In this document: one piece after another, positions 1 to 64,000 of the stretch
Position numbering within the stretch: position 1 is the stretch's first letter
Layout: each line of letters starts with the position of its first letter
Origin: a virus
Direction: 5' to 3' (one strand)
IMG/VR virus record: IMGVR_UViG_3300022752_004330
Coordinates: 49,690 to 113,689 of that record
Length of the DNA: 64,000 nucleotides
Made by a program: the position numbers and the translations under genes
The notes under the pieces: model-generated
Database searches by the model: none
What the model was told of the DNA's origin: nothing
What the model saw: the letters and a program-made list of their open reading frames with translations, nothing else

Positions 1-473
1 CTATCGAAGATAGATTATACAGAACAGGTACAGCAAGAATTATTACACCACTTAAACGTGCTACTTTAGAAGACAGAACTTCTGGATTGATACGTAGAAT
101 ACCAAGTCCTCAACATGTTCCTCATTTTAAAGAAGCAGGTGTCTATGGTAAACGTAATATAAATTCTGTAGGACAGGTTAGAGGTACTCCTTTTGAGTTA
201 AGACCAACTGTGATGAATAAAGGTGTTATTAGTGTCAGAGCAATACAAGCCAATAATATAAGAGTTGGTGCTAGTAATATTCCTATAATACGGTGGAGTT
301 ATCATAAAGCTGATTATCCTATCCTTAAGTTTAGCACAGTCAATAAAGGTACAGTTTTTAATATTAATAGCGGTATAGTAGGCATAGGACAAGACAGAAA
401 CAGAAGATTAGGTAACGTTAGACCACCATTCGAAGGTGCAGGACGCAGAGTACCAGTTCAGTTCTGGAGTTAA
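1..473 (+). CDS. C-terminal part of a virion protein (5' end outside window)
   Basis: An open frame enters from the left edge (codons in phase with base 3) and ends with a stop at 471-473, giving about 156 visible residues. No start is needed inside the window; a TTG at 87 is in frame but has no ribosome-binding site. The visible part is rich in Arg, Asn, Val and Ile with short beta-prone stretches and ends VPVQFWS. I do not recognise the family. Its place just before another large virion-type gene on the same strand suggests a structural protein, but this rests on context only. Confidence 0.7.
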   Translation, partial: IEDRLYRTGTARIITPLKRATLEDRTSGLIRRIPSPQHVPHFKEAGVYGKRNINSVGQVRGTPFELRPTVMNKGVISVRAIQANNIRVGASNIPIIRWSYHKADYPILKFSTVNKGTVFNINSGIVGIGQDRNRRLGNVRPPFEGAGRRVPVQFWS

Positions 474-476
474 ACA

Positions 477-494
477 GATAAATAAATATAAATA
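477..494 (+). promoter_or_regulatory. tandem late-promoter-like NATAAATA boxes
   Basis: GATAAATA (477-484) and TATAAATA (487-494) lie 30-47 bp before the start at 524. T4-like phages read TATAAATA with the gp55-type late sigma factor. The match is seen; late use is inferred. Confidence 0.45.
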
Positions 495-523
495 TTGAAA
501 GCAAACAAACAAAGGAGAATTTC

Positions 524-778
524 ATGTCAATGTTTGAAACATTAAACAATGCTTTTCCAAATCATACACATTTTTATGTAGTATCCGGAATGCAAATTAG
601 TGAAGCTATGGATCGTTGCGCTAGATTAACTCTAGATGATGGTCAAGTTTTTCATTATAATAATCAAGTGATTTTTGCTGTTAATCATGATGTTGAAACA
701 GTAGATATTCCATGGTTAGATCCAGTGGAAGGTTCACCACATACACCATTATTCCAACAAAAACCAACTGATGAATAA
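524..778 (+). CDS. hypothetical protein, 84 aa
   Basis: The ATG at 524 follows a good ribosome-binding site (AAAGGAG, 8 bp upstream) and two late-promoter-like boxes. The protein is soluble and mildly acidic, with no signal peptide or membrane segment, and its C-terminus is proline-rich. I do not recognise it. It sits between two virion-type genes on the same strand, so a small structural or chaperone role is possible but unsupported by any motif. Confidence 0.7.
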   Translation: MSMFETLNNAFPNHTHFYVVSGMQISEAMDRCARLTLDDGQVFHYNNQVIFAVNHDVETVDIPWLDPVEGSPHTPLFQQKPTDE

Positions 779-799
779 TTTTATTATCTGAGATAACCT

Positions 800-3712
800 A
801 TGGCCAAGAAAATAATAAGAGAAGCCTATACTTTTAATCCTGCGACAAGGACTATTACTATAACAGGTAGGTCCTTGCGAAGAGAGCAACTTGTTCTTAT
901 AACCAATGTAACTACAAACGTAGTAATTTATAATTTTGCTGATACATCTTTAACTGCCAGCAGCTATACTGTTACCACTACTAACAATGTAGAAACAACT
1001 ACGATTGTATTGACCTATAACACAGGGAGTATGAGCTCTACCGACAAATTGGCCATACTTATCGAAGATACTAATGAGTGGTTATATCCTGCAGAAGCAT
1101 ATAAAGATCCTGTAGAAAAGATGCGTATCAGCGCACCTCAGGCGCTGATTGATACTGACTTTGAATATGGCACCCAGCCTACTAAGTGGGAAACTATTGC
1201 CTTGGTAGCTAACCGTCCTGCAAGTTTTTATGATTACACACAGCCAATTACTAACGTAAATACACAATATAGTATTAATGGTGGTGCTGTTGGTAACTAT
1301 CAAATCACCAACGTAGTAGGAAATGGTAATTATTCAGTTACAATAAGTATTAATAATACAACTGGTATTACAACTTCAACTCCAATTTTCGTTCAAGATA
1401 CAACTGATGCTAATATAAATGGTTGGTGGATTCCAACATCTATATCTGCTAATACTTCTATTACATATAATACAGAACGACAAATAACCAACGGTAGTGT
1501 ATTTGATAGTGCTAAAACCATTGTATTTGTTGGAGCATTTTATACCGGTGCTGCTTTCCCACATGCAACCAATGCATTTACCAATGTAGGAAGTATAGTT
1601 ACTGTAACAACAACACATGCGCACAACATGAATGCAGGGCAGGCAATATTTGTGACAGGTACTTCTGCTACGACAAATGCACCAAACGGTACTTGGGTGA
1701 TTAGAAGAATTCTAAGTTCAAATAGTTTTGACTTTGATGTTGCGCCTCAGGCTTCGGCTCCAACTGGAGCTATTACAGCAACACTAAATGGAAGTTTATA
1801 TTCTAAAACATGGGGTAATAGTTCTCACAGAGCATTCGACGGTGGGGTAACTTTCACAGCTGGATTGCCATATCATGGAAATCAACTGATAAGGCAGACT
1901 CGAAGATACTTTCGTTATCAGTCAGGCAAAGGAATTCAGTTCTCTACCGGAAGTAATTTATGCGCACCATTTCAAACTGATCAATTATCAGCTTCTGGTA
2001 CCACTGTTACTGTGACGACCAAATATCCTCATAATATTAATATAGGATGTGTAGTTCAAGTAGCAGGAGCAGATCAAGCAGCTTACAATGGAAGCTTTAC
2101 TGTAACCAGCATACCTACGGAAACAACATTTACCTATACTGCATTATCAGCTCCAACTCCTACAGTAGCAACATCTATTACAGCAAATGGTTTTACAGTG
2201 CAGCCAAAAAATTGGTACGGTGCTAGTTGTAGATTAGGAATGTTCGATCAACAAAACGGTTTATTTTTTGAATATGATGGACAAACACTTTATGCAGTAA
2301 GAAGATCTAGCACTACGCAGATTCCTGGTTTTTTAACAAGTCTTGCAAACGGTAGTCAGGTTTGTACAGGTTCTGCTGCCTGTAAGTGGGCAGAAAATTT
2401 AATTCCAGGTGATTACGTTGTAATTAGAGGCATGAGCTACATGGTAGTTAGTATTGAAAGTAATACTAGCATGACAATCTACCCAGATTTTAGAGGTCCT
2501 TCGATTACAAGCCCTTCTACTGTGATTATAAGCAAGACGATTGATTTTAAAGTTCCACAGAGTTCTTGGAATATAGACAAGTGTGACGGAACTGGGGAGA
2601 GTTTATTCACCTTAGATATTACAAAGATGCAGATGTTCTTTATTGATTATGCATGGTATGGTGCTGGTACAGTGAGATTTGGATTGAGAAATCAAGCTGG
2701 TCAGGTAATGTATTGCCATAAAATGGCTCATGGTAATCAACAAACAGAGGCTTACATGCGTTCTGGTAATCTGCCAGCACGTTATGAGGTTAATACTCTA
2801 TATCCAAAAACTATTATGGATCCTACAACTAGTATCACGGCAGTATCTAATTCTATTGTAGTTAGAGATACAACAGGATTTCCTAATACAGGAACTTTTG
2901 TTATTCAGGCTGCGGGTAATACAGGAGCAGCCGTAGAATATGTAAATTATACAAGTAAAACTTCTACATCATTTTCCGGTCTAGTAAGAGGAATACAGTC
3001 TTTATCTGGACCAGGAGCACAGGCGAATATGGGAGGTGGTGCAGCATCTTCTTTTACACCTACTGCAACTGCCCCGGTTGGTATACAATATTGGGGGCCA
3101 CAGGCCGCTGTTACTATTAGCCATTGGGGCAGCTCGGTTATCATGGACGGTGCTTATGATGATGATAGAGCTATTTTGTTTAACTATGGTATTAACACGC
3201 CTTACACATTAACCACTGCCGGTGTAAGATATCCAATTTTTAGTATAAGGTTAGGACCATCAGTGGACTTCGGTGCCACAGGAACCCTAGGTCAGAGAGA
3301 AGTTATCAATCGTATGCAATTACAGCCACACGGTGTTGGTGTGTTTGCAGCAGGATCAACAATTCGTGTTGAACTATGGTTGAACACTGCGGTAAGTGGT
3401 TCATCAACTTTTGTAGGTGTCGGTGGTTCTAGTTTGACACAAAGAGCTGATCATACAAACACACAAGTTATCAGTGGGGGTGAAAGTATAGCTACCTTCT
3501 TTGCTCCGGTAGGTTCATTCTCTGTGCTAGACTTAACTAAAGCTCGTGATATTGGAAATAGTATTTTAGGTGGTGGTATTACTAATACCTATCCAACTGG
3601 AGTGAATAATAAGTATCCAGATGGTCCTGATATTTTAACAGTGGTTTGCATTCCAACCTCAAACGGTGCAACAGCACTTGTTCGTATGAACTGGATTGAA
3701 GCACAGGCTTAA
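800..3712 (+). CDS. large tail fibre/adhesin-type virion protein, 970 aa
   Basis: The start follows GAGATAACCT. The protein is Thr/Ser/Asn/Gly-rich with few charged residues, typical of phage fibre or adhesin beta structure. The stretch at about residues 345-680 is clearly related to the minus-strand gene at 56388-57731: both carry FxYQxGK, then QNGxFFE, then PQSxWNID, then a WYG/WLG segment with GxVRxG, then LPxRYEx. This copy has extra inserted beta domains and a long C-terminal extension (about 700-970). It is convergent with the next gene; the two stop codons overlap at 3709-3712 with no terminator. Receptor binding or decoration is inferred from composition and the paralogue. Confidence 0.75.
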   Translation: MAKKIIREAYTFNPATRTITITGRSLRREQLVLITNVTTNVVIYNFADTSLTASSYTVTTTNNVETTTIVLTYNTGSMSSTDKLAILIEDTNEWLYPAEAYKDPVEKMRISAPQALIDTDFEYGTQPTKWETIALVANRPASFYDYTQPITNVNTQYSINGGAVGNYQITNVVGNGNYSVTISINNTTGITTSTPIFVQDTTDANINGWWIPTSISANTSITYNTERQITNGSVFDSAKTIVFVGAFYTGAAFPHATNAFTNVGSIVTVTTTHAHNMNAGQAIFVTGTSATTNAPNGTWVIRRILSSNSFDFDVAPQASAPTGAITATLNGSLYSKTWGNSSHRAFDGGVTFTAGLPYHGNQLIRQTRRYFRYQSGKGIQFSTGSNLCAPFQTDQLSASGTTVTVTTKYPHNINIGCVVQVAGADQAAYNGSFTVTSIPTETTFTYTALSAPTPTVATSITANGFTVQPKNWYGASCRLGMFDQQNGLFFEYDGQTLYAVRRSSTTQIPGFLTSLANGSQVCTGSAACKWAENLIPGDYVVIRGMSYMVVSIESNTSMTIYPDFRGPSITSPSTVIISKTIDFKVPQSSWNIDKCDGTGESLFTLDITKMQMFFIDYAWYGAGTVRFGLRNQAGQVMYCHKMAHGNQQTEAYMRSGNLPARYEVNTLYPKTIMDPTTSITAVSNSIVVRDTTGFPNTGTFVIQAAGNTGAAVEYVNYTSKTSTSFSGLVRGIQSLSGPGAQANMGGGAASSFTPTATAPVGIQYWGPQAAVTISHWGSSVIMDGAYDDDRAILFNYGINTPYTLTTAGVRYPIFSIRLGPSVDFGATGTLGQREVINRMQLQPHGVGVFAAGSTIRVELWLNTAVSGSSTFVGVGGSSLTQRADHTNTQVISGGESIATFFAPVGSFSVLDLTKARDIGNSILGGGITNTYPTGVNNKYPDGPDILTVVCIPTSNGATALVRMNWIEAQA

Positions 3713-4011
3713 TTATTTTGCTGTAACAATAAAGTTTTTTTAAGATTATTATAATCGTCTACAAAACTTAATTGTTTAGGATCTTTAGGGGTATCCTGCC
3801 ATTCTGATTCTGTGATATTTTTAGTTATAAAAATTTCATAGTCATGGCCGGTGCCCTTATATAAATTTACAGTTTCAAATCCCACAGGATTTTCGGCTGC
3901 TCTGAGCAGGGCTCTTCCAAGTTCTTTTAATGCTGTTGTTTCTCCTATAATCACAGCCTGTCCTTTTATATCAGCACTTGGGTATATATGTAATCTTGAT
4001 TGTACTTTCAT
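3709..4011 (-). CDS. hypothetical protein, 100 aa
   Basis: Its ATG overlaps the stop of the amidotransferase-like gene (ATGA at 4008-4011), so it is probably translationally coupled as the last gene of the dnaE-like operon. It is a soluble alpha/beta-looking protein with a Gln/Asn-rich tail (LLLQQNN). No catalytic motif is visible and I do not recognise the family. Confidence 0.7.
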   Translation of the reverse strand: MKVQSRLHIYPSADIKGQAVIIGETTALKELGRALLRAAENPVGFETVNLYKGTGHDYEIFITKNITESEWQDTPKDPKQLSFVDDYNNLKKTLLLQQNN

Positions 4012-4652
4012 CTTTTTAATAGCTCATTAACAAAATCTAATAATAATTCATGATGTAACTTCTTATGCCAGCGTTTTACCATGTATTTCTTTCTATACCA
4101 GTATTGTTCACTTTCCGGATGGCAACCTATTAGGCCTATGTTACCTTGTATTATAGCCATAGGATCATTATTGGCGTATCTTGAAATAACTTCAAATGTT
4201 CGTTCGTTTCCTAGATAAGTACATCCGTCGTAAAAAAACATATCGTAATCTTCATCATACCATTTGATCTGAGCAGTGGTGGCATACGAGCGTTTTACAT
4301 CTGAATTTGGTCGTTTTATATATTGCACTACATCGATATCTTCTAATAAATCAAAATACCATGGACCCGCCCAATAGGCACCCATACATATGCCAAGATA
4401 TTTCCCGCCATATTCAATATACTCAGCCATCATATTACCTTGGCGACGTGTAAAAAAATTATAATGTGTATGACTATCTCCAATACCTCCTGGAAACATT
4501 ACTGCACTATAGTCTTTCAAAATTACTTTATTAAACTCTTCTTTGGTGAACAAGTCTATTTTATAATAAGAAGATAATGCTTCTATCATTCCATTGCAAC
4601 AATCTATGCTACATTCTGGATGATGATTAAACAATGCTAGTTTTAATTTCAT
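4008..4652 (-). CDS. class I glutamine-amidotransferase-like protein (BPL_N type)
   Basis: The 214-residue protein has the nucleophile elbow GICMGAYWAG, placing Cys89 where class I amidotransferases carry their catalytic Cys, and a late GCHPESEQYW segment giving His178 and Glu180, so a Cys-His-Glu triad is readable. MFPGGIGDS (52-60) matches the glycine-rich turn before the active site. This arrangement resembles the biotin-protein-ligase N-terminal (BPL_N) branch, whose substrate is not firmly known. It overlaps the polymerase gene upstream and the hypothetical gene downstream by 4 bp each, so the three are likely co-translated. What it acts on in the phage is unknown; a nucleotide- or DNA-modifying role is only a guess. 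Confidence 0.7.
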   Translation of the reverse strand: MKLKLALFNHHPECSIDCCNGMIEALSSYYKIDLFTKEEFNKVILKDYSAVMFPGGIGDSHTHYNFFTRRQGNMMAEYIEYGGKYLGICMGAYWAGPWYFDLLEDIDVVQYIKRPNSDVKRSYATTAQIKWYDEDYDMFFYDGCTYLGNERTFEVISRYANNDPMAIIQGNIGLIGCHPESEQYWYRKKYMVKRWHKKLHHELLLDFVNELLKR

Positions 4653-6313
4653 GCGACATCTTCTAATTTAAATTTTTTATGTTTATATACTGTAACATAC
4701 TCTGTGTTATTTTTATATCCCAATTTTCCTTCCCCCCATATGATTGGATGTTCATGTAAACTTGTAGCATGTGGTAAAACAACATCTAAATAACGACCAT
4801 TACCTGTTCCCAATGTGACGAATGTTATGTACTCTTTTGGTTTAGACTTGAACACACGATAATTAGCTACCAACCCACAAAATTCTACCCGTCCAGGACG
4901 GCGTATTTCTTGACATTGAGGTATAAAACTCTTTGAACGCCAACGACCCATTTTCATTAGGTCCTCAATCTCACCACCTTGCCCTACAGCAGGAACAGCA
5001 CCCGCTAACTTTGCTTCTTGCCAATATACCCATCGAGCATATGAACCTTGACAATGTTTTAGAGCAGCACGCCAAAACGCTTCAGGATTATGCGCCTTCT
5101 GATAAGCCAATGCCCAAATTAATCTACCTAGGTTAATGGCATGAGCTCGACATAAGCCAAAATGACTAAGCTCTCTCAAAGCTAAAAAAACATCATTTTT
5201 TCGTGGATGATCGCCTATTAATTGCATAAATTCAAACATTTTTTCTTCATTTTTCTTGGCAAAGGCACGTCGCCACATGTCCGCTGTATACTTGTCACAA
5301 TCTAGTATTTCAGAAATAAGATCTATGGCATCATCTTCAAATACTATAGTATCTTGGAACCCATCTTTGCTCCAGTCTTGAAAGAATGAAGCCTTGCGGC
5401 GACCCTGTGTGGCCACTGGACGAATTAGGGCAGTGGCCAAGGTGCAGTCACTTTTACTCTTAGGACGAATAGCACGAAACAGACGTTTCATAGCAGGACT
5501 TTCGCCCTGTGTGACTCCTAAGATATCACCACGACACAATAGTTCGCTAGTAGCCTCATCGTGCTCCGGGTAGTCCGACAAAGAACGCTGTTCTATTTCC
5601 CATAGTTGACTCAGCCCACGATTAGCAAGTACGTCTATCTTAAAGTGTTCAAGATCTTCAATTTCATACTTGTCTAGTAATATTTGGTTTTCAGAATTGA
5701 TTAGGCTTTTAGGCACAGCACGATCGAAGATCAATATACCACCACAGTGTTTAGAAATACAGCGTTTTTTGCCTAATAGTTTATTGGCTAGTCTTTCAGC
5801 ATCTTTTACAAACTCAGGAACTACTTCTTCTAATTTAAAGTTGCGTTTGAGTTTGCCCTTGGCACCATAGCGTTTTGCTGCTTCGCGTAGTGCGGATTTT
5901 TCTTTGTAGGTCACGTAATTACTAACACGAGCACTTTGCCCTTTCCATTTATTGAATATACGATTCATAACAGTTTCTTGTTGCCAGTGCGGAAAGTCAA
6001 GATCTATATCAGGTAAATCGTCGCGTTTTGGATTCATAAAACGTGCCAGCGGTATGTGTTCTTTAACAGGATCTACATCCGATATTCCCATTAGATAACA
6101 GATTAGACTTGATCCTGCTGATCCTCTAGTTATATGTGGAATATCACGAGTTAGGTCTAGTATTTCCCTAACCCTAAGAAAGTGTTTGGCAAAACCTAGT
6201 TGTGCTATGAGTTCTAATTCTTCTGTTAGTCTTGTGTTATATTCTTCAGTATCGGGTATTTGCCTGGTAAATTTAGTGATGAGATAATCTAATTCCTTGT
6301 ATCTTGATTCCAT
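4649..6313 (-). CDS. PHP-less DnaE-like DNA polymerase III alpha core
   Basis: A C-family replicative polymerase core. RGSAGSSLICYLMGISDVDP (63-82) and the catalytic PDIDLDF (101-107; Asp104 and Asp106) match the DnaE palm, and FKIDVL (225-229, Asp227) matches the third catalytic Asp. SKHCGG (188-192) corresponds to the conserved S-x-H-x-x-G region. The C-terminal part (about 470-545) looks like the DnaE OB fold. At 554 residues it is about half the length of bacterial alpha: the N-terminal PHP domain is missing because the ORF begins almost at the palm, and the beta-clamp-binding tail is short or absent. It may be a second polymerase for repair or a minimal replicase. It is first in a three-gene overlapping operon with the amidotransferase-like gene. 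Confidence 0.85.
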   Translation of the reverse strand: MESRYKELDYLITKFTRQIPDTEEYNTRLTEELELIAQLGFAKHFLRVREILDLTRDIPHITRGSAGSSLICYLMGISDVDPVKEHIPLARFMNPKRDDLPDIDLDFPHWQQETVMNRIFNKWKGQSARVSNYVTYKEKSALREAAKRYGAKGKLKRNFKLEEVVPEFVKDAERLANKLLGKKRCISKHCGGILIFDRAVPKSLINSENQILLDKYEIEDLEHFKIDVLANRGLSQLWEIEQRSLSDYPEHDEATSELLCRGDILGVTQGESPAMKRLFRAIRPKSKSDCTLATALIRPVATQGRRKASFFQDWSKDGFQDTIVFEDDAIDLISEILDCDKYTADMWRRAFAKKNEEKMFEFMQLIGDHPRKNDVFLALRELSHFGLCRAHAINLGRLIWALAYQKAHNPEAFWRAALKHCQGSYARWVYWQEAKLAGAVPAVGQGGEIEDLMKMGRWRSKSFIPQCQEIRRPGRVEFCGLVANYRVFKSKPKEYITFVTLGTGNGRYLDVVLPHATSLHEHPIIWGEGKLGYKNNTEYVTVYKHKKFKLEDVA

Positions 6314-6498
6314 AAGATGCCTTTATAATTGCCATAATATGGATATTTAAGAAATTAAATTTTGTATTGATGAGTTTTTGGTTACAAATATCATCTATAA
6401 AATATTTTAACAGGATCCGTTTTTGGGATATCAGGACTGCGAACAGTCTCAAAGAAGGCCAAATAATTTTGCTGTAAGGATCCTAATTGTATTTAACT
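6314..6498. other. 185-bp intergenic gap
   Basis: AT-rich sequence upstream of the polymerase gene. A weak promoter-like pair may be present but the -10 is poor. A short open stretch on the minus strand has no start codon. I see no RNA gene or strong terminator. Confidence 0.4.
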
Positions 6499-6867
6499 TT
6501 ATAAAGTCATCTTCTGAGCAGCCATGGCTCGTTCTTCATCTGTTAATTCGTAGCATTTAGGCAAACGATTAGGATCTCGTAATAAATCATATTCGGATCT
6601 TTTCGTATACGTCTGTTTAAAATGTCTAAATACCAACCAGGTTACAAATGCCATGCTTACTACTGCTACATGTCCTATTACATTATAGCCAATGAGATAA
6701 AGTTCTCCCGCCCACAAACTAAATGCCACGGCCCAAAAACTTGCCAATAAAATACTGGCAATATATTTGATTTGTGGTGGTGCATCTTTTAGAGCATTTC
6801 GATTGGGGTCAAGAAGTTCGACGAATGCTCGATACACAACGATAATGAATTTAATTAGTCCAAACAT
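6499..6867 (-). CDS. small inner-membrane protein, 122 aa
   Basis: I place the start at the ATG at 6867 because GGAG lies at 6877-6880; a longer in-frame start at 6939 has no such site and would overlap the upstream small gene. Two hydrophobic segments (about 38-56 and 62-84) suggest an integral membrane protein with a charged cytoplasmic tail ending in a Glu/Arg-rich helix. Function is unknown. It is second in a two-gene unit with the 49-residue membrane protein, read from the sigma70-type promoter at 7059-7087, so it is likely expressed early. Confidence 0.7.
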   Translation of the reverse strand: MFGLIKFIIVVYRAFVELLDPNRNALKDAPPQIKYIASILLASFWAVAFSLWAGELYLIGYNVIGHVAVVSMAFVTWLVFRHFKQTYTKRSEYDLLRDPNRLPKCYELTDEERAMAAQKMTL

Positions 6868-6886
6868 ATTAAGTATCTCCGAAAAA

Positions 6887-7036
6887 TTAGTCTTTAGATT
6901 TACCGCAGAGATCCGGGTAAAATTGTTCATTACATACATTGGTTACAGCGTAATGTTTGTCTTTAATCCAATAAAGACCTAGGCAGATTAAAATTGGTAG
7001 TACAAAGGCTACAAATATAGCAATTAAATACTTCAT
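6887..7036 (-). CDS. short membrane protein, 49 aa
   Basis: A 49-codon ORF beginning MKYLIAIFVAFVLPILIC has one strong N-terminal membrane helix and a short tail with two cysteines (VCNEQFYPDLC). The ATG is 22 bp after the -10 of a consensus promoter, with AGGA upstream. The next gene starts 20 bp downstream. The position and hydrophobic start make it a convincing real gene, possibly an early inner-membrane protein. No family is recognised. Confidence 0.65.
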   Translation of the reverse strand: MKYLIAIFVAFVLPILICLGLYWIKDKHYAVTNVCNEQFYPDLCGKSKD

Positions 7037-7058
7037 AGTGTGTCAGTCCTAAATAATA

Positions 7059-7087
7059 ATTATATACTATTTAATTAGATAGGTCAA
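7059..7087 (-). promoter_or_regulatory. sigma70-type promoter
   Basis: On the minus strand TTGACC (7082-7087) and TATAAT (7059-7064) are 17 bp apart. It drives the two small membrane-protein genes. Confidence 0.8.
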
Positions 7088-7132
7088 TGGTTACTTAAAT
7101 TTTTTGAATAGAAATTTACTAGGTAAAAAGTA

Positions 7133-7630
7133 TTAAAATGACCAACCTGAATTATATGTATTCCTAGATGTGGTTGCAAAAAAGTCTACGACAGCATGTA
7201 ATAAAAACCAATCAGCATTATTATTACTTCCGGAAATATTCCAAGTTCTAGGATCTCTAGCAGTAACATCATTTGCTGTTGCCCAATTGTAACCATTAAA
7301 GGTTCTTGTTGTGGTAAAATCAAAAACCACTATGGTAGATCTTCCTGTAAAATCATTTAGGTCTAAAAATTTAGTTCCAGTATTTCCATCTACTAATTTT
7401 GGTGGTTCCTCATTAACAGGACTACTTCCCCCCGGATTAGTTACCGTAACACCAGACATACTTTGATTAACACCATCAGCTGTGAATACAAACTCCGATG
7501 CTTGAGGAAAACTATTAGAACCTTGATTTACTCCTCCTCGAATGTTATTAATTTCCCACTTATAATATCTAAAAGGCAACAAGGAAACAGTAACTCCTCC
7601 TCTTATAACCACTCCTCCTTGAAGTTGCAT
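7133..7630 (-). CDS. discoidin-like tail adhesin, 165 aa
   Basis: The ATG at 7630 lies just past the stop of the aldolase gene; a TTG at 7663 is possible but would overlap it. The N-terminus is short and glycine-rich. About residues 80-160 resemble a discoidin/F5-8C carbohydrate-binding fold: DGNTGTKFLDLN, then VVFDF, then GYNWATANDVTARDPRTW. Such domains occur on phage fibres as sugar-binding tips. It lies among other adhesin-type genes (collagen-like 8296-9420, LamG-like 10156-10938), consistent with receptor binding. The fold call is by eye. Confidence 0.6.
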   Translation of the reverse strand: MQLQGGVVIRGGVTVSLLPFRYYKWEINNIRGGVNQGSNSFPQASEFVFTADGVNQSMSGVTVTNPGGSSPVNEEPPKLVDGNTGTKFLDLNDFTGRSTIVVFDFTTTRTFNGYNWATANDVTARDPRTWNISGSNNNADWFLLHAVVDFFATTSRNTYNSGWSF

Positions 7631-7643
7631 ATTATAACATCCG

Positions 7644-8276
7644 CTAAACTTTTCCACTGGCAAGAACTATTTGACATATATGTTCTAAGCGTTCTATATG
7701 TTCAAAAGCACGCCATGGAGTGGTATCTATGCTGACTACACCGTGTCCCTTAATACCCACTATGTCATAGGCAATATTTCCAAACTGATCTAGTTCTAGA
7801 GCACGATGACAATGATCTGCTAGTTCTTGGCTAATTGGAGCAACATCTCCTACATTAGGTGCTACTTTGGTATAACGGCTTAGTTCAGGAAAATCTTTTA
7901 CTAGGTCTTGTAGCACGATACCACGGTGCATGGCTGCTATGGTATAGGTTGGATGTAGATGAACTACCACACGAATATCTTCTGAGTGCTGTCCCATCTC
8001 TCTTTGTAGTCCCCAATGTAAAGGTAATTCTCCACTTGGTTTGAGATTCCCGCTAATGTCATCCTGTTCTATGACTTCAGGATATTCTGTTGTGCCATTA
8101 TTAGCAATACGGATTTTTTTAAACATATCGTATTGTAGTTTTTGCTTACGCACACCACTAGGTGTTATATAAAAATGATTACGATCGTGATAGCGTATAC
8201 TTAGATTACCATCTCTACTAGTAATCCAATTACGACGGTATGCTTCTGCTAAAACATCGCAGCAAGTTTCTAACAT
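7644..8276 (-). CDS. class II aldolase/adducin-family enzyme
   Basis: The 210-residue protein has the class II aldolase signature: GNLSIR (23-28), TPSG (38-41), SGE (81-83), VHLH (105-108) and GHG (177-179). Glu83, His106, His108 and His178 correspond to the catalytic Glu and three zinc-binding His of L-fuculose-phosphate aldolase and ribulose-phosphate epimerase. The fold and zinc site are clear; the sugar substrate is not. The start has AAGGAT upstream. It is embedded among tail-adhesin genes, an unusual location for a metabolic enzyme; it may act on a sugar needed for surface or nucleotide metabolism, but that is inference. Confidence 0.85.
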   Translation of the reverse strand: MLETCCDVLAEAYRRNWITSRDGNLSIRYHDRNHFYITPSGVRKQKLQYDMFKKIRIANNGTTEYPEVIEQDDISGNLKPSGELPLHWGLQREMGQHSEDIRVVVHLHPTYTIAAMHRGIVLQDLVKDFPELSRYTKVAPNVGDVAPISQELADHCHRALELDQFGNIAYDIVGIKGHGVVSIDTTPWRAFEHIERLEHICQIVLASGKV

Positions 8277-8295
8277 AAATTATCCTTGATGTACT

Positions 8296-9420
8296 TTAAT
8301 ATAATCGCTCAATGCTGATAAAATTCTTTGAATAACCAGGGCCGATCATCAAAGTTATTCTGTAAAAACGATTGTTTGTAACATCGTTTACTAGATATTG
8401 ACTACCATCACCAGCATTTGGAAAATTATATCCAAACCAGGATCCGCTGGGAGTTGTAGTATATGTAGCAGCACTGGTCGTTGCGTTGCCACCTACACCA
8501 TTTACATAACCGAACGTGGCACTAATATGAGCTTGAAATGATCCCGAAACAGCGGCTACACTTAATCCCCTATTACCTGATGTAGTAACCGTGGCCTTAA
8601 TATTGTCTAATGTAACAAACTGTCCTGCATCTACATAGTTAGAGATTGATTTAAAATCTGATACTGTAGGTATTATATAAATGAATGTGCCTGGGGGTTC
8701 ACCTTGAGTTAGTGTTCCCGTATGTGTCCAACTGCTGGCAGGATCTGTAGATACAGTATAATGTGATCCATTACTCCAGGTCCCAAAATATCCATATAGT
8801 GTATAACTGGTTAGAGAATTTTGTATAACTTTAAAAATAGATGGGGCAGAAACATTGCTACCTAAAGCAGTATTTCTACTGGCAGATCCGTCACCGTAAA
8901 ATCCATTTTTATTTGATTGACCATTTGAAGTTTTAAAATATAACTCTGTCACTTGATTTTGAGAGAATTCTGTGTTGTAGCCACAGTGAGCAACTATTCT
9001 CATATAAAGAGTAGTTCCCTCATTAACCGTAGTCCAAGTTCCTAAATTCACATAGGATGCACTGCCTCCTGTTTGTGGAATATTAAAACTTGTAGAACCT
9101 CCTGAATCTCCCTTTGGTCCAGTATCGCCTTTAGGTCCTTGAGCACCAGTATCGCCTTTAGGTCCTTGAGCACCAGTATCCCCCTTAGGTCCTTGAGCAC
9201 CAGGTAGTCCATCCTTGCCAGCAGGTCCCGGCTCACCTTTCTCTCCTCTAGGTCCCATGTCACCCTGTGGCCCAGGTGTTCCATCTTTTCCATTCTCTCC
9301 ACGATCGCCTTTAGGGCCTACCTCTCCCTTTATAACTGTTGTGTTATTAGAATCTAAACCGGTAAGCTCGCCTAGAATTGCCTTTAATTGTTCTTTTCTA
9401 TAATTTATTAAAGTACTCAT
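8296..9420 (-). CDS. collagen-like tail fibre protein, 374 aa
   Basis: The start at 9420 overlaps the stop of the preceding gene (ATGA), favouring it over an ATG five codons earlier. A short N-terminal helix is followed by about 25 Gly-X-Y triplets (about residues 32-107), a collagen-like trimeric stalk, then a Ser/Thr/Gly-rich beta domain to the end. The triplet region contains three near-identical 27-bp DNA repeats at 9122-9202. Phages use such stalks to trimerise fibres. The C-terminal domain is the likely receptor-binding head, but I do not recognise its fold. Confidence 0.85.
9122..9202 (-). repeat. three 27-bp tandem repeats in collagen stalk
   Basis: Three adjacent 27-bp units (9122-9148, 9149-9175, 9176-9202; the last differs by a few bases) encode GAQGPKGDT-type triplets. 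They could expand or contract by slippage and so change stalk length. Confidence 0.85.
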
Positions 9421-9794
9421 TCGTATAATCTCCACTCTTCACCATTATAAAACACACCAATGCTATCATTGTTTAAACTTACCGTAATGTAAGGAGTCCC
9501 TAATATTGTATTACCGTTTCCATCTAAGATTAAATTATTGGTAGAAAAAGTTCCAAAGGCATCTAAGAAAAATATAGCATCTCCAATAGATGGAATTTCC
9601 GGTAAAGTAGCGGTTATTTTTTGACTTCTACTGTCTACTCCATACCTTTTTCCGGACATAGCATTAAAGTTGTCTGATTTAATGTCAAACCCAGGTTCTA
9701 AATGAGACTTAGAATTTAATCTCTGTAATACTTCATCATGAGTACCGGAGGTTGAATCTATAAACGGAGTAAAAACAAAAGTTGTTTGTGTCAT
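9417..9794 (-). CDS. virion-associated protein, 125 aa
   Basis: A soluble protein with an early acidic/Ser-rich half and a C-terminal beta half: [11 protein letters not shown], then [11 protein letters not shown], then [10 protein letters not shown]. This ending resembles short beta domains found on phage fibre-associated proteins. Its stop overlaps the ATG of the collagen-like fibre, so the two are probably co-translated and may act as partners. No family name can be given with confidence. Confidence 0.65.
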
Positions 9795-9841
9795 AGAAAT
9801 TTCCTAATATTAAATTATAATATTATTTAAACATTTTTATT

Positions 9842-10156
9842 TTATTTTTCAATCTTAACTCTAACCGAAAACTCGCTATTTTCACTGGCACTTAATACAC
9901 ACCCTTGATTATTTTTGTATTCAATTATAGTCCATGCAGTAGTTTTTTCATTATAAAGTAAAACTACATTATTACCTTCGTCGTTATTCCTACCTCTCCA
10001 AATCGGAGTTTCTCCATATTTAGGGTCGCTGAGTTGTTTTAGTACCGAAGTAAAATCCGAAAAACAAACAACTGGTTTAGAAAAAAGATTTTGCCCGTAT
10101 GTACTATCAGACAAAAATATACACATGGTTATAGTTAGAATTTTTATTATTTTCAT
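9842..10156 (-). CDS. secreted hypothetical protein, 104 aa
   Basis: It starts MKIIKILTITMCIFLSDS, a plausible Sec signal peptide, with a mature region of about 80 residues holding two cysteines that could pair. The start overlaps the stop of the LamG-like gene (TAATG at 10156), so it is coupled to it. Export to the periplasm is inferred; no family is recognised. Confidence 0.65.
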   Translation of the reverse strand: MKIIKILTITMCIFLSDSTYGQNLFSKPVVCFSDFTSVLKQLSDPKYGETPIWRGRNNDEGNNVVLLYNEKTTAWTIIEYKNNQGCVLSASENSEFSVRVKIEK

Positions 10157-10938
10157 TATAAATTGTACCTACCTCTAAAGGCGTCATAGTTTTGAATTAT
10201 TTCATTATCAGTTAATGCTCGATCATATAAAAGAAAAACGCCAAACCTACCAATAAATCTTCCAACTCCCCAATTTACAGCGGTGTTGGCTAATCCTATT
10301 TTTGCAGGTGCATCAGTTGTACTACTGACATATGCACCAAAAGTGCTTACAGATGAAAATACGCCGTTAGTAAACATTGTAACTGTTGCACCGGACTGTC
10401 GCATGCCTATAAATTGCCAACGATTAGCTGTATCTTGTAAACCTGAACTATTTCCTGCTACAGAATTATTTGCCGCAAACATCGTATAGGGATTTCCCGT
10501 ATATGCATTTCCTGGTGTCCCCCCATTGGCATTAATTATGCGCCAACCATTAAAATACCCTGTACCTGTTCCATGAATTATATAACTATCTCCGGAATTA
10601 TTTCCACCAACGCCGAAATTCGTTATGAAATAAGAACAACATAATGAAAAATTTCTACTACTTCCTAGTGAGTTATAATCTATTCCAGAACTCAATTGTA
10701 TATATTGGTACGATGAACCGTCTATTGTAAATGTTCTTTCCGCAGAATTATAGGTCGGAGAATTTACCAAGCTTGCAGTTCTATTATTACCACTGAGATC
10801 AAACCAACTTGTTCCAGACCCAGGATAACTGGTTGAATTGGCAGCATCTAAATACGTTATTAAATTAGAAACTACTGGAGACGGTGGTGCAAGGATATTT
10901 ATAGGACCGAAAAAATTTACACCACCGGATATGTTCAT
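10156..10938 (-). CDS. LamG/concanavalin-like tail adhesin, 260 aa
   Basis: About residues 20-260 read as a LamG/concanavalin-A-like jelly roll: LITYLDAANSTSYPGSGTSW, then WFDLSGNN, YNSAERTFTIDG, a WQFIGMRQSG strand, a NGVFSS turn and the closing GRFGVFLLYDRALTDNEI. The same signature (SYTGSGSTWYDL, then WYHAALTF, NGVQ, LIYNRSLTSEEV) appears in the gene at 57734-58819, so the two share a module. These domains bind sugars or decorate capsids and fibres. It is coupled to the downstream secreted protein. Confidence 0.8.
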   Translation of the reverse strand: MNISGGVNFFGPINILAPPSPVVSNLITYLDAANSTSYPGSGTSWFDLSGNNRTASLVNSPTYNSAERTFTIDGSSYQYIQLSSGIDYNSLGSSRNFSLCCSYFITNFGVGGNNSGDSYIIHGTGTGYFNGWRIINANGGTPGNAYTGNPYTMFAANNSVAGNSSGLQDTANRWQFIGMRQSGATVTMFTNGVFSSVSTFGAYVSSTTDAPAKIGLANTAVNWGVGRFIGRFGVFLLYDRALTDNEIIQNYDAFRGRYNL

Positions 10939-10967
10939 ATATTTTAAAATCAGTATAATAAATGTAT

Positions 10968-11201
10968 TTAATGTTTTGTGGTAAACCTCGAGATTAACAT
11001 TTCTCTCATCATTTCTAATTCGTCTTTTGATTTTACAATTATTTTAGAATCTAGATCTTCATCATCTTCCCAAAAATGTTTAGGAAAACGTAAGAAAAGG
11101 TAAATGTCTCTCCATGTAGTAGTTACACCTTGGTCAAAACACAACTCAATCACACGAAATATACTATAACTTATTATTTGGTGCAATTGGTTTTCGTTCA
11201 T
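10968..11201 (-). CDS. hypothetical protein, 77 aa
   Basis: A small charged, helical protein with WRDIYLFLRFPKHFW in the middle and a Glu/Met-rich C-terminus. Its start overlaps the 52-residue ORF at 11164-11322 in another frame. No signal or membrane segment. The family is not recognised; the many tail genes around it suggest a virion or assembly role. Confidence 0.6.
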   Translation of the reverse strand: MNENQLHQIISYSIFRVIELCFDQGVTTTWRDIYLFLRFPKHFWEDDEDLDSKIIVKSKDELEMMREMLISRFTTKH

Positions 11202-11322
11202 TTTCTTTTTCTATCTTATCTACAGGATTTTGTGATTGCGACTGATTAATGGGAAATTTTTTGTCCCTAATAAAGCTAGGAGGAAGTGGTTCAGGTCTAC
11301 GTTTAGATCTGAACCATGTCAT
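11164..11322 (-). CDS. short basic protein, 52 aa
   Basis: An ATG at 11322 (AAAGG about 10 bp upstream) opens a 52-codon ORF beginning MTWFRSKRRPEPLPPSFI and ending IAPNNKL. It is basic and proline-rich at the start and Gln/Lys/Glu-rich later. It overlaps the next gene's start by 38 bp, common for coupled phage genes. No family recognised. Confidence 0.5.
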   Translation of the reverse strand: MTWFRSKRRPEPLPPSFIRDKKFPINQSQSQNPVDKIEKENERKPIAPNNKL

Positions 11323-11365
11323 ATTTAACTAACCTTTGAAAGTATATCATAGATTAATATACTTA

Positions 11366-12340
11366 TCATTTGTTTGCCAAAGGATTATCTAGAGCTTTTT
11401 TCAAATCCTCATTAATCTTTTTATCTAGAGCCTTCATTCTTGCATCTATTTCTTTGTTATTAGCAGCTATGGCCTTGGTATTTTCAGCAGACATACGATT
11501 CATTTCTTTAGTTGCATTGTTCAGAGCAAGGTCGGCTTGTTTTTGAATATTCCTTACATCAGCCTTGACCTCTTGTACGGTCTTATCTATTTCTCTTTGC
11601 TGACTCTTATTACTGCTTTCTACTCCTTCTACTACCTTATCCAATCTACGTATGTCATTCTTAAGATCGTTCTTTATATCTCTTGTATACTCTGCTGTTT
11701 TGTCCGATCCTTCTTGCACGGCTTTGAGAGTTTTATTCATGCTTTCTTCAGTCTTGGCCATGTTTTCTTCAATCACTGTGATTCGCTTGTCATAGGTTGA
11801 AAGATCGGGAGCTACATATTTGGCAATTTTCTCCTTCATATCTATATAGCCTTTGTAAACTTCGAAAGCACCATACATACCACCAATAGCAGAACTCAAT
11901 GCAGCAGCGGCAATTCCTATTTTGGCCGGCGTAAATTCAATACCGGCCACGGTCCACACTCTGTTTTTATCAGTTAGTTTTTTAATTTCATCTACTTTTT
12001 TATCTAAATTTATAGTAGCAGGCTTCTCACCGGTAGATGGTACGGCTGTTTGAGTTGTTGAGTTAGCAGGTTTGGTTGTTTGAACAGTTGAAGTTTTTTT
12101 AGGTAACGTTTTTTTACTTTTCGAAGCAGTTGCCTTTTTTCCTTTGACAGCCTTTTTTGTCTTTCCTTTATTAGCCAAGGCCGCAGCTCCAAGAGCACCT
12201 GCTGCTAGTAAGGCTGCATTTGAGCCTTCTTCAGTCTGTTCTTCTTCAGTCTGTTCTTCTTCAGTCTGTTCTTCTTCAGTCTGCTGCTCTTCGTTATTTT
12301 CTTCAGGTTTTTCTTCTGTTTCATCTTTGTCTTTAGACAT
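11366..12340 (-). CDS. coiled-coil protein with acidic repeat N-terminus, 324 aa
   Basis: Residues 1-40 are almost entirely acidic with EEQTE pentads from a 15-bp tandem DNA repeat. Then come an Ala-rich helix, a Lys/Thr/Ser-rich linker (about 58-115), a hydrophobic helix near 137-160 that may cross a membrane, and a long heptad-like coiled coil to the end (about 175-320). This charge-linker-helix-coil layout suggests an extended, oligomeric virion or membrane-anchored protein. The gene follows the two large secreted proteins and could be part of the same structure. No enzyme motif. Confidence 0.7.
   Translation of the reverse strand: MSKDKDETEEKPEENNEEQQTEEEQTEEEQTEEEQTEEGSNAALLAAGALGAAALANKGKTKKAVKGKKATASKSKKTLPKKTSTVQTTKPANSTTQTAVPSTGEKPATINLDKKVDEIKKLTDKNRVWTVAGIEFTPAKIGIAAAALSSAIGGMYGAFEVYKGYIDMKEKIAKYVAPDLSTYDKRITVIEENMAKTEESMNKTLKAVQEGSDKTAEYTRDIKNDLKNDIRRLDKVVEGVESSNKSQQREIDKTVQEVKADVRNIQKQADLALNNATKEMNRMSAENTKAIAANNKEIDARMKALDKKINEDLKKALDNPLANK
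12226..12285 (-). repeat. 15-bp tandem repeat, about four copies
   Basis: The 15-bp unit repeats at 12226-12240, 12241-12255, 12256-12270 and, partly, 12271-12283. It encodes the EEQTE pentads of the coiled-coil protein and is a slippage site. Confidence 0.85.
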
Positions 12341-12343
12341 TTT

Positions 12344-14842
12344 TTATCTCCTATACTGCTGTTCTATCATTTCTTGATGCCTTGCATCTTGAGCTAGATT
12401 ACGTAATGCTCTAACATTATCTATTGTACGTTGGTTACGATATATTTCGCGTGGTGTATAAAATGCTGCATCTTTTAACACCAAAGAAGCATAAACATTA
12501 AAACCTTGAGGGGCTAGGGCAATGGTCTCTATACCGATACCACCGGCAAGTTCATTATTGGCTACATTTCTATTCACGCTAGATAATTCTGTTTTTGGCT
12601 GATTAGAATCAGTCATTAATATACGTCCTTCAACTATTGACGTTATTGGATTTGTTCTATTAGTAATGAAATTAGCAGGATTCACTATAGAATCTAATTC
12701 TGTAGTTTTTATTTCAACTGGATTTACCACAGTGGACTGCGTAATAGTACTTGATTCAGGTATTATTACACTGGCAGGTGCGGGCGCTGAATCTGTCATT
12801 GGTATTGTTGGTCTAAACACATTGGTTACCTGCGGACGATTGTCAATTACCGCTAGGTCAACTTGTGGTACAGTCATTAACATTGGTTCTTGCTTAGGTG
12901 TCTGTACTATGTCATTACCCTGTGGTGATTGATAGGGCGTAATTATCGCTGCTACGGTTGTTGTTTGCGTGACAATATTTTGTTGTGGTTCAGGCGCTCT
13001 AACTTGAGAGATCAATGACCCTGTATTTGTAGGTTCGTTAGGCATTACAATTTCTACTGGTGTTGAAGTTTGTCTTTGTGCTATTGATAACTGTGGTTGA
13101 AGTGCAGCAGAAATTGAGCTTAATGTTGTATTGGTAACAGGTCCTAAATTCATCTGCGCTGCCATGGTATTAACACTGTTGGTAGTCATTGGAACATTAG
13201 CAGCTTGAGCGGCGTCAGCAGCAGCATCTGAGGCCGCTGCACCTTGCTGTTGGTTAGCGTCTGCTACAGACACAGCCTCCGATCTTGCGGCATCGGCACG
13301 AGCAATAGCTTCATTTCTAGCATTTTCACTCGCTCTTTGTGCTATAGTTTGCTCTCTACGCTGATTTGCCTGTACAAGACTTAGGGCAAATTGTGTATTG
13401 GATCTAGTCGCAGATGGTTCATTACTGGCACTAGTGTTTACCGCAGTTGCTACATTAACAGAGGGTGTAGCACCGTTGGCATTTTCTATAGTAACAGTGA
13501 TTGCACCGCCTGGGGCAGATGAGCTAGAGCTAGTAGTTGCTGGTGTTAGAGCAGCTATGCGTTCTTGTTGTGCCTTAACATCTGCTATGACTTGAGTCAA
13601 GGTTGATTGAAAATTACTACAATTAGGACTATATAAACCATTAGTGTAACAAGGATCAGGAGTCCAGATAGGCCTAGTCCAACCGACCCAACCAAAATGA
13701 TTCCATACATCACTGGCCCACCATTGAACAGATCCCATGTCTAAACTATTCTTACTTTCAGTGAACAAATGCCTAGAACTAAAACTACCAGCATTATTAT
13801 TACCAGATACATACCATTGATTTTGAAACATAGTAGTATTGTTCTTATCACTTATTCTAAAGTTTATATTACCGCCACCATCGGTACGCCAATCTGTACA
13901 CCAAAACAAAAAGGTATTATAACAAGCACCGTAATTATACCAATTGAATCCGTAGTCGTAGCCGTGCAATACCACACCTCCGCCAATGTGTGGCAAGGAT
14001 TGAGCTATGTTATAACTATAATAAAATGTTGGACTTTTGGCTCCTTGTAGAACATTAGAAAATCCGGCACAACTGGAATTAAATGCAGGATTTAATATAC
14101 AAGGATCTACACTATATATGGCACGGATGTATGCGTCTTTTACTTGAGGTCCATAACAGTTTGGATTACATGCCCAAAATCCCTGGTCACTTCCAATGAT
14201 TTCATAATTTACAGCACCGGCCTGAGCTAAAGGTTTTGCCCCAGCAAAGGTAACTGTTTGTGATAAAGTTTGCCAGCTGGGGTTATAGGGACTATTACCA
14301 TCGTTTATGTTTTTAAGCCCTAACTGATGTGTATAAAAAGTAGGGGAACCTGTCGATGGATAGTAACCAACTTCCACTCTTAGATTGTCCTGTGTTGGAT
14401 TGGCAATAAACCCTGCCTGAGCTGTTCCATCACAATTAGTTCCTATGCTATTAGCACAGGGAAATCTATATTTTAAGCCATACATGAATCCAGTAACAAA
14501 CACTGCACTAGAGTTTAAATATCCATGATTAAAACTACTTAAATTGACACTAGGGTTTTGGCCGAGTGATTCTACACCATAACCAAAAGTATAGCCATCT
14601 ACACCAAATGAACCCCCTGGACTGACCGGTGTCCAGGTAGGGCTACCAGTTGTTACAGTCCATCCCGACACCGATGATATAGAACCATTTGATATAAGAT
14701 TGCCTGTTACACTATCAATACTATAACCACTAGGCGTGTTAGGCGAAGTCTGAGCATAGACAGCACCCAAAGCCATGACGATGATAATTAAAAGGAAGAT
14801 TAAAAATCCTCGAGTATGCTTATACCCGTAGTTTGGTTCCAT
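12344..14842 (-). CDS. large secreted virion-type protein, 832 aa
   Basis: The N-terminus has a basic stretch, then a long hydrophobic helix (about 13-30) ending VYAQ, fitting a signal peptide or anchor. About residues 35-395 are aromatic-, Gly- and Cys-rich beta structure with several Cys-containing turns (DPCILNPAF, DPCYTNGLY). About 400-560 are Ala/Gln-rich helix, and the rest is Thr/Pro/Val-rich linker with a charged helical end. The start overlaps the stop of the upstream Asn-rich protein (TAATG), so the two are made together. The signal and low-complexity design suggest an exported, perhaps virion-displayed or envelope-spanning protein. Function unknown. Confidence 0.75.
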   Translation of the reverse strand: MEPNYGYKHTRGFLIFLLIIIVMALGAVYAQTSPNTPSGYSIDSVTGNLISNGSISSVSGWTVTTGSPTWTPVSPGGSFGVDGYTFGYGVESLGQNPSVNLSSFNHGYLNSSAVFVTGFMYGLKYRFPCANSIGTNCDGTAQAGFIANPTQDNLRVEVGYYPSTGSPTFYTHQLGLKNINDGNSPYNPSWQTLSQTVTFAGAKPLAQAGAVNYEIIGSDQGFWACNPNCYGPQVKDAYIRAIYSVDPCILNPAFNSSCAGFSNVLQGAKSPTFYYSYNIAQSLPHIGGGVVLHGYDYGFNWYNYGACYNTFLFWCTDWRTDGGGNINFRISDKNNTTMFQNQWYVSGNNNAGSFSSRHLFTESKNSLDMGSVQWWASDVWNHFGWVGWTRPIWTPDPCYTNGLYSPNCSNFQSTLTQVIADVKAQQERIAALTPATTSSSSSAPGGAITVTIENANGATPSVNVATAVNTSASNEPSATRSNTQFALSLVQANQRREQTIAQRASENARNEAIARADAARSEAVSVADANQQQGAAASDAAADAAQAANVPMTTNSVNTMAAQMNLGPVTNTTLSSISAALQPQLSIAQRQTSTPVEIVMPNEPTNTGSLISQVRAPEPQQNIVTQTTTVAAIITPYQSPQGNDIVQTPKQEPMLMTVPQVDLAVIDNRPQVTNVFRPTIPMTDSAPAPASVIIPESSTITQSTVVNPVEIKTTELDSIVNPANFITNRTNPITSIVEGRILMTDSNQPKTELSSVNRNVANNELAGGIGIETIALAPQGFNVYASLVLKDAAFYTPREIYRNQRTIDNVRALRNLAQDARHQEMIEQQYRR

Positions 14843-16311
14843 TATTTTTCAGCCACAACCTGCTTTGGTATTAGATCTGGGTTCTTGGACCAAAACTCTC
14901 TAGCCTGCTCACCTATTAATCCGTTTACAGGGCATGGTGTACCTGCTGCCATCATAGCGTCCCATACACGACGATCCTGACACATGGTAGCCACAGCAGC
15001 CACTTTCATACCCATGTCGTATAGAGTCTTGCTGAGTTTCAATCTTTCACAATTCATGTCACGATTGGTAGCGCCAAAACTGATACCTAATACCTGTGTT
15101 TGAGCAGCTCCAGAAACACCGGTTACACATAGGTCTGTGCCCATGCTCATCATGGCAGGAGCAATAGCAGTTGGTGGTGGTTGTATTACCTTTTGTGTAA
15201 TTTCACTCTTGTTTATATTGGTGTTGACATTGTCAGTTTTTACCGTTTGGTCACTGGTACTTACACTGGTGCTAACATTGTTGTTATTATTGGTGCTGAC
15301 ACTGGTTGAGTTATTGATGTTACGGTTAGTCATGTCGCCAGTTTGAATATTGTTATTAGTGTTAGTGCTTTGACTGGTAGTAGTAGCTGTGGTGGTGTTG
15401 ATGTTACGATTGGTCATGTCGCCAGTTTGAATATTGTTATTGGTATTAGTAGAAGTTGCGGTGCTAGTTGAATTGTTTATGTTCCGATTGGTCATGTCGC
15501 CAGTTTGTATATTGTTGTTGGTGTTGACAGCCGTACTGGTGCTAGTTGAATTGTTTATATTACGGTACGTCATGTCACCAGTTTGAACATTATTATTGGT
15601 ACTAGTATTAGTGTTGACATTGTTGTTATTATAAGTCACTGTACCACTCATGATATTTCTGTTAGTATTATCACTTGAAGTTACATTGTTATTATTATAA
15701 GTCATTGTGCCAGAATTGATATTGTTGTTTGTATTCACTGTGGTAGCGGTACTTGTGCTGGCATTGTTGTTATTATAAGTCATTGTTCCAGAATTAATAT
15801 TATTGTTGATATTGGTAGTGGTGGCGGTACTAGTACTGGTATTGGTGTTGACGTTATTATTGTTATTCGTCATTGTTCCTGAATTAACGTTGTTATTATT
15901 ATAGGTAACTGTACCTGAATTAACATTATTATTGTTATAGGTCATTGTGCCAGAATTGGTATTTTGGTTAATATTTGTTAACGTACCGCTTTGAATATTG
16001 TTATTTGTATTAACGTTGGTACTGGTACTGGTATTATTGTTATTGTTGGTATTCGTGCTAGTGCTATTCACAGTACTTGTAGAAGTGTTTGTACTAGTGC
16101 TGGTGCTGAAATTGTTAGTGGTTACTGCACTGGTGCTGTTACTGGTTGAGTTAGTGTCAACCAAACTCTTGCTATCGTAAGTCCCCTGATTAATTGGGTT
16201 TATTGTACTAGTGGTTGTGCCACTTGTGGTGCTTTGAGTGCTTGTATTCTGTGCTTGAACTATTCCAGCAGTCAGTAATAATATCACAAGTGATATTAGT
16301 TTCTTGATCAT
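14842..16311 (-). CDS. secreted Asn/Thr-rich repeat protein, 489 aa
   Basis: A signal peptide (MIKKLISLVILLLTAGIVQAQ; cleavage likely after QA) precedes about 340 residues of Asn/Thr/Ser repeats built from NNNNVNSGTMTYNNNN-like and NTNNNIQTGDMTNRNIN-like units, a design seen in beta-solenoid proteins. About residues 385-489 form a compact conserved-looking domain with four Cys (DLCVTGVSGAA, NRDMNCERL, MCQDRRVWDAM, TPCPVNGLIG). The next gene starts on its stop codon. An extended surface or periplasm-spanning fibre is inferred. The composition is unlike its neighbours. Confidence 0.75.
   Translation of the reverse strand: MIKKLISLVILLLTAGIVQAQNTSTQSTTSGTTTSTINPINQGTYDSKSLVDTNSTSNSTSAVTTNNFSTSTSTNTSTSTVNSTSTNTNNNNNTSTSTNVNTNNNIQSGTLTNINQNTNSGTMTYNNNNVNSGTVTYNNNNVNSGTMTNNNNNVNTNTSTSTATTTNINNNINSGTMTYNNNNASTSTATTVNTNNNINSGTMTYNNNNVTSSDNTNRNIMSGTVTYNNNNVNTNTSTNNNVQTGDMTYRNINNSTSTSTAVNTNNNIQTGDMTNRNINNSTSTATSTNTNNNIQTGDMTNRNINTTTATTTSQSTNTNNNIQTGDMTNRNINNSTSVSTNNNNNVSTSVSTSDQTVKTDNVNTNINKSEITQKVIQPPPTAIAPAMMSMGTDLCVTGVSGAAQTQVLGISFGATNRDMNCERLKLSKTLYDMGMKVAAVATMCQDRRVWDAMMAAGTPCPVNGLIGEQAREFWSKNPDLIPKQVVAEK
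15295..16060 (-). repeat. imperfect Asn/Thr-rich coding repeats
   Basis: The DNA consists of diverged, interleaved repeats rich in gtt, att and tta triplets, encoding the SGTMTYNNNN and TGDMTNRNIN units of the secreted repeat protein. Unit length varies, so this is not a clean tandem array. Confidence 0.7.
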
Positions 16312-16384
16312 TTTCGCTCCGTATCAAAAAAATTGCACTATTATTTAAGCCAAAATCTAGGTAAAATAACTATGTATATTAGAT

Positions 16385-16759
16385 CTAAGTATATTTGAGG
16401 ATAAAATATGCAATAAACAAGTAAGTTACCTGATGAGCTAACTGATCTGCCCCAAATTCTGACCAATAACGACTAGTTTGTTGATCTTTTGTACCATATT
16501 TTACCTTAAGATAATCTATATGGTAATGAGCTATACCTTCAAAAATACTTACAAATAATATTATTAATGGGTTTATTGGATGAATTAAATTAAATGCAAC
16601 CAGTGCAATAATAGTGTAAAGCATATGGTCTAAACTATGACTAACTCCTACAAGATCGCCATATGATCCTTTTTTAATGGTTTGGTCATAGGTTTGAATA
16701 CAGAAATCAGCATACCAATGCTTGACATTTAGGAAAAATAAGAGCAGCAGGTATTCCAT
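16385..16759 (-). CDS. DUF3307-like membrane protein, 124 aa
   Basis: Three or four hydrophobic helices with conserved-looking polar sites: KHWYADFCIQT (13-23), SHSLDHMLYT (40-49), HYHIDYLKVKYG (78-89) and FGADQLAHQ (101-109). This pattern of His/Asp pairs in membrane helices fits the DUF3307 family, common in phages and of unknown function. TATAAATA lies five bases before the ATG, so the transcript would be leaderless or nearly so. Confidence 0.75.
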   Translation of the reverse strand: MEYLLLLFFLNVKHWYADFCIQTYDQTIKKGSYGDLVGVSHSLDHMLYTIIALVAFNLIHPINPLIILFVSIFEGIAHYHIDYLKVKYGTKDQQTSRYWSEFGADQLAHQVTYLFIAYFILKYT

Positions 16760-16764
16760 ACTGC

Positions 16765-16772
16765 TATTTATA
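16765..16772 (-). promoter_or_regulatory. late-promoter-like TATAAATA
   Basis: A perfect TATAAATA on the minus strand, 5 bp before the ATG at 16759. It would give a leaderless message. Confidence 0.45.
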
Positions 16773-16786
16773 TACTACTTTATTTA

Positions 16787-18268
16787 CTAATTAAAAGTAG
16801 CAGCCATAGGAACCTTACTCTGTTGCAGTGCTGCATTTTGGTTAAATTGTGCGGGAGTTTGTAGTTCTGGCTTGTTTTTGTCTTGTTTAAAAGTTTTTGG
16901 TTTAGGTGTTATAGAGACTAATTCGTCCAACATTTCACCAGATTCAAAATAGTTTCGCATATATCCACCTGTTACCTGACTTCTAAATTGGCAAAGTTTT
17001 ACAGGTTTTTGATTAACATTGGCTACATCTGGCCTAACAAATATCTGTATAGTCCTTCCTCTGCCTTTAGAAGGTACTTTTACAGCGAATAGGTCCAAGG
17101 ATTTCATTGCATCTACAAGACTATCACTGTATCTTAAGATTTTATATGCGCCGCTAGGAATAGTATCGTTTACCTTAACAATCTCTACGTCTTCTAAACT
17201 TTCGCCTCTAGCAAATATATTAGCAGCATTGGCTAATTGTTTAACTATTTGTGACTCTTTACCAGGATTTTGCATTTTCATTAGTGCATCTATCTTCGGG
17301 AATAAAACAGTGTCATAAAGTTTGAATAAGTTAGCTTCTAATTTTTCTTTGCTAAGTTTAGGATCAAACAATGCCTGTTTATCGGATAGGTCAATATTAA
17401 ACCCGGTTTTAAAGAAATATTGTATTGCATCAAAACTTAGTCCCGAACGCTGACCTAATGTAGCAGACGAACTAGTTTTTAAACTTAATAAAGATACCTT
17501 ACTGCCGTCTATAGTCAACACCATATCGGCCTTGGTGCCTTTTGAGTCGCTTGTTCCATCTGATTTAATTTCTACTAAATTAGTATTAGGATCTTTCATT
17601 ACCCGTGCTACAGCAGCATCTACACTGTCTGATTCATTAACATAACGAACGACACCTTGTAATATACTGGCTAGATCTCCGGGTAGTGGTCCTACTCCAT
17701 AGTCCATTAAAGCCTGAGCACTCTTAGCAGGAATTACAGCAAGAAAGTTTAAATTATCTGGTTTAGATTTAGTTGTATATTGAATTGTTTTTTCAACTTG
17801 AAAGTCCATAGTGCTGCGAGATTCAGCAAACTCCGGGCTTGCTTCGAACATCATTCTTCTTACTTGATCGCTAGAGACGTCTCTGTTTTGATTAATAAAC
17901 CTTGCCGCTACTGCTAACCCCATGAATAATTCATTCAGGTGTCCTGCGTTATAAAGTTTCTTGCCCATTAAACCAGTAAATGCGCCGCTTTTAAATATAG
18001 CACCCCAAGATCCTTTGACAGTTTTTCCATTACTTAAAATGAATTCTGGCGTGGCATTAAGGTCACCTCCGCCTACAAAATTAATTAGATTATCTACAGT
18101 ATCTCTTGTTAACTCAACTGTATTCCCATATGTGCCTCGCTTGTTAGGCACAATTTCGACAGGACCTTTATCTGCTAGGTTGGCTAAAATTTCCGCATAT
18201 TTTCTGCCATGTTTAAGTAATTCAGATTGGCTTAATCCTGCTTCGTATAAAAAATCACGGGCTCGCAT
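16787..18268 (-). CDS. hypothetical protein, 493 aa; possible PD-(D/E)XK-like fold
   Basis: A soluble protein starting MRARDFLYEA, a leader resembling several others in this window. About residues 105-270 contain HLNELFMGLAVA (Glu113), then KADMVLTID (Asp248) and SLLSLKTSSS (Lys264), an order that could be the Glu...Asp...(x)LK core of a restriction-endonuclease-like fold, though the acidic residue two before the Lys is Ser. The C-terminal 60 residues are Pro/Gln/Lys-rich. It ends with TAG. CATAAATA lies 7 bp before the start, suggesting late expression. The nuclease idea is weak. Confidence 0.6.
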   Translation of the reverse strand: MRARDFLYEAGLSQSELLKHGRKYAEILANLADKGPVEIVPNKRGTYGNTVELTRDTVDNLINFVGGGDLNATPEFILSNGKTVKGSWGAIFKSGAFTGLMGKKLYNAGHLNELFMGLAVAARFINQNRDVSSDQVRRMMFEASPEFAESRSTMDFQVEKTIQYTTKSKPDNLNFLAVIPAKSAQALMDYGVGPLPGDLASILQGVVRYVNESDSVDAAVARVMKDPNTNLVEIKSDGTSDSKGTKADMVLTIDGSKVSLLSLKTSSSATLGQRSGLSFDAIQYFFKTGFNIDLSDKQALFDPKLSKEKLEANLFKLYDTVLFPKIDALMKMQNPGKESQIVKQLANAANIFARGESLEDVEIVKVNDTIPSGAYKILRYSDSLVDAMKSLDLFAVKVPSKGRGRTIQIFVRPDVANVNQKPVKLCQFRSQVTGGYMRNYFESGEMLDELVSITPKPKTFKQDKNKPELQTPAQFNQNAALQQSKVPMAATFN

Positions 18269-18275
18269 AATAGAA

Positions 18276-18283
18276 TATTTATG
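18276..18283 (-). promoter_or_regulatory. late-promoter-like CATAAATA
   Basis: Seven bases before the ATG at 18268, overlapping the end of the bilin reductase gene. The match is one base from the T4-like late consensus. Confidence 0.4.
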
Positions 18284-18950
18284 CTGTTTCCGGAAAGAGA
18301 ATTTCGTCTACAAACTGCTTAATTATAGATTCTTGTACACCCATAGCTATCATACTTTTTATGACTTGTGGATTTTGTTTTTGGTAATAACAATAACGAT
18401 CCTGTGCCATGTGAAAATCTGCACCACAGGTCTGTGTAAGGCCTACATTAGCTAGATAGAAATCTAGTGATTTTTTAGCAGTTTCACATAACAAATCAAT
18501 TTCTTTTTCATCACTGATATTACCTGCTGCTATCATTGAAGGACTAAAAATTTGTCTAGCCCAATCCGGTAGTGTTCTAGGTTTAGTCCATTCTAAAGAT
18601 TCTACGTGTTTTGTGAACCACAACATCATGTCATGATTTCTATCCCCAGCTGCGCTAAAATCATGAAAGGCTCCTGTGATTTTATTACGGCCGCATATAA
18701 CATCAAATCCCCAAATAGGACTAGGATCGTTGTAATGTGGGAATATTGTAGAATGTAAAATGTAGATTCCATGCGAATCACGCTTGTCTACTATTTCTAT
18801 GTGTGCTCTACGATATCTTAGACTAGACCAAAGTGTATTTTCCCAATCGTAATTTTCGTTGAGTTTACCCTCTATTGCATCACCTGTGTCGTTAAATCTC
18901 TTTTCTAAATATCGTGCTAATTCTTCAATTTTGTTCCAAATCACTGTCAT
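18279..18950 (-). CDS. ferredoxin-dependent bilin reductase (PcyA/PcyX/PebS family)
   Basis: The 223-residue protein has the family core: LHSTIFPHYNDPSPIWGFDV (65-84) followed by GRNKITGAFHDFS, matching the central strands of PcyA and PebS; Asp83 sits at the catalytic Asp (Asp105 of PcyA). The end, QDRYCYYQKQNPQVIKSM then EILFP, matches the family's YCxYQxxN and FLF pattern. These enzymes reduce biliverdin with electrons from ferredoxin. Which product is made (phycocyanobilin, phycoerythrobilin or another) cannot be read by eye. GAGGG lies 6 bp before the ATG. It overlaps the heme oxygenase gene by 26 bp, so substrate maker and user are coupled. Confidence 0.88.
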   Translation of the reverse strand: MTVIWNKIEELARYLEKRFNDTGDAIEGKLNENYDWENTLWSSLRYRRAHIEIVDKRDSHGIYILHSTIFPHYNDPSPIWGFDVICGRNKITGAFHDFSAAGDRNHDMMLWFTKHVESLEWTKPRTLPDWARQIFSPSMIAAGNISDEKEIDLLCETAKKSLDFYLANVGLTQTCGADFHMAQDRYCYYQKQNPQVIKSMIAMGVQESIIKQFVDEILFPETA

Positions 18951-19467
18951 AGACCCTCATCATTTTTATTGCCCAGTCAAAGGCTGTGTTTGCTTCGTCT
19001 GCAAGACTGTCATCTAATTTGGCTCTAAGATTTGTCATAAGTTCTTTAGGATTATCAAATTCTAAACTAAGGTGAGATCCCGGTACAATACGTTTAATTG
19101 CCTGACCTCCAAACATATCTCCCATATGCCACGTATATAAATGTGCTAGAATCTTTCTAGCATTGTGTTGAATTGATTTGATATAATCATGGTATGCAAT
19201 AGTGGTAGGACGTATTTCGTATACTTTTAAATCACTATTATTAGCATTAAAATCTTGAGCCAGAGCAGGTGCTCTAGTTATTCCTCTAAGATCTTCTAAT
19301 AGCAAATTTTTTAGAGCGGCAGTTTCTATTGTATTGTAGAAAATTGCCTTTTGATATGTCCAGTCGGTCCACAAAGTTAAAGGCAGGGTCCTTGCGAACA
19401 CTGCCTTCATAAACGATGTAGACTCTGCTTCTTTGTGCTTATCAGCAGTTAAATCCTTTAGAGCCAT
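18925..19467 (-). CDS. ho1: heme oxygenase (HO-1 type)
   Basis: A 180-residue heme oxygenase: LTADKHKEAE (6-15) holds the proximal heme-ligand His11, and HLYTWHMGDMFGGQAIKR (109-126) carries the distal-helix glycines (GDxxGGQ) over the heme. It opens heme to biliverdin, CO and iron. Length is close to the bacterial norm of about 200. It overlaps the bilin reductase downstream and lies 8 bp after clpS, in a run hsp20-clpS-ho1-reductase starting at the sigma70-type promoter at 20322-20350. Iron release, CO or pigment production could each be the benefit; the reductase next door favours making a reduced bilin. Confidence 0.9.
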   Translation of the reverse strand: MALKDLTADKHKEAESTSFMKAVFARTLPLTLWTDWTYQKAIFYNTIETAALKNLLLEDLRGITRAPALAQDFNANNSDLKVYEIRPTTIAYHDYIKSIQHNARKILAHLYTWHMGDMFGGQAIKRIVPGSHLSLEFDNPKELMTNLRAKLDDSLADEANTAFDWAIKMMRVYDSDLEQN

Positions 19468-19475
19468 TTAGTTTC

Positions 19476-19784
19476 TCATTCTGGTTCTATCTTAATTACC
19501 AAAGGAAAGTTATTTGCTCTGGCAAGATTGGATGCATCTTGTTCTTTTTGCTCGGCAATTTCAAAGGGATAAATCCCTGCTACTCCGCTGCCTGAATGAT
19601 GAACTTCCATAGTTATTTGCATGGCTCTATCTTGTGTATGCCTAAACACAGTTATAAGAACACTGACAACGAACTCCATTGGCGTGACATCATCGTTACA
19701 AAAAATAACTTTAAATTTACCAGGTTCTTTAATTTTGTCAATTTGTTTTGCTTTTTTTACAACTTTTTCTGTAATAGGTTCCAT
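19476..19784 (-). CDS. clpS: ClpS, Clp protease adaptor
   Basis: The 102-residue protein matches ClpS along its length: CNDDVTPMEFVVSVL (29-43) gives the NDD-TPMEFV strand and helix that bind N-degrons, and MEVHHSGSGVAGIYPFEIAE (59-78) holds the HHxGxG turn. ClpS steers N-end-rule substrates to ClpA and restrains ClpA from taking ssrA-tagged proteins. Here it lies between hsp20 and ho1. With the phage ClpX (32991-34229) and tmRNA it could shift host Clp proteolysis toward ClpX; that link is inference. No clpP or clpA is in the window. Confidence 0.92.
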   Translation of the reverse strand: MEPITEKVVKKAKQIDKIKEPGKFKVIFCNDDVTPMEFVVSVLITVFRHTQDRAMQITMEVHHSGSGVAGIYPFEIAEQKEQDASNLARANNFPLVIKIEPE

Positions 19785-19802
19785 AGATTTTATCCAGGTA
19801 AT

Positions 19803-19825
19803 AGTGGGGGGCGATATCCCCCACT
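19803..19825 (-). terminator. hairpin after hsp20
   Basis: An 8-bp G/C-rich stem (19803-19810 with 19818-19825) with a 7-nt loop, in the 54-bp gap between hsp20 and clpS. There is no U-run, so it is more likely an attenuator or stabiliser than a strong terminator. Confidence 0.5.
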
Positions 19826-19838
19826 AATATTTAACACA

Positions 19839-20264
19839 TCAGTTAATATTAATAATTCTAGGTTTTAAAGATTCTGGAATTTGTCTATTAACCTGAATGG
19901 TTAGGATACCATCTTTACAAGTGGCTTCTCCCACAATCATATGTGCTTCAAGAGTGAAAACTCTTTCGAAATCTCTAGTAGCTAACCCTCTATGTAGATA
20001 TTGTTTGCTATCAGTTTCTTCTTCTTTTTTCTTTCCAATAATACTTAATTGGTCTTGATCTACTTGGATAGTAATATCTTCTTTGTTGAACCCTGCAATG
20101 GCAATTTCAATTAAAAAAGTGTCATTTTCAGTTTTACAAATATTATACGGGGGATAGTTACTGGCAGAATGTTGCCAACGATTTTCAAAATCGTTAAAAA
20201 TTCTATCGAACCCGATAAGTGCTTTGTTAAAAGCATTTGTGTCAATACGCATTAATTGTGTCAT
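19839..20264 (-). CDS. hsp20: Hsp20-family small heat-shock chaperone (IbpA-like)
   Basis: The 141-residue protein has an N-terminal helix (FDRIFNDFENRW), then an alpha-crystallin domain (about 36-130) with YNICK, EIAIAGFNKEDI, LSIIGKK, LHRGLATRDFERVF and a CKDGILTIQV strand, close to E. coli IbpA/B. It holds unfolding proteins for refolding, probably by DnaK. Its leader has a consensus promoter (20322-20350) and a hairpin pairing TCTTGCTT with the AAGGAGA ribosome-binding site around a bulged G, as in ROSE thermometers. DnaK lies directly upstream. Confidence 0.92.
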   Translation of the reverse strand: MTQLMRIDTNAFNKALIGFDRIFNDFENRWQHSASNYPPYNICKTENDTFLIEIAIAGFNKEDITIQVDQDQLSIIGKKKEEETDSKQYLHRGLATRDFERVFTLEAHMIVGEATCKDGILTIQVNRQIPESLKPRIININ

Positions 20265-20269
20265 AATTT

Positions 20270-20289
20270 TCTCCTTTTATTAAGCAAGA
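20270..20289 (-). promoter_or_regulatory. ROSE-like RNA thermometer hairpin, hsp20 leader
   Basis: In the mRNA, UCUUGCUU (20289-20282) can pair with AAGGAGA (20276-20270), leaving the single G of UUGCU bulged, across a 5-nt loop. Pairing a UYGCU element to the Shine-Dalgarno with a bulged G is the defining feature of ROSE thermometers. A second, longer hairpin (20294-20316, TGCGGC/GCCGCA) precedes it, as in ROSE leaders. Melting was not tested. Confidence 0.65.
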
Positions 20290-20293
20290 TAAT

Positions 20294-20316
20294 TGCGGCC
20301 TCACCTGAGCGCCGCA
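20294..20316 (-). promoter_or_regulatory. upstream hairpin of the hsp20 leader
   Basis: A TGCGGC/GCCGCA stem extended by CTCA/TGAG, lying 5' of the SD-masking hairpin. There is no U-run, so termination is unlikely; it fits the auxiliary stem of a thermosensor. Confidence 0.55.
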
Positions 20317-20321
20317 GTTTT

Positions 20322-20350
20322 ATTTTAAACTAACTGTGTCTGTCTGTCAA
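20322..20350 (-). promoter_or_regulatory. sigma70-type promoter for hsp20-clpS-ho1-bilin reductase
   Basis: TTGACA (20345-20350) and TAAAAT (20322-20327) are 17 bp apart. The TGA stop of dnaK lies inside the -35 hexamer. Confidence 0.75.
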
Positions 20351-22242
20351 ATCTTTGTTTTATCAGTTTCTTTTGTTTTTTCTTTGGCTTCTACATCAAC
20401 AAACTCTTGTCCATTTGTTTCTGGAGCGGCGGGAGTTTTACTACGTTGTATATCATTAAAAGTATTACTTAATTTTAAACTTGATTCATCTATTTTTTCT
20501 TTATTATCTTCCGCCAGTGCTTCTCTTAATTCTTTTATGATATCTTCAACTTTAGCTTTTTCCTCTGCTGTAAATGTTGAATCAGCTTGTTTTAAAACAC
20601 TTTCCACATTATGTATCATACCGTCTGCCGAATTTCTTGAATTAATTTTTTCTATTTCTTTTTTATCGGCTTCAGCATTTTCTTCAGCTTCTTTAATCAT
20701 TCTTTGTATTTCTGCTTCTGTCAATCCGCTGTCACTCTTAATTGTTATTTTATTTTCTTTTCCTGTGTTTTTATCTTTGGCACTTATATGCATAATACCA
20801 TTAGCATCTATGTCTACTGTAACCTCAACTTGGGGAACACCTCTTGGTGCAGGCTCAATACCTTCTAGATTAAATTCTCCTAGCAGTTTATTATAGGCAA
20901 ACATTTCTCTTTCACCTTGTGCGATTTTGATTGTGACTGCAGGCTGATTATCTTCAGCTGTGCTAAATGTTCTACTTTGTTTCGTAGGAATAGTTGTATT
21001 TTTTTCTATAAGTTTATTAAACACACCACCTAGTGTTTCAATGCCTACACTTAGCGGAGTTACATCTAATAAAAGGACATCTTTCCTATCGCCTGATAAT
21101 ACAGCTCCTTGTATAGCGGCACCTACTGCTACTGCTTCATCTGGATTCACATCTTTTCTAGGCGACTTTCCAAAAATATCAGCAACTGCTTCTTGAACTT
21201 TAGGCATACGAGTCATGCCTCCTACAAGAATTACTTCATCTATATCACTTGGCTCGCATCCTGCATCTTTCAATGCTATTCTACAAGGTTCTAAACTACG
21301 ATCAATAAGATCTTCAACCAGATTTTCTAACTTTGTTTTTGTCATTTTAATATTCAAATGTTTAGGACCATTTGAATCTGCTGTGATATACGGGAGATTT
21401 ATATCAGTTTGTTGACTACTACTTAACTCAATCTTTGCCTTTTCTGCTGCTTCTTTTAACCTTTGTAAAGCCAACACGTCTTTTGTAAGATCAATACCTT
21501 GTTCTCTCTTAAACTCATCTACTAAAAAGTCCATTATTCTTTGGTCAAAATCTTCACCACCTAAGAATGTATCACCGTTTGTAGATAATACTTCGATTTG
21601 TTTATCTGCTTCTAACTGAGCTATCTCGATAATACTTATATCAAACGTACCGCCACCTAAATCGTATACAGCAATTTTTCTATCTTTTTTCTCTTCTTTA
21701 TCTACACCATAAGCCAACGCAGCAGCAGTGGGTTCATTAATGATACGAAGAACTTCCAAGCCAGCAATACGGCCAGCATCTTTAGTGGCTTGACGCTGAC
21801 TATCATTAAAATAGGCTGGAACAGTAATAACAGCTTCTGTCACTTCATGACCTAGGTAATCTTCTGCTGTTTTTTTCATTTTACGTAATACTTCAGCACT
21901 AACTTGAGGTGGCGCTACACGTTCACCATTGGCCTCAATCCATGTATCTCCATTGTCTGCTTTAACAATTTTATACGGCATGAGATTTATTTCTTTTTGT
22001 ATAGATTGCTCTGTAAATTTCCGCCCAATAAGACGTTTTGCGGCATAGATAGTGTTTTTTGGATTGGTAACGGCTTGGCGTTTTGCGCTGGCACCTACAA
22101 GAATTTCTTTATCAGTGTATGCTACTATGCTTGGGGTAGTACGTGCGCCTTCTGAATTTTCTATGACTTTTGCTGTTCCATTTTCAACAACAGCGACACA
22201 GCTATTAGTGGTACCTAGATCGATACCTATTACTTTACTCAT
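20347..22242 (-). CDS. dnaK: DnaK (Hsp70) chaperone
   Basis: A full-length Hsp70 of 631 residues; the start at 22242 follows AAAGGAG, preferred over an ATG eight codons earlier. The ATPase domain shows [38 protein letters not shown] and [11 protein letters not shown]; the substrate domain has [16 protein letters not shown]. The lid helices and an acidic/Lys-rich tail follow. It refolds proteins with DnaJ and GrpE, neither seen here, so it must use host partners. The leader carries a ROSE-like hairpin matching that of hsp20, and GATAAATA lies about 77 bp upstream. Full-length DnaK is unusual in phages. Confidence 0.97.
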
Positions 22243-22249
22243 TTTGAAT

Positions 22250-22268
22250 TCTCCTTTGTTAAGCAAGA
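22250..22268 (-). promoter_or_regulatory. ROSE-like RNA thermometer hairpin, dnaK leader
   Basis: UCUUGCUU (22268-22261) can pair with AAGGAGA (22256-22250) with the G bulged and a 4-nt loop, the same design as upstream of hsp20. Two more hairpins precede it (22275-22287, GAGCA/TGCTC; 22291-22312, GTAAAAA/TTTTTAC). Confidence 0.62.
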
Positions 22269-22274
22269 TTATTT

Positions 22275-22312
22275 GAGCACCATGCTCGATGTAAAAACCT
22301 ATGGCTTTTTAC
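22275..22312 (-). promoter_or_regulatory. two auxiliary hairpins in the dnaK leader
   Basis: Stems at 22275-22287 and 22291-22312 lie between the late-promoter-like box and the SD-masking hairpin. They may help the thermosensor fold; the second could also act as a weak terminator. Confidence 0.45.
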
Positions 22313-22318
22313 ATTTTT

Positions 22319-22326
22319 TATTTATC
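22319..22326 (-). promoter_or_regulatory. late-promoter-like GATAAATA before dnaK
   Basis: It overlaps the stop of the upstream gene, about 77 bp before the dnaK ATG. No sigma70 hexamer pair is visible for dnaK, so this may be its promoter. Confidence 0.4.
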
Positions 22327-22630
22327 ATTCATCTATAACATGATCTGCTTTCGGATCATATTTTTTTAGATAATTTTCTGTATAAGAATCAATACTTTGC
22401 TTAGAATTGTAATATATATTTAATTCTTTATTTTCTAAGAATTTTATTAGTGGAAATAACATTTTGTTAGTTAATCTAGAACTAAAATTTTCCAATACAT
22501 ATTCTAATTGATTTCTTTTTAATTGAGAGATGGCTAAATCTTTTTCTAATAACCTTGCCATCTCTACCCACTCTGTATACAGCTGGATTTCTTCATCTGT
22601 CATATTGTAATAATAATTTGGGGATTCCAA
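22325..22630 (-). CDS. hypothetical protein, 101 aa
   Basis: A helical, Glu/Lys/Asn-rich soluble protein with TDEEIQLYTEWVEMARLLEK near the start. Its 5' end overlaps the phosphoesterase gene by 31 bp, suggesting coupling behind that gene's promoter. No family recognised and no catalytic residues evident. Confidence 0.65.
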   Translation of the reverse strand: MESPNYYYNMTDEEIQLYTEWVEMARLLEKDLAISQLKRNQLEYVLENFSSRLTNKMLFPLIKFLENKELNIYYNSKQSIDSYTENYLKKYDPKADHVIDE

Positions 22631-23442
22631 TATGACTCTTCATAGCCTTCATAACCTCTCGGGTTACAAACAACTCTAGTTGTTCCTACCATATAGTCAC
22701 TGGGGTCATGAACATGCCCATGTGTCCACAATTTTATCTGTGGTCTGTCTAAAATAAAATCTGATAGACTACTAGCATAACCACCATTCATAATTGTCTC
22801 TTCCACATACCTAGAACCAATACTAGCAAAGGTAGGCGCCATATGACTGACCACTACACACTTCCGGTTGGGATTAGCATCAAGAACTTCTCCGAAATAT
22901 TTCAATGTGCTAATATGTCTCTTGATGCAGTCATCTGGTCTTACTTTCCTAAAACCTTCTAGATCATGTTTAATGATTCTGAAATCATTCATCATACCTT
23001 GAATCGTATGTTTAGTAATAGGATCATGCTTATTCATGTCTGTCCATAATGTCCCGCCTACAAATAAGACATCATCAATTTCCTTTGTATCATTTTCTAG
23101 AAAATAGATGTTAGGAAATCGTGAGCACTCCGCTCTAAGATAATCTAGTCCGGCTACCCATTTACCATGATAAAACTCATGATTACCTGCAACATAGATA
23201 ACATGAGGGAACTGAAAACTAATTCTTTTAAGAAAGTCACGAAAACGCTGTGCTGCTGCTTGACGACTGCCCAATATCCGAACGATCTCGGGAGGGTAAG
23301 GAACATGTGGCTCTGGATGATCATGTAGATCCTGAGCAACCATGATATCACCACTTAGGATTAAAAGGTCATAGTCATGCTCATTCGTAACATTGACATC
23401 ACTGAATTCCAAATGTAGATCTGATACAACTTTTATTTTCAT
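22600..23442 (-). CDS. calcineurin-like metallophosphoesterase, 280 aa
   Basis: The five metal-binding motifs are in order: SDLHLE (Asp8, His10), LSGDIM (Asp32), AGNHEFYHG (Asn87, His88), a VVVSHMAP His near 200, and GHVHDP near 242. This is the dinuclear-metal phosphoesterase fold; the substrate (nucleotide, protein phosphate or DNA end) cannot be told. A consensus promoter ends 6 bp before the ATG, so the message is predicted to be leaderless and early. It is distinct from the LpxH-like enzyme at 62988. Confidence 0.88.
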   Translation of the reverse strand: MKIKVVSDLHLEFSDVNVTNEHDYDLLILSGDIMVAQDLHDHPEPHVPYPPEIVRILGSRQAAAQRFRDFLKRISFQFPHVIYVAGNHEFYHGKWVAGLDYLRAECSRFPNIYFLENDTKEIDDVLFVGGTLWTDMNKHDPITKHTIQGMMNDFRIIKHDLEGFRKVRPDDCIKRHISTLKYFGEVLDANPNRKCVVVSHMAPTFASIGSRYVEETIMNGGYASSLSDFILDRPQIKLWTHGHVHDPSDYMVGTTRVVCNPRGYEGYEESYWNPQIIITI

Positions 23443-23448
23443 ATAATT

Positions 23449-23477
23449 AGTTTAGCACAAAACGATTACTTAGTCAA
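23449..23477 (-). promoter_or_regulatory. sigma70-type promoter, leaderless
   Basis: TTGACT (23472-23477) and TAAACT (23449-23454), 17 bp apart. The -10 ends 6 bp before the phosphoesterase ATG at 23442. Confidence 0.7.
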
Positions 23478-23846
23478 CTTTAATATCATTTGATAGTTTT
23501 CCCAGGCTTTTTTCAATGCAGGATTAGTATGACGCAGACGACATTCCTCTTCATGCTCTGCTACAATATATTGCAAACGCTGGTATGAAGCGTGTAGGCC
23601 AAATGGCTTACTGTCAACTAATTGTGTTATACGGTTTTCATGTTCTACCAAAGCAGCGAACCGATCTTGCGGTAAACAGACATTTAACATAGGAATTTCC
23701 GTTATGTTAACAAAAATGTCTTTAGCCGTGCTAGTGTCATAGGTGTTATTCACACGCAAAGGTGGTAACTGGTGTCTACGAAAATACCTACCACTAGTGC
23801 TTACTGTGGCTTCATACCTACTGCAAAACTTATCTATATCATTCAT
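23466..23846 (-). CDS. hypothetical protein, 126 aa
   Basis: I choose the ATG at 23846 because it overlaps the stop of the preceding small ORF (ATGA) and has AAGGTGG upstream; an in-frame start eight codons earlier is less likely. The protein is soluble with a His/Glu-rich helical C-terminus (YIVAEHEEECRLRH). The gene ends within the promoter of the phosphoesterase. Function unknown. Confidence 0.65.
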   Translation of the reverse strand: MNDIDKFCSRYEATVSTSGRYFRRHQLPPLRVNNTYDTSTAKDIFVNITEIPMLNVCLPQDRFAALVEHENRITQLVDSKPFGLHASYQRLQYIVAEHEEECRLRHTNPALKKAWENYQMILKLTK

Positions 23847-24025
23847 GAATCCCACCTTAGCATAAACCATATTTTATGAGATTGTTCTTGAAATGTCAAT
23901 GCCATACCCTCTCTAGGTTGATAGCCAAATGTTTTCAAACTCTAAGAGTCAATCTCCAATACTCTATCAGCATACCAACTGTAGTCCACTATAATACCGT
24001 TAAGATCTGCCCAAAGAAACTTCAT
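23843..24025 (-). pseudogene. fifth WFxLRW-family paralogue, interrupted by in-frame TAG
   Basis: From the ATG at 24025 (overlapping the previous paralogue's stop) the frame reads 27 codons, meets TAG at 23942-23944, and stays open in the same frame to TGA at 23843-23845, ending HKIWFMLRWDS, the family's signature. The final stop overlaps the next gene's ATG, as for intact members. So one amber codon splits an otherwise well-placed 60-codon gene. It may be a fresh nonsense mutation, a read-through site or a population variant. TAG is a normal stop elsewhere (7644 and 16787 genes), so general recoding is unlikely. Confidence 0.6.
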
Positions 24026-24252
24026 GACCACCTCAACATAAACCAAGTTAGATCTTTAGTATCTTCAAATATTACTTTATCTTCAATATCGTGTAGTTCT
24101 GCCGGGATATATCGTGCTCTGTATGGTTTCAGTTTTCTATTAAGTATTCTTAAGGCTATGTCATGGTCAGGATTATCCTGATTGGCCTTTACAAAGTTTT
24201 GCCAATATATGGGACAATTTATTAGCATAGTATCTAAATAAAAACCAATCAT
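24022..24252 (-). CDS. small WFxLRW-family protein, 76 aa
   Basis: Start at 24252 by ATGA overlap with the previous paralogue. The C-terminus VIFEDTKDLTWFMLRWS has the array signature: an F-x-F or IF strand, a D/K-rich turn, then WFxLRW. The N-terminal half differs from its sisters. Short, soluble and early-transcribed, such proteins often act on host targets, but no activity is known to me. Confidence 0.7.
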   Translation of the reverse strand: MIGFYLDTMLINCPIYWQNFVKANQDNPDHDIALRILNRKLKPYRARYIPAELHDIEDKVIFEDTKDLTWFMLRWS

Positions 24253-24425
24253 GACCACCTCAATAGGAACCAAAGATAATCACGTTCATTCTTAAATTCA
24301 AAAACGCCTTCACCTTGGTAAAACCATTCATATGCGGATATATTTTTTTCACACCATGCTATACATCTATTCCAATGAACATCATGTTGTGGCGGGCTTA
24401 TACTAATTACGTGCCAGTTGAGCAT
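24249..24425 (-). CDS. small WFxLRW-family protein, 58 aa
   Basis: Starting at 24425 inside the end of the previous member (19-bp overlap), it ends EFKNERDYLWFLLRWS. The middle has IAWCEKNISAYEWFYQ, like the CxW/W-rich helix of the next two members. Function unknown. Confidence 0.68.
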   Translation of the reverse strand: MLNWHVISISPPQHDVHWNRCIAWCEKNISAYEWFYQGEGVFEFKNERDYLWFLLRWS

Positions 24426-24679
24426 GACTGTGACTCTGCCCAACGTAGTGAAAACATAGTAGCATCTTTGTCATCTTTGAATATAAATGTAGCGTTGCCT
24501 TTATCCTCATTTTCCCATATATCTTTAGATGTATCAGAATTCGCGTACCAAGCTACCGGACTATTCATATTTTCCAACTGTTTTTTCCACCATGCTTCTT
24601 GCCCATATTGTTCTTTACACCAGGCTCGCATATCCCTGTACTTCTGAAGACTAACTTCTTTCATCTTGATCTCTGTCAT
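24407..24679 (-). CDS. small WFxLRW-family protein, 90 aa
   Basis: The ATG at 24679 is one base past the stop of the first paralogue. Residues about 15-40 (YRDMRAWCKEQYGQEAWWK) and the FIFKDDKDATMFSLRWAE segment define the family; here the signature is MFSLRW. A C-terminal extension (SQSCSTGT) runs past it. Function unknown. Confidence 0.68.
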   Translation of the reverse strand: MTEIKMKEVSLQKYRDMRAWCKEQYGQEAWWKKQLENMNSPVAWYANSDTSKDIWENEDKGNATFIFKDDKDATMFSLRWAESQSCSTGT

Positions 24680-24680
24680 A

Positions 24681-24935
24681 TTATTTCCATTTAAGAGTAA
24701 ACCAGTTGTATTCTTTATCAGTTTGAAAATAAATTCTTCTGTTCCACTGCGAGCATTCCCAAGACCATACATTTGGCTCTAATTCGTGATGCTCTATTTC
24801 AGCACCAGGTCCCCAATTCTGCCAACACCAGTTTCTAACTTCAATAAATTTTTTAGCTTCACTTTTATGAAATTGAATCCCATATTTGAATATGGTATGT
24901 CCGTTGTATCTTTTGTCTAGTTTTAAAGTCTTCAT
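24681..24935 (-). CDS. small WFxLRW-family protein, 84 aa (first of the array)
   Basis: First gene after a perfect promoter; the ATG at 24935 is 6 bp past the -10, so the message is predicted to be leaderless. It has VRNWCWQNWGPGAEIEHHEL and ends RIYFQTDKEYNWFTLKWK, the lysine version of the signature. Five such genes in a row, each coupled to the next, look like a tandem duplication that has diverged. Confidence 0.7.
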   Translation of the reverse strand: MKTLKLDKRYNGHTIFKYGIQFHKSEAKKFIEVRNWCWQNWGPGAEIEHHELEPNVWSWECSQWNRRIYFQTDKEYNWFTLKWK

Positions 24936-24941
24936 ATGTTT

Positions 24942-24970
24942 ATTATACAAAAAATTTAGATTATGGTCAA
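24942..24970 (-). promoter_or_regulatory. strong sigma70-type promoter for the WFxLRW array
   Basis: TTGACC (24965-24970), 17 bp, TATAAT (24942-24947). The -10 ends 6 bp before the first ATG. Confidence 0.85.
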
Positions 24971-24994
24971 TAAATATTACTATAAAGGATAGTT

Positions 24995-25414
24995 ATGTCT
25001 AAAATTAAAAAAGCTCTTTGGGTATCACTGGGATTCGTTTTTCTAGTTATCGCATATATAGGTGTAATCACTCCTGGCATACCTTGGTCTACTCCTACTG
25101 TTATTGCAGCCTACTGCTTTGCGAAAGGAAGCGAACGATGGCATAACTGGATAATGAATCATAAACTATTTGGTCCTTTTCTTAGGAACTGGAGTGAGAG
25201 GCGTGTGTTTCCTAAGTATGGCAAATGGGCAATGTTTATTACCATGGACATAAGTTTAATCATTATTTGGTTCACAACTTACAATTGGAAACTCACTGCT
25301 GGAATAGGATTAATGATGATGTTAGTAGCAATTTGGGCGTGGAAATATCCTGAAACACCTGAAGAATATGATCGTAGAAAAGAAAATGGGTTGAAAATAG
25401 GATGGATTAGGTAA
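24995..25414 (+). CDS. DUF454 (YbaN-like) inner-membrane protein, 139 aa
   Basis: The only plus-strand gene between 3712 and 53467. It has an N-terminal membrane helix, then GVITPGIPWSTPTVIAAYCF, the DUF454 proline-rich turn, a WHNWIMNHKLFGPFLRNW amphipathic region, and two more membrane helices (about 80-118). AAAGGAT precedes the ATG. DUF454 proteins are common in proteobacteria and of unknown role, so this is probably host-derived. It diverges from the small paralogue array, and its stop overlaps the methyltransferase-like gene by 8 bp. Confidence 0.85.
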   Translation: MSKIKKALWVSLGFVFLVIAYIGVITPGIPWSTPTVIAAYCFAKGSERWHNWIMNHKLFGPFLRNWSERRVFPKYGKWAMFITMDISLIIIWFTTYNWKLTAGIGLMMMLVAIWAWKYPETPEEYDRRKENGLKIGWIR

Positions 25415-25919
25415 CAAGTTCAAACAAATTAATTTCAGGGTTAGGTCTAGGCTTATTTTTTTTTATTTTCTTTTCCTTTGGTTTCTCAATGTCGCAAGGT
25501 GTTCCATCGAACCTATAATGATACTTCAGTGCATCTGCACAGATTATGTTTTGTTCAACTATATGCTGAAGATCTTCTCTACCACATAACAAGCGTTTTT
25601 GGCACTCAGCAATATTATCGGGCATTAGGTCCACCCCATATATAGTAGATAATGCCTGTTCAAAAGTTGAGCCATGCTCCATTTTACGTATTAAAACTTC
25701 TCCAAGAAATTGTCCATCACCGCAAGAGTTATCTAAAAACGTACTAGACTCATCTGTAAAAACAGTTTCAGGTAATTGGTCTAATAACTCTTCTACCAAA
25801 GGTGTCGGAGTAAATACTTCTCCTGTGGCTTTAATACGCTGTTTATCACGCTCAACTCCACTCATATATTCTCTGCCTCTGATATGTTTTATAACTTCAT
25901 TCAACATTGTCTTCGACAT
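25407..25919 (-). CDS. partial N6-adenine methyltransferase-like protein, 170 aa
   Basis: GEVFTPTPLVEELL (33-46) and FLDNSCGDGQFL (61-72) are the SAM-binding start of type I/IIG-like adenine methylases. IYGVDLMPDNIAECQKRLL follows as motif II. The catalytic NPPY is absent and the protein ends in a Lys/Pro-rich tail. It overlaps the complete methyltransferase gene upstream by 23 bp, so it may be a truncated paralogue or a partner subunit. Confidence 0.7.
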   Translation of the reverse strand: MSKTMLNEVIKHIRGREYMSGVERDKQRIKATGEVFTPTPLVEELLDQLPETVFTDESSTFLDNSCGDGQFLGEVLIRKMEHGSTFEQALSTIYGVDLMPDNIAECQKRLLCGREDLQHIVEQNIICADALKYHYRFDGTPCDIEKPKEKKIKKNKPRPNPEINLFELVT

Positions 25920-27099
25920 AATCTATCTCTTTTTTAGTAAGTTTAAAATATTCGTAAATATCATTATTAGTCCAAACTTTATTAAGATCTAATTTTGGCA
26001 TTATATTAGGAATATGTTTTTCTATGTACTGATTAGAACGGTTACCTTCTATAATAAATTTAAATATTTTACTGTTAAGTTGGGATTCTGCACTGGCTAA
26101 ATGTTGTTTATCTATAAGCTCTCTATGTGCATGTTGCGCAGGAGTGATTTGTCCGTCATCAGCCATAACCTTATATTTTCCAACATAAGATAACATTACT
26201 TTAGAATCATTATGATTTTCACCTTGTTTGTTGCAGTATTTTATTTCTGCACTGCCATGACTGTCAAAAAATTTATATGGAAACTCTTTGGTTTTAGAAA
26301 TATTAATTCTAAGACTTTTATTAAGATTTGTTTGTTTTTGAAAAAACTTCCAACGGTTTCCTTTTGAAAGGACAACCTTATTGAATATACTAAATCCTTC
26401 TTTGCTAAGATCTCTGGGAATTAGAGGAAGTTTATTTAAATCAATAGTTTCTTTACCGAAGTTTGTTGTCATAACTGAGGTAGAATGATTATCTAGAATC
26501 TTTTGAACAACAAAATAACTTATAGTAGATCCAACATTAAAATATTTCTCGCACTCATTTAGATTTATGGCAATAGTTTTATATGGCTTAAGGATATCCT
26601 TGAATAAGCCCTTTCGTTCAGTTCTTAGATCATTTGTAGGAGTTCTCCAACCATCTGGGGTGATAAAACAAATATATCCATTATCTTGTAATAAATCCCA
26701 CCCTTTAAATGTAAAAGGAGCCCAAAGATTATCGTTTACCTTTTTGCCATGTTTAGATTTTTTCTGATAAGGAGGATTGCCTACCACCACGGTAAATTTC
26801 ATTGGTTTAAACTCCATTTCTAAGAAATCGCCTTGCTTGTATTTTCCTACAAGTTTATGTTTATTTACAGCATACGTTATACGGTGCTCAAATTCTTCAT
26901 ATCCAAAGACTCTGTTTGAAATATTCTCAATATCATGCCCTGCTTTCATTAACCTAGATTCAATTTCACGTACAAATTGACCCCCGCCGATAGCAGGATC
27001 TAAGAAAGTAGAAGTTTTACTGGTCCATATTGAATTTGGTAAATTATCTAAAATTTCAGAAACTAATAAATTAATTTCAAATTTCATTCTACCTAACAT
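25897..27099 (-). CDS. N6-adenine DNA methyltransferase (Eco57I-like), 400 aa
   Basis: Motif I FLDPAIGGGQF (32-42) binds SAM and motif IV VVVGNPPYQKK (104-114) is the adenine-N6 catalytic site; RVFGYEEF is motif II. The C-terminal 200 residues would hold target recognition. GGAG lies 5 bp before the ATG, behind a consensus promoter (27123-27151), so it is likely early. It is next to a two-gene helicase and a second methylase fragment, giving restriction-modification-like content without an obvious nuclease of its own. Self-protection of phage DNA is the usual role. Confidence 0.85.
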   Translation of the reverse strand: MLGRMKFEINLLVSEILDNLPNSIWTSKTSTFLDPAIGGGQFVREIESRLMKAGHDIENISNRVFGYEEFEHRITYAVNKHKLVGKYKQGDFLEMEFKPMKFTVVVGNPPYQKKSKHGKKVNDNLWAPFTFKGWDLLQDNGYICFITPDGWRTPTNDLRTERKGLFKDILKPYKTIAINLNECEKYFNVGSTISYFVVQKILDNHSTSVMTTNFGKETIDLNKLPLIPRDLSKEGFSIFNKVVLSKGNRWKFFQKQTNLNKSLRINISKTKEFPYKFFDSHGSAEIKYCNKQGENHNDSKVMLSYVGKYKVMADDGQITPAQHAHRELIDKQHLASAESQLNSKIFKFIIEGNRSNQYIEKHIPNIMPKLDLNKVWTNNDIYEYFKLTKKEIDYVEDNVE

Positions 27100-27122
27100 A
27101 TGAGCTCCGAAGTGATAGTGTT

Positions 27123-27151
27123 AGTATAGCACAGATCTTTCTTATTGTCAA
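27123..27151 (-). promoter_or_regulatory. sigma70-type promoter for the methyltransferase operon
   Basis: TTGACA (27146-27151), 17 bp, TATACT (27123-27128). Confidence 0.82.
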
Positions 27152-27157
27152 TTTTTG

Positions 27158-28411
27158 TTAGGCAAATATAAGTTCAATTAGATCACGCTCAATTACACCG
27201 CCTAAAATTAACTCTTTAATCATGTCATATTCTACACCAAAATCTTCACTTATTCCTTGCCTAATAATAGCTGGTTTTTTATCTAAAATTTCAAATGCTT
27301 CGTCTAATGTTGTTCCTCCTTGGTACTTTATAATGTCAATATTTTGAGCTATGGTAACAATCATTTTTCGTGCATCCTCTAGCAGACTTTTGGAGATGTC
27401 TTTTTTGTTAGACGTTTTGTCTTTTGAATTGATTATACTAGTCTTTCCACGCTGTGCAACTTCTTTCGTAGCAGCTCTAAATAGGTCAATATTGCCTAGA
27501 GCTAACGCTCTAATCTGCTCTACGGTCATTTCTTCAATTCTGGCAACTTTACCTATTACTCTGTGAATACTTTTCCTTGCTATGGCTTCTTCTAAATATT
27601 CATCTATTTCAATTTTGACTGCGCCATCGGGTTGACATTTAAAAATATCCACAGTTTTAAGTACATCTCTTAAAGCCTGTTTCATGTCTTTCACCTGCTT
27701 ATTTTTATTATAGTTTCTGGCAGTTTCAATCAACATAGCGTCGAACTTATCATCTCTGTTTGGATCAAAGCTTAAACTTATTACACGACCGATTTTACCT
27801 TGTTTATGAGGGGTTAATGTTCTGCTCATTTTTTGAATAGTGGCACCGTTATCTCCTGTATCATAAGCCAAATATAGCTCGGTAATCTGAGGAATGCTAA
27901 AACTTCGTTGTGCCATACCTGCACTGATTATTAGAACATGTTGACTAGATTTTTCTGCCAGTTCAATCGCTTCTTTCACTTCTCGTTCAGCTGTGGCGTT
28001 GGTAATATCTTCCGCACCACTTACTAATATAACACGAAATCCTCTAAGAGCTTGTTCTGCAATTGGTTTAATTTCCAATAAATTTTCATTAGTAGTGGAC
28101 CCAGGTAAAAACATCATAGCAACTTTAATACCTTCCTTGGCCTTACGTCCTGTTTGGAAATCTACATTGAGGCTGTCATCACCTCCTTTGCCTTCAAAGA
28201 CAGCCTGTAGCATGTTTGTAAAAAACCCTTTGGCTTTAATTGGCTGAGCAGAAAATTTTGTCCAACTAGGTAAAAATATTCCATCCTGAATGAACGCATC
28301 TGGTTCTGCTGTTCTAGCTATATTGACCACACTGGTTAAATTCATCTGATAGAATTCAACATCTACGTAAAGCTGATGTCTTGTAGTATCTACTTTAAAA
28401 TGTTTTAGCAT
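27158..28411 (-). CDS. SF2 helicase-like protein, C-terminal half, 417 aa
   Basis: A second RecA-like domain: RVILVSGAED, then HVLIISAGMAQRSFSIPQI, then IQKMSRTLTPHKQGK (a motif VI-like run), with a helical C-terminus. Motifs I and II are absent; they lie in the gene just upstream, which stops one base before this ATG. Together they rebuild one SF2 helicase resembling restriction-enzyme motor subunits, divided cleanly between the two RecA domains. The pair should work as a complex. Confidence 0.75.
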   Translation of the reverse strand: MLKHFKVDTTRHQLYVDVEFYQMNLTSVVNIARTAEPDAFIQDGIFLPSWTKFSAQPIKAKGFFTNMLQAVFEGKGGDDSLNVDFQTGRKAKEGIKVAMMFLPGSTTNENLLEIKPIAEQALRGFRVILVSGAEDITNATAEREVKEAIELAEKSSQHVLIISAGMAQRSFSIPQITELYLAYDTGDNGATIQKMSRTLTPHKQGKIGRVISLSFDPNRDDKFDAMLIETARNYNKNKQVKDMKQALRDVLKTVDIFKCQPDGAVKIEIDEYLEEAIARKSIHRVIGKVARIEEMTVEQIRALALGNIDLFRAATKEVAQRGKTSIINSKDKTSNKKDISKSLLEDARKMIVTIAQNIDIIKYQGGTTLDEAFEILDKKPAIIRQGISEDFGVEYDMIKELILGGVIERDLIELIFA

Positions 28412-28412
28412 A

Positions 28413-29375
28413 TTATTGTTCCAAACGTTCTTTGTGTTTTTCTATTAATAACTCTGGATAGGTTACAGAAAGATAATGATCTACTGGCCAAATACTAGCC
28501 GCTTTATCTCCGTTAGTGCCGGTCATTAATAAGACAACATCATTCTCTGCTCTTGCTTGAATTAAAGGTAAACTTTGCCCCGGCCTATGGACACCAAAGT
28601 CTGCTTCGTCAATTATCATTAATTTCTTTGTTTCCTGTGAAAACAAGAAATCAATTTTATTTTGTCTACGTTGCCCAGAACACATGGATAAAAATACAAT
28701 AACCTGTTTATTTTCGGCCAATGATTCAGATACTTTATTTTCCCAATTAGATTCGCCAGCTTCTACCAGAACAAAATTCCTAAACTGTTCGAAACTGTTT
28801 AGATCTTTTTTGAAACTGGCAAAACTGGTTAATACATAACTAGCAACAATAGTCAATGCAAATTCTGTTTCTCTTATTAATACTCCACTCCAGATTGTTT
28901 TTCCGAAGCGGGCACATAATTCTGCCACAATCGTTCTCTTATCTTGGTTAATGGAATTAATAACATTGATAGCAGCATCATATTGATTTTGGCTAATAGC
29001 TACCAAAGGTAGTGATTGACCTACTCTTTTTAATAACTCGTTTATCCTAAACGACATTTCAGTAGAATTGAGTGTGTGTACTTCTCCTGTAGTGCCTTTA
29101 CGATACCCAATTTGTTCACGTATATAATCATCTACGCGACCATGTTGTTTAAATCGTTCTGGACATTTAGATATTGCTAATTCTGACACATCCCAAAAAC
29201 TAACGAGCTCAATAGTTCCGTCACGAATTTTATCTTTGCGTACACCAACAGAATCTTTAATCCTACTCCAAATTTCTTTTTCAGGGTCTTGACCAGCCTT
29301 TACCCAGCGTTCTCCAAATTTACATTCATTCTCATCTGTGGTTTCATGCCATAGATAACAAAACATTCTATCCAT
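28413..29375 (-). CDS. SF2 helicase-like protein, N-terminal half with DEAD box, 320 aa
   Basis: Residues about 115-290 contain VAISQNQYDA (Q-motif-like), the Walker A AELCARFGKT (151-160), MIIDEADFG (a DEAD box, 253-261) and LLMTGT (283-287, motif III). The first 100 residues (FGERWVKAG, then R-rich segments) may be a GIY-YIG/T5orf172-like nuclease or DNA-binding domain, but that is weak. It lies in an operon after the 57-residue acidic protein and ends one base before the other helicase half. Confidence 0.75.
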   Translation of the reverse strand: MDRMFCYLWHETTDENECKFGERWVKAGQDPEKEIWSRIKDSVGVRKDKIRDGTIELVSFWDVSELAISKCPERFKQHGRVDDYIREQIGYRKGTTGEVHTLNSTEMSFRINELLKRVGQSLPLVAISQNQYDAAINVINSINQDKRTIVAELCARFGKTIWSGVLIRETEFALTIVASYVLTSFASFKKDLNSFEQFRNFVLVEAGESNWENKVSESLAENKQVIVFLSMCSGQRRQNKIDFLFSQETKKLMIIDEADFGVHRPGQSLPLIQARAENDVVLLMTGTNGDKAASIWPVDHYLSVTYPELLIEKHKERLEQ

Positions 29376-29378
29376 TGT

Positions 29379-29552
29379 TCATTCCGATCCATAATCTGCG
29401 TTTGCGATCTCTTCTTCCCAAAATGCACGAGCATCTTTTTCATGCTCAAAGCTTTCCAAAACATTCATACCGCCCAAGGGATGAGGGAACCAAACATGCC
29501 AAACAGCATCGTCTTCATCGTAGGTGCAAAAAAGTTCTACCTTTTCCTGCAT
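29379..29552 (-). CDS. small acidic protein, 57 aa
   Basis: ATG at 29552 after GGAGTGATC; first gene of the helicase operon behind the promoter at 29582. It begins MQEKVELFCTYDEDDAVWHV and ends acidic (WEEEIANADYGSE). Small, acidic and early: the profile of phage inhibitors or DNA-mimic proteins, but this is only a resemblance. No family recognised. Confidence 0.6.
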   Translation of the reverse strand: MQEKVELFCTYDEDDAVWHVWFPHPLGGMNVLESFEHEKDARAFWEEEIANADYGSE

Positions 29553-29581
29553 GATCACTCCAAATTGTTAGTGTATATCTT

Positions 29582-29610
29582 ATTATACAATAAAAAAACC
29601 GGACTGTCAA
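29582..29610 (-). promoter_or_regulatory. sigma70-type promoter whose -35 is a terminator loop
   Basis: TTGACA (29605-29610), 17 bp, TATAAT (29582-29587). The TTGACA hexamer is exactly the loop of the terminator at 29598-29619. Confidence 0.85.
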
Positions 29611-29619
29611 GTCCGGTTT
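29598..29619 (-). terminator. rho-independent terminator of the Ro60-like gene
   Basis: On the minus strand AACCGGAC and GTCCGGTT form an 8-bp stem with a TTGACA loop, followed by seven Ts. It ends transcription 20 bp past the Ro60-like stop, while its loop gives the next promoter its -35. Confidence 0.85.
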
Positions 29620-29638
29620 AGTCGAACTACTTAATTGG

Positions 29639-31036
29639 TTAGGCTATTAAGGCATATCGTTCGCTATTTAAAGTCTTAAGCATAACTGCTAGTGGACTCA
29701 GTTCATCTGCCTTAAGGATCGAAGTCATAATACTAGGACTAAATCCACTTACCAATGCTACTCCAGGCTTATCATATTTAACAGGCACTTGGTTAGCACG
29801 AGCATTAAGGTTCCAGAATACAATCATAGGAACTTGATAGCCTGCTTCTGCATACTTGCGTTCAATCATTTGCATAGCACTATCATCGTGACGAGCACAT
29901 TGATTAAACTGCATATCGCTTATAATCAACAAATACTTAGGCATATGGCGCTGTGGCACTTTCCATTCTACAGCATACATGAGGATAGCCTCAAACGCCG
30001 AATGTAGATTAGTGCTCATACCCCACGCTGCGTGACGAAGTTGGTTTAACTTGGAAATTAGATTTCCTTTAAGGATTTCTAATTTTGACTCATTTGTAAA
30101 AGTCATGAACATGTCTCTAAACGGACCAGTGTTTTTATCTGCAAGGTATAGGCCTAGAGATACACAAACATCCATACAGGTAAGGTTCTTATTTCCACCT
30201 ACAGAAGTCATCATTGAACCACTGACATCACACAATGGCAGAACCAGTTCGTTACCACAGTAGTTTGGCAGAGCATCCCACTGTGCTTGGATTACGGTCG
30301 GATCTCCACTGTTGTTATATGCCTTGATCACATCATATGGATACACCGCACTGGCATTGACCTTGGCTTCACCACTAACTAGTTTTTCTTTGAAAGCCTC
30401 ATATCCCTCAGGATCGTGCTTACGAAAAGCCTTTTGATAGCGGCTGGCAGCTAGGCTAGGAACATGACTGTAGTTAATTTCAGTCCAACGATTAGCGCAC
30501 ATATCTTGTTCAACGACTTTGGTCAATTCAACAAGACGTTTACGATAATATTTCGGACTAAACCCAAGAAAGTTTCTTAATTCTACAGCCACAGGGCCTT
30601 GACGTGGCATCCATTTTGCACAAAGACCATTATCTGCTTTCAACGCATTTTTGATTAGAGTAAAGGCTGCTTCTTTAAAGGCCTTGGTTTCAAAAATTAG
30701 TAGGTCGTCCCAACGTCCATATTCTGGGATATGTGGCAATAAACGAAACAAAGGCATAGGAGCATGGGTCTCCATATATTTTATGATTTTACGAACAACA
30801 TCACGTTCTCCTGCACCACCACGCACATCACGTGCCCACATCAGCAGTTTAAGCGCCAAGGTTTGGTCCTGAGCAAGGGCTCTGGCAAAATCTGCACTGA
30901 GATCTTTTCCACGGCTTGCACCAATTGAAAAGAAAAGGTCTACTAGTGCGCTCTTGCTAGAGTCAAAGGTTTTCATACCGTTTTCGGTATGAGTTTCTAG
31001 TTGAACTTCTTCAACTGCTTCTTTAAATAAATTCAT
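29639..31036 (-). CDS. Ro60/TROVE-like vWA protein (DUF2828 type)
   Basis: About residues 25-230 are helical-repeat sequence with MWARDVRGGAGERD (66-79), PEYGRWDDLL (104-113), AKWMPR (140-145) and RWTEINYSHVPSLAASRYQ (183-201), a pattern of the DUF2828 family and of Ro60-type ring proteins. About 260-440 form a von Willebrand A domain with a MIDAS motif DVSGSM (270-275). Ro60 binds misfolded RNAs and Y RNAs and is linked to RNA quality control. It has its own promoter, a structured 230-nt leader (31037-31265) and terminator, so it stands alone as a unit. RNA binding is inferred. Confidence 0.82.
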   Translation of the reverse strand: MNLFKEAVEEVQLETHTENGMKTFDSSKSALVDLFFSIGASRGKDLSADFARALAQDQTLALKLLMWARDVRGGAGERDVVRKIIKYMETHAPMPLFRLLPHIPEYGRWDDLLIFETKAFKEAAFTLIKNALKADNGLCAKWMPRQGPVAVELRNFLGFSPKYYRKRLVELTKVVEQDMCANRWTEINYSHVPSLAASRYQKAFRKHDPEGYEAFKEKLVSGEAKVNASAVYPYDVIKAYNNSGDPTVIQAQWDALPNYCGNELVLPLCDVSGSMMTSVGGNKNLTCMDVCVSLGLYLADKNTGPFRDMFMTFTNESKLEILKGNLISKLNQLRHAAWGMSTNLHSAFEAILMYAVEWKVPQRHMPKYLLIISDMQFNQCARHDDSAMQMIERKYAEAGYQVPMIVFWNLNARANQVPVKYDKPGVALVSGFSPSIMTSILKADELSPLAVMLKTLNSERYALIA

Positions 31037-31048
31037 ATGATCCTCAAC

Positions 31049-31113
31049 AGGTTAATGCCTTTCGGCTTTGTGGTTAGATTACAAGTCTATAAAATGATTG
31101 CTGAAATTAACCT
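31049..31113 (-). ncRNA. structured leader element B, Y-RNA-like candidate
   Basis: A 65-nt element closed by AGGTTAAT/ATTAACCT (8 bp), with the repeat TTTCAGCAA just inside the 5' strand as in element A. An internal TAGA/TCTA stem has a 7-nt loop CTTGTAA resembling an anticodon loop. It ends 13 bp before the Ro60-like ATG. RNA function is inferred. Confidence 0.45.
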
Positions 31114-31122
31114 AAAATCTAC

Positions 31123-31246
31123 AGGTTGGCTACTACTTTTTGTTTACAGTGAGAAATTCGAAACTCACCTTGTCTAGGAGTATGGAGTTTGTTGTCCCTA
31201 CCTGCCCTAGACTAGACTTTATCGTATTTGTTGCTGAATCCAACCT
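31123..31246 (-). ncRNA. structured leader element A, Y-RNA-like candidate
   Basis: A 124-nt element closed by AGGTTGG/CCAACCT. Inside are GTCTAGG/CCTAGAC and GTGAG/CTCAC hairpins; the latter has a UUCGAA-bearing loop reminiscent of a tRNA T-loop. Bacterial YrlA-type Y RNAs have a closing stem plus a tRNA-like part and are often encoded next to Ro60 genes. Element A begins TTAGGTTGGATTCAGCAA, nearly repeated at the start of element B. Confidence 0.5.
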
Positions 31247-31265
31247 AATTTCTTATTATGCTACT

Positions 31266-31294
31266 AGTATATAATAAAAAGACATTTTAGTCAA
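31266..31294 (-). promoter_or_regulatory. sigma70-type promoter of the Ro60-like gene and leader RNA
   Basis: TTGACT (31289-31294), 17 bp, TATACT (31266-31271). Transcription should begin near 31259, just before element A. Confidence 0.82.
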
Positions 31295-31312
31295 TTACTA
31301 ATTTGTCCGATA

Positions 31313-31561
31313 TCAGAACCAACCCTTTTTTGGTGGTTCAATTTTTAAAGCTTCATTCTTACATTTATCCGCTAGACTAATGGCACCAACTTTGGCACCT
31401 TCTGACCCACCTTTAGCAATTTCTGTAATGGCAGACCAACAGGCTGTAGAACTAATTGTGCTATCTTTGCTTACGCTTTTCACAGTTTCATAATACAGGC
31501 TATCTGTGGTTGCACAACCTGCTAGGGCTAGTATAATTAAAGGTATGGTAAAGATTTTCAT
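31313..31561 (-). CDS. small lipoprotein, 82 aa
   Basis: A signal peptide with lipobox LALAGC (Cys16) marks an exported lipoprotein. The mature part is short with two further cysteines and ends PPKKGWF. Small outer-membrane lipoproteins in phages can be spanins or exclusion factors; nothing here decides. CATAAATA lies about 20 bp upstream with AAGGGGA before the ATG, so late expression is plausible. Confidence 0.75.
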   Translation of the reverse strand: MKIFTIPLIILALAGCATTDSLYYETVKSVSKDSTISSTACWSAITEIAKGGSEGAKVGAISLADKCKNEALKIEPPKKGWF

Positions 31562-31578
31562 GATTATTCCCCTTGAAT

Positions 31579-31586
31579 TATTTATG
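31579..31586 (-). promoter_or_regulatory. late-promoter-like CATAAATA
   Basis: It lies 17 bp before the lipoprotein ATG and overlaps the end of the exonuclease gene. Confidence 0.4.
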
Positions 31587-32112
31587 CACTTAATTTAGCC
31601 AACTGTGAAAATATATTTTGTACGCCTATAGCCTGTCTAATTGCATCTTGTAGCGCATCATGTTTATTTTCCTTAGGCATTTTGGGATCATATCCCAAAT
31701 CAAATAAAGTACGGGTATCACGTAATTGCCAATAATGCCATGGTAAAGGCTTATTGAATTGTCTATATAAATCTTCTAAAATTACTAGGTCAAAAGTAGC
31801 CCCATGACTCCAAAATTTATCGCAGCCCCATGCAAATTTATGAAATGCTTCTAGGGCATCGGCCACAGAAATACGATTATCTGAACTAAATGCCTCCTCC
31901 ATGATTTTTGGATCTTGTTTAGCCCACCAATCTAATGTATTTGGATCTATCTCTCTGCCTAATTTATCTTGATCATCTAAATTTAATTTTAAATAAATTT
32001 CATCTGTAATTTTATCAGAATAAGGATCAAAATGCACAGCGCCCAAGGATAAAATCACTGTTCTAGGAGACACAGCCAGAGTCTCCATGTCTACCATAAG
32101 ATGCTTAGGCAT
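31582..32112 (-). CDS. DEDDh 3'-5' exonuclease, 176 aa
   Basis: Exo I VDMET (Asp8, Glu10), Exo II SHGATFD (Asp108) and Exo III KHDALQD (His151, Asp156) are all readable, making a DEDDh exonuclease of the RNase T/ExoVIII-like phage type. It could trim RNA or DNA ends. The start is one base past the stop of the MvaI-like gene, so the two nucleases are an operon. Confidence 0.88.
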   Translation of the reverse strand: MPKHLMVDMETLAVSPRTVILSLGAVHFDPYSDKITDEIYLKLNLDDQDKLGREIDPNTLDWWAKQDPKIMEEAFSSDNRISVADALEAFHKFAWGCDKFWSHGATFDLVILEDLYRQFNKPLPWHYWQLRDTRTLFDLGYDPKMPKENKHDALQDAIRQAIGVQNIFSQLAKLSA

Positions 32113-32113
32113 G

Positions 32114-32716
32114 TCAAACTACTTCAAATAGGTTTGAATGAATTTTGTAATTTTTAACCATTGACTTATATTCTTCCATTTTTTCATGAGGAATTCTAAA
32201 GTCGTAAAACGCGGTCTTAGTAGTGTTTTCAAAATATGCGGGAGTAAGCCTACCGTAATATTTTCCTCTAATATAATCTCCAAACACTTTACCAGAATTA
32301 AGTATAGATCTAGCAGTTTCGTATGAAATTTTTAGGTCATATTGAATTTCGTGAATTTGAAAATTGTATACTTTGGCCTCTGTTATGATGTTAAGATAGT
32401 CATTATATTCGATTCTAAATTGACAAAGACTCTTTTTCCTAATTGGCGAATCTTCCCAAGGAGTAGATTTAATTTGATCTACCTTCATTTTACCTATAGT
32501 GTGTGGTGAAACAGCATGAATATTTCTAGTCTTTACTTCTATACCAAGACCTGGAATATCTACTATAGCATTACTTTCAACTTTGTATCCTAAAGTTATA
32601 AGTAAATTTTCACAATATCTTCCAATATTGCCAAGATCGTTAGGATCTTGAGCAGGTATGCTTTTATTAATTAAAAACTTTTCTGCTTTATTGAGTTTCG
32701 TGATTTTCGCCTGCAT
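32114..32716 (-). CDS. MvaI/BcnI-like PD-(D/E)XK nuclease, 200 aa
   Basis: GRYCENLLITLGYKVE supplies a helix Glu (Glu36). VDIPGLGIEVKTR supplies Asp53, Glu60 and Lys62, the PD-ExK core; SPHTIGK and LCQFRIEYND follow as in MvaI/BcnI restriction enzymes. No cognate cytosine methylase is beside it, so it may act on host DNA or RNA, or on modified DNA. It has its own promoter, whose -35 overlaps the rpsU stop, and is coupled to the exonuclease. Confidence 0.72.
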   Translation of the reverse strand: MQAKITKLNKAEKFLINKSIPAQDPNDLGNIGRYCENLLITLGYKVESNAIVDIPGLGIEVKTRNIHAVSPHTIGKMKVDQIKSTPWEDSPIRKKSLCQFRIEYNDYLNIITEAKVYNFQIHEIQYDLKISYETARSILNSGKVFGDYIRGKYYGRLTPAYFENTTKTAFYDFRIPHEKMEEYKSMVKNYKIHSNLFEVV

Positions 32717-32742
32717 CTATATTATCCTTTGAAAGATAATAT

Positions 32743-32771
32743 ATTATACAGGAATAAGATTTAAAAGTCAA
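32743..32771 (-). promoter_or_regulatory. sigma70-type promoter of the nuclease operon
   Basis: TTGACT (32766-32771), 17 bp, TATAAT (32743-32748). The TGA stop of rpsU lies inside the -35. Confidence 0.85.
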
Positions 32772-33010
32772 TACATTTTTTTGGGTAATTGCTGGTCTCT
32801 TAATTTTTTTTGCCAACGAGCTTTGGCTGCACCAGCTTTACGTTTTCTAGTGGTTGTTGGTTTTTCATAAAACATTTTCTCTCTCAAAGTTTCCAGAATT
32901 CGCGAATCATCTACCTTTTGTTTAAATTTTTTAAGGGCGAGATTTAAGGGCATATCTCCTACAATGATTTTGTTCCCATTTATAATTTTTTTAGTGTTTT
33001 TGTTGTTCAT
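32768..33010 (-). CDS. rpsU: ribosomal protein bS21
   Basis: The 80-residue protein reads as bS21: MPLNLALKKFKQKVDDSRIL, then REKMFYEKPTTTRKRKAGAA, and a basic tail ending KKMY. bS21 sits at the 30S platform by the anti-Shine-Dalgarno and helps initiation. Several huge phages carry bS21, thought to bias host ribosomes to phage messages. Start at 33010, overlapping the end of clpX by 20 bp; the longer upstream frame lacks family similarity. It shares clpX's operon. Confidence 0.93.
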   Translation of the reverse strand: MNNKNTKKIINGNKIIVGDMPLNLALKKFKQKVDDSRILETLREKMFYEKPTTTRKRKAGAAKARWQKKLRDQQLPKKMY

Positions 33011-34229
33011 TTTTCTTTTTTTCAAAAATAAGCACAGCAGGTTTACCATCAATACATTCTTTGGTTATTCTTAAAGATCTAACACCTTGTTGTTTTAAAT
33101 CCACAGCATCATATTGGTATGGTAATAAAGTTTTTTCTATTATGGTTTTGAGTCCTCTAGCATTGGTCTGTAGTGTCTTTGCTTTTTTGGCGATTTCTAA
33201 TAGACTGTCTTTATCGAACTCTAAATTTAATCCATCTAACTGAAACATATATTGATATTGTTTAACATAACTATTTTTTGTTTTTGTTAGAATGTCCACT
33301 AGCTGGTTTTCATTAAGTTCTTCAACATTAACTATCAACCCGAATCTGCCAATGAACTCCGGAATAAAACCATATTTAATTAAATCTTTAGTTGTAACGT
33401 CATTATAAAGTTTATTTGACTCACTTTCTGAATTTATTTTTGCATTAAACCCAATTGTCCTGGCTTCTTTTCTTAATTGTATTATTTTCTCTAAACCAAC
33501 AAATGCACCGCCACAAATAAACAATATTCCTCTGGTATCTATCTCCTGCATGTCTCCGTCTGGATGTTTTCTTTTTCCAGAAACAGGAACCCTTATTATA
33601 GCACCCTCTATCATTTTTAATAGGGCTTGTTGTACTCCTTCACCGCTAACATCTCGTGTGATACTTACGTTTTCATTCTTTTTAGCTATTTTGTCAATTT
33701 CATCTATATAAACTATTCCTCTACTTGCTTTGGCTATATCGCCGTTACTTTCGTTTATTAGTCTTATTAAAATACTTTCAACATCGTCGCCTACATATCC
33801 AGCTTCTGTTAAACCAGTGGCATCACAAATTGCAAATGGCAAATCTAAATATTCTGCTATCTTTCTAGCCATCATGGTTTTACCACAACCAGTTGGTCCT
33901 AACATAAGAACATTAGTTTTTTCTAAATCTATTTCTTTACTGGGATTGTTGATTCGTTTGTAATGTTGACTGACAGCTACACTTAATCCTATTTTAGCGT
34001 AGTCTTGTCCAATTACGTATTCGTCTAAATATTCTTTAATCTTTACAGGATTCAATAATTTATCTGGGTGTTCTTCTATTTCTTTTTCGTTTTCATCGGA
34101 TAATATATTGACACATAGATCTATACAATCATTGCAAATAGCGGCATTTTCGCCTACAATTAGTTTTTCAACTTCTTCTTTGGTCTTTTCACAAAAGTCA
34201 CATCTGTGCCTCGTTTCTATTTTGGCCAT
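32991..34229 (-). CDS. clpX: ClpX, AAA+ unfoldase
   Basis: A full-length ClpX of 412 residues. The N-terminal zinc domain has Cys10, Cys13, Cys32 and Cys35. Walker A is GPTGCGKT (111-118, Cys for the usual Ser), Walker B VYIDEID, pore loop GYVG (144-147), RKH loop (220-222) and the IGF ClpP-docking tripeptide (259-261). All parts for substrate grip and ClpP binding are therefore present, so it should load the host ClpP. ATG at 34229 with AGAAGG upstream; a TTG one codon earlier is unlikely. It is third in the 35000-32768 operon. Confidence 0.96.
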   Translation of the reverse strand: MAKIETRHRCDFCEKTKEEVEKLIVGENAAICNDCIDLCVNILSDENEKEIEEHPDKLLNPVKIKEYLDEYVIGQDYAKIGLSVAVSQHYKRINNPSKEIDLEKTNVLMLGPTGCGKTMMARKIAEYLDLPFAICDATGLTEAGYVGDDVESILIRLINESNGDIAKASRGIVYIDEIDKIAKKNENVSITRDVSGEGVQQALLKMIEGAIIRVPVSGKRKHPDGDMQEIDTRGILFICGGAFVGLEKIIQLRKEARTIGFNAKINSESESNKLYNDVTTKDLIKYGFIPEFIGRFGLIVNVEELNENQLVDILTKTKNSYVKQYQYMFQLDGLNLEFDKDSLLEIAKKAKTLQTNARGLKTIIEKTLLPYQYDAVDLKQQGVRSLRITKECIDGKPAVLIFEKKKNEQQKH

Positions 34230-34611
34230 CAAATACCTTCTCTAGGAAATCTTCTATTTTAATTATTCGATTAGAATTAAGATATTGACAAATTTGAGCC
34301 AAATTGGTATCAGATGTTTTATAGTACAAATTTTTCTTGGCTAAAAAATGACCAGTTAGTGTGCCTGTTATGACATTTCTATTATCTAAGTTTATAAACT
34401 TATGATCACAAAGGTTTATTGCGTATAAAAGCCATTCTATGTTTGTTTCATTGTTATAGAAGTAAATGTTTACATTTACCTCTATGTCTGTTTTTGACAA
34501 CCATTGACTAACTAGTCCCTGATCTTGGTCAGATAAATGGCAAAATAAAATACTTAAGTTTTCATTTTCGAAAAAGTCAGGAGGAGTGATTAGAGTAATT
34601 TTACCCTTCAT
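34198..34611 (-). CDS. hypothetical protein, 137 aa
   Basis: It starts MKGKITLITPPDFFENENLS and has an alpha/beta look with many Asn and hydrophobic strands. Start overlaps the upstream stop (TAATG), and its end overlaps clpX by 32 bp. The arrangement resembles conserved small proteins of T4-like cyanophages, but I cannot name a family or role. Confidence 0.7.
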   Translation of the reverse strand: MKGKITLITPPDFFENENLSILFCHLSDQDQGLVSQWLSKTDIEVNVNIYFYNNETNIEWLLYAINLCDHKFINLDNRNVITGTLTGHFLAKKNLYYKTSDTNLAQICQYLNSNRIIKIEDFLEKVFDGQNRNEAQM

Positions 34612-35000
34612 TATCTTCTCATTGATGAAATTTCTTTGGCCTCATTATTTGAAAAAATTGGTACAGCATTACTTTTGTGCATGGTGCCTATACCAATTAT
34701 TTTAGTGCCTGTGTAAACTTTATTTGCAGCACGTAAGGCAGGGCCACTATCTACTCCATTATTAAGACTAGGAATGACCGCAGTTTCTCTAACATAAACT
34801 TTTGGTGGTTTATAAACACTGGTATTCATAGCATATCGGTGTTTTTTCTGTTCATGATCTACTTGATATTTCTTCTTTAAATCTATCCAATCTTGATCTA
34901 ATTGTTGTGCCTGTTTCTTCTGTTCAGAAGATCTATACTTAAACTTGCCTTTACGCTTGCCTGTAGTAGATAACCAAGGACCTTCAAGGTGAAATGACAT
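34611..35000 (-). CDS. conserved phage hypothetical protein, 129 aa
   Basis: First gene after the promoter at 35032. It begins MSFHLEGPWLSTTGKRKGK, with a basic N-terminal third, and has YTGTKIIGIGTMHKSNAVP near the end. I recall similar proteins in T4-like cyanophages as conserved unknowns. No catalytic motif. Its operon continues into the next unknown gene, clpX and rpsU. Confidence 0.75.
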   Translation of the reverse strand: MSFHLEGPWLSTTGKRKGKFKYRSSEQKKQAQQLDQDWIDLKKKYQVDHEQKKHRYAMNTSVYKPPKVYVRETAVIPSLNNGVDSGPALRAANKVYTGTKIIGIGTMHKSNAVPIFSNNEAKEISSMRR

Positions 35001-35031
35001 ACAAATATCCTATAGATTTATGAGTTTGTAT

Positions 35032-35060
35032 ATTATATATGAAAAAACCACTGTTGTCAA
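35032..35060 (-). promoter_or_regulatory. sigma70-type promoter of the clpX-rpsU operon
   Basis: TTGACA (35055-35060), 17 bp, TATAAT (35032-35037). Confidence 0.85.
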
Positions 35061-35077
35061 GCCTTTTTAATCCAAAA

Positions 35078-35113
35078 GAAAACCCCACCTTATAATATCA
35101 TAAGAGCGGGGTT
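35078..35113 (-). terminator. terminator after the porin gene
   Basis: AACCCCGC and a downstream GTGGGGTT can form a stem with a long AT-rich loop, followed by TTCTTTT. It lies 10-50 bp past the porin stop. Confidence 0.6.
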
Positions 35114-35124
35114 CCTTAGGTAAA

Positions 35125-36144
35125 TTAAAAACGATGACGGATACCAACGCCTGTTACACGAGTATCTGCCCATACTGCGTTTGTTCTGTTAACACCGTCA
35201 TTTGTATATTCAGTGTTACGAACTGCTGCATATAAGTCAGTACGCTTGCTCAAAGCATGGCTTAATCCAAGTGCCCAACTGGTTGTTTCTGCTGATTTGT
35301 TGCCAACAAAATGATGATCATGTTTGGCATAACTAACCATAGCTGTATTTCCAGAACCAATTGGCATAGCAGCACCAAGGCTCCAACCTTTATCTTCTTT
35401 GGTTACTGCATCGCTATGTTCAACTTTATCCCATTGAGCATAAACTTTGGCAAATTTTACATCATAACTACCGCCTAGGATAGTAGAAGTCATACTAGGT
35501 TTACCTGCACCTTGTTCAACATTTTGCCAAGTAGCTGTTAAACCCACTGGACCACTAAAATACATAGCTCCTACACTCTTACCTGCTTGCTTAGTACCTA
35601 GTGCATCGTCTTGTACTCCAGCACTATATACACCTGTTAGAGCAAGACCATTTACATTGGTCTTAACTAAAACGGAATTATTCCAACCTGTGTCTGAACC
35701 ACCACCTGAAAGGTTATAGTTGTTGGCTCCAAATCTTTGGGTAACCATCGGGCTGAAAACAAAACTGTCACCGAATGAGTTGAAGGCTATGGTTGAAATA
35801 AAATATGGTGTAGTCACACGACCAAGTTGAACTTCACCTGACTTGTTGCCAAGAGCAACATATGCGTTACGAGCATACCAAGTATCGCCATTGAAACGAC
35901 CTTGTTGAGCTGTGTCTGGACGTAAAAATGTTTCTAACACAGCACTGGCATGATAGTCGCCAACTTTTTCAACACTTTTAATACCAATGTAGCTAGTTGT
36001 CATGCCACCTGAACTGACCTGATTCACTGATCGCGCAGAGCTTGTTTGCCCGTAATAGCCGTCAACTAAACCATATAAGCTAGTTTGAGCACTGGCCACT
36101 GTAGTAAGACCCGCCAGTAATGCGGCAAGAATTAATTTCTTCAT
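35125..36144 (-). CDS. outer-membrane porin (Burkholderiales type)
   Basis: The 339-residue protein has a signal peptide ending ASAQ, then SLYGLVDGYYG, SYIGIKSVEKVG, LGNKSGEVQLGR, and a C-terminal strand ending GIRHRF; the terminal Phe is the BAM sorting signal. This is the 16-strand porin of Burkholderiales such as Bordetella and Polynucleobacter. Acquisition from the host is likely. Inside the phage it could replace host porins, alter phosphate or solute uptake, or hide the receptor from rival phages. A ribosome-binding site (AGAGGAT) and a terminator make it a complete unit. Confidence 0.93.
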   Translation of the reverse strand: MKKLILAALLAGLTTVASAQTSLYGLVDGYYGQTSSARSVNQVSSGGMTTSYIGIKSVEKVGDYHASAVLETFLRPDTAQQGRFNGDTWYARNAYVALGNKSGEVQLGRVTTPYFISTIAFNSFGDSFVFSPMVTQRFGANNYNLSGGGSDTGWNNSVLVKTNVNGLALTGVYSAGVQDDALGTKQAGKSVGAMYFSGPVGLTATWQNVEQGAGKPSMTSTILGGSYDVKFAKVYAQWDKVEHSDAVTKEDKGWSLGAAMPIGSGNTAMVSYAKHDHHFVGNKSAETTSWALGLSHALSKRTDLYAAVRNTEYTNDGVNRTNAVWADTRVTGVGIRHRF

Positions 36145-36164
36145 GTTATATCCTCTTTTAAAAA

Positions 36165-37070
36165 TTATCCACCGTAAGGTGTATATTCTAGACCACTGTT
36201 TTGAATACCCACAAAATCAATCTGTGAAAGTAGTTCTGGTCTGTTTGCTGCCACCATGAGTACATCTGCTTGACTGTAACCATATTTTTCAATTACCTCT
36301 ACTACCATGGCAATTTCATCATATGTACCATCTTTGCCAAAAACATTTTTCCAAACATGTTTTGCAAATGTAGCATTAGATTTGCCACCTGCATCAGCAA
36401 GATATTCATCACTGGTTAAAATCTTGGCTGCAATTTCTTGCAAACTCCATCCTAAATTTTCTTTTAAATAAATGCCCGCACCTACAAAATCATCAGGTAC
36501 GTCATTGTCACCTAGAGCAGCTGTCATTAACGCATACATTTTGCCTAGATCGTTTTTATCTGTAAAATCGAAAGCTAGGGTTGTATCTTCAAATGCCACA
36601 CGTTCATGATCATGCAGAGTAAAGGTGATATTGGAAACTAGGTTACTGGTAGCAATGATATCATTATCTTTATGAACTAAAGAGTAATCTGAGCTTTTGC
36701 CGTTGAATGTATATTTATCTACGTTTTTAGTGCCATCGACATCAACTAAAATATCCATAACACCATCACCTACTCGCCCAGTCCCAACAGTACCAAAGGT
36801 AGCGATTTTTCCACCTAGGCCCACTGTACCTACTGTTACGATAAGATTGTTAGCAGGCGATGTACCTCCTAGATTAGTACCAGCAATGGTAACAGTATCA
36901 CCTGCTACATAGCCTGTTCCGTCTTTATCTAGGCTGACTGAATATTTTCCGTTGGTTTTAACAACGTCAAATTCAGCACCACTTCCTGCTCCGCCACCAC
37001 CGATCACACCAGTTACATTCTGATAGGTAGTATCTACTGCTTTGTCTGTAATTCTAATACTTGTTGCCAT
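36165..37070 (-). CDS. DUF4214-like surface protein, 301 aa
   Basis: ATG at 37070 after AAAGGAC. Residues about 1-130 are Gly/Thr/Val-rich beta sequence with a GYVAGDTVTIAGTNLGG turn. About 185-300 are helical and match the DUF4214-like pattern: LGWSLQEIAAKILTSDEYL, then HVWKNVFGKDGTYDEI. Such modules are found in secreted or S-layer-like proteobacterial proteins. There is no signal peptide, so it would use type I secretion or be a virion part. It lies just upstream of the porin, and the pair may have moved together from a host. Confidence 0.65.
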   Translation of the reverse strand: MATSIRITDKAVDTTYQNVTGVIGGGGAGSGAEFDVVKTNGKYSVSLDKDGTGYVAGDTVTIAGTNLGGTSPANNLIVTVGTVGLGGKIATFGTVGTGRVGDGVMDILVDVDGTKNVDKYTFNGKSSDYSLVHKDNDIIATSNLVSNITFTLHDHERVAFEDTTLAFDFTDKNDLGKMYALMTAALGDNDVPDDFVGAGIYLKENLGWSLQEIAAKILTSDEYLADAGGKSNATFAKHVWKNVFGKDGTYDEIAMVVEVIEKYGYSQADVLMVAANRPELLSQIDFVGIQNSGLEYTPYGG

Positions 37071-37164
37071 AAATTTTAGTCCTTTTAAAGATGTGTGTTT
37101 AATATATATCATCTTTGTTTATAATGCCCAAAATATTAGGGATTATAACCAGGTTTTGACCGAT

Positions 37165-37680
37165 TTAATTAGCCAAAACCTTAGAAACGGCATTTATAAC
37201 AGACGAAATTCGACCAATATCACGAAGTTGTTCTACTGTATAGCCTTGCTTTTTCAATGTGTCATAATGAGCTTTAACGCAGAAATGACACTTACCAACA
37301 ATACTTGCGGCAAGGCTATAGGCTTCAAATCTAGCCTTAGTTGAGCCGCCATGAGTAGCTATTGCGTTCATACGTAATTGTGCTGGAAGTCCTTTGAGAT
37401 TTTCATCTTCTGCCATTTCTACGTATGGATACCAAACATTATTCATAGCCATTAAACTTGCCGCGGTGATGGCAGCATCGGCTTCTTTACGATCTGTGAT
37501 TTGAGCATGTACCCAAGTCCAGAACTTACTATTACCTGTAGCAAAAGCCGCGGCCACTGCTACGGCTTCTGCTTCTTCTACAGGTAGACTACTACGCTTG
37601 ATAACTGCGTCTAAGTTAAGACGAATATCTTTAGCATAGTCTGGAATAGTTTCTTTTAATTGATCTACCCATTGTGTCAT
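37165..37680 (-). CDS. ahpD: AhpD-like alkylhydroperoxidase, 171 aa
   Basis: The CxxC-x3-H site, GKCHFCVKAH (Cys131, Cys134, His138), and Glu119 upstream match AhpD of Mycobacterium (Glu118, Cys130, Cys133, His137). AhpD reduces AhpC and detoxifies hydroperoxides. It overlaps the SGNH gene by 4 bp, which in turn is coupled to ahpC, so ahpC-SGNH-ahpD form one unit. Confidence 0.92.
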   Translation of the reverse strand: MTQWVDQLKETIPDYAKDIRLNLDAVIKRSSLPVEEAEAVAVAAAFATGNSKFWTWVHAQITDRKEADAAITAASLMAMNNVWYPYVEMAEDENLKGLPAQLRMNAIATHGGSTKARFEAYSLAASIVGKCHFCVKAHYDTLKKQGYTVEQLRDIGRISSVINAVSKVLAN

Positions 37681-38087
37681 CTTGATTTCTCCGATAATTC
37701 TTTATAACCTGCCCAACTTGGATGTATTGCGTCTGATTGTAGTTTTTGTGTTTTTATAATAAAATCTCCGCGGGTTTTTGCTATAGATTCTACTATTTTA
37801 TTGATGTCAGGCTTACAAAATTTGTCATTACAAGGGGGTAAAATCCAATAAACACGATCAGCATTAATTCTACTTCTTATAGATTCAAGTTCCTGTTTCG
37901 TTTGAACTCCCTTGTGATCATTAGTTCCTAGACTGATAACTACACTACGTGCTGTGAGATCGCTATCGATAAACTTACGATTCCATTGCCAAGTGTTGAA
38001 TCCACCCACACTTATACTTTTACATTCCTTGCGTTCATTGGCTACACCAACAGCAATACTATCACCTAGTATAAGGCAGTCTAACAT
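37677..38087 (-). CDS. SGNH/GDSL-type hydrolase, 136 aa
   Basis: LGDSIAVG (Ser10), GGFNTW, SLGTNDHK (Asn56) and SDAIHPSWAGY (Asp119, His122) are the SGNH blocks with a full Ser-Asp-His triad. At 136 residues it is very compact. No signal peptide. It lies between ahpC and ahpD with ATGA/TAATG overlaps on both sides, an odd neighbour for peroxidase genes. Its ester substrate is unknown. Confidence 0.85.
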   Translation of the reverse strand: MLDCLILGDSIAVGVANERKECKSISVGGFNTWQWNRKFIDSDLTARSVVISLGTNDHKGVQTKQELESIRSRINADRVYWILPPCNDKFCKPDINKIVESIAKTRGDFIIKTQKLQSDAIHPSWAGYKELSEKSR

Positions 38088-38647
38088 TATAGAGTTTCCC
38101 CACCTATGCTGCGATTACAAGCACAGAGCTCGCCAGTTTGAAGTGCGTCTAATACACGCAGTGTTTCTTCAGGGCTACGACCTACATTAAGATTGTTTAC
38201 TGTTACATGTTGAATAACATTATCAGGATCGATAATAAATGTAGCACGTAGAGCAGCGCCTGCCGGTGCATAAAATACGCCTAGTTGTTCGATAAGACTA
38301 ACATGACCTCTTTCCTCACCAGGACCATGGCGTGCCGTATCGGCGAATTGAATGTGTGTAATTTTTTGTAGATCTGGATGTGCCTTTTGCCATGCTACTT
38401 TACAGAATTCGTTGTCTGTGGAACCTGTTAACAATACAGCATCACGATCTTCAAAGTCTTTGGCTAATTTATCATAGGCTACAATTTCTGTAGGGCAAAC
38501 AAATGTAAAATCTTTTGGATAATACACTACCACCTTCCACTTACCTGCGAATGACTCGTCTGTAATTGTAAAGAAAGCATCTTCAGGTTGTCCTGGCTTA
38601 ACACCAGTAATTGCAAATTTTGTAACTTTATCGCCAACTGTTTTCAT
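38087..38647 (-). CDS. ahpC: AhpC-type 2-Cys peroxiredoxin
   Basis: The 186-residue protein carries FTFVCPTEI (peroxidatic Cys51) and the C-terminal ELCACNRS (two resolving Cys), the same CxC end as the AhpC that partners AhpD in actinobacteria. ATG at 38647 follows AAAGGAG. It removes hydrogen peroxide and organic peroxides, plausibly protecting ribonucleotide reductase and phage DNA. It is coupled to the SGNH gene (TAATG) and is next to the tmRNA terminator. Confidence 0.95.
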   Translation of the reverse strand: MKTVGDKVTKFAITGVKPGQPEDAFFTITDESFAGKWKVVVYYPKDFTFVCPTEIVAYDKLAKDFEDRDAVLLTGSTDNEFCKVAWQKAHPDLQKITHIQFADTARHGPGEERGHVSLIEQLGVFYAPAGAALRATFIIDPDNVIQHVTVNNLNVGRSPEETLRVLDALQTGELCACNRSIGGETL

Positions 38648-38783
38648 TTTGATCTCCTTTTTGTGTGTGTTGAAAACTAAACAATATTGTATATTGTACA
38701 TTTATTTACAATAGAAATCTACTATAAATTTAAGTTTTTTAATGAATTTTTTTAATAAGGTTAATAGATAATATTAATAGAAA

Positions 38784-38805
38784 AATAGGGCCCTAAGGCC
38801 CTATT
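38784..38805 (-). terminator. terminator after tmRNA
   Basis: AATAGGGCC/GGCCCTATT, 9 bp, loop of 4, followed by TTTC on the minus strand. It ends the tmRNA transcript. Confidence 0.75.
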
Positions 38806-38814
38806 GGTTTGTTG

Positions 38815-39055
38815 GCTTACAAGGTCTTTCCTACCCCGCGGAGGTTACGCCGCTAGGCGAACTTCTCCGAAGTAATCGTCATTTGCGATTATTTGCTTTG
38901 CTAGAATTACGTTCTTCGCCTATCGTGTTGTCCACTCTGTTACTCTTTGCCCTGTCGAAAACCATAGTCACCCCCACCTAAACATACCTCAATACATTTA
39001 GGTGGAGATGGCCGGAGTCGAACCGGCGTCCAGAACACCTTTCTCTTTGCTTCAT
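38815..39055 (-). ncRNA. ssrA: circularly permuted (two-piece) tmRNA
   Basis: On the minus strand the acceptor piece comes first: the T-arm (39011-39027) then the acceptor 3' strand (39001-39010). A short loop (about 38979-39000) joins it to the acceptor 5' strand GGTGGGGGTG (38969-38978) and the D-like arm (38951-38968). The tag frame 38848-38886 encodes ANDDYFGEVRLAA, stop TAA at 38845. The preceding AAATAATC is like the resume context of one-piece tmRNA. The 3' CCA is not encoded. It releases stalled ribosomes and tags nascent chains; the LAA end is a ClpX degron. The outer ends are approximate. Confidence 0.88.
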
Positions 39056-39066
39056 ACAACAATATC

Positions 39067-39261
39067 TTACTTCTTTGGTTCTAATAAATTAAAATGTCTA
39101 CGTATAACAGGAGTAGCGGGCAGATTAACCTGCCACGCTGTATCTGCTATTTCAGCACATTCTTCTGCTATCATTTCTGCAAAAAGTTCTATGCTTTCTG
39201 AGTATTCTACTCCTGCACGATCTGCTATTGCTTTAAGTCTAGCATTAACTGCTGTATACAT
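39067..39261 (-). CDS. small protein with Tyr-Ser/Glu-Cys motif, 64 aa
   Basis: RLKAIADRAGVEYSESIELF then AEMIAEECAEIAD resembles a short helical motif common in phage proteins, there of unknown role. AGGTAAG precedes the ATG at 39261, which overlaps the stop of a possible 29-codon ORF. It lies just upstream of the tmRNA and may share its transcript. Confidence 0.6.
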   Translation of the reverse strand: MYTAVNARLKAIADRAGVEYSESIELFAEMIAEECAEIADTAWQVNLPATPVIRRHFNLLEPKK

Positions 39262-39350
39262 TACTTACCTGAAGGAACCTTACCTTCTACACCTTCGATT
39301 ACTTTGAAATCATTGTGTCGCTCTAACAAGCACTTCTTGTTGAACACCAT
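39261..39350 (-). CDS. possible 29-aa ORF overlapping the His-rich gene
   Basis: An ATG at 39350 opens 29 codons (MVFNKKCLLERHNDFKVI start) out of frame with the end of the His-rich gene; its TAA overlaps the ATG of the 64-residue protein. The coupling is the only argument for it. It may be chance. Confidence 0.25.
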   Translation of the reverse strand: MVFNKKCLLERHNDFKVIEGVEGKVPSGK

Positions 39351-39642
39351 TTACGACCATAATTTGCTTATTATAAACTACTCCGTCTATTACAACTTGA
39401 GTCTGTTGAATATATTGGGGTTGTTGAATCACTAAAGGCTGTTCGATAATGTATGGTCTAGTCACGGCGTAGGCAACAGCACCTCCTACCAATGCAGGAA
39501 CCACCCAACTATGATTATGATGCCAGTGATGATGTCTATGTCCATGTCCATGTCCATGGTGCCTGTGAAATCCGTTAGCTGAAGCTAAAGAAGAAAATGT
39601 TAAAAATAATGCTGCTAAAAAACCTGTAACTAGTTGCTTCAT
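39310..39642 (-). CDS. secreted His-rich protein, 110 aa
   Basis: A signal peptide (cleavage near ASA-NG) is followed by FHRHHGHGHGHRHHHWHHNH, a metal-binding-type His cluster, then a Val/Ala hydrophobic segment with a Gly-zipper look (VGGAVAYAV) and a Gln/Val-rich C-terminus. AGGAGATAATT precedes the ATG. Periplasmic metal binding or buffering is plausible; nothing indicates which metal. Confidence 0.75.
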   Translation of the reverse strand: MKQLVTGFLAALFLTFSSLASANGFHRHHGHGHGHRHHHWHHNHSWVVPALVGGAVAYAVTRPYIIEQPLVIQQPQYIQQTQVVIDGVVYNKQIMVVNGVQQEVLVRATQ

Positions 39643-39785
39643 AATTATCTCCTAGATAATATTATTAACGCCTTAAAAGAAAAAACGTTGACAGACTCTA
39701 TAGGGCGTGTGGGTCCTCTGTTTAGACATATGAGCCTTACACTCATACAGGTTTAGCTACGCTTCCTTACCCCTACTAGATCTAA
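39643..39785 (-). other. leader with small hairpins
   Basis: This 143-bp stretch holds ATGAG/CTCAT (minus strand) and G/C-rich segments that may pair, AATAAATA at its 5' end (39786-39793), and the ribosome-binding site for the His-rich gene. No recognised RNA family. Confidence 0.35.
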
Positions 39786-39793
39786 TATTTATT

Positions 39794-40336
39794 TTAAACA
39801 GGTTGACCGTTAGAGTCAACCTCTATCCAAGAATAGTCCCCTAACCATTTAACCTGACAAATGTATTCATACTCTACGGGAACGCCTGTACACCAGTCGT
39901 TCGGACCTAATAGACTCAACCTTGTGCAATCTTTCTTTTTATCGTATAGAAGCCAATAGATATTGCCGTGAAAAATTTGAAATTGGTACTCGGCAGCATG
40001 AACCCAATCTGTAACTTCTAATCTACGCTTAATTTGGGTGGCCTGTTTTTGTAACACGGCAACCATTTCCATTATGCGGTTATATTCTTGTTCTGCATGT
40101 AACCGTGCTACATTGACCATGATGTCCTTTTGTTTGGTCACAGGGACCAGATCAAAGGAGGGACCTCCTACTTCTGTAGGATAAGGAGTAACATTTCGGT
40201 TGAAAAAATTAACCAACCCGCCGCCGACAGTGATATCAAAACTATCTCTCCCTTTGGCAGAGTTGGGCTTTTGATCACCAGCTTGAGTTTGAATTTTCTG
40301 AGAGTCTGGTGTAGTTGAGGACATTACCTTGCCCAT
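39794..40336 (-). CDS. DUF2452 family protein, 180 aa
   Basis: Residues about 75-175 follow the DUF2452 pattern: VARLHAEQEYNRIMEMV, then a YQFQIFHGNIYWLLYD strand pair, then LSLLGPNDW. DUF2452 proteins occur in T4-like phages and bacteria with unknown function. The N-terminal 50 residues are polar and flexible. Start at 40336 or four codons later (40324). It overlaps the 55-residue gene upstream by about 60 bp, so coupling is likely. Confidence 0.75.
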   Translation of the reverse strand: MGKVMSSTTPDSQKIQTQAGDQKPNSAKGRDSFDITVGGGLVNFFNRNVTPYPTEVGGPSFDLVPVTKQKDIMVNVARLHAEQEYNRIMEMVAVLQKQATQIKRRLEVTDWVHAAEYQFQIFHGNIYWLLYDKKKDCTRLSLLGPNDWCTGVPVEYEYICQVKWLGDYSWIEVDSNGQPV

Positions 40337-40442
40337 ATTGTGCTTCGCCTAGTGCTTTGGCTTCCCAATCATTATTAGCATAGATACGAGTATGAGCAGT
40401 TTGATAACTATTAATCCTAACCCAAAGTTCATAAAGATACAT
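40275..40442 (-). CDS. small conserved phage protein, 55 aa
   Basis: ATG at 40442 with GGAG upstream and a promoter at 40474. It begins MYLYELWVRINSYQTAHTRI and has NDWEAKALGEAQYGQGNVLN, resembling a small protein seen in many T4-like phages. It overlaps DUF2452 in a different frame. Function unknown. Confidence 0.65.
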   Translation of the reverse strand: MYLYELWVRINSYQTAHTRIYANNDWEAKALGEAQYGQGNVLNYTRLSENSNSSW

Positions 40443-40473
40443 AATATTGCTCCAAGTTGTTTACTGTACTTAT

Positions 40474-40502
40474 AGTATATGACAAAAACTAGTCTAAGTC
40501 AA
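40474..40502 (-). promoter_or_regulatory. sigma70-type promoter before the 55-aa and DUF2452 genes
   Basis: TTGACT (40497-40502), 17 bp, TATACT (40474-40479). Confidence 0.82.
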
Positions 40503-41408
40503 CTAGGCGTTACTTAAATCATACAGCCCCTGCACACCGGGACCTTGGCAATTTTTATCGTTCATATAAGTGAAACATTGTCCTCGATTACCAGACCTAT
40601 TAAAACTTATATGATGCCACGGCTTTCCTGTTCCTGTTGTCTTGTATTCAAGTATGAACTGATCATATGGAACATTGGCCTTGACCCATTGAGCTCGTGT
40701 GTAATAATCGGATTTACTCGCACTGGCATATTGAATATCCATGGCCATGCCTCTGGGATGTTGACTTGTAGGACTACCTACTCCTCCTTTTCTGAATGAA
40801 CAGGTTATAAAAGCATCGGGAAACTGCGTCTTAATTGGGACCCAACAATTAACCACTAATGCTTTGAGATTATCACAGACATCTTGTACAGGTACTCCGT
40901 TTTCCGGAGCCACTGTGGCAACATCGTACGGAAATATAACACCAGGTTGTTTAGTAACAGTTTTTACATATATCGTTGAAGTAGTAGTTTGTCCAGGAGG
41001 AATTGATGTCCAAACATATAATATTGTATCGTCAATTACGGAATCTAAATTACTGGCTGTGGTAGCTGAGCCAGCACTAGCGGTGCCAACTGTTGGATCG
41101 CTAGCAACTGGATTAGCTCCTGCCCCATCACCACGTTTTAAATCTGCTTGGCTAATAACACCTTTTTCTATTAATATTTTTTGTTGTTGAGTAACAGAAT
41201 ATTCGTCGCTGGTTTCTCCTTCTACTGCTTCTTGAGCTTCTTTTTCTTTTTCATATTCTGCACTAGTTGTAATTGCACTCATAGATTGCATGACCAATGC
41301 GTCCGTCCCCCCTTGCTGTAACCAAAGTGCTATGGGTACAAAATTAGCAAATACATTATTGCTATGGTATACATCGTTTAATCTACCAGTTCCAGGAACG
41401 TAGGGCAT
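40503..41408 (-). CDS. M15-type peptidase-like virion protein, 301 aa
   Basis: About residues 200-270 are an M15A-like zinc peptidase: CSFRKGG, then SQHPRGMAMDI (His217, Asp224), then PWHHISF (His265/266), a family that cuts peptidoglycan peptides. The N-terminal 190 residues hold an Ala/Glu-rich helix and a Thr-rich beta part. It is coupled to a set of small virion-type genes (41408-42222), so it may be a baseplate or tail lysin acting at entry rather than the lysis enzyme. No signal peptide. Confidence 0.8.
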   Translation of the reverse strand: MPYVPGTGRLNDVYHSNNVFANFVPIALWLQQGGTDALVMQSMSAITTSAEYEKEKEAQEAVEGETSDEYSVTQQQKILIEKGVISQADLKRGDGAGANPVASDPTVGTASAGSATTASNLDSVIDDTILYVWTSIPPGQTTTSTIYVKTVTKQPGVIFPYDVATVAPENGVPVQDVCDNLKALVVNCWVPIKTQFPDAFITCSFRKGGVGSPTSQHPRGMAMDIQYASASKSDYYTRAQWVKANVPYDQFILEYKTTGTGKPWHHISFNRSGNRGQCFTYMNDKNCQGPGVQGLYDLSNA

Positions 41409-41701
41409 TAATATCTTCCTATATCTATGCCTGTTGTGCTGCTTATATATTGATCAGCAGCATCTTTCTTACATTCTACCATGGCCAGTATATGAGAATG
41501 TTTAATTTGCACTGTGTCTTTACCACCTAAGAATAACCAAGGAATCATACCAATTCCTTTACTACTCAGTGTAGCGGCTAACGGCTGGTTTACTTCTATA
41601 TATTCTTTCGTTTCATTGTCTAAACGACCAATAATTTCTTCGCCTGAAATTAATTTGCAACAAATTATATCACCTTTAGAAACAGTTTTAGACATTAACA
41701 T
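41408..41701 (-). CDS. Sm-like-fold hypothetical protein, 97 aa
   Basis: GDIICCKLISGEEIIGRLD then a NQPLAATLSSKGIGMIPW strand resembles an Sm/Hfq-like beta barrel, as in a small family in T4-like phages. Both ends use TAATG overlaps (41701 start, 41408 stop), so it is translated with its neighbours. RNA binding is a possibility only. Confidence 0.6.
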   Translation of the reverse strand: MLMSKTVSKGDIICCKLISGEEIIGRLDNETKEYIEVNQPLAATLSSKGIGMIPWLFLGGKDTVQIKHSHILAMVECKKDAADQYISSTTGIDIGRY

Positions 41702-42222
41702 TATTCTTCTTCTTCCTTCGGTGGTTTATCACATAGAGCTTCTAGAGTTTTGTAGTGTTGGTATGCTTTTTTCAGTGCTTCATAATGAGCTAGTTTTTCT
41801 GGGTCTGGTACAAGAATAGATAATCTACGTTCTATGGTTTCTAACATTTCACCAAGGCTACGACCTTTCCATTTAATATCGCCATCAATTTCTGCATCAC
41901 CATTTACCTTTAGAGTAGATTGACCGGTCCCACCACTTCCCCATGAATAAGTAGGCCCGGTATTGCTGATTGTAATATTTCCTGCGCTGTAAGGCATGGC
42001 GCTAATTTGCTGTGTGGTCAAAGGCTGCAAAGAGGGCCAATTTCCGTAATTATTATAAGTAGTATTAGCTGTAGATGACATCTCATTATTATAACTTATA
42101 TCTATATCTTTTATAAGATCATCTAAATTCAATGTAGATATCTTAGTTAGACTTAAATTATCAAGGTTTATGTCAGAGTCGTGGTCTGCTGAAATTATAA
42201 AGTTATCCCTGTTATCATCCAT
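41701..42222 (-). CDS. conserved T4-like virion-associated protein, 173 aa
   Basis: It has a disordered acidic start, a Gly/Ser/Thr stretch, then LKVNGDAEIDGDIKWKG followed by SLGEMLETIERRLSILVPD and a helical end. This ordered pattern is shared by conserved phage proteins of unknown function in T4-like phages. It ends in an acidic EEEE run. An 8-bp overlap links it to the glutaredoxin gene. Confidence 0.72.
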   Translation of the reverse strand: MDDNRDNFIISADHDSDINLDNLSLTKISTLNLDDLIKDIDISYNNEMSSTANTTYNNYGNWPSLQPLTTQQISAMPYSAGNITISNTGPTYSWGSGGTGQSTLKVNGDAEIDGDIKWKGRSLGEMLETIERRLSILVPDPEKLAHYEALKKAYQHYKTLEALCDKPPKEEEE

Positions 42223-42439
42223 TCAAGTTCTCCTTGAGTTCAGTAAAGCCTCCGATTAATTTGCCATCAAGAAAGATCTGTGGAACTGTTTTTGCCAAGG
42301 GTACTGCTTCTAATAAATCTTCTTTAGTCCATCCGTCGCCGATTTTTCTTTCTTCAAATTCAATGCCCCTTTGCTTTAACAGGGCTTTAGCTTGGTCACA
42401 GTACGGACAATGATATTTACTCCAGATGATTGCTTTCAT
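42215..42439 (-). CDS. grx: glutaredoxin, 74 aa
   Basis: CPYC (11-14) redox site, TVPQIFLDG (cis-Pro) and GGFTEL glutathione-binding region are all present. It supplies electrons to ribonucleotide reductase NrdAB encoded just upstream, a standard T4-like phage pairing. ATG follows nrdB by 8 bp. Confidence 0.95.
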   Translation of the reverse strand: MKAIIWSKYHCPYCDQAKALLKQRGIEFEERKIGDGWTKEDLLEAVPLAKTVPQIFLDGKLIGGFTELKENLNG

Positions 42440-42447
42440 GTTTCTCC

Positions 42448-43551
42448 TTATAGATCTGGAAGATCAGCGTAATGAACTACATCACTCATAATACCTATAA
42501 CATAATTTGTGCTTTCATTTTCTTGTAACGCTGTTTGTTTCTTGTTTATATTTACATGTTTATTGAACCAGGGTATTGGATTTGTTTTAGGATGATCTTC
42601 TACATATTTTATATTGATATCTTTCAGTTTCATAAAGGCTGTATAATCTACGAAATCTCTTAAAATTCCTGCATTTAATCCAATTACTACTCCCTTGCTA
42701 AACAGGTACTCTGCCCAGGTTTTTTCTTCTCTAATGACATCCAAATACATCTTGTATACTTCTTGTTCACATTCCTGTTTGGCCTGTCCGAATCTTTCAT
42801 CTTCTTTTACCACTTGGTTTATGATCCAAGCGGTCCATTCTGCATGTAGAATTTCATCTTGTAGAATTAATGCTATGATATTGCCGTTGCCAATAAAGAT
42901 TTTATTCTCTACCATGGCTAGGCTTGTAGCAAAAGATACCATAAAGCGAAATGCTTCTAATGCATAGCTAGCATTCAGTGCTAGCCAGATAGCCTTGACA
43001 TGTTCTTTTTCGTTAACTGATTCTGGATTTACTTCTTTTAAACTATTGAGTCTATGAAGGTTATCATAATAATCACCAACACTGCTTGCCATGTCAACAA
43101 TTTCTTTAGTGTCGTGTATCTTGTTAAATTCTTCTTTTGGAACTCCATAAACATTACGTATAATATGACTATAACTTTTGCTATGAATATTGGTTTCGAA
43201 AAAACTCCAATTACTTACTAATGCTTCGAGCTCAGGTATACTTATGACCGGACTAAACACTTGGCCAGGGGCTCTACCTTGAATACTGTCCAACGCAGTT
43301 TGGCGCAGTAGATTACTTGTAAAGATATGTTTTACAGCGTCGGTAGCATCTTTCATATCTATTTTATCTTTGGTCAGAGAAATTTCCTCAGGCACCCAAA
43401 AAAAACCTCTGGCCAATGCTTCGAAATTTTGTAGTTTAGGATATTTTACTTCTTCAAATCTTTGTACTGTAACTGGCCCTTCGGAATCTAAAAACATTTT
43501 TCTTTTTAAATAATTAGGGCGTTTGGAAATATCATATTGTGCTTTGCTCAT
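42448..43551 (-). CDS. nrdB: ribonucleotide reductase class Ia beta subunit
   Basis: The 367-residue R2 has the diiron site: Asp88 in ALDSIQGR, Glu119 and His123 in FFETNIHS, Tyr127 (radical), then YALEAFRF and LQDEILHAEW. It is E. coli-like. One oddity: Glu119 and His123 are four apart instead of three (one extra Asn). The start at 43551 has AAAAGGAG. It makes the tyrosyl radical for NrdA to supply dNTPs in the operon nrdA-nrdB-grx. Confidence 0.96.
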   Translation of the reverse strand: MSKAQYDISKRPNYLKRKMFLDSEGPVTVQRFEEVKYPKLQNFEALARGFFWVPEEISLTKDKIDMKDATDAVKHIFTSNLLRQTALDSIQGRAPGQVFSPVISIPELEALVSNWSFFETNIHSKSYSHIIRNVYGVPKEEFNKIHDTKEIVDMASSVGDYYDNLHRLNSLKEVNPESVNEKEHVKAIWLALNASYALEAFRFMVSFATSLAMVENKIFIGNGNIIALILQDEILHAEWTAWIINQVVKEDERFGQAKQECEQEVYKMYLDVIREEKTWAEYLFSKGVVIGLNAGILRDFVDYTAFMKLKDINIKYVEDHPKTNPIPWFNKHVNINKKQTALQENESTNYVIGIMSDVVHYADLPDL

Positions 43552-43574
43552 CAGTGTGTCTCCTTTTTTATTTC

Positions 43575-45926
43575 CTACAACTTGCACGATTCACAATCTT
43601 CTACATCGTAATTCTCATATAGTACTATGTTATCGGCTGCTGATATAAAATTATTACTCATATAATTTGTGGTATTAGTATTGGTAACATTTGCTTTGGC
43701 TCCGATCTTATTGATAAGGCTGTAATAGATTGTCTTTATACCCCATTTATAAGCGAGCATTAAATTTTTGGCAATCAGTGTTCCTGGAACTTTACCGTCT
43801 TGAAAATATGCCGGATTATAAAATGTATTAGTAGAAAGACTTTGATCTATATACACAGCCAAGACTGCTGCTGTTTTTAGATAACCTAGACAATCTTTTT
43901 GGTCCCACATGAGCTGATATCTATTCTTTAATCTTTTATATTCTGGAACCACTTGGACAAAACTTCCTGCCTTGCTTTCTTTTACAGAAATTAGTTCCAT
44001 TGGCATCTCAATACCATTGGTTGAATTCAATACTACTGAACTACTTTCAACCGGAGCTACTGCCATTAATGTACCATTGCGAATACCATATTGCTTTATT
44101 TTTTCACGTAAAGACTCCCAATCCATACTGGGGGTGAAATCAGTTAATTCATTAACTCCCTGAGCTCTGCGTTCCCAGGGAAATATACCTTTACCATAGT
44201 AGGTATAAGATGACCGCTTACATGGGCCACGTTCTTGTGCTAGTTCAACACTGGTTTCTGTAAGATAGTATGCCTGATGCTCCATCCATCGTTTGACTTC
44301 TGCTAGACTATCTTTCTCACCGTATTTTAAATTACGTCTAGCGTGCCAATAGGCAAGATTGGTTATGCCTACTCCTAATGGTTCAAAGTCTTTGTTGGCC
44401 AATTCGCTTTGTATACTAAGAAAATCTTGATAGTTAAGTAAGTTACTTAATGAGCGGACCAATACCCTACAGGCTTTGCGCATATCCTGAGGATTACGGA
44501 AGGCACCCCAGTTGATCGACCCAAGAGTGCAAAGAGCAATTCGTCCATTAGGATCTTCAATTCTTTGGAAAGGCTTCGTGGGTAGTAATATCTCTTGGCA
44601 TAGATTGGACTGATATATCGGATCAATGCTTGTATCAAACGGTCCCTGTTGGATAACGTTGTCGATATTGACCAAATAAATTCTACCCGTATCAGTACGT
44701 TCTTTAAGGATACCATTTTTGAATATTTCATCTGCCGGTAATACTTTTTTCTTTTTTGTCTTATCTTGTTCATAGCGCAGATAAAGTCTTTCAAATTCGT
44801 TTGAGTCTCTATAGTATGCTTCATATAAATCCGGTACTTCGTGAGGATCAAACAAGGTTATCATTTCATTGTGTTTGTACCTGCGCCAAAACATCGCATT
44901 TACCACCACACTGTAATCCATTTGTCGAACTCGCGTTTCTTCAGTTCCCTGATTGTTCTTAAGTACAATGAGGTCTTCAAACTGATAATGCCATATGGGA
45001 AATGTCACTGTACAACTTGCGTTACGGATACCACCTTGACTACATGATCGCAGGTCACTAAACCATTTTTTCAAAAATGGTATCATGCCTGTATGTTTAA
45101 TTTCTCCGTTTCGTATAGGAGAACCTAGTGGTCTAATACGTCCAATCTCTAAACCAATGCCTGCACGTTTGCTGGCATACTTGGCCATCATTTCGCCAGC
45201 AGCGAATATGCTATCAAGGGTATCATCGCTACTGATAAGAACGCAACTACTGAACTGTTTAGTAGTAGTGCCAAGCCCAGCAAGCACAGGGGTGGCAAGA
45301 GTGAAATGACCATCTGAAGCGCACTCATAGTAATCCTTAACGTACTTTAATCTCTTATCTTTAGCCTCGGCATGAAAAGCAGTGGCCGCTGCTATGGCAT
45401 AACGTACCTGTGGTGTTTCATAAATTTTTCCTGTACTGCGATTCTGTACCAAATACTTTTCGCAAAGTTGTGCTATGGCAGCATAGGTATAATTTTCGTC
45501 CTTGCTGTGATCTATGAATAGTTCGATAATCTTCCATTCTTCCTCTGTATACCACTCTACTAGTTCTTTTGTATACATTCCTAATTGAACATTGTTCTTT
45601 ATGATATCATAAAGAGGTATAGGATCATATTCTCCATAGACTTCTTTTCTTAACATGCTGAGTCTTTGGCGACCTGCGACATATTGGTAATTTACATTAT
45701 TATATTCTGGGTTTTCACTTTCATCTATAAGGCCGACCATGGCCTGCAATAGCAGTTCATCAATAGTACTTGTTGTTATTCCATCATGTAGTTCTAACTG
45801 TGCTCGTAGCTCAATCATACTTGGACTCACACCATCTATTCCTCTACAACATAGTGCTACTTGTCTTTGTATCTTACTAATGTCAAGAGGAACGCGAGTT
45901 CCATTACGTTTCACTACTGTAATCAT
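43575..45926 (-). CDS. nrdA: ribonucleotide reductase class Ia alpha subunit
   Basis: The 783-residue protein opens with an ATP-cone (VVKRNGTRVPLD), then RAGIGLEIGRIRPLGSPIR, SNLCQEILLPT (catalytic Cys and Glu), ESSSVVLNSTNGIE (phosphate loop and radical relay region), and ends CESCKL, the redox-relay Cys pair that glutaredoxin reduces. The ATP-cone implies dATP control. It makes deoxynucleotides from host ribonucleotides. AAAGGGT precedes the ATG. Confidence 0.97.
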   Translation of the reverse strand: MITVVKRNGTRVPLDISKIQRQVALCCRGIDGVSPSMIELRAQLELHDGITTSTIDELLLQAMVGLIDESENPEYNNVNYQYVAGRQRLSMLRKEVYGEYDPIPLYDIIKNNVQLGMYTKELVEWYTEEEWKIIELFIDHSKDENYTYAAIAQLCEKYLVQNRSTGKIYETPQVRYAIAAATAFHAEAKDKRLKYVKDYYECASDGHFTLATPVLAGLGTTTKQFSSCVLISSDDTLDSIFAAGEMMAKYASKRAGIGLEIGRIRPLGSPIRNGEIKHTGMIPFLKKWFSDLRSCSQGGIRNASCTVTFPIWHYQFEDLIVLKNNQGTEETRVRQMDYSVVVNAMFWRRYKHNEMITLFDPHEVPDLYEAYYRDSNEFERLYLRYEQDKTKKKKVLPADEIFKNGILKERTDTGRIYLVNIDNVIQQGPFDTSIDPIYQSNLCQEILLPTKPFQRIEDPNGRIALCTLGSINWGAFRNPQDMRKACRVLVRSLSNLLNYQDFLSIQSELANKDFEPLGVGITNLAYWHARRNLKYGEKDSLAEVKRWMEHQAYYLTETSVELAQERGPCKRSSYTYYGKGIFPWERRAQGVNELTDFTPSMDWESLREKIKQYGIRNGTLMAVAPVESSSVVLNSTNGIEMPMELISVKESKAGSFVQVVPEYKRLKNRYQLMWDQKDCLGYLKTAAVLAVYIDQSLSTNTFYNPAYFQDGKVPGTLIAKNLMLAYKWGIKTIYYSLINKIGAKANVTNTNTTNYMSNNFISAADNIVLYENYDVEDCESCKL

Positions 45927-45959
45927 TTTCTGTACCCTTTATTCTTTTTAGATTTCTAT

Positions 45960-46394
45960 TTACCTTGGTGTATTAATTATAACCATATTTTGCAGGTATA
46001 ATCCACCAGGAATAAAATCAACATCAATCGGACCAGTATCGTCATAATTTAATACTTTTTTACCATCCACATATATTAAATTATATTCTCTAAATCTGTG
46101 TTTGTCTATGACAGTGTGTAATTCAATAGAACTTTGATGAAATTTGTTAGATAATTTTAATGTCCAAGCTATCATTAATGATTTAGTGAAATCATCATAC
46201 TTATTTTCTTCCAATATTTCCCAAGGTGTGGGCCATGATTGTTGGTTATATGGATCCACATATCTATTAAATGGAATAAAAGGTGCTTTGTTCCAAAATT
46301 CTTGTACTTCTTCAAAAGGTCGAGTCGAGGAGTTGAGATTGTTTCTCAACTCTATCCAGCTATTCAATCTTACATCGTATGGTCGGTCAAACAT
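45960..46394 (-). CDS. conserved T4-like hypothetical protein, 144 aa
   Basis: It has FDRPYDVRLNSW at the start, then YNQQSWPTPWEILEENKYD, a tryptophan-proline segment I recognise from T4-like phage proteins, then a mixed C-terminal domain. The ATG overlaps the tail-fibre stop (TAATG), so it is made with the fibre and may be a fibre chaperone or baseplate protein. No family name. Confidence 0.68.
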   Translation of the reverse strand: MFDRPYDVRLNSWIELRNNLNSSTRPFEEVQEFWNKAPFIPFNRYVDPYNQQSWPTPWEILEENKYDDFTKSLMIAWTLKLSNKFHQSSIELHTVIDKHRFREYNLIYVDGKKVLNYDDTGPIDVDFIPGGLYLQNMVIINTPR

Positions 46395-48133
46395 TATAAA
46401 ACAATTTTTGTTTGATAAGCTATCTCTAGTTGTCCTTTTCCTCCAGATACCACGGGCGGATTAATAAGAATAATTTCAATCATTGAATATTCTTCGTAAG
46501 TCACAGCTCCCCAATAATATGCACCATCACTCACAGCGTAGGTAAAATTATCTGTGATTTTAACTATAGGATCATTTACATTGGTCTGGCTTGGAGTAAT
46601 ATCAAATAATACTTCCCCTACTCTATCTACGTAATTTGAGCCTGTACTAGATATTGTAGTATATTTTATATTAACACCATTAGGAAATCCAGTAATAGGC
46701 AATCTCATAATGGTAGCAGTTGTATCTGTTGGAATTACCTTGCTTTTCATGTAGTCGTTGTTCAACACAGCACGACCTTCAATTAAGTCATTATATACAA
46801 CTGTGCCTGTTGTTAAAGAATCTTGATAGTCCTGCCTGTTAAAATAATCATTTACACTGGCATTACCTTTACTATTGAAAGTAATCACTGCTGTGCCTGT
46901 GCTATAGGTTTCTCCTATACTAGGGATTCTATTACCTACATTAACAAATGAGTTATTTTTACTAATTATAGAACTGATTAATGTGCTGGTTGAAGTCCCT
47001 GCAAAAATAGCCTGTCTGTTAATTTTGAAAAATTTATTATTGTCTATTAAAATATTAGCAGGGCCTGTGGTAGCAGAAGCATCTACAGGATTATTAAATT
47101 CAATTCCTCTTTCTAACAAAGTAAGATGACTATCTCTTATAACAATATTGTTTACATCATAATTAGATTTTACACCGGCATATAGGTTAATCATTTCGCA
47201 ATTTTCTATCGAAACATGATTTGTTGTAATAGACGAATAACCCCTCATATTAATACCTACATAACCAGTGTTAGAGCTGGTACTGAACATATTTCCTTGA
47301 AATTTAACATCGCGTATCACAGCATGATCTGCACAATCTAATGAAACAATACCATTGGTACCTGTGACTCCAGTTGTCGAGTCAAACTTTAATGTCATAC
47401 CTTGAATTAATACATTGCTTGCAGCTTTAGTGAACGCTGTAGGTGTATTGTCAAAATGAGTGAATAATAGATCACTTATATCATCGGCCTCTGGATTGCT
47501 TAACTTATCTATAGTTTGAAAAATACAACCACCATTACTTGTTCCTGTTGTGGTTCTATTAATAATAGTTTTGTCAATTCCCTCTCCAACTATTGTGGCA
47601 TTGGCTGGCAAAAAAATTGTACTGTTGATGTTATACTTTCCTGCAGGAAAAAATAAAACCTTGGCTGCTGGAGTGGTACCTGTGGTAATTGCATATGCAC
47701 TACTGGCGTTGGTTAGAAATAATCTGTTAACTGCTAATTGAATAATTTCTGTTGTAACTGTACTGTTCCAATCGTCTTGTTTTAAAAAATTTTTAATACT
47801 AACGAAATCGTCTAATCTATCGTTTACTGTCCTTACAACAGCCGTTGCTGTGGTAGCTGTGTAAAAACTTGTGATTGGGGGGTTGGTTAAATATCTGTAA
47901 GTATACGAACTAGTGCTAGGTTCGCTGGTTATTGAGAAAAAATTTCTTAAATCATTCTCAGTTAATACCCTAATGTTGGCATCTCTGGCACCACCGTCTT
48001 GTCTGCGTAATCCTATATATAATTGTTCTGTATCAGCGGCCCATGCAAATTCACCGCCGTCCAAAGGAGGAACACCAGTTTGGTTTTCTTGTCCTCTTCG
48101 AACTTGAAGTTTACTAATTTCAATAACAGCCAT
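46394..48133 (-). CDS. pectate-lyase-like tail fibre/spike, 579 aa
   Basis: The first 60 residues (ISKLQVRRGQENQTGVPPL, GEFAWAADTEQLYIG) match the N-terminal anchor typical of phage fibre proteins. About residues 100-470 are right-handed beta-helix (pectate-lyase superfamily) with many TGT/INS/NNF rungs. The last 100 residues form a separate beta head. GGGGATAATTT precedes the ATG and GATAAATA lies about 20 bp further up, suggesting late expression. It may cleave or bind surface polysaccharide; catalytic residues cannot be identified by eye. Confidence 0.82.
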   Translation of the reverse strand: MAVIEISKLQVRRGQENQTGVPPLDGGEFAWAADTEQLYIGLRRQDGGARDANIRVLTENDLRNFFSITSEPSTSSYTYRYLTNPPITSFYTATTATAVVRTVNDRLDDFVSIKNFLKQDDWNSTVTTEIIQLAVNRLFLTNASSAYAITTGTTPAAKVLFFPAGKYNINSTIFLPANATIVGEGIDKTIINRTTTGTSNGGCIFQTIDKLSNPEADDISDLLFTHFDNTPTAFTKAASNVLIQGMTLKFDSTTGVTGTNGIVSLDCADHAVIRDVKFQGNMFSTSSNTGYVGINMRGYSSITTNHVSIENCEMINLYAGVKSNYDVNNIVIRDSHLTLLERGIEFNNPVDASATTGPANILIDNNKFFKINRQAIFAGTSTSTLISSIISKNNSFVNVGNRIPSIGETYSTGTAVITFNSKGNASVNDYFNRQDYQDSLTTGTVVYNDLIEGRAVLNNDYMKSKVIPTDTTATIMRLPITGFPNGVNIKYTTISSTGSNYVDRVGEVLFDITPSQTNVNDPIVKITDNFTYAVSDGAYYWGAVTYEEYSMIEIILINPPVVSGGKGQLEIAYQTKIVL

Positions 48134-48153
48134 AAATTATCCCCATGATAGGG

Positions 48154-48161
48154 TATTTATC
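48154..48161 (-). promoter_or_regulatory. late-promoter-like GATAAATA
   Basis: 20 bp before the tail-fibre ATG at 48133. Confidence 0.45.
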
Positions 48162-48175
48162 AGGTCAGCACATGA

Positions 48176-48883
48176 TTAAGCTCTGGTCTGTAGTGAGTAA
48201 AATTGTTCTATTTTCTTTAACCATTGTTCTTGCCAACGATCAAATTCATCAGGCCATAGATCAAACTGTTGATATTTAAGATCACGAGTACACATAAACA
48301 CATGTCCTTCACTTATATTAGTTTTATATACCTCATTATGCGCCATAATATACGCAGTTAATTGTATTTTATAATCTTCTACCCATTCTTCTTTTTTTTC
48401 TTTATTAGATTGTTTGTAATCCATAATACTAGGATTACCTTTATATACTCCGACTAAGTCAGTGGTGCCACTGTATAAACCAGGATAGTATAAACTTTGT
48501 TCCAAGGCCCATACTTCTTCAACATGCGTCAAGGCATTTTCTATTATAACATCAGCCATCTTATTTGCCTGTACATGTACAGGATTGTTTCCAGGTTGTC
48601 TTTGTAAACCAGCTAAAAATCTTTCCAAATTTCCATGCATGGCTGTACCAACTCCAGCTGATTCTTTGGTTATCTGTGCTGCCTTTTCTTCTCCTATACG
48701 TCGTTTCCATTCATTCAATGCAGTCATATCTTTAGTAGATCCTAAAATTGTAGTGACTGAAGGAAGACTTTCTCCGTCAGGAGTAAGATATACTCGTTTA
48801 CGAGTTATAGGGTCATTTATTTGTTTACAGTTTTTGTATTGAAATCGTTCAACAAAAGGAGGGGGTTGGAAAGTAGATATCAT
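48176..48883 (-). CDS. PD-(D/E)XK nuclease (RecB-like), 235 aa
   Basis: SLPSVTTIL (39-47), GVGTAMHGN (78-85, His83), YSGTTDLVGVYKGNPSIMDYKQ (137-158) give the RecB-like core: Asp142, Asp155 and Lys157. The start is placed at 48883 (MISTFQ); an in-frame start at 48964 overlaps the neighbour and lacks a good site. It is likely a 5'-3' or recombination-type exonuclease used in replication or packaging. Confidence 0.82.
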   Translation of the reverse strand: MISTFQPPPFVERFQYKNCKQINDPITRKRVYLTPDGESLPSVTTILGSTKDMTALNEWKRRIGEEKAAQITKESAGVGTAMHGNLERFLAGLQRQPGNNPVHVQANKMADVIIENALTHVEEVWALEQSLYYPGLYSGTTDLVGVYKGNPSIMDYKQSNKEKKEEWVEDYKIQLTAYIMAHNEVYKTNISEGHVFMCTRDLKYQQFDLWPDEFDRWQEQWLKKIEQFYSLQTRA

Positions 48884-48914
48884 AAACTTAATTATAATAT
48901 CTTGTTTAGGATTT

Positions 48915-49268
48915 TTAAAGATTAGGTTTAAGGTTTTTTGCGTTTGATTTTGCCATTGCATCAACCGAAGGGCCGCCGGACGCAGCGGCTTTAGCCTGTG
49001 CAGGATCCTCTGGCTTATCTAACACTATGGAACCATCTGGATTTATAGTTTTAATCATTTCACCGGCCGGTCCTAGAGAATTTTTTAGTGCTGTCATTAT
49101 TTGAGCACGATCGCTGTCAACACCACCTAATGGTAAATCAAACCGTTTAAGGTAATTCATGACAGTGGCAAATGGTATAACACCACTTGTGTCGTTATTA
49201 GCGGCCAACCCTCTTAAAACTTTAAGAATGGGTATGACCGCACCTGTGTCTACTTCAAATAATCTCAT
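48915..49268 (-). CDS. hypothetical protein, 117 aa
   Basis: It starts MRLFEVDTG with the window's recurring leader. A short alpha/beta domain is followed by an Ala/Pro/Lys-rich tail. Its ATG overlaps the stop of the large upstream gene (ATGA). No family recognised. Confidence 0.65.
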   Translation of the reverse strand: MRLFEVDTGAVIPILKVLRGLAANNDTSGVIPFATVMNYLKRFDLPLGGVDSDRAQIMTALKNSLGPAGEMIKTINPDGSIVLDKPEDPAQAKAAASGGPSVDAMAKSNAKNLKPNL

Positions 49269-50896
49269 CTAGCCAATCTGCTGATTATTGAATGGCTTTC
49301 TGCAAGTTTCTTTTGAAAATGACTTTCACGCATTTCACGTCCAGGAGTACCTTCACCAGCAGCAGCATCAGCGGCAGCAAATTCATCACCTGCTGGCTCT
49401 GCCGCACCTGGTTCATTCATCATGTCCGGACCTGAAGGCTCAACGCCTGGTTCTGCTCCCATGGGCTCCATAGGTGTTGCCTCACCTGCTAGAACAGCTA
49501 CAGCATTTGAAATGGCCTCACGTTGACTCATTAGAGTTTCTAATGTAGCAGAAAGTGCTGGAGCAACTGCCTGTTTAAATGCTTCTGCTTCAGCAGCACC
49601 GAAGTCAGCACGAATAGCATCTGCTAGTTCAATCATAGATTTAGTTTGGTATTGGCCAACACGCTGCATCCATGATGTATAATCATTTACCATATCACCT
49701 GCTGCTGTAATAGCCTTGGCCTTACCTTCTTCATCTTCTTGTAGCAAAATAGCAAGGCTTTCATTAACAATACGGACGTGGCGTTTGAATATTGAATTGG
49801 CTTCTTCTAGTTTGCCTGCCTTCTTAAGTTTCTGACGAACGGCACCTGCTACACGCTCACCTGCAGCCTTGCTGCCATACTTCTCGCCTGCTTTCTTAGC
49901 AATCTTAGCAAAGTTCTTACCTGGCTTACCCTCGTCCTTGCCCTCCATTGTTTCATATTCTTTTAGTCTACCATCTCTCTCGGCACTTTTTAATAGGGCT
50001 GCACGATCTGCGTAACTACCACGCTTGACATCTTGGGCGGCCTGTATCTCACCGGGTGTTGGATCCTTGACATGTTTTAGAGGATCAAACTTTCCTTGAC
50101 GTTTTTGATATGCCCTATCTTTACGATCAGCATCTAAGGCGCTCATAGCACCTTCATATGTTCCACATTCTTTCAGACCATGCACAGGACACTTCTTACC
50201 TTTTGGTGTATGATTACACTTGTCCTCGCTCTCCTTCATTTTCTTTTCTTTACGCTTACGTGCTTTTTCATCTGCATCGTCTGCTGTATCCTGACCAGGT
50301 AGATCACGCTTGGTATATTGTGTACCTGTACCTGTTTTTGTTGCTGTATGTTTGCTTAGTTCTTTGCTTTGTCCTACATCGCTACTTGGCTTATCTTTGC
50401 CAAAGTAATAGTCATGTGTTTCTTTATCTGTGTCTTCACTGGTAGTTTTGCCGCCTTTTTGATCTTTGCCAGTAGCACCAGCGATGACATCACCTCTTGT
50501 TACTTTATCATATGGGGGATAGTTGTTTGCCAAGTTTCCGTCATCGGTACCTTTGGCTTTTTTTGTGTATTTTGGGGCACGAACACCTTTTTTAGCTTCG
50601 TCTATCTGAGCTAATCTGTCTCTTAATTTTGCAATGTCTTCGCCTAGCATTTCTTTAATCCTTGTATTAAGCAAGGCTAACATGGCCTTGTCTTTCTGAT
50701 ATGTTTCGTTAGTTAATAAATCATTGAAACCAGCTTGACCTTCTTGTTGAAACATACGAGTACGGATTTTATTTCGCATGTCTTCAAGTTGTTCTCTTGA
50801 ATATTGTTCTAACTTAACATTCATCCCAAACATTTTGGAAAGATTCTCCTTAAGTTTTGAACTGGTTAATTTTTTATTAAAATCATTAGTTTTCAT
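49265..50896 (-). CDS. large conserved virion or scaffold-type protein, 543 aa
   Basis: A helical N-terminal domain (YSREQLEDMRNKIRTRMFQQ, then NTRIKEMLGEDIAKLRDRL) is followed by a highly charged Lys/Asp/Glu/Gly-rich middle with Cys/His in CNHTPKGKKCPVHG (possible zinc site), and a C-terminal helical part with a Pro/Ala/Glu-rich linker and LAESHSIISRLAR end. This layout of helix bundle and disordered linkers fits an internal head or scaffold protein, but that is inference. A late-type box precedes it. Confidence 0.65.
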   Translation of the reverse strand: MKTNDFNKKLTSSKLKENLSKMFGMNVKLEQYSREQLEDMRNKIRTRMFQQEGQAGFNDLLTNETYQKDKAMLALLNTRIKEMLGEDIAKLRDRLAQIDEAKKGVRAPKYTKKAKGTDDGNLANNYPPYDKVTRGDVIAGATGKDQKGGKTTSEDTDKETHDYYFGKDKPSSDVGQSKELSKHTATKTGTGTQYTKRDLPGQDTADDADEKARKRKEKKMKESEDKCNHTPKGKKCPVHGLKECGTYEGAMSALDADRKDRAYQKRQGKFDPLKHVKDPTPGEIQAAQDVKRGSYADRAALLKSAERDGRLKEYETMEGKDEGKPGKNFAKIAKKAGEKYGSKAAGERVAGAVRQKLKKAGKLEEANSIFKRHVRIVNESLAILLQEDEEGKAKAITAAGDMVNDYTSWMQRVGQYQTKSMIELADAIRADFGAAEAEAFKQAVAPALSATLETLMSQREAISNAVAVLAGEATPMEPMGAEPGVEPSGPDMMNEPGAAEPAGDEFAAADAAAGEGTPGREMRESHFQKKLAESHSIISRLAR

Positions 50897-50922
50897 AGAG
50901 ATTCCAAAAGATATATTGTGTT

Positions 50923-50930
50923 TATTTATC
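50923..50930 (-). promoter_or_regulatory. late-promoter-like GATAAATA
   Basis: It overlaps the stop of the 50926 gene and lies 27 bp before the ATG at 50896. Confidence 0.42.
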
Positions 50931-51387
50931 TTATACCAATAAGTTTTGCATAACCATCTTCTATTTGGTTTTTATAGATAGCTTTTTTATCTGCTGCTAC
51001 TGAGGCCTTGTGACTATATATTTCTTTTGTTTCTTTATCTAAATTTTTTTTATTCACCAGTTTGTTTAGATGTTGTTCTTCAAACAAAGCAGATCCATAC
51101 TTATAGTCTATTTCTATAAGTTTGTTATCAGGAAAATAATTAACTGCTAGACTATTAGCAACAACCGCAGCGGTCTGTGCTAGATTGATATTTTTAAACC
51201 TTACTTCACCTGACCAATCTATTATTTCATATAAACCATTATTTTTTATAATTTTATATCTGCCAACAGACACTGTGCCATCATTATTTTTCTTAGCAGG
51301 TGCTAAACCTTTTCTTTTCAGGTCTTGTTTGACCTTTAGTTGAAGATCATATAGTCTTTGATAAATGTAATTTATATCGGGATTCAT
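50926..51387 (-). CDS. hypothetical protein, 153 aa
   Basis: A soluble, Lys/Asn/Ile-rich protein, with INYIYQRLYDLQLKVKQDLK start, a VSVGRYKIIKNNGLYEIIDW beta hairpin and a helical end. Its start overlaps the previous gene by 41 bp. It is one of four overlapping small genes with MKI-type starts around 51-52 kb. Function unknown. Confidence 0.65.
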   Translation of the reverse strand: MNPDINYIYQRLYDLQLKVKQDLKRKGLAPAKKNNDGTVSVGRYKIIKNNGLYEIIDWSGEVRFKNINLAQTAAVVANSLAVNYFPDNKLIEIDYKYGSALFEEQHLNKLVNKKNLDKETKEIYSHKASVAADKKAIYKNQIEDGYAKLIGIR

Positions 51388-51577
51388 CTAATTTTTTAAC
51401 TAAAATGTTATGATTACTTATAGAATATATCCCTTTTCTAACCAGATTTTGAGCAATCCATGTCTCTTGTTCACTCAACCCGGTAAGTCTGATTTTATCT
51501 TTGTGCGAATCTATAAATTCACGTTCTTGGTTTGTCAAGGCAATATGAGTCCCATCTAATAACTGAGATATTTTCAT
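51347..51577 (-). CDS. hypothetical protein, 76 aa
   Basis: MKISQLLDGTHIALTNQERE begins with the recurring leader and is followed by a small helix-strand domain, perhaps winged-helix-like (LSEQETWIAQNLVRKGIYS). ATGA overlap with the gene before it. No family recognised. Confidence 0.65.
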   Translation of the reverse strand: MKISQLLDGTHIALTNQEREFIDSHKDKIRLTGLSEQETWIAQNLVRKGIYSISNHNILVKKLDESRYKLHLSKTI

Positions 51578-51822
51578 ACAGTTTTATTTAGGTCCATCTG
51601 CTGTTTTTGTAAGGCCTGTAGTTCTGCTTGTTTGGCTTTTATTTGCATCATTAGGTCTTGTTTTTGCTTTTCTTTTTCTTGTTTTTGTTTTGCCAATTGT
51701 GCAGCCTGTAGGGCAGGATCAGTAAGTTGTTGAGTGTTACCTGTAACTGTTCCTGCCTGAGGTTGGCTCATTGTAGTACTACCTACCGGTGTGATGGCTT
51801 CTAGTATATCAAAAATTTTCAT
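51574..51822 (-). CDS. coiled-coil hypothetical protein, 82 aa
   Basis: MKIFDILEAITPVG leader, a Thr/Gln-rich linker, then a long Lys/Gln/Glu coiled coil (about 40-80). The coil is very regular. ATGA overlaps on both sides imply co-translation. Possibly a small structural or scaffold-associated protein. Confidence 0.65.
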   Translation of the reverse strand: MKIFDILEAITPVGSTTMSQPQAGTVTGNTQQLTDPALQAAQLAKQKQEKEKQKQDLMMQIKAKQAELQALQKQQMDLNKTV

Positions 51823-52049
51823 GATATTTTTTGTAAAACTACCCCAAGTAAACCAAGCACAGCTACAATAATTGTACCAGCTGTGCCTATTAAAACTTTA
51901 ACGGTATTAAGTTGGCCCGCTTCTACAGTGTTTTTTAAACCGGACAAAATATGTTCAACATTACTTAAACGTTTTTCCAATGCATCATATCTTTGAGCAC
52001 ATAATTCAACATGTGCTTCTAAGTTTTCTTTTTCTATGTCAGTAGGCAT
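51819..52049 (-). CDS. coiled coil plus membrane helix protein, 76 aa
   Basis: An N-terminal coiled coil (EKENLEAHVELCAQRYDALEKR, about residues 4-45) and a single C-terminal membrane helix (about 50-72). This layout resembles hemolysin XhlA-type phage membrane proteins associated with holins, but it is too short to be sure. First of the four overlapping small genes. Confidence 0.62.
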   Translation of the reverse strand: MPTDIEKENLEAHVELCAQRYDALEKRLSNVEHILSGLKNTVEAGQLNTVKVLIGTAGTIIVAVLGLLGVVLQKIS

Positions 52050-52092
52050 CTACCCAGTCTCCAATGATCTTTACAGCAAAAAAATAATAAGC

Positions 52093-52527
52093 CTAAATAG
52101 AGCCAAAAAGTGCCTTAACGATTGTATTTTTAGAGGCAGGATCATTGAGATCAAAAATTGCCTTATCGATATTTATCGATTCTGTTAATTTTTGAATGAT
52201 GGGCACACCGTGAATATCTCCATACAAACTAGCAATAGGGTCTCCACTATTACTGTTATCAGAGTAGGCCATACTACGTTCTGGACTAAACCTAAAAGTC
52301 CATACTTTATGTTTGCCCTTATGTTTAGACCCAAATTCAGAATCTTTGAGGTCTTTGATTTCTATCTGTGGATCATTGTCGAATATGATGTTCGATCTTA
52401 GTTCTAAACATTGTTTTAATGTTGTAAAATTTCTATACTGATCATGTTCTAATTGATGCCCAGTTTTTATCCGGTTTACTTTTGTATTGGTAATGTCTAC
52501 CAGTGTTTGAATTTCGATTATTATCAT
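52093..52527 (-). CDS. hypothetical protein, 144 aa
   Basis: A soluble alpha/beta protein with MIIIEIQTLVDITNTKVNR at the start and VWTFRFSPERSMAYSD in the middle; HGVPIIQKLTESINID later. TATAAATA is 23 bp before the ATG, so late expression is plausible. A terminator lies upstream. Similar proteins occur in T4-like cyanophages to my recollection, function unknown. Confidence 0.66.
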   Translation of the reverse strand: MIIIEIQTLVDITNTKVNRIKTGHQLEHDQYRNFTTLKQCLELRSNIIFDNDPQIEIKDLKDSEFGSKHKGKHKVWTFRFSPERSMAYSDNSNSGDPIASLYGDIHGVPIIQKLTESINIDKAIFDLNDPASKNTIVKALFGSI

Positions 52528-52550
52528 AATATACCTATATTATTATAAGA

Positions 52551-52558
52551 TATTTATA
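52551..52558 (-). promoter_or_regulatory. late-promoter-like TATAAATA
   Basis: A perfect match, 23 bp before the ATG at 52527 and just after the terminator of the upstream gene. Confidence 0.55.
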
Positions 52559-52565
52559 GATAAAA

Positions 52566-52585
52566 AAAGCGGCCGGAGCCGCTTT
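52566..52585 (-). terminator. rho-independent terminator
   Basis: AAAGCGGC/GCCGCTTT with a 4-nt loop, then a run of seven Ts on the minus strand, 20 bp after the 52606 gene stop. Confidence 0.85.
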
Positions 52586-52605
52586 TTGAAGTGCTAGATT
52601 ACCAA

Positions 52606-53001
52606 TTAGGTAATAGTTGGCCAACCAGCTGTAACTGTTGTAGAGGCGTTGTTAACGCTCTGTAGGTTACCTGTGGCTTGAACTAGTGTTTGTAGGTAAG
52701 AAACTAATGTCTCTGTACCAGCAGCGCCATCATAGTTATCTGTTGGGTAGTCACCGCCTAAAGATGCAATAGCTACTGGTAGTACTGTACCACTTGTCTG
52801 TAATGGAGCCATTACTTCGATACTTACACGTGATTGAATAGCTTCCAATGCAGCTACAACTGGGCTACGTACACCAGCTGAGGTAGCAGCTAATTTAGCA
52901 CTTACATCACTTGGGAAAGTTACTTTAATAAACATTAAAGAAACGCCATTTTTAAATGATGGTAAACTAACAGATTCATTTTTCTTTAAAATCGTTGCCA
53001 T
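52606..53001 (-). CDS. probable virion protein, 131 aa
   Basis: A well-transcribed-looking unit: GATAAATA (53052), RBS AGGAG and a strong terminator frame a single gene. The protein is Val/Ala/Thr/Ser-rich with few Lys/Arg and no Cys, with strands VSLMFIKVTFPSDV and an Ala-rich helix. Its composition and own late promoter and terminator fit an abundant structural protein such as a tail tube or decoration protein. The exact family is not recognised. Confidence 0.65.
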   Translation of the reverse strand: MATILKKNESVSLPSFKNGVSLMFIKVTFPSDVSAKLAATSAGVRSPVVAALEAIQSRVSIEVMAPLQTSGTVLPVAIASLGGDYPTDNYDGAAGTETLVSYLQTLVQATGNLQSVNNASTTVTAGWPTIT

Positions 53002-53051
53002 TTTATATATCTCCTAATCTTTAAAGTTTCACCCGAAACTCTTTGTAAACT

Positions 53052-53059
53052 TATTTATC
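53052..53059 (-). promoter_or_regulatory. late-promoter-like GATAAATA
   Basis: 50 bp before the ATG at 53001. The gene is framed by this box and a strong terminator. Confidence 0.45.
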
Positions 53060-53073
53060 TTTTATCTAAAAAA

Positions 53074-53346
53074 TTAATCCAAATGGCTTATGCCCTTGGT
53101 AGTGCTGTCACGGAATTTACGTATTCCTCTGGTAAATTTACTAGGGTCAGATGCTTTAATACTATTTATAAACCTACGTTCTAACTCATCTGCTTGTTCA
53201 GCTGGGAATGATTCTTTAATTATCTGTAGCAAATTTATAGCACTGTTAATCACATGAGCTGCACGACTTTCTACTATATTTTCTCTATTTTTTTTAAGAG
53301 CTATAGAATTAAGTTCTTCTAACAGGCTTTTTGTGGTTCTTTTCAA
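53074..53346 (-). CDS. small helical protein, 90 aa
   Basis: An all-helical, charged protein (SLLEELNSIALKKNRENIVES, then EQADELERRFINSIKAS). AATAAATA lies 17 bp upstream (53364-53371). It diverges from the plus-strand small-gene chain. No family recognised. Confidence 0.62.
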   Translation of the reverse strand: MKRTTKSLLEELNSIALKKNRENIVESRAAHVINSAINLLQIIKESFPAEQADELERRFINSIKASDPSKFTRGIRKFRDSTTKGISHLD

Positions 53347-53421
53347 AATAAATATCCTTTTGGTATTTATTACAACTACGTAATAATATAAAAGTATTTT
53401 TTAATTATTTGTGCAGAGCAA

Positions 53422-53429
53422 CATAAATA
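53422..53429 (+). promoter_or_regulatory. late-promoter-like CATAAATA
   Basis: 37 bp before the plus-strand ATG at 53467. Confidence 0.35.
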
Positions 53430-53466
53430 TATCTATACACATATACATATAGGAGAAATATAAACA

Positions 53467-53640
53467 ATGTCTATATCAACACTCATGCTCAATATCCTTG
53501 AGCGCCTCGCTGAAATGTTTCCGAATGATTCTTACCAGAATAGATTGGATCAATATTTAAGCACAAAAAGCATAACAGATGCTGCTACTCTTGAAAATTA
53601 TATGAAAGAGTATGAATACAAATCCCATAAGGAGTTTTAA
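53467..53640 (+). CDS. small protein, 57 aa
   Basis: ATG at 53467 (ATAGGAG upstream), MSISTLMLNILERLAEMFPN at the start, a soluble helical protein with a Tyr/Lys-rich end. First of four tiny genes on the plus strand with ATGA-type coupling in the later ones. Function unknown. Confidence 0.6.
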   Translation: MSISTLMLNILERLAEMFPNDSYQNRLDQYLSTKSITDAATLENYMKEYEYKSHKEF

Positions 53641-53641
53641 T

Positions 53642-53755
53642 ATGATGACCTATATCTTAGCAGTATTTCACAAAATATTTCTAGCCCTAGAAGCAAGCGG
53701 CCAAGCTCGTGCTCGTAGATTTATGACTTCACATTTTCCAGGAGCATGGCGATGA
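53642..53755 (+). CDS. tiny basic protein, 37 aa
   Basis: AAGGAG precedes the ATG. It has a hydrophobic start (MMTYILAVFHKIFLALEASG) and a basic end (QARARRFMTS). The final TGA overlaps the next gene's ATG. It resembles the next protein (LxxxxxKxQSAARLMN), so the two may be paralogues. Confidence 0.5.
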   Translation: MMTYILAVFHKIFLALEASGQARARRFMTSHFPGAWR

Positions 53756-53859
53756 AAATTCTTACCTTAATCTATGATGTATGGTGTTCTGGGCTGCTAG
53801 CTGCTCATCTAACACGTAGAGGTAAATGGCAAAGTGCTGCGAGGTTAATGAATAAATGA
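53752..53859 (+). CDS. tiny protein, 35 aa
   Basis: Coupled by ATGA to the gene before and after. MKILTLIYDVWCSGLLAAHL suggests a membrane-associated helix with a short basic tail. Confidence 0.5.
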   Translation: MKILTLIYDVWCSGLLAAHLTRRGKWQSAARLMNK

Positions 53860-54002
53860 TTACAATTATAATTATTATATTTGCATTTTTACTTGCAGTT
53901 GTGGCCATAGACGAAATGCTAGAACAGAAAACAGAATTAGGTGAAGAATGGGAATTTACACGAATAAATTTTACACCGAGACCTATTGACAAAAATAAAT
54001 AA
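53856..54002 (+). CDS. short membrane protein, 48 aa
   Basis: ATG overlaps the previous stop. A strong membrane helix (MITIIIIIIFAFLLAVVAID) is followed by a charged tail with a Trp and Arg/Pro-rich end. AATAAATA at 53994-54001 near its stop may serve the next gene. Confidence 0.5.
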   Translation: MITIIIIIFAFLLAVVAIDEMLEQKTELGEEWEFTRINFTPRPIDKNK

Positions 54003-54035
54003 ACTTATATAATATTACAGACAGGGAGACAATTT

Positions 54036-54326
54036 ATGTTTAATCAACCTTTATTATTCATTGACAGTGTGCAAAATGCCAAGAGGCAATTTGTAGAAAA
54101 ATATGTACGTCATCAAGATATCAAGGCAGATATGATTATCTATATTGACGCACAAAGTAAATTTTTGCACTCAGCTGTAGAAGCCACAAGCAATATTATT
54201 TCAACATGTGGCCGAGAAATATTACATACCAAAGTAGAAAAATTAGTCAATCCTTTTAGTATTGATTGGTTCAAGGCAGGTTGGGATGCCTGGTCTGCAC
54301 AAAGTCGTGCAGAAAATAAAGCCTAA
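54036..54326 (+). CDS. helical hypothetical protein, 96 aa
   Basis: ATG follows CAGGGAGAC. It is a mostly helical, soluble protein with FIDSVQNAKRQFVEKYV early and WFKAGWDAWSAQSRAENKA at the end. The pattern of long amphipathic helices recalls phasin-like proteins of betaproteobacteria, but the match is weak. No domain is firmly recognised. Confidence 0.58.
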   Translation: MFNQPLLFIDSVQNAKRQFVEKYVRHQDIKADMIIYIDAQSKFLHSAVEATSNIISTCGREILHTKVEKLVNPFSIDWFKAGWDAWSAQSRAENKA

Positions 54327-54357
54327 CATAAAGACATACACACATAAGGAGAATACT

Positions 54358-54645
54358 ATGTCAAATTACAGTGATAAAATGATTCCAGATATGAAACTAC
54401 CTGAAGTAAAATTTAACAAGAACGGATATGAAATCCGCACAGATATTCTACATCTAGCCAAAGACCTTGTTGCTCAAGAATACACCTACAAATATCAAGG
54501 TTGGGAACTAAGCGCCAAACGTGATGAAAAGACTGGTCAGATTGTTACGTCAGTTGGCATGCCTGAATTTCCAGGACTTGACAAAGTGCTTGAAACCGCT
54601 GAAAAAATGTATGCCTTTGTTAATGCTGCTAACGGTAGAAAATAA
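54358..54645 (+). CDS. conserved T4-like hypothetical protein, 95 aa
   Basis: ATG at 54358 with ATAAGGAG upstream; an in-frame start in the previous gene is not needed. It has MIPDMKLPEVKFNKNGYEIR, then LAKDLVAQEYTYKYQGWELS, a pattern I recognise from conserved small proteins of T4-like cyanophages. No function is known. A terminator follows at 54681. Confidence 0.72.
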   Translation: MSNYSDKMIPDMKLPEVKFNKNGYEIRTDILHLAKDLVAQEYTYKYQGWELSAKRDEKTGQIVTSVGMPEFPGLDKVLETAEKMYAFVNAANGRK

Positions 54646-54680
54646 TATTATATCGGCATAGCCAAATTAGTTAAAATAAC

Positions 54681-54706
54681 AACCCCGGGTAGTGCCGGGG
54701 TTTTTT
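54681..54706 (+). terminator. bidirectional terminator
   Basis: AACCCCGG/CCGGGGTT with a 6-nt loop and six Ts on the plus strand. It serves the plus-strand gene ending at 54645 and, in reverse, the minus-strand endolysin ending at 54705. Confidence 0.85.
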
Positions 54707-55787
54707 ATCTAAGTCCAAATGTTAACATGTAGTCTTTGAAATTGTTTTCTCTATCATCTAGGCCGTTAAGGCCACCGTTGATAATCTTTGTAACACGAGT
54801 AGTATCTGAAAAGTCTTTGACCAAAGGTTTTACACGATCAGTCCAATACCATACCGCTATTCGAGCTGCAATATCTGGTTGTGCAGCCAGGTCTGGTTTC
54901 TTAACTAATCTATCATCTCCAAATATATCTCTGCTGGCCTGTGTATAGTTTTCTCTGCCAGTAAGTTGAACAAACCCTCTGCCTTTGAACGTTATGCCGT
55001 CACCTTTATATTTGTTGCCTAACTTAGTGGCCAGTCTAGGATTGTGTTTAGGATCATATTTGTTGAAATATGTGGCCTTGCCTATTTCCTTCATCTTCTT
55101 AAAGTCTAGGCTTTCATGCTCCATCTGTGCTAGAAACTGTGCTAGTTCTATGCCTTGTATGCCCTGTGCTTTGGCAGTCTTCATTAACATGGTAGCACGA
55201 GGTGTAAGTGGTTTTGCCTGTGCCTGTTTATAGGATTTAGCTTTTACCTGACTTTTTTTTTGGAGTTGTGCCTGCTGTTTGGCCGTTTGTAATTCTGGTG
55301 TTAGAAATCCACTGCTGACATCTTTAGGACCACCTAGCATGCCTAGTCCTACCAGTCCTGCTGCTGCCATGCCTTTAAGACTTTCGTCTGTGTTTTCTGT
55401 AATGGCACGCACCTTAAGGTATTCTGGATACTGCTTATTGAAATGACGCATGATAATACCGGCCATGGCATTTGCCTGATTTTCTTCATCACTGCCTGTT
55501 ATACCACTGTCATTATTAAGTTGACCTTCTAGGTCTTGCTTGTAGTGTGTAAGTTCATGCGCCACTGTGCGCAGGATGTCATTAGGATGACGATTTTTTA
55601 GGGCCACATATAGCTTACGCTCACCGTTGAGATATACACCGAAACTAGGTTGATCGTGTAGATTAAGTTCACCTTCAAATTCAAAGTCGGGTAGACTGGG
55701 TAAATTTAATACTTTAACAGCAATAGGTAGAAAATGTCGAAACATATCTACTATATTAGGTGAGTCTTTGAATTCGTTGAAGCGCAT
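54705..55787 (-). CDS. zincin-GH19 fusion endolysin, 360 aa
   Basis: The N-terminal domain has VAHELTHYKQ (HExxH, 77-81) and DEENQANAMAG (about 100-110), a gluzincin-type metalloprotease. After a Lys/Gln linker (about 165-195) the C-terminal domain (about 195-360) is GH19-like: MEHES (Glu225 likely catalytic), then DGITFKGRGFVQLTGRENY (263-281), which cleaves peptidoglycan or chitin-like chains. Two lytic activities in one protein fit an endolysin or tail lysin. AATAAATA lies 4 bp before the start. Confidence 0.85.
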   Translation of the reverse strand: MRFNEFKDSPNIVDMFRHFLPIAVKVLNLPSLPDFEFEGELNLHDQPSFGVYLNGERKLYVALKNRHPNDILRTVAHELTHYKQDLEGQLNNDSGITGSDEENQANAMAGIIMRHFNKQYPEYLKVRAITENTDESLKGMAAAGLVGLGMLGGPKDVSSGFLTPELQTAKQQAQLQKKSQVKAKSYKQAQAKPLTPRATMLMKTAKAQGIQGIELAQFLAQMEHESLDFKKMKEIGKATYFNKYDPKHNPRLATKLGNKYKGDGITFKGRGFVQLTGRENYTQASRDIFGDDRLVKKPDLAAQPDIAARIAVWYWTDRVKPLVKDFSDTTRVTKIINGGLNGLDDRENNFKDYMLTFGLR

Positions 55788-55791
55788 GTGA

Positions 55792-55799
55792 TATTTATT
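55792..55799 (-). promoter_or_regulatory. late-promoter-like AATAAATA
   Basis: 4 bp before the endolysin ATG at 55787; the message would be leaderless. Confidence 0.3.
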
Positions 55800-55982
55800 T
55801 TAATAAGTCATTGCATAGTAGATCAATGCTACTACTATGCCTAGAGGTATCCACCATGAAATAAAATAGCCTGATCCTAGTGCGAGACCTAGCCACGAAA
55901 AATGGTAGGTATGAAACACCCACGGTTGATTAATTGCACCAAGAAGTTTTTGCTTCACCAAAGTATTCACGAGCGTATCCAT
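55800..55982 (-). CDS. small membrane protein, 60 aa
   Basis: One or two membrane helices (GLALGSGYFISWWIPLGIVV). It overlaps the thermonuclease gene's end by 53 bp and has no clear ribosome-binding site. It lies just upstream of the endolysin and could be a holin-like protein, but the start is weak and this is uncertain. Confidence 0.4.
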   Translation of the reverse strand: MDTLVNTLVKQKLLGAINQPWVFHTYHFSWLGLALGSGYFISWWIPLGIVVALIYYAMTY

Positions 55983-56379
55983 TTTTAATAAGTTCTGCTC
56001 TTAGGCTTACACCGTTTAGGATCATGTCACCTAGCACACGACCACCAAACTTATCCCATCCATAGAGCACTACTTGATGCTTTTGCGTTGATTCAACTGC
56101 TTTTTTGGTAAATGCTGTAGCGGCTTGTCCACGCTGATCTTCTGAAGGGCACTGTGCTCTGAAGCCTTTTTCTGGAGTGTCTACTCCGTATATACGCACA
56201 GCTAGTTCTGGTTTCAAAGGTGCTGGCAAGAATGGTGCTGCAATGACCACAGTATCTCCATCATTAATTCTGACAATTTTTGCATCATATGTTACTCCTT
56301 GCGGTGTTTTTTGTGCCAACGCTATGGGCTGCAAACATAGAAAACCTAAAAGGCATGTTATAAAAATTTTATTTTTCAT
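55930..56379 (-). CDS. secreted thermonuclease (SNase family), 149 aa
   Basis: A signal peptide (to about Ala22) precedes an SNase domain: NDGDTVVI (39-46), RIYGVDTPEK (Arg62, Asp67, Glu70) and GGRVLGD (Arg114). These correspond to the Ca and catalytic residues of staphylococcal nuclease (Asp21, Arg35, Asp40, Glu43, Arg87). It would degrade DNA or RNA in the periplasm, perhaps of competing phages. Start at 56379; an in-frame start further up would spoil the signal peptide. Confidence 0.88.
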   Translation of the reverse strand: MKNKIFITCLLGFLCLQPIALAQKTPQGVTYDAKIVRINDGDTVVIAAPFLPAPLKPELAVRIYGVDTPEKGFRAQCPSEDQRGQAATAFTKKAVESTQKHQVVLYGWDKFGGRVLGDMILNGVSLRAELIKNGYAREYFGEAKTSWCN

Positions 56380-56387
56380 TGTAAATC

Positions 56388-57731
56388 TTAAATATATTCT
56401 TGCCATGTAATAGTTCCCACGGCATCGTCGTTGATTGTTGTAGATATTACTGCCAAGCACCAAATATCACTTACACCTTGAATTGTCTTACCTAGCTGTT
56501 GACTAAAATCTACGTCTGATGCAGATATCGAGGTAGATCCACCTTTTACTGCGCCAACAAATACTCCTTGATCTATTATAGTACCGCCACTGACCCCTGA
56601 AGCTGAAATGTCAAATTCTACAGAACTATCATTCCCTGCACTAGTCCAAGTTGGACTAGTAAGAGTTGGGTTTAGAATTATTTGGTATCCAAAAGCAGTT
56701 TGCTGTAATCCATATAGATCAAACTTTTTTGGTACAACAATACTTTCTAAATTTGTACTTTTAAGCCTTATACAAACTAAAGGAGTATATACCACATTAG
56801 ATAAATTTTTTCCAAGAAGACTAGTACCTGCTGTTCTACTTGTGCTTCGATTTACATATCCAGCTTCTGAAATCACTGTTGAACATATTGCTCGCATGGT
56901 GCCAGTAGATCCCGTACTGGTAATTTCATATCTTATAGGTAAACTTGCTGTGGTCATATAAACTTTATTAAATATATTTGCATGATGAAATATGTGGCAT
57001 ACTATAAATTGTCCATTAATAATAAATCCAGTTCTTACAGATCCAACACCTAACCATTCTATATCACACCACCAAATTTGAGATTTAGTTACATCTAAAT
57101 TAATTCCGCTGATATTATAAGGTCCACCAATTCCATTAAGCCTATCTATATTCCATGCGGATTGTGGAATTTTTTCAGTAGTATCATCCACTGACCCCGA
57201 CGTATACTTTCGTATAACTAAATTTAAGGTAGTACCTGCGATTTCAAAAAATACACCGTTCTGACTGCTAAAATAACCTACTCTTTGTGTAAGGTTGGCC
57301 GAAGGAGTAGCTCCAACAAATGTAACCATGGCTAGCAAACTTTTACCAGGTTGGTAAGAAAAATTTTGTTTGCTCTGTCTAATAGCCGAGTCACCATTAC
57401 CCGAGACCACCATTTGAATGGAACTTTCATTTGTGATAAATGTAGATGTACCTGCGCCGATATCTTGTTGACTCCATTTAAATGGATCGTCTCTATAACG
57501 AAGCCCACCATCGAATAACGTAAAGGGTTGGCTGACACGCATTCTCCCAAATGCATCTAAACTAGCAGAAATATTTCCTGCATTATTATATGTGACACCT
57601 CCTACATTGTTTACCCTAATTAATGGCTCTCCAGCTGAACTATAGTCCATGGCCTTGTGTACATTTAATAAATTACTTTCTTGGGGATGAATGTAATTTG
57701 AACTTGTATTAAGATAACGATCAACAGGCAT
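56388..57731 (-). CDS. tail fibre/adhesin, 447 aa, paralogue of 800-3712
   Basis: It carries RVSQPFTLFDG, then FSYQPGKSL, QNGVFFEIAG, PQSAWNIDRL, EWLGVGSVRTG and LPIRYEI, matching the fibre-like protein at 800-3712 in the same order with about half its length. The N-terminus (VDRYLNTSS..) differs. It is downstream of the LamG-type gene in a minus-strand adhesin operon. This is probably the ancestral short form; the plus-strand copy has insertions. Confidence 0.78.
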   Translation of the reverse strand: MPVDRYLNTSSNYIHPQESNLLNVHKAMDYSSAGEPLIRVNNVGGVTYNNAGNISASLDAFGRMRVSQPFTLFDGGLRYRDDPFKWSQQDIGAGTSTFITNESSIQMVVSGNGDSAIRQSKQNFSYQPGKSLLAMVTFVGATPSANLTQRVGYFSSQNGVFFEIAGTTLNLVIRKYTSGSVDDTTEKIPQSAWNIDRLNGIGGPYNISGINLDVTKSQIWWCDIEWLGVGSVRTGFIINGQFIVCHIFHHANIFNKVYMTTASLPIRYEITSTGSTGTMRAICSTVISEAGYVNRSTSRTAGTSLLGKNLSNVVYTPLVCIRLKSTNLESIVVPKKFDLYGLQQTAFGYQIILNPTLTSPTWTSAGNDSSVEFDISASGVSGGTIIDQGVFVGAVKGGSTSISASDVDFSQQLGKTIQGVSDIWCLAVISTTINDDAVGTITWQEYI

Positions 57732-57733
57732 GT

Positions 57734-58819
57734 TTAATAACCATATCTAGCTTTAGATGATTGATATATTCCTAAAACTTCTTCAGAAGTAAGTGATCTA
57801 TTGTAAATTAAAACTTGAGACAGCCTTCCATTTAGTAAATTTCCCGGATTCCCGTAAGTGGCGATTCTTGCAGAACCATCACCAGATAACCCCGTTTTTT
57901 GTGCTGTGTAGGTGCTATCTTGAACTCCATTTATGTATAAGACCATGCCATCAGTGGTATTAAATGTCAATGCAGCATGATACCATGTTGAGTTACTAAA
58001 GGTCGCAGTGGAGGGGTAAGTTGCAGGAAATCCTGTCCATCCTGTATGTCCGCTGTATAATCTATTAGTATTGTTGAAAAACATATAATGTTGACCAGTA
58101 TCGCTGCTAATGAGATTGTTGTCAAATGTAGCATTGAGATAAAACCAAACACACTTTGTATATGATGTTGCTGACATTACACTACCAGCTATGGTTCCGT
58201 ATTGAGTAGTGCCATTAAAGGTAAAATATCCTCCATTATTAGAACTATAAGTAGGAGAAGCAAACAATGTAATATCATTTGAAGGACTAGCTAGATCATA
58301 CCAAGTGCTGCCTGAACCTGTGTAACTGGAGGGATAGCTTGCGTCTGCCCATACTACTAATCCAGAACTAGGTATTCCACCCCATGGTCGACCAAGAATT
58401 AAACCTCCTGAGTTAGTGTTATTAAAGGTAGTGGTGTTATTAACAAAGGTAGTTGGCAATTCCGCTAATATATAGGCATTTCTTGTGCGATAAAAGGTAG
58501 CAGTGGTAACTCCTGCTGCTTTACGTCTAAGTTGAGCAAGATCTAATTTTAAAATTTGTCTTTGTTGTTTGGTCCAGGTACTTGTACTAGAAATATTATT
58601 ACTGCTGTAAATTGTTCCGCTGTTAGCAACATTATAAAAGCCTATAGTGGCAGTATTAACCATTTCAACATTATTATAATACAACTGCATGATTGTTGTT
58701 GTAACACCTGTGGCTGTGTTTATAGCTTGTTTTAATTGAAGAATAGTTGTTGTTGTGGTAACAGTATAAACATTTTTTGTTCCACTGTTTAAAAAACTTT
58801 GAACATAGTAATCAGGCAC
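57734..58819 (-). CDS. LamG-bearing adhesin, 361 aa
   Basis: GTG start (58819) with GGGAGAG in the end of the upstream gene. About residues 1-130 hold a helical/beta anchor (QLKQAINTATGVTTTIMQL). About 140-361 are a LamG-like jelly roll: GLVVWADASYPSSYTGSGST, NSTWYHAALTF, LYINGVQDST, VLIYNRSLTSEEV. It shares this module with 10156-10938. Sugar binding at the fibre tip is likely. Confidence 0.8.
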   Translation of the reverse strand: MPDYYVQSFLNSGTKNVYTVTTTTTILQLKQAINTATGVTTTIMQLYYNNVEMVNTATIGFYNVANSGTIYSSNNISSTSTWTKQQRQILKLDLAQLRRKAAGVTTATFYRTRNAYILAELPTTFVNNTTTFNNTNSGGLILGRPWGGIPSSGLVVWADASYPSSYTGSGSTWYDLASPSNDITLFASPTYSSNNGGYFTFNGTTQYGTIAGSVMSATSYTKCVWFYLNATFDNNLISSDTGQHYMFFNNTNRLYSGHTGWTGFPATYPSTATFSNSTWYHAALTFNTTDGMVLYINGVQDSTYTAQKTGLSGDGSARIATYGNPGNLLNGRLSQVLIYNRSLTSEEVLGIYQSSKARYGY

Positions 58820-58821
58820 GA

Positions 58822-59133
58822 TTACTCTCCCATCTTATGCTGATGAGCCGGAAATAAACTAATGCTATTACTCTTCATATCAGCAGGATTTTTTGGACCA
58901 TTTAGCCCCCCTCCTGCATCAACAGTGACAGAATCTAATCCAGATACTTTTATTGCTGGACTGTTATTGTACATTTGTTCATGATCTTGACTGAGTAGAT
59001 CAAATATTTGTTTAAATCTATTTGTATCTACACCTGTTTGAATTGGTTCAATTTCAGGTTCATTTTGTGTTGTTTTGCAATCAATTTGATCAACAAGATT
59101 TAAAACATTTCTAATAATGTCGGTTGCTCTCAT
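58822..59133 (-). CDS. conserved T4-like hypothetical protein, 103 aa
   Basis: MRATDIIRNVLNLVDQID at the start is a leader I recognise in T4-like phage proteins. A Gly/Asn-rich loop and a His-containing end (FPAHQHKMGE) follow. AATAAATA lies 7 bp before the ATG (59141-59148). First in the minus-strand adhesin operon. Confidence 0.68.
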   Translation of the reverse strand: MRATDIIRNVLNLVDQIDCKTTQNEPEIEPIQTGVDTNRFKQIFDLLSQDHEQMYNNSPAIKVSGLDSVTVDAGGGLNGPKNPADMKSNSISLFPAHQHKMGE

Positions 59134-59140
59134 AATAGAT

Positions 59141-59148
59141 TATTTATT
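59141..59148 (-). promoter_or_regulatory. late-promoter-like AATAAATA
   Basis: 7 bp before the ATG at 59133; a late-type box with near-leaderless spacing. Confidence 0.35.
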
Positions 59149-59167
59149 CTCTCTATGTTAATGATTA

Positions 59168-59185
59168 TTGTAATAATTCTGTAAT
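59168..59185 (+). promoter_or_regulatory. Pho-box-like direct repeat
   Basis: TTGTAAT (59168-59174) and CTGTAAT (59179-59185) are two 7-mers with a 4-bp spacer (11-bp period), as in PhoB-binding Pho boxes (CTGTCAT repeats). It lies 60 bp before the phoX ATG and about 10 bp before a TATGCTAAT -10-like run. Host PhoB control of the phage genes is inferred. Confidence 0.6.
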
Positions 59186-59244
59186 TATTATATGCTAATA
59201 TAAATGTAAATATTATCAACAATCATTTACATAGGAGAAAGCAG

Positions 59245-61458
59245 ATGATTACAGAGACCGAGAATATGTCTAACAATCCGCACATCAGCGATGTGATCAA
59301 AGAAATGTTAGGCAACCCAAATCGCCGAAGTTTCCTAAAAGGAAGTTCGGCTTTTTTTACGGCCGCAGCAGGTGCTACTTTGGCCAGTTGTGCCAGTGGG
59401 GATGATGATCAATTCACTCGTCCAACAGCCTTAACTTTCCAAGCAGTCCCCAAGAATACAGCAGATAAGATCACACTGCCACCGGGTTATCAATTCACCG
59501 TGCTACATGCTACCGGTGACAGACTCAATGCTTCTATATCAGCCTACTCAAACAAAGGCGCAGAAACAGATGACTGGTCCGCTCGTATCGGTGATCACCA
59601 TGATGGAACAGAACTATTTCACATTGATGCCAGTGGAAAATATACTAAAAATATGACCGACCGTGCCATATTATGTGTAAATCATGAAAGTTCAGCAGAC
59701 GCACATTTCTTCCATCCTAACGGACAGACCAGTAATGGTGTGAATGGTAAGAAGTATGATCAATTTGGTCAGTGGGATCTGGGCACAAGACCTGCTCTGG
59801 AAGCACTGAAAGAAATGAATCATCATGGTGTAAGTATTGTAGAGATCAACAAAGGCAGCGCAGGTTGGGCAGTAAAGTTAGACAGCGCCTACAACCGCAG
59901 AGTAAATGCCCAGACTGTGGCTCGTGTTGCAGGTCCAGCAGCAGAGTTGGCCAATATCAAGGCCCTGCTGGCTACCAAGTATGATCCCACAGGTGCTACT
60001 GCTCGTGGCACACTAAACAACTGCGGAACAGGATATACTCCATGGGGCACATTCCTAACCTGTGAAGAAAACTGGGCCACATATTTTGCCATGCCCAAGG
60101 GCAGTGCTGCTCCAGATGCTCGCATGACACAAACACGTAGTCGTTATGGTGTGCGTAATGTGCCATATGCTGCCACTGCTACCACAGGTAATTCACAAGG
60201 ATGGCACACAGTTACAGATCAGCCAGATACTAATTTTAGATTTAGTCGTTGGGATGTCAGCATCAAAGGTGCTACTGAAAAAGACGACTTCCGGAACGAA
60301 CCACAGACCTTCGGTTACATTGTAGAGATCGATCCTACCCAGCCAAACAGCCAGCCTGTTAAACGAGTGGCCATGGGAAGGACGGCTCACGAAGCCTGTG
60401 TGTTCGGCCGCCTGGAAGCAGGCAAGCCAGTGACATTTTATATGGGCTGTGACAGTCGCAATGAATACATTTACAAGTGGGTCAGCACCAAGACTTGGGA
60501 TCCTGCTGATGTTGGTGGTGGCACAGCCGCTGGTGACAAATATCTCAACGATGGTAAATTGTATGTGGCCAAATTTGCTGCCGATGGTACAGGCATGTGG
60601 ATAGAATTAAGTATCACTAATCCTGCTATTGCCAACTATGCTACTTTCAAGTTTAACAATCAAGCAGAAGTATATGTATTCACTCGTTTGGCAGCAGACG
60701 CAGTAGGTGCTACCAAGATGGATCGTCCAGAGTGGGGTGCTGTGAATCCGCTAAATGGTGAAGTCTATTTCGCACTGACTAACAACTCAGCAAGTAATCG
60801 CACACCAATGACTACTGATGCTGCTAACCCAAGAAGTTATGCTGATCCTGATGGCTTGGTTAGAACAGGCAATCCTAACGGTCATATCATTCGCTGGCGT
60901 GAAGGCACAACAGGTTTAGTATTCCAATGGGATATCTTTGTGTTTGGTTCAGAAGAAGATAATGCTGCCAGCAATATTTCTAAATTGACAGCCAATAATT
61001 CATTCAGTAGCCCAGACGGTTTATGGTTTAGCAAGGCCACAGGCCTGTGCTGGATTCAGACTGACGACGGTGCCTACACTGATGAAGTTCATAATCAATT
61101 GTTAGTGGCTATTCCTGGTCAGGTTGGAGATGGTGGTGCTAAGACTATTACCAACACACTGAGCGGTGCTACTAAGGATCAGGCCACATTTGTTGGTGCT
61201 GAATTAGGTGAGACCAAATTGCGTAGGTTTATGACAGGACCGGCAGGTTGTGAAATCACTGGTATTGCCGAATCAGCAGATGGTCGTGCTATATTTGTTG
61301 GAGTTCAACATCCAGGCGAAGATACCACTGCGGCTTTTTGGACAGGCACTGCTCCACAAAGTCAATGGCCAGGTAATGCTGGTTATGGAACAGCAGGTCG
61401 CCCACGATCAGCAACAATTGTTATCACAAGAGTTGACGGCGGCCTAATAGGCGTCTAA
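59245..61458 (+). CDS. phoX: PhoX-type alkaline phosphatase (Tat lipoprotein)
   Basis: The 737-residue protein has a Tat motif NRRSFLKGSS (26-35) and a lipobox ending at Cys49, and the DUF839/PhoX body: DDWSARIGDHHDG, VNHESSADAHFFH, GVSIVEIN, TCEENWATYFA, HEACVFGRLE and EEDNAASNISK. Conserved Glu, His and Cys side chains bind the Ca/Fe centre. It releases phosphate from organic phosphates at the periplasm or surface. AGGAG 7 bp before the ATG; the Pho-box-like repeat upstream and pstS downstream make a phosphate-starvation unit. Confidence 0.93.
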   Translation: MITETENMSNNPHISDVIKEMLGNPNRRSFLKGSSAFFTAAAGATLASCASGDDDQFTRPTALTFQAVPKNTADKITLPPGYQFTVLHATGDRLNASISAYSNKGAETDDWSARIGDHHDGTELFHIDASGKYTKNMTDRAILCVNHESSADAHFFHPNGQTSNGVNGKKYDQFGQWDLGTRPALEALKEMNHHGVSIVEINKGSAGWAVKLDSAYNRRVNAQTVARVAGPAAELANIKALLATKYDPTGATARGTLNNCGTGYTPWGTFLTCEENWATYFAMPKGSAAPDARMTQTRSRYGVRNVPYAATATTGNSQGWHTVTDQPDTNFRFSRWDVSIKGATEKDDFRNEPQTFGYIVEIDPTQPNSQPVKRVAMGRTAHEACVFGRLEAGKPVTFYMGCDSRNEYIYKWVSTKTWDPADVGGGTAAGDKYLNDGKLYVAKFAADGTGMWIELSITNPAIANYATFKFNNQAEVYVFTRLAADAVGATKMDRPEWGAVNPLNGEVYFALTNNSASNRTPMTTDAANPRSYADPDGLVRTGNPNGHIIRWREGTTGLVFQWDIFVFGSEEDNAASNISKLTANNSFSSPDGLWFSKATGLCWIQTDDGAYTDEVHNQLLVAIPGQVGDGGAKTITNTLSGATKDQATFVGAELGETKLRRFMTGPAGCEITGIAESADGRAIFVGVQHPGEDTTAAFWTGTAPQSQWPGNAGYGTAGRPRSATIVITRVDGGLIGV

Positions 61459-61468
61459 AATAACACAA

Positions 61469-61484
61469 AGGGGCTTCGGCCCCT
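61469..61484 (+). terminator. hairpin between phoX and pstS
   Basis: AGGGGC-TTCG-GCCCCT, a UUCG-loop stem with no strong U-run. It may be an attenuator or RNA stabiliser that lets PstS be made at a different level from PhoX. Confidence 0.6.
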
Positions 61485-61506
61485 ATTAAATCTCTAAAGG
61501 AAAATT

Positions 61507-62514
61507 ATGAAACGATTTATCGCAGCCGTTGCGACTGCTCTATTCGCAACCCTGGCGCAGGCACAGATTACGGGTGCTGGTGCTACATTCCCCTATCCTA
61601 TCTATGCCAAATGGGCAGAAGCCTATCAAAAACAAACCGGCGTTGGACTAAACTATCAGAGCATTGGTAGTTCAGGTGGTATTCGTCAAATCAACGCAAA
61701 GACCGTGACATTCGGTGCCACAGACGCACCAGTAAAAGGAGAAGATCTTGAAAAACTTGCTCAAATTCAATTCCCTGCCATCATCGGCGGCACGGTGCCT
61801 GTGGTCAATCTGGAAGGGTTTAAGCCAGGTGAACTTCGCATCACAGGACCTGTGCTTGCCGAAGTGTTTATGGGGGACATCACGAAGTGGAATGATCCAA
61901 AACTACAGGCATTGAATCCAGGTAAGAAACTACCAGACCAAAATATCACTGTAGTTCATCGTGCTGACGGATCTGGCACTACTTTCAATTGGACCGACTA
62001 CTTGGCTGTAATCAGTCCAGAATGGGAAAAGCGTGTAGGTCGCGGTGCCGCAGTAAAATGGCCTGCTACCAGTTCAGTTGGTGGCAAGGGCAACGAGGGT
62101 GTTGCTGCTAATGTAAATAGAATCAAAGGCAGTATAGGTTATGTTGAGTATGCTTATGTAAAGAAAAACAATATGAATTTTATGTTGTTACAGAATAAAC
62201 ACGGTGTTTTTGTTGCCCCTGATGATCTTACATTTGCAGCAGCCGCAGCAGGAGCGGATTGGTTCTCGGTTCCAGGAATGGGCTTGAGTATTGTAAATCA
62301 GGGCGGCAAGGATACTTGGCCTGTTACCACAGCCAGTTTTATTATAATGTATAAGGATCCTGCGGATAAAAAGGCCAGCCAAGAAGTTTTAAAATATTTT
62401 GACTGGGCATTTAAGAACGGCAAGAAACTCAGCGAAGAACTTGACTATGTTCATTTACCTGAGAAACTACAGGCAGATATTCGCAGTCGTGTTTGGAGCC
62501 AAATCAAACATTAA
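61507..62514 (+). CDS. pstS: PstS phosphate-binding protein
   Basis: The 335-residue PstS has a signal peptide ending AQAQ, then ITGAGATFPYPIYAKW, YQSIGSSGGIRQI, FGATDAPV, HRADGSGTTFNWTDYL and IGYVEYAY, close to proteobacterial PstS. It binds phosphate for the host Pst ABC transporter; PstABC is not in the window, so the phage relies on the host transporter. It is a well-known phage auxiliary gene in cyanophages. RBS AAAGGAAAATT. Confidence 0.97.
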   Translation: MKRFIAAVATALFATLAQAQITGAGATFPYPIYAKWAEAYQKQTGVGLNYQSIGSSGGIRQINAKTVTFGATDAPVKGEDLEKLAQIQFPAIIGGTVPVVNLEGFKPGELRITGPVLAEVFMGDITKWNDPKLQALNPGKKLPDQNITVVHRADGSGTTFNWTDYLAVISPEWEKRVGRGAAVKWPATSSVGGKGNEGVAANVNRIKGSIGYVEYAYVKKNNMNFMLLQNKHGVFVAPDDLTFAAAAAGADWFSVPGMGLSIVNQGGKDTWPVTTASFIIMYKDPADKKASQEVLKYFDWAFKNGKKLSEELDYVHLPEKLQADIRSRVWSQIKH

Positions 62515-62606
62515 TGTAATAAATCTGTAAAAATAAAACACGCAGATAATTGTAAATAAGGGAGGAAGGTCATAAGCCTTCCTCTCATAGCATAAGGAGC
62601 CACAAA
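62515..62606 (+). other. leader with hairpin before 62607 gene
   Basis: GAGGAAGG/CCTTCCTC with a 7-nt loop (about 62561-62585) precedes AAGGAG of the next gene. It may be a weak terminator of pstS or a leader structure; no U-run follows. Confidence 0.4.
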
Positions 62607-62852
62607 ATGAAACTTGAGATGCGTGCCTGGGACTTGGATGTCCGTATTGAATTAGAAGATGATGATAGCCTAGATCAATTACAGGTTCTTACACATGTAA
62701 GAGACCTATTAGATGTTTTAAGTAACTACGAAAAAGTCAATGTCCGTATTGAACAAATCAGTGAAGAAGATCATAGCGACGACGATCATAGCGACGACGA
62801 TCATAAAGAAGTAGCAGTAGAAGAAAAAGCCGATTATCGTTTCGCAGCCTAA
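62607..62852 (+). CDS. acidic hypothetical protein with DHSDD repeats, 81 aa
   Basis: A soluble alpha/beta part (MKLEMRAWDLDVRIELEDDD) followed by a short Asp/His repeat (SDDDHSDDDH) from a 15-bp DNA repeat at 62769-62805. The Asp/His run could bind metal ions. Well-placed AAGGAG. No family recognised. Confidence 0.65.
   Translation: MKLEMRAWDLDVRIELEDDDSLDQLQVLTHVRDLLDVLSNYEKVNVRIEQISEEDHSDDDHSDDDHKEVAVEEKADYRFAA
62769..62805 (+). repeat. 15-bp tandem repeat, two and a half copies
   Basis: gatcatagcgacgac at 62769-62783 and 62784-62798, then a partial copy. It encodes the DHSDD unit. Confidence 0.85.
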
Positions 62853-62889
62853 AACGACCATAAGATTGAATGGTGCTGGACGCTCGTAA

Positions 62890-62925
62890 CCAGCAGTAGG
62901 GCCCAAGAGGCCCTATTTTTTTTGT
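62890..62925 (+). terminator. rho-independent terminator
   Basis: AGTAGGGCC..GGCCCTATT with a run of Ts, after the gene ending at 62852. The stem resembles that after tmRNA. Confidence 0.8.
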
Positions 62926-62987
62926 TCAAGACTGGACATTAATATAAATGTAATATTTTTTTTGCGTTCGCACAAGTAAATACTGGT

Positions 62988-63767
62988 ATGGAGCGTACCT
63001 ATAACAGTATTTTTATCAGCGACACGCACCTTGGCAGCAAAGGCTGTCAAGCAGATATTCTCAATAATTTTCTCAAACATAATACCTGCCATCAACTGTA
63101 TCTTATAGGTGATATCATAGATGGATGGAAAATACAGCAGAACAAGTGGCGTTGGAACCAAAGCCATACCAATGTGGTTCGCCGAATACTGGGACATGCC
63201 AAAAGAGATACCAAAGTAGTTTATATAGCAGGCAATCATGATGAATTTCTAAGACCCATGATACCCTATAACATGACCTTTGGTCGTATTGAGATAGCCA
63301 ATCAATGCGAACATCGGGGAATAGATGGTAAGAAATATTTGGTCATACATGGTGATCTCTTTGATGGTATAACAAGACTGGCACCGTGGATCAGTTTTTT
63401 AGGAGACAAGGCCTATGACCTACTACTCATATTCAATACTGCCTTTAATCGCTGGAGGCATAGATTTGGATTCGGCTATTGGAGTCTTAGCCAGTTTCTT
63501 AAACAGCGTGTCAAGCGGGCTGTGGATTTTATTTTTCATTTTGAGCGTAATCTTGCTGACTATGGCCGTAAGCGTGGTTTTGACGGAGTCATCTGCGGAC
63601 ACATCCACAAACCAGAAATCAAAACCATAGATGAATTTGTCTATATGAATGATGGCGACTGGGTTGAATCATGCAGTGCTCTTGTTGAGCATCATGACGG
63701 GCGTTGGGAAATCATATATTGGAACCGGGGCAAAGATGATGTGGATCTTATTCCTCATAGTGGTTAA
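62988..63767 (+). CDS. LpxH-like UDP-diacylglucosamine pyrophosphatase family
   Basis: The calcineurin-like motifs SDTHLGS (Asp12, His14), IGDIIDGW (Asp42), AGNHDE (Asn83, His84), IHGDLFD (His121) and GHIHKP are in order, and the length (259) and SDTHLGSKGC start match the LpxH/LpxH2-type branch. LpxH makes lipid X in lipid A synthesis; a phage copy could change LPS. It could also be another UDP-sugar or phosphoester enzyme. Confidence 0.78.
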   Translation: MERTYNSIFISDTHLGSKGCQADILNNFLKHNTCHQLYLIGDIIDGWKIQQNKWRWNQSHTNVVRRILGHAKRDTKVVYIAGNHDEFLRPMIPYNMTFGRIEIANQCEHRGIDGKKYLVIHGDLFDGITRLAPWISFLGDKAYDLLLIFNTAFNRWRHRFGFGYWSLSQFLKQRVKRAVDFIFHFERNLADYGRKRGFDGVICGHIHKPEIKTIDEFVYMNDGDWVESCSALVEHHDGRWEIIYWNRGKDDVDLIPHSG

Positions 63768-63924
63768 TATCTACGACTCCACAGACATACCGGGTCGCAT
63801 ACAATTACAGTATAGGGATCAGGCCACCTGCGAACAGGCCCTAAAGTCAATGACCAGTTATGTAAAGTTTCCTTGGTTTCGAGTAGAAGGACAGTGCGTT
63901 TTAATAAAAGATAAACAGAAATAA
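63736..63924 (+). CDS. small protein, 62 aa
   Basis: The start at 63736 (MMWILFL) overlaps the end of the LpxH-like gene; GGGGCAAAG lies upstream. A short hydrophobic start is followed by a Cys-containing Gln/Arg/Lys-rich body (YRDQATCEQALKSM). It may be exported. No family recognised. Confidence 0.55.
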   Translation: MMWILFLIVVNIYDSTDIPGRIQLQYRDQATCEQALKSMTSYVKFPWFRVEGQCVLIKDKQK

Positions 63925-63956
63925 TGTATAATTAATGTTTTAAAATAGGAGTTGAC

Positions 63957-64000
63957 ATGAATTTTTTTAATTTCCTTCAAATTTTCAATCCTTTTAATTT
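63957..64000 (+). CDS. start of a protein cut by the window end
   Basis: ATG at 63957 with AGGAGTTGAC upstream opens MNFFNFLQIFNPFN and runs off the right edge. Too short to identify. Confidence 0.55.
   Translation, partial: MNFFNFLQIFNPFN

Follow-up and report, generated by a model that had tools for sequence, protein, structure and literature searches.

The window, a stretch of 64,000 nucleotides covering positions 49690-113689 of the 113,689-base IMG/VR record IMGVR_UViG_3300022752_004330, held adjacent genes for a heme oxygenase (HO) and a bilin reductase (FDBR) within a block of heat shock and protease adaptor genes. The features of the window considered here were:

16787..18268, minus strand: 493-aa protein of unknown function, PHROG 3560-like
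18279..18950, minus strand: FDBR of the viral PcyA/PcyX ('AX') lineage (Pfam, structure, residues, tree)
18925..19467, minus strand: heme oxygenase with the HO-1/HmuO fold (Pfam, HmuO match, AlphaFold, Foldseek)
19476..19784, minus strand: ClpS, ClpAP protease adaptor, a conserved neighbour (Pfam PF02617, 98.8 bits; synteny)
19839..20264, minus strand: Hsp20, a small heat shock protein whose gene opens the hsp20-clpS-HO-FDBR block (PF00011, PHROG 432; synteny)
20262..20346, minus strand: hsp20 leader, a candidate ROSE-like thermometer with hairpins ending in UCUUGCUUAAUAAAAGGAGA, in which the anti-SD UUGCU pairs with the SD
20347..22242, minus strand: DnaK (Hsp70) (PF00012, 859 bits; leader and start)
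22240..22325, minus strand: dnaK leader, with three hairpins and the SD-pairing element shared with hsp20 (UCUUGCUUAACAAAGGAGA)
38782..39107, minus strand: permuted phage tmRNA of the beta_tmRNA type (Rfam match; host clue)

The gene block, the phage and its host

The HO and FDBR genes lay where the initial annotation had placed them, both on the minus strand and overlapping by 26 bp. ClpS and Hsp20, which it had assigned to the same operon, were confirmed by Pfam, as was DnaK. The start of dnaK was set at the ATG at 22242, which comes after the SD; the TTG at 22266 given in the list of open reading frames is upstream of it. The gene of the 493-aa protein began 10 bp downstream of FDBR on the same strand, and distant homologues followed FDBR in some relatives.

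The order hsp20-clpS-HO-FDBR was found on one strand in 48 other contigs, a count that includes some near-duplicates and two MAG contigs, and dnaK stood just upstream of it in 20 of the 48. Because it recurred in independent contigs, the HO-FDBR arrangement is not an assembly artefact. Other phages of the family carried HO-FDBR without hsp20, clpS and dnaK; in others FDBR came with an AlaS-like aminotransferase and no HO was detected. The gap from hsp20 to clpS (about 19785-19838) contained a strong, GC-rich hairpin that was conserved in many relatives, and the T4 late-promoter-like TATAAATA occurred near some clpS, HO, hsp20 and dnaK genes. Scans for sigma-70 promoters and terminators gave matches no better than chance.

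The record is probably a fragment of a phage genome, so absences from it carry little weight. It contained phage structural, lysis, DNA polymerase, ligase and ribonucleotide reductase genes, and one structural protein had 41-42% identity to proteins of T4-like cyanophages. Sequence comparison of the contig with the terminase, sheath and neck proteins of Mosig gave no counterparts, and the virus could therefore not be placed through these proteins. The phage is of a freshwater type and tailed. A 489-aa protein (14842-16311, minus strand) consisted largely of Asn/Thr/Ser-rich repeats (NNNNVNSGTMTYNNNN) of low complexity and is possibly fibre-like. A PhoX-type alkaline phosphatase (59245-61458, plus strand) lay beside a PstS-like phosphate transporter subunit (61507-62514, plus strand), which suggests phosphate-starvation genes in the phage.

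The tmRNA at 38782-39107, with the tag ANDDYFGEVRLAA, had beta_tmRNA as its best Rfam model (123.8 bits, cut-off 84). Of 35 related phage records, 19 had a match to the same model, and in 13 of these the score passed the cut-off. Mainly on the fit of this one RNA, which is a single line of evidence, the host is probably a betaproteobacterium; of the Burkholderiales-like host proposed initially, the betaproteobacterial part was retained. An AhpC/TSA-type peroxiredoxin-like gene (38087-38701, minus strand), another possible oxidative-stress gene, adjoined the tmRNA.

Heme oxygenase and bilin reductase

The HO (180 aa) matched the Pfam family Heme_oxygenase PF01126 well over the cut-off (62 bits, E 8e-17), and its closest solved structure by sequence was HmuO 1iw0 (E 1e-7). 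The AlphaFold model (pLDDT 94) was all-helical and matched HmuO/HO-1 in Foldseek, with the proximal His11 and the GDMFGGQ distal helix in place. His11, Gly116, Asp117, Gly120 and Gly121 were invariant across relatives, and Trp113 and Phe119 replaced an Arg and a Ser of HmuO. Values of dN/dS were 0.07-0.18 for the HO and FDBR genes (against four relatives, calculable pairs), indicating that purifying selection keeps both.

The FDBR (223 aa) matched Fe_bilin_red PF05996 well over the cut-off (64 bits, E 2e-17) and was closest by sequence, among solved structures, to PcyX 5owg (E 5e-44). Its AlphaFold model (pLDDT 91) had PcyA, PcyX and PebA as best Foldseek matches, so that fold and family profile agreed on the family. 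The motifs that had been noticed in the two proteins (His11 and GDMFGGQ in HO; Asp83, YCYYQKQN and LFP in FDBR) were all real, and His66 and Asp83 of the FDBR were likewise invariant across relatives. Asp83 corresponds to the catalytic central-sheet Asp105 of PcyA, and the enzyme held the full PcyA triad as Glu52/His66/Asp83 (PcyA Glu76/His88/Asp105). Pfam profiles, AlphaFold and Foldseek thus bore out a phage-borne HO and FDBR, with a predicted route from heme through biliverdin to a reduced bilin, and a reductase that keeps its catalytic Asp.

In the residue map, Glu52 occupied the column of PcyA Glu76 and PcyX Asp55, the assignment of Asp55 to this column resting on an inferred 8-residue offset between the 5owg chain and the published numbering. 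A Pro stood at the position of PcyA Asp220, as in PcyX. In the maximum likelihood tree (100 sequences, without the alphaproteobacterial (Bradyrhizobium) PcyA and CB_2, and with bootstrap not fully settled), all non-cyanophage viral FDBRs and two MAG sequences formed one clade (support 100/99) of 92 rows, which contained PcyX and stood apart from the cyanobacterial and cyanophage PcyA. The FDBR of the window belonged to a clade of 43 rows (99/91) separate from the subclade holding PcyX and Mosig. In the diagnostic column, 41 of the 43 members had Glu, as did the next clade, and the PcyX group had Asp. The initial annotation had mentioned an oceanic PcyX branch and proposed a profile search and phylogeny: these placed the enzyme in the viral clade that holds PcyX, and in place of the PcyX signature Asp55 it carried a PcyA-type Glu. 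Its identification as PcyX was rejected on account of Glu52 and of its position outside the characterised-PcyX subclade.

A freshwater enzyme without Asp55, that of CB_2, makes phycocyanobilin, and the HemO of CB_2 makes biliverdin IXalpha (PMC11480375). Because the PcyA triad is kept and because of this CB_2 enzyme, which is likened to the FDBR of the window by published description and not by sequence, phycocyanobilin appears likelier than phycoerythrobilin as the product. Prediction of FDBR products from few residues has explicitly been called unreliable (PMC13193486). By their residue at the Glu/Asp position, the viral FDBRs fall into groups for which different products are predicted.

An initial search of viral contigs turned up 39 relatives (36-85% identity), and at least 478 IMG/VR stretches encoded relatives in a profile scan; given also the published phage cassettes (PMC11480375), the pair is not a rarity. 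No match was found in plasmids. The genome (GTDB) scan gave two loci only, both MAG contigs, one from Neomarinimicrobiota (L082) and one from Rickettsiales (L083), with the hsp20-clpS-HO-FDBR order and the leader motif; they are probably phage contigs binned into MAGs. When 399 genomes sampled from the phylum of the Rickettsiales MAG were scanned, only the MAG itself had the family and the other 398 lacked it. By these scans, viruses carry the family widely and sampled cells only rarely, the patterns of the genome scan having been derived from phage sequences. A bacterial source of the pair was disfavoured, as the two MAG contigs stood alone and both had the phage gene order.

Leaders of hsp20 and dnaK

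A leader of three hairpins was common to hsp20 and dnaK, with the final hairpin computed to pair with the SD, and the shared element ended in UCUUGCUUAAYAAA(A)GGAGA ahead of the ATG. The leader pattern matched the 113.7-kb record only twice, at hsp20 and dnaK, against 0.05 matches expected per shuffled genome. In the fetched loci all matches (84/84) preceded hsp20 or dnaK, a set that is biased alone, since several loci overlap and loci were chosen for the cassette. In a cassette-independent scan of viral contigs, the 19-base core of the leader preceded hsp20 in 72, dnaK in 5 and groES in 2 of 81 occurrences (groES assigned by eye from the peptide). The leader was also present in loci L002-L141 and in IMG/VR loci L154-L233, with the general form UCUU(G/A)CUU...AAGGAGA.

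Hairpin 1 had compensatory changes in 8 of its 10 pairs; the SD-pairing hairpin was too conserved for a covariation test. Computed accessibility of the SD in 61 leaders was low and climbed on warming, from 0.09 at 5 C to 0.27 at 45 C, and with the anti-SD stretch shuffled it went from 0.34 to 0.45 over the same range. An anti-SD of the type U(U/C)GCU is the hallmark of ROSE-like thermometers (PMC3669281); both leaders of the window had UUGCU on the SD in the last hairpin. In Rfam, no family reached its gathering score and no ROSE family was listed even at E 10; both leaders gave weak freshwater-2 matches (14 bits, threshold 49.9). No description of the leader was found in open-access literature.

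The thermosensor-like leader of the initial annotation was supported, as a candidate, by the conserved SD-pairing hairpin before both genes: in sequence and computed pairing, the hsp20 and dnaK leaders look like a phage-borne ROSE-like RNA thermometer, which would probably gate translation of both. If real, a thermometer that phages carry specifically at chaperone genes would be of interest in itself.

Proposed function and comparison with known systems

Sequence and structure supported the families, predicted folds and active-site residues of the two enzymes, their synteny and the conserved leader. From these we infer the activity, the product, the host electron donor, the thermoregulation and the physiological purpose. 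The reading preferred here, with a probability of about 0.6, is that of an AMG pair in a tailed phage with a probable betaproteobacterial host, in which HO and FDBR would likely produce phycocyanobilin, under ROSE-like gating, for heme turnover under stress. HO would open heme to biliverdin IXalpha, Fe2+ and CO, and FDBR would take four electrons from host ferredoxin to reduce biliverdin, with phycocyanobilin as the most likely product. The electrons would probably be host-derived, since 40 viral records contained no 2Fe-2S ferredoxin (Fer2). HO and FDBR are the distal part of the hsp20-clpS-HO-FDBR block adjoining dnaK; direct gating by the leader would concern hsp20 and dnaK, and an effect on clpS, HO and FDBR would depend on co-transcription and translational coupling. 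Heme turnover during infection-associated stress would release iron and clear biliverdin, keeping HO from stalling; the reduced bilin would be an end product or serve as antioxidant.

The purpose of HO with a bilin reductase in phages of non-cyanobacterial hosts has been described as 'still enigmatic' in their co-occurrence (PMC11480375). Heme turnover during infection-associated stress is our best guess and the most likely use, proposed because the pair sits beside chaperone and clpS genes and the same genome has a peroxiredoxin-like gene at another site. The link to chaperones, ClpS and a candidate thermometer points to stress and heme turnover and not to light harvesting. A tentative and rather doubtful extension is that freshwater betaproteobacterial phages share a temperature-gated dnaK-hsp20-clpS-HO-FDBR module for proteostasis and heme turnover, making phycocyanobilin for a non-photosynthetic end (iron release or oxidative protection).

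Formation of phycoerythrobilin, as by oceanic PcyX and whichever residue replaces Asp55, is the unlikely outcome for the pair: the nearest solved relative is PcyX 5owg, and Pro at the Asp220 site and the viral clade are common to both enzymes, but the Glu of 41 of 43 clade members at the Asp55/Glu76 site, the different subclade of the characterised PcyX and the phycocyanobilin formed by the CB_2 enzyme speak for the other bilin. The bilin might instead serve as chromophore of a host phytochrome, through which the phage would manipulate host light sensing. Phytochromes bind phycocyanobilin, and an island in Bradyrhizobium unites hemO, pcyA, alaS and bphP (PMC11480375); the neighbours here, however, are proteostasis genes and not light genes, and a search of 37 viral records for a phage-borne phytochrome gave no PHY domain, which makes this use improbable. 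Least probable by far are light-harvesting antennae, as proposed for cyanophages, which carry pcyA and pebS for that use. The cyanophage-like structural protein is in keeping with such a role, but the tmRNA is of the beta_tmRNA type, the FDBR falls outside the cyanobacterial/cyanophage PcyA clade, and related phages, isolated or published, have SAR11 hosts or have been assigned to alphaproteobacteria.

The HO-FDBR pair and its chemistry are already known in phages and are not new. Published phage pairs comprise the marine hemO-pcyX, the marine and freshwater hemO-pcyA/X-alaS cassettes and that of pelagiphage Mosig; hemO-pcyA/X cassettes, with activity in vitro, occur in phages from marine and fresh waters whose hosts are not cyanobacteria (PMC11480375). 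Like these cassettes and CB_2, the window encodes both enzymes in a phage whose host is probably not a cyanobacterium, and the CB_2 FDBR also lacks Asp55. It differs from the hemO-pcyA/X-valaS cassettes (PMC11480375) in that its record, probably a fragment, had no AlaS-type aminotransferase (no PF00155 match in 113.7 kb), so that the three-gene cassette was not found; an AlaS-like gene was present in 7 of 40 viral records. The pair of the window lies in an hsp20-clpS-dnaK context, whereas ClpS, DnaK and Hsp20 are unmentioned in the main text of that paper, and the host proposed for the CB_2 cassette is an alphaproteobacterial methanotroph, in contrast to the betaproteobacterial tmRNA here.

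Pelagibacter phage Mosig EXVC030M likewise has HO directly upstream of its FDBR (PcyX), with overlapping genes, but identity to the window proteins was 36% (FDBR) and 31% (HO), the diagnostic site holds Asp in Mosig and Glu in the window, and the Mosig pair is flanked by 2OG-Fe(II) oxygenases, ferrochelatase and neck genes instead of chaperones. Oceanic PcyX 5owg resembled the window FDBR in fold, viral clade, equivalents of His66 and Asp83 and Pro at the PcyA Asp220 site, and differed in Asp55 and subclade. Cyanobacterial PcyA (2d1e, 2g18) shared the fold and the Glu76/His88/Asp105 triad but belonged to a separate clade and has Asp220 where the window enzyme has Pro.

The leaders resembled bacterial ibpA/hsp ROSE-like thermometers (PMC3669281) as multi-hairpin leaders of small heat shock genes with the SD on a U(U/C)GCU-type anti-SD. 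They differed in being phage-borne and below every Rfam threshold, with a predicted temperature response, and in that many relatives have UUACU or CUCACU. What sets the present case apart is an active site of the PcyA type within a large viral clade, together with its proteostasis neighbours and the candidate thermometer.

Follow-up and report, generated by a model that had tools for sequence, protein, structure and literature searches.

tmRNA is an RNA that releases stuck ribosomes and marks unfinished proteins for destruction, and the viral DNA analysed here bears on why phages carry it. The window, by which we mean the whole stretch of 64,000 nucleotides (bases 49690-113689 of a 113,689-base viral contig), contains a permuted tmRNA gene on the minus strand that runs from 39061 to about 38806 and is structurally intact in all parts tested. 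We regard the virus, a large freshwater phage, as T4-like because its large ribonucleotide reductase subunit has 62% identity to the counterpart of Xanthomonas phage X1 and T4-like cyanophages have counterparts of one of its virion proteins at about 42% identity.

A sequence-only reading had described the locus as a circularly permuted phage tmRNA with an LAA-ending tag, and this description was right. In the covariance-model comparison that it had proposed, both permuted-type Rfam models scored over the cut-off, RF04321 (tmRNA_permuted) with 126.4 bits (E 2.6e-24) and RF01850 (beta_tmRNA), the best-scoring type, with 123.8 bits against a cut-off of 84 (E 3e-37). ARAGORN independently called a tmRNA with the tag ANDDYFGEVRLAA. 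The alphaproteobacterial type was ruled out, as it reached 38.5 bits against a cut-off of 50, and the cyanobacterial permuted type, which received no separate score, did not come out as the top model of its clan when the window was searched with Rfam. A chance match or an artefact was ruled out by the covariance-model E-values together with the fold of the whole precursor (z = -4.1).

The gene is slightly longer than the 38815-39055 given previously, and the acceptor piece indeed comes before the coding piece. All the following parts lie on the minus strand. The first piece in gene order (39001..39061), placed by model matches and pairing, is the tRNA-like 3' part and consists of an interpiece strand TGTTGT (39061-39056), a T arm GCCGG-TTCGACT-CCGGC (39027-39011), the acceptor 3' strand CATCTCC (39010-39004) and an encoded A-C-C (39003-39001). 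The next base is T; the gene lacks the last A of CCA, as do several bacterial permuted copies. A spacer of 25 bases (38976..39000) follows, which is expected to be removed on processing. The second piece (38806..38975, its exact 3' end being approximate) comprises the acceptor 5' strand GGGGGTG (38975-38969), a D-loop-like region, the interpiece strand ACAACA (38931-38926), the pseudoknot PK1, the tag frame and a 3' domain in whose alignment to the RF01850 model several pairs are non-standard. The terminator that had been read from the letters corresponds to an intrinsic-terminator-like hairpin followed by a T-run (38784..38805).

The pairing of the acceptor strands across the short loop was confirmed: CATCTCC and GGGGGTG pair at 7/7 positions, G3-U70 included, and the helix runs on into the spacer, where ACCTAAA (39003-38997) and TTTAGGT (38982-38976) continue the acceptor stem. 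On RNA folding, the acceptor and spacer pairing formed one long hairpin. G3-U70 is the alanine identity pair, and it was present with all seven acceptor pairs in the window and in every relative examined. We infer that a two-piece mature RNA would be produced by processing of this spacer-closed precursor. The order of the pieces, acceptor, T arm, form of PK1, spacer helix and resume-codon context are all like those of the betaproteobacterial permuted tmRNA (RF01850/RF04321).

The earlier description had been made to depend on the tmRNA pseudoknots, and for PK1, where this was examined, the pairs were found to form. PK1 (38900..38925, minus strand) is located upstream of the resume codon; in stem 1, CG 38925-38924 pairs with CG 38911-38910, and in stem 2, GC 38919-38918 pairs with GC 38901-38900 and AGA 38915-38913 with UCU 38905-38903. 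Pairing was present in 100% of 168 cells (24 distinct sequences) versus 79.8% in shuffles, with two-sided changes in 7/7 tested pairs and a collapse of pairing when the partner strand was slid, and since the structure was drawn from these same sequences before counting and the count was limited to rows that have the common short PK1, we regard this covariation as strong support and not as a blind test.

These features suggest that the locus is most likely a functional phage-resident ssrA of the betaproteobacterial permuted type, which would serve rescue and tagging with host SmpB and then ClpXP. Host tRNA-processing enzymes would cut the transcript into two pieces held together by base pairing, the A that CCA lacks would be added, and alanine charging would follow. 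With host SmpB, the phage tmRNA would then rescue ribosomes stalled during infection, and the unfinished proteins would be tagged with ANDDYFGEVRLAA and passed to ClpXP, perhaps by way of the phage ClpX and host ClpP. The benefit to the phage would be that ribosomes are kept available and amino acids recycled while messages are degraded. An action on stalled translation, which had already been proposed for this gene, is plausible. SmpB was not found in the contig, which may be incomplete, and host SmpB is expected to be used; huge phages are known to carry both tmRNA and SmpB (PMC7162821). In one bacterial locus (L104), we noted an smpB-like frame near the permuted tmRNA, and the permuted tmRNA of L104, like that of L158, has the unusual T-loop sequence GGGGGCGGTACCC.

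The tag reading frame (38845..38886, minus strand) starts at the resume codon GCA (38886), encodes ANDDYFGEVRLAA and ends at the stop TAA (38845), so that the tag with a TAA stop in the sequence-only reading agrees with the ARAGORN call. The tag has 13 residues with a hydrophobic end and closes in VRLAA. It is unlike the ANDExFALAA-like tags of the sampled bacteria, of which the credible ones have 10-12 residues with the exception of one odd call (L176); a long tag call for the bacterial L147 was rejected as a misreading of an ordinary tag. Phage tags of the betaproteobacterial type have 9-31 residues and varied endings (RLAA, LMVA, SMAA, ALAV), and 20 or more residues are found in 16/66 distinct tags, one of which (that of L010) results from a deletion and is unlikely to be a genuine tag. 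L010 and L005 represent the same phage locus; L010 has lost the last part of its tag frame through a deletion, which may be natural variation or a mistake in the assembly. Tags of 25-31 residues occur in related phages (L283, L351, L347, L005, L325, L341, L206 and others). These long tags mostly start alike with A(N/K)A.TF, for example ANADTF(D/E)(F/Y), and many end as a classical tag. The tag codons of L283 differ from those of L347 by 7 synonymous and 2 replacement changes (dN 0.05, dS 0.49), and because replacements are few, the long tag peptides appear to be constrained at the protein level. It suggests that the long tags of the relatives are translated. For the window's own tag, there was no close homologue on which constraint could be measured.

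ClpX is the protein-unfolding machine that recognises tmRNA-type tags, for which LAA is the usual ending, and the window encodes a full-length ClpX homologue (32991..34229, minus strand; E 1e-121 to solved ClpX). The Cys4 zinc finger, Walker A and B, GYVG, RKH, IGF, arginine finger and sensor 2 motifs are all present. GYVG and RKH contribute to the recognition of the SsrA tag and IGF to ClpP docking. The tag-recognition, ATPase and ClpP-docking motifs are therefore intact, from which unfolding and docking are predicted. In its full length and in its zinc finger, GYVG, RKH and IGF motifs, the protein is like bacterial ClpX, but it is phage-encoded, and ClpP was not seen among the contig proteins scanned, which were a part of all its proteins. 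Such a ClpX was found in 13/45 viral records, the 12 other records having 44-73% identity to that of the window. We rejected the co-occurrence of ClpX and tmRNA as evidence of a module, since there was no enrichment: tmRNA was present in 10/12 clear ClpX carriers versus 27/32 records without ClpX, the thirteenth carrier, with a sub-threshold tmRNA match at a contig edge, being left out of the 12. As the carriers show no excess of tmRNA, we propose the link between ClpX and tmRNA from biochemistry and not from co-occurrence.

The tag and the ClpX bear on a refinement of the functional explanation, rather than a full alternative to it, in which the phage tag replaces the host tag and reroutes proteins to the phage ClpX or past host adaptors. 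The difference of the phage tag from the sampled bacterial ones, the variation of phage tags in length and ending while nearly all credible bacterial tags keep to 10-12 residues, and the contig's own ClpX would agree with this, and phage pf16 has been reported to encode an SspB-like adaptor (PMC5587285). The window tag, however, still ends in LAA, and ClpX is not enriched with tmRNA across the 45 records; we therefore consider such retargeting conceivable but doubtful.

Upstream of the tmRNA and on the same strand are nrdA (43575-45926), nrdB (42448-43587) and a glutaredoxin gene (42215-42439), and the order nrdA, nrdB, glutaredoxin, a 97-residue protein and tmRNA on one strand is found in the window and in several relatives. 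The same order was seen where viral contigs carry a tmRNA of another type (tags ADAELVAA, ANAFKPEV...). The position of the tmRNA downstream of nrdA-nrdB-glutaredoxin is conserved across diverged phages. A 64-aa reading frame (39067..39261, minus strand) ends about 6 bases upstream of the tmRNA, and a shared transcript is therefore likely. No promoter-like site was found close upstream of the tmRNA on the minus strand, and the sequence also suggests, as an alternative to a shared transcript, a promoter inside the 64-aa frame.

Directly downstream is a peroxiredoxin gene (38087-38701), followed by a GDSL-hydrolase-like gene (a weak match below the cut-off) and a CMD-family gene (37165..38701 in all, minus strand). 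The same order stands beside the tmRNA in L005 and L010, and the downstream peroxiredoxin is common to L005, L010 and L011. This peroxiredoxin has at least 586 relatives, with close ones in hundreds of viral contigs and only distant ones in isolated phage records; being common in viral contigs, it is uninformative on the host. Elsewhere, the window encodes a ferredoxin-dependent bilin reductase and a heme oxygenase (18279-20264) near an Hsp20-like gene, which together are most familiar from cyanophages. A PhoX-type alkaline phosphatase (59245-61458, E 9e-123) with a calcineurin-like phosphoesterase nearby (62988-63767) was also observed, and a role of the two in phosphate acquisition is possible.

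The sequence-only reading had added that the gene could be host-derived, and a recently captured host tmRNA gene, kept as a passive passenger or relic, was accordingly considered. The tmRNA is of the betaproteobacterial type, and a Gram-negative porin of the Porin_4 family in the same contig (window 35125-36144) hints that the host may be betaproteobacterial. Bacterial copies of the type do exist: among copies sampled from one class, one order and two families, they were found in 15/41 genomes from the family to which a Rhodocyclaceae MAG belongs, where they score 160-305 bits versus 123.8 for the window. They differ from the window gene, which is phage-borne, has a 13-residue tag ending in VRLAA and falls in a viral set.

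Relatives were gathered by pattern scans of viral contigs and from the neighbours of NrdB and peroxiredoxin, which yielded many further permuted tmRNAs. A permuted tmRNA over the cut-off was present in 37/45 viral records of at least 60 kb. Of the 45, 22 had been chosen for having it; among the other 23, picked by NrdB or peroxiredoxin and showing no tmRNA beside that gene, it was present in 15. Permuted tmRNAs were also found in isolate phages of Stenotrophomonas, Xanthomonas, Alcaligenes and Acinetobacter. The hosts of most such isolate phages are Gammaproteobacteria, which to our knowledge carry a one-piece tmRNA.

In the better-behaved tree, the window falls within a 36-member all-viral set (support 99/95) and its closest rows are viral (path 0.23-0.32); a first tree, which included four long or badly cut rows, was much less resolved. 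Grouping the window with the Rhodocyclaceae-type copies was rejected (p 0.019), as was grouping it with the L169/L171/L172 group (p 0.004), in tests on about 150 columns with groups named after the tree was seen and about 900 genomes and records searched. Bacteria and phages as two sides were not rejected (p 0.49), and with about 150 columns the tree did not resolve the deeper branches that join phage and bacterial copies. The all-viral set and the rejected bacterial groupings make recent capture from a host improbable, and the intact state of every structural part tested and the conserved position across diverged phages also argue against it. As a recent capture, the suggested host origin is not supported against the bacteria sampled; an older origin from a bacterium is conceivable. 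In similarity searches, the 5' half of the tmRNA was closest to L073/L042, while the tag and 3' half resembled other phage copies more (L203, L079 and L086, for example); a mosaic origin, with possible recombination between the two parts, is suggested.

Mycobacteriophage DS6A has a tmRNA of little beyond the tRNA-like domain, and strong inhibition of tmRNA has been reported for a molecule like it (PMC4131195). That the RNA of the window is a decoy whose binding of SmpB blocks host trans-translation, as proposed for DS6A, seems highly improbable, since the DS6A form has no tag frame whereas the tag frame, stop codon and PK1 of the window are intact and conserved in relatives whose long tags are constrained at the protein level.

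We return to the functional reading of the gene. It draws on the intact tRNA-like domain, G3-U70, PK1, resume codon, tag frame, spacer helix and terminator-like hairpin, on the conservation of the permuted tmRNA and its position in related phages, and on the constrained long tags of relatives together with a motif-intact ClpX in the same contig. Against it we counted the lack of SmpB in the contig, of a ClpX co-occurrence excess and of a close upstream promoter-like site.

Permuted phage tmRNAs are already published, and the window gene adds one more with new surroundings. In a previous survey, 53/133 unique phage tmRNA structures were two-piece, and possible roles were discussed (PMC9004378). 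Phage Melnitz and its relatives, described in the same paper, likewise have a permuted ssrA in a T4-like aquatic phage; the Melnitz ssrA, however, shows alphaproteobacterial kinship and is associated with a glutamine riboswitch, whereas the window gene belongs to the betaproteobacterial type and the Rfam search of the window gave no riboswitch family above threshold. Stenotrophomonas phage Marzo, also T4-like, has a permuted tmRNA of the betaproteobacterial class close to nrdA, but it is located in a tRNA cluster upstream of nrdA and its tag ends in VRIAA. The genome announcement of Marzo noted the betaproteobacterial-class tmRNA and did not mention the permutation (PMC8928761). In the open-access literature, we found no report of a ribonucleotide-reductase-linked tmRNA position, of an all-viral set of the betaproteobacterial type, of long tags under constraint or of a phage tmRNA accompanied by a phage ClpX.

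A group of phages in which a permuted tmRNA is common, holds a conserved place and is sometimes accompanied by a phage ClpX offers a defined system for asking whether phages keep their own ribosome rescue or redirect degradation, and the long constrained tags of the relatives are candidate new degradation signals. It is rather unlikely, on present evidence, that T4-like phages of aquatic habitats have a tag-and-degrade pathway of their own, with a phage-lineage permuted tmRNA and phage-specific tags, at times very long and constrained as protein, that are read in some of these phages by a phage ClpX docking on host ClpP. If this were true, the phage itself would decide the destruction route of unfinished proteins during infection.
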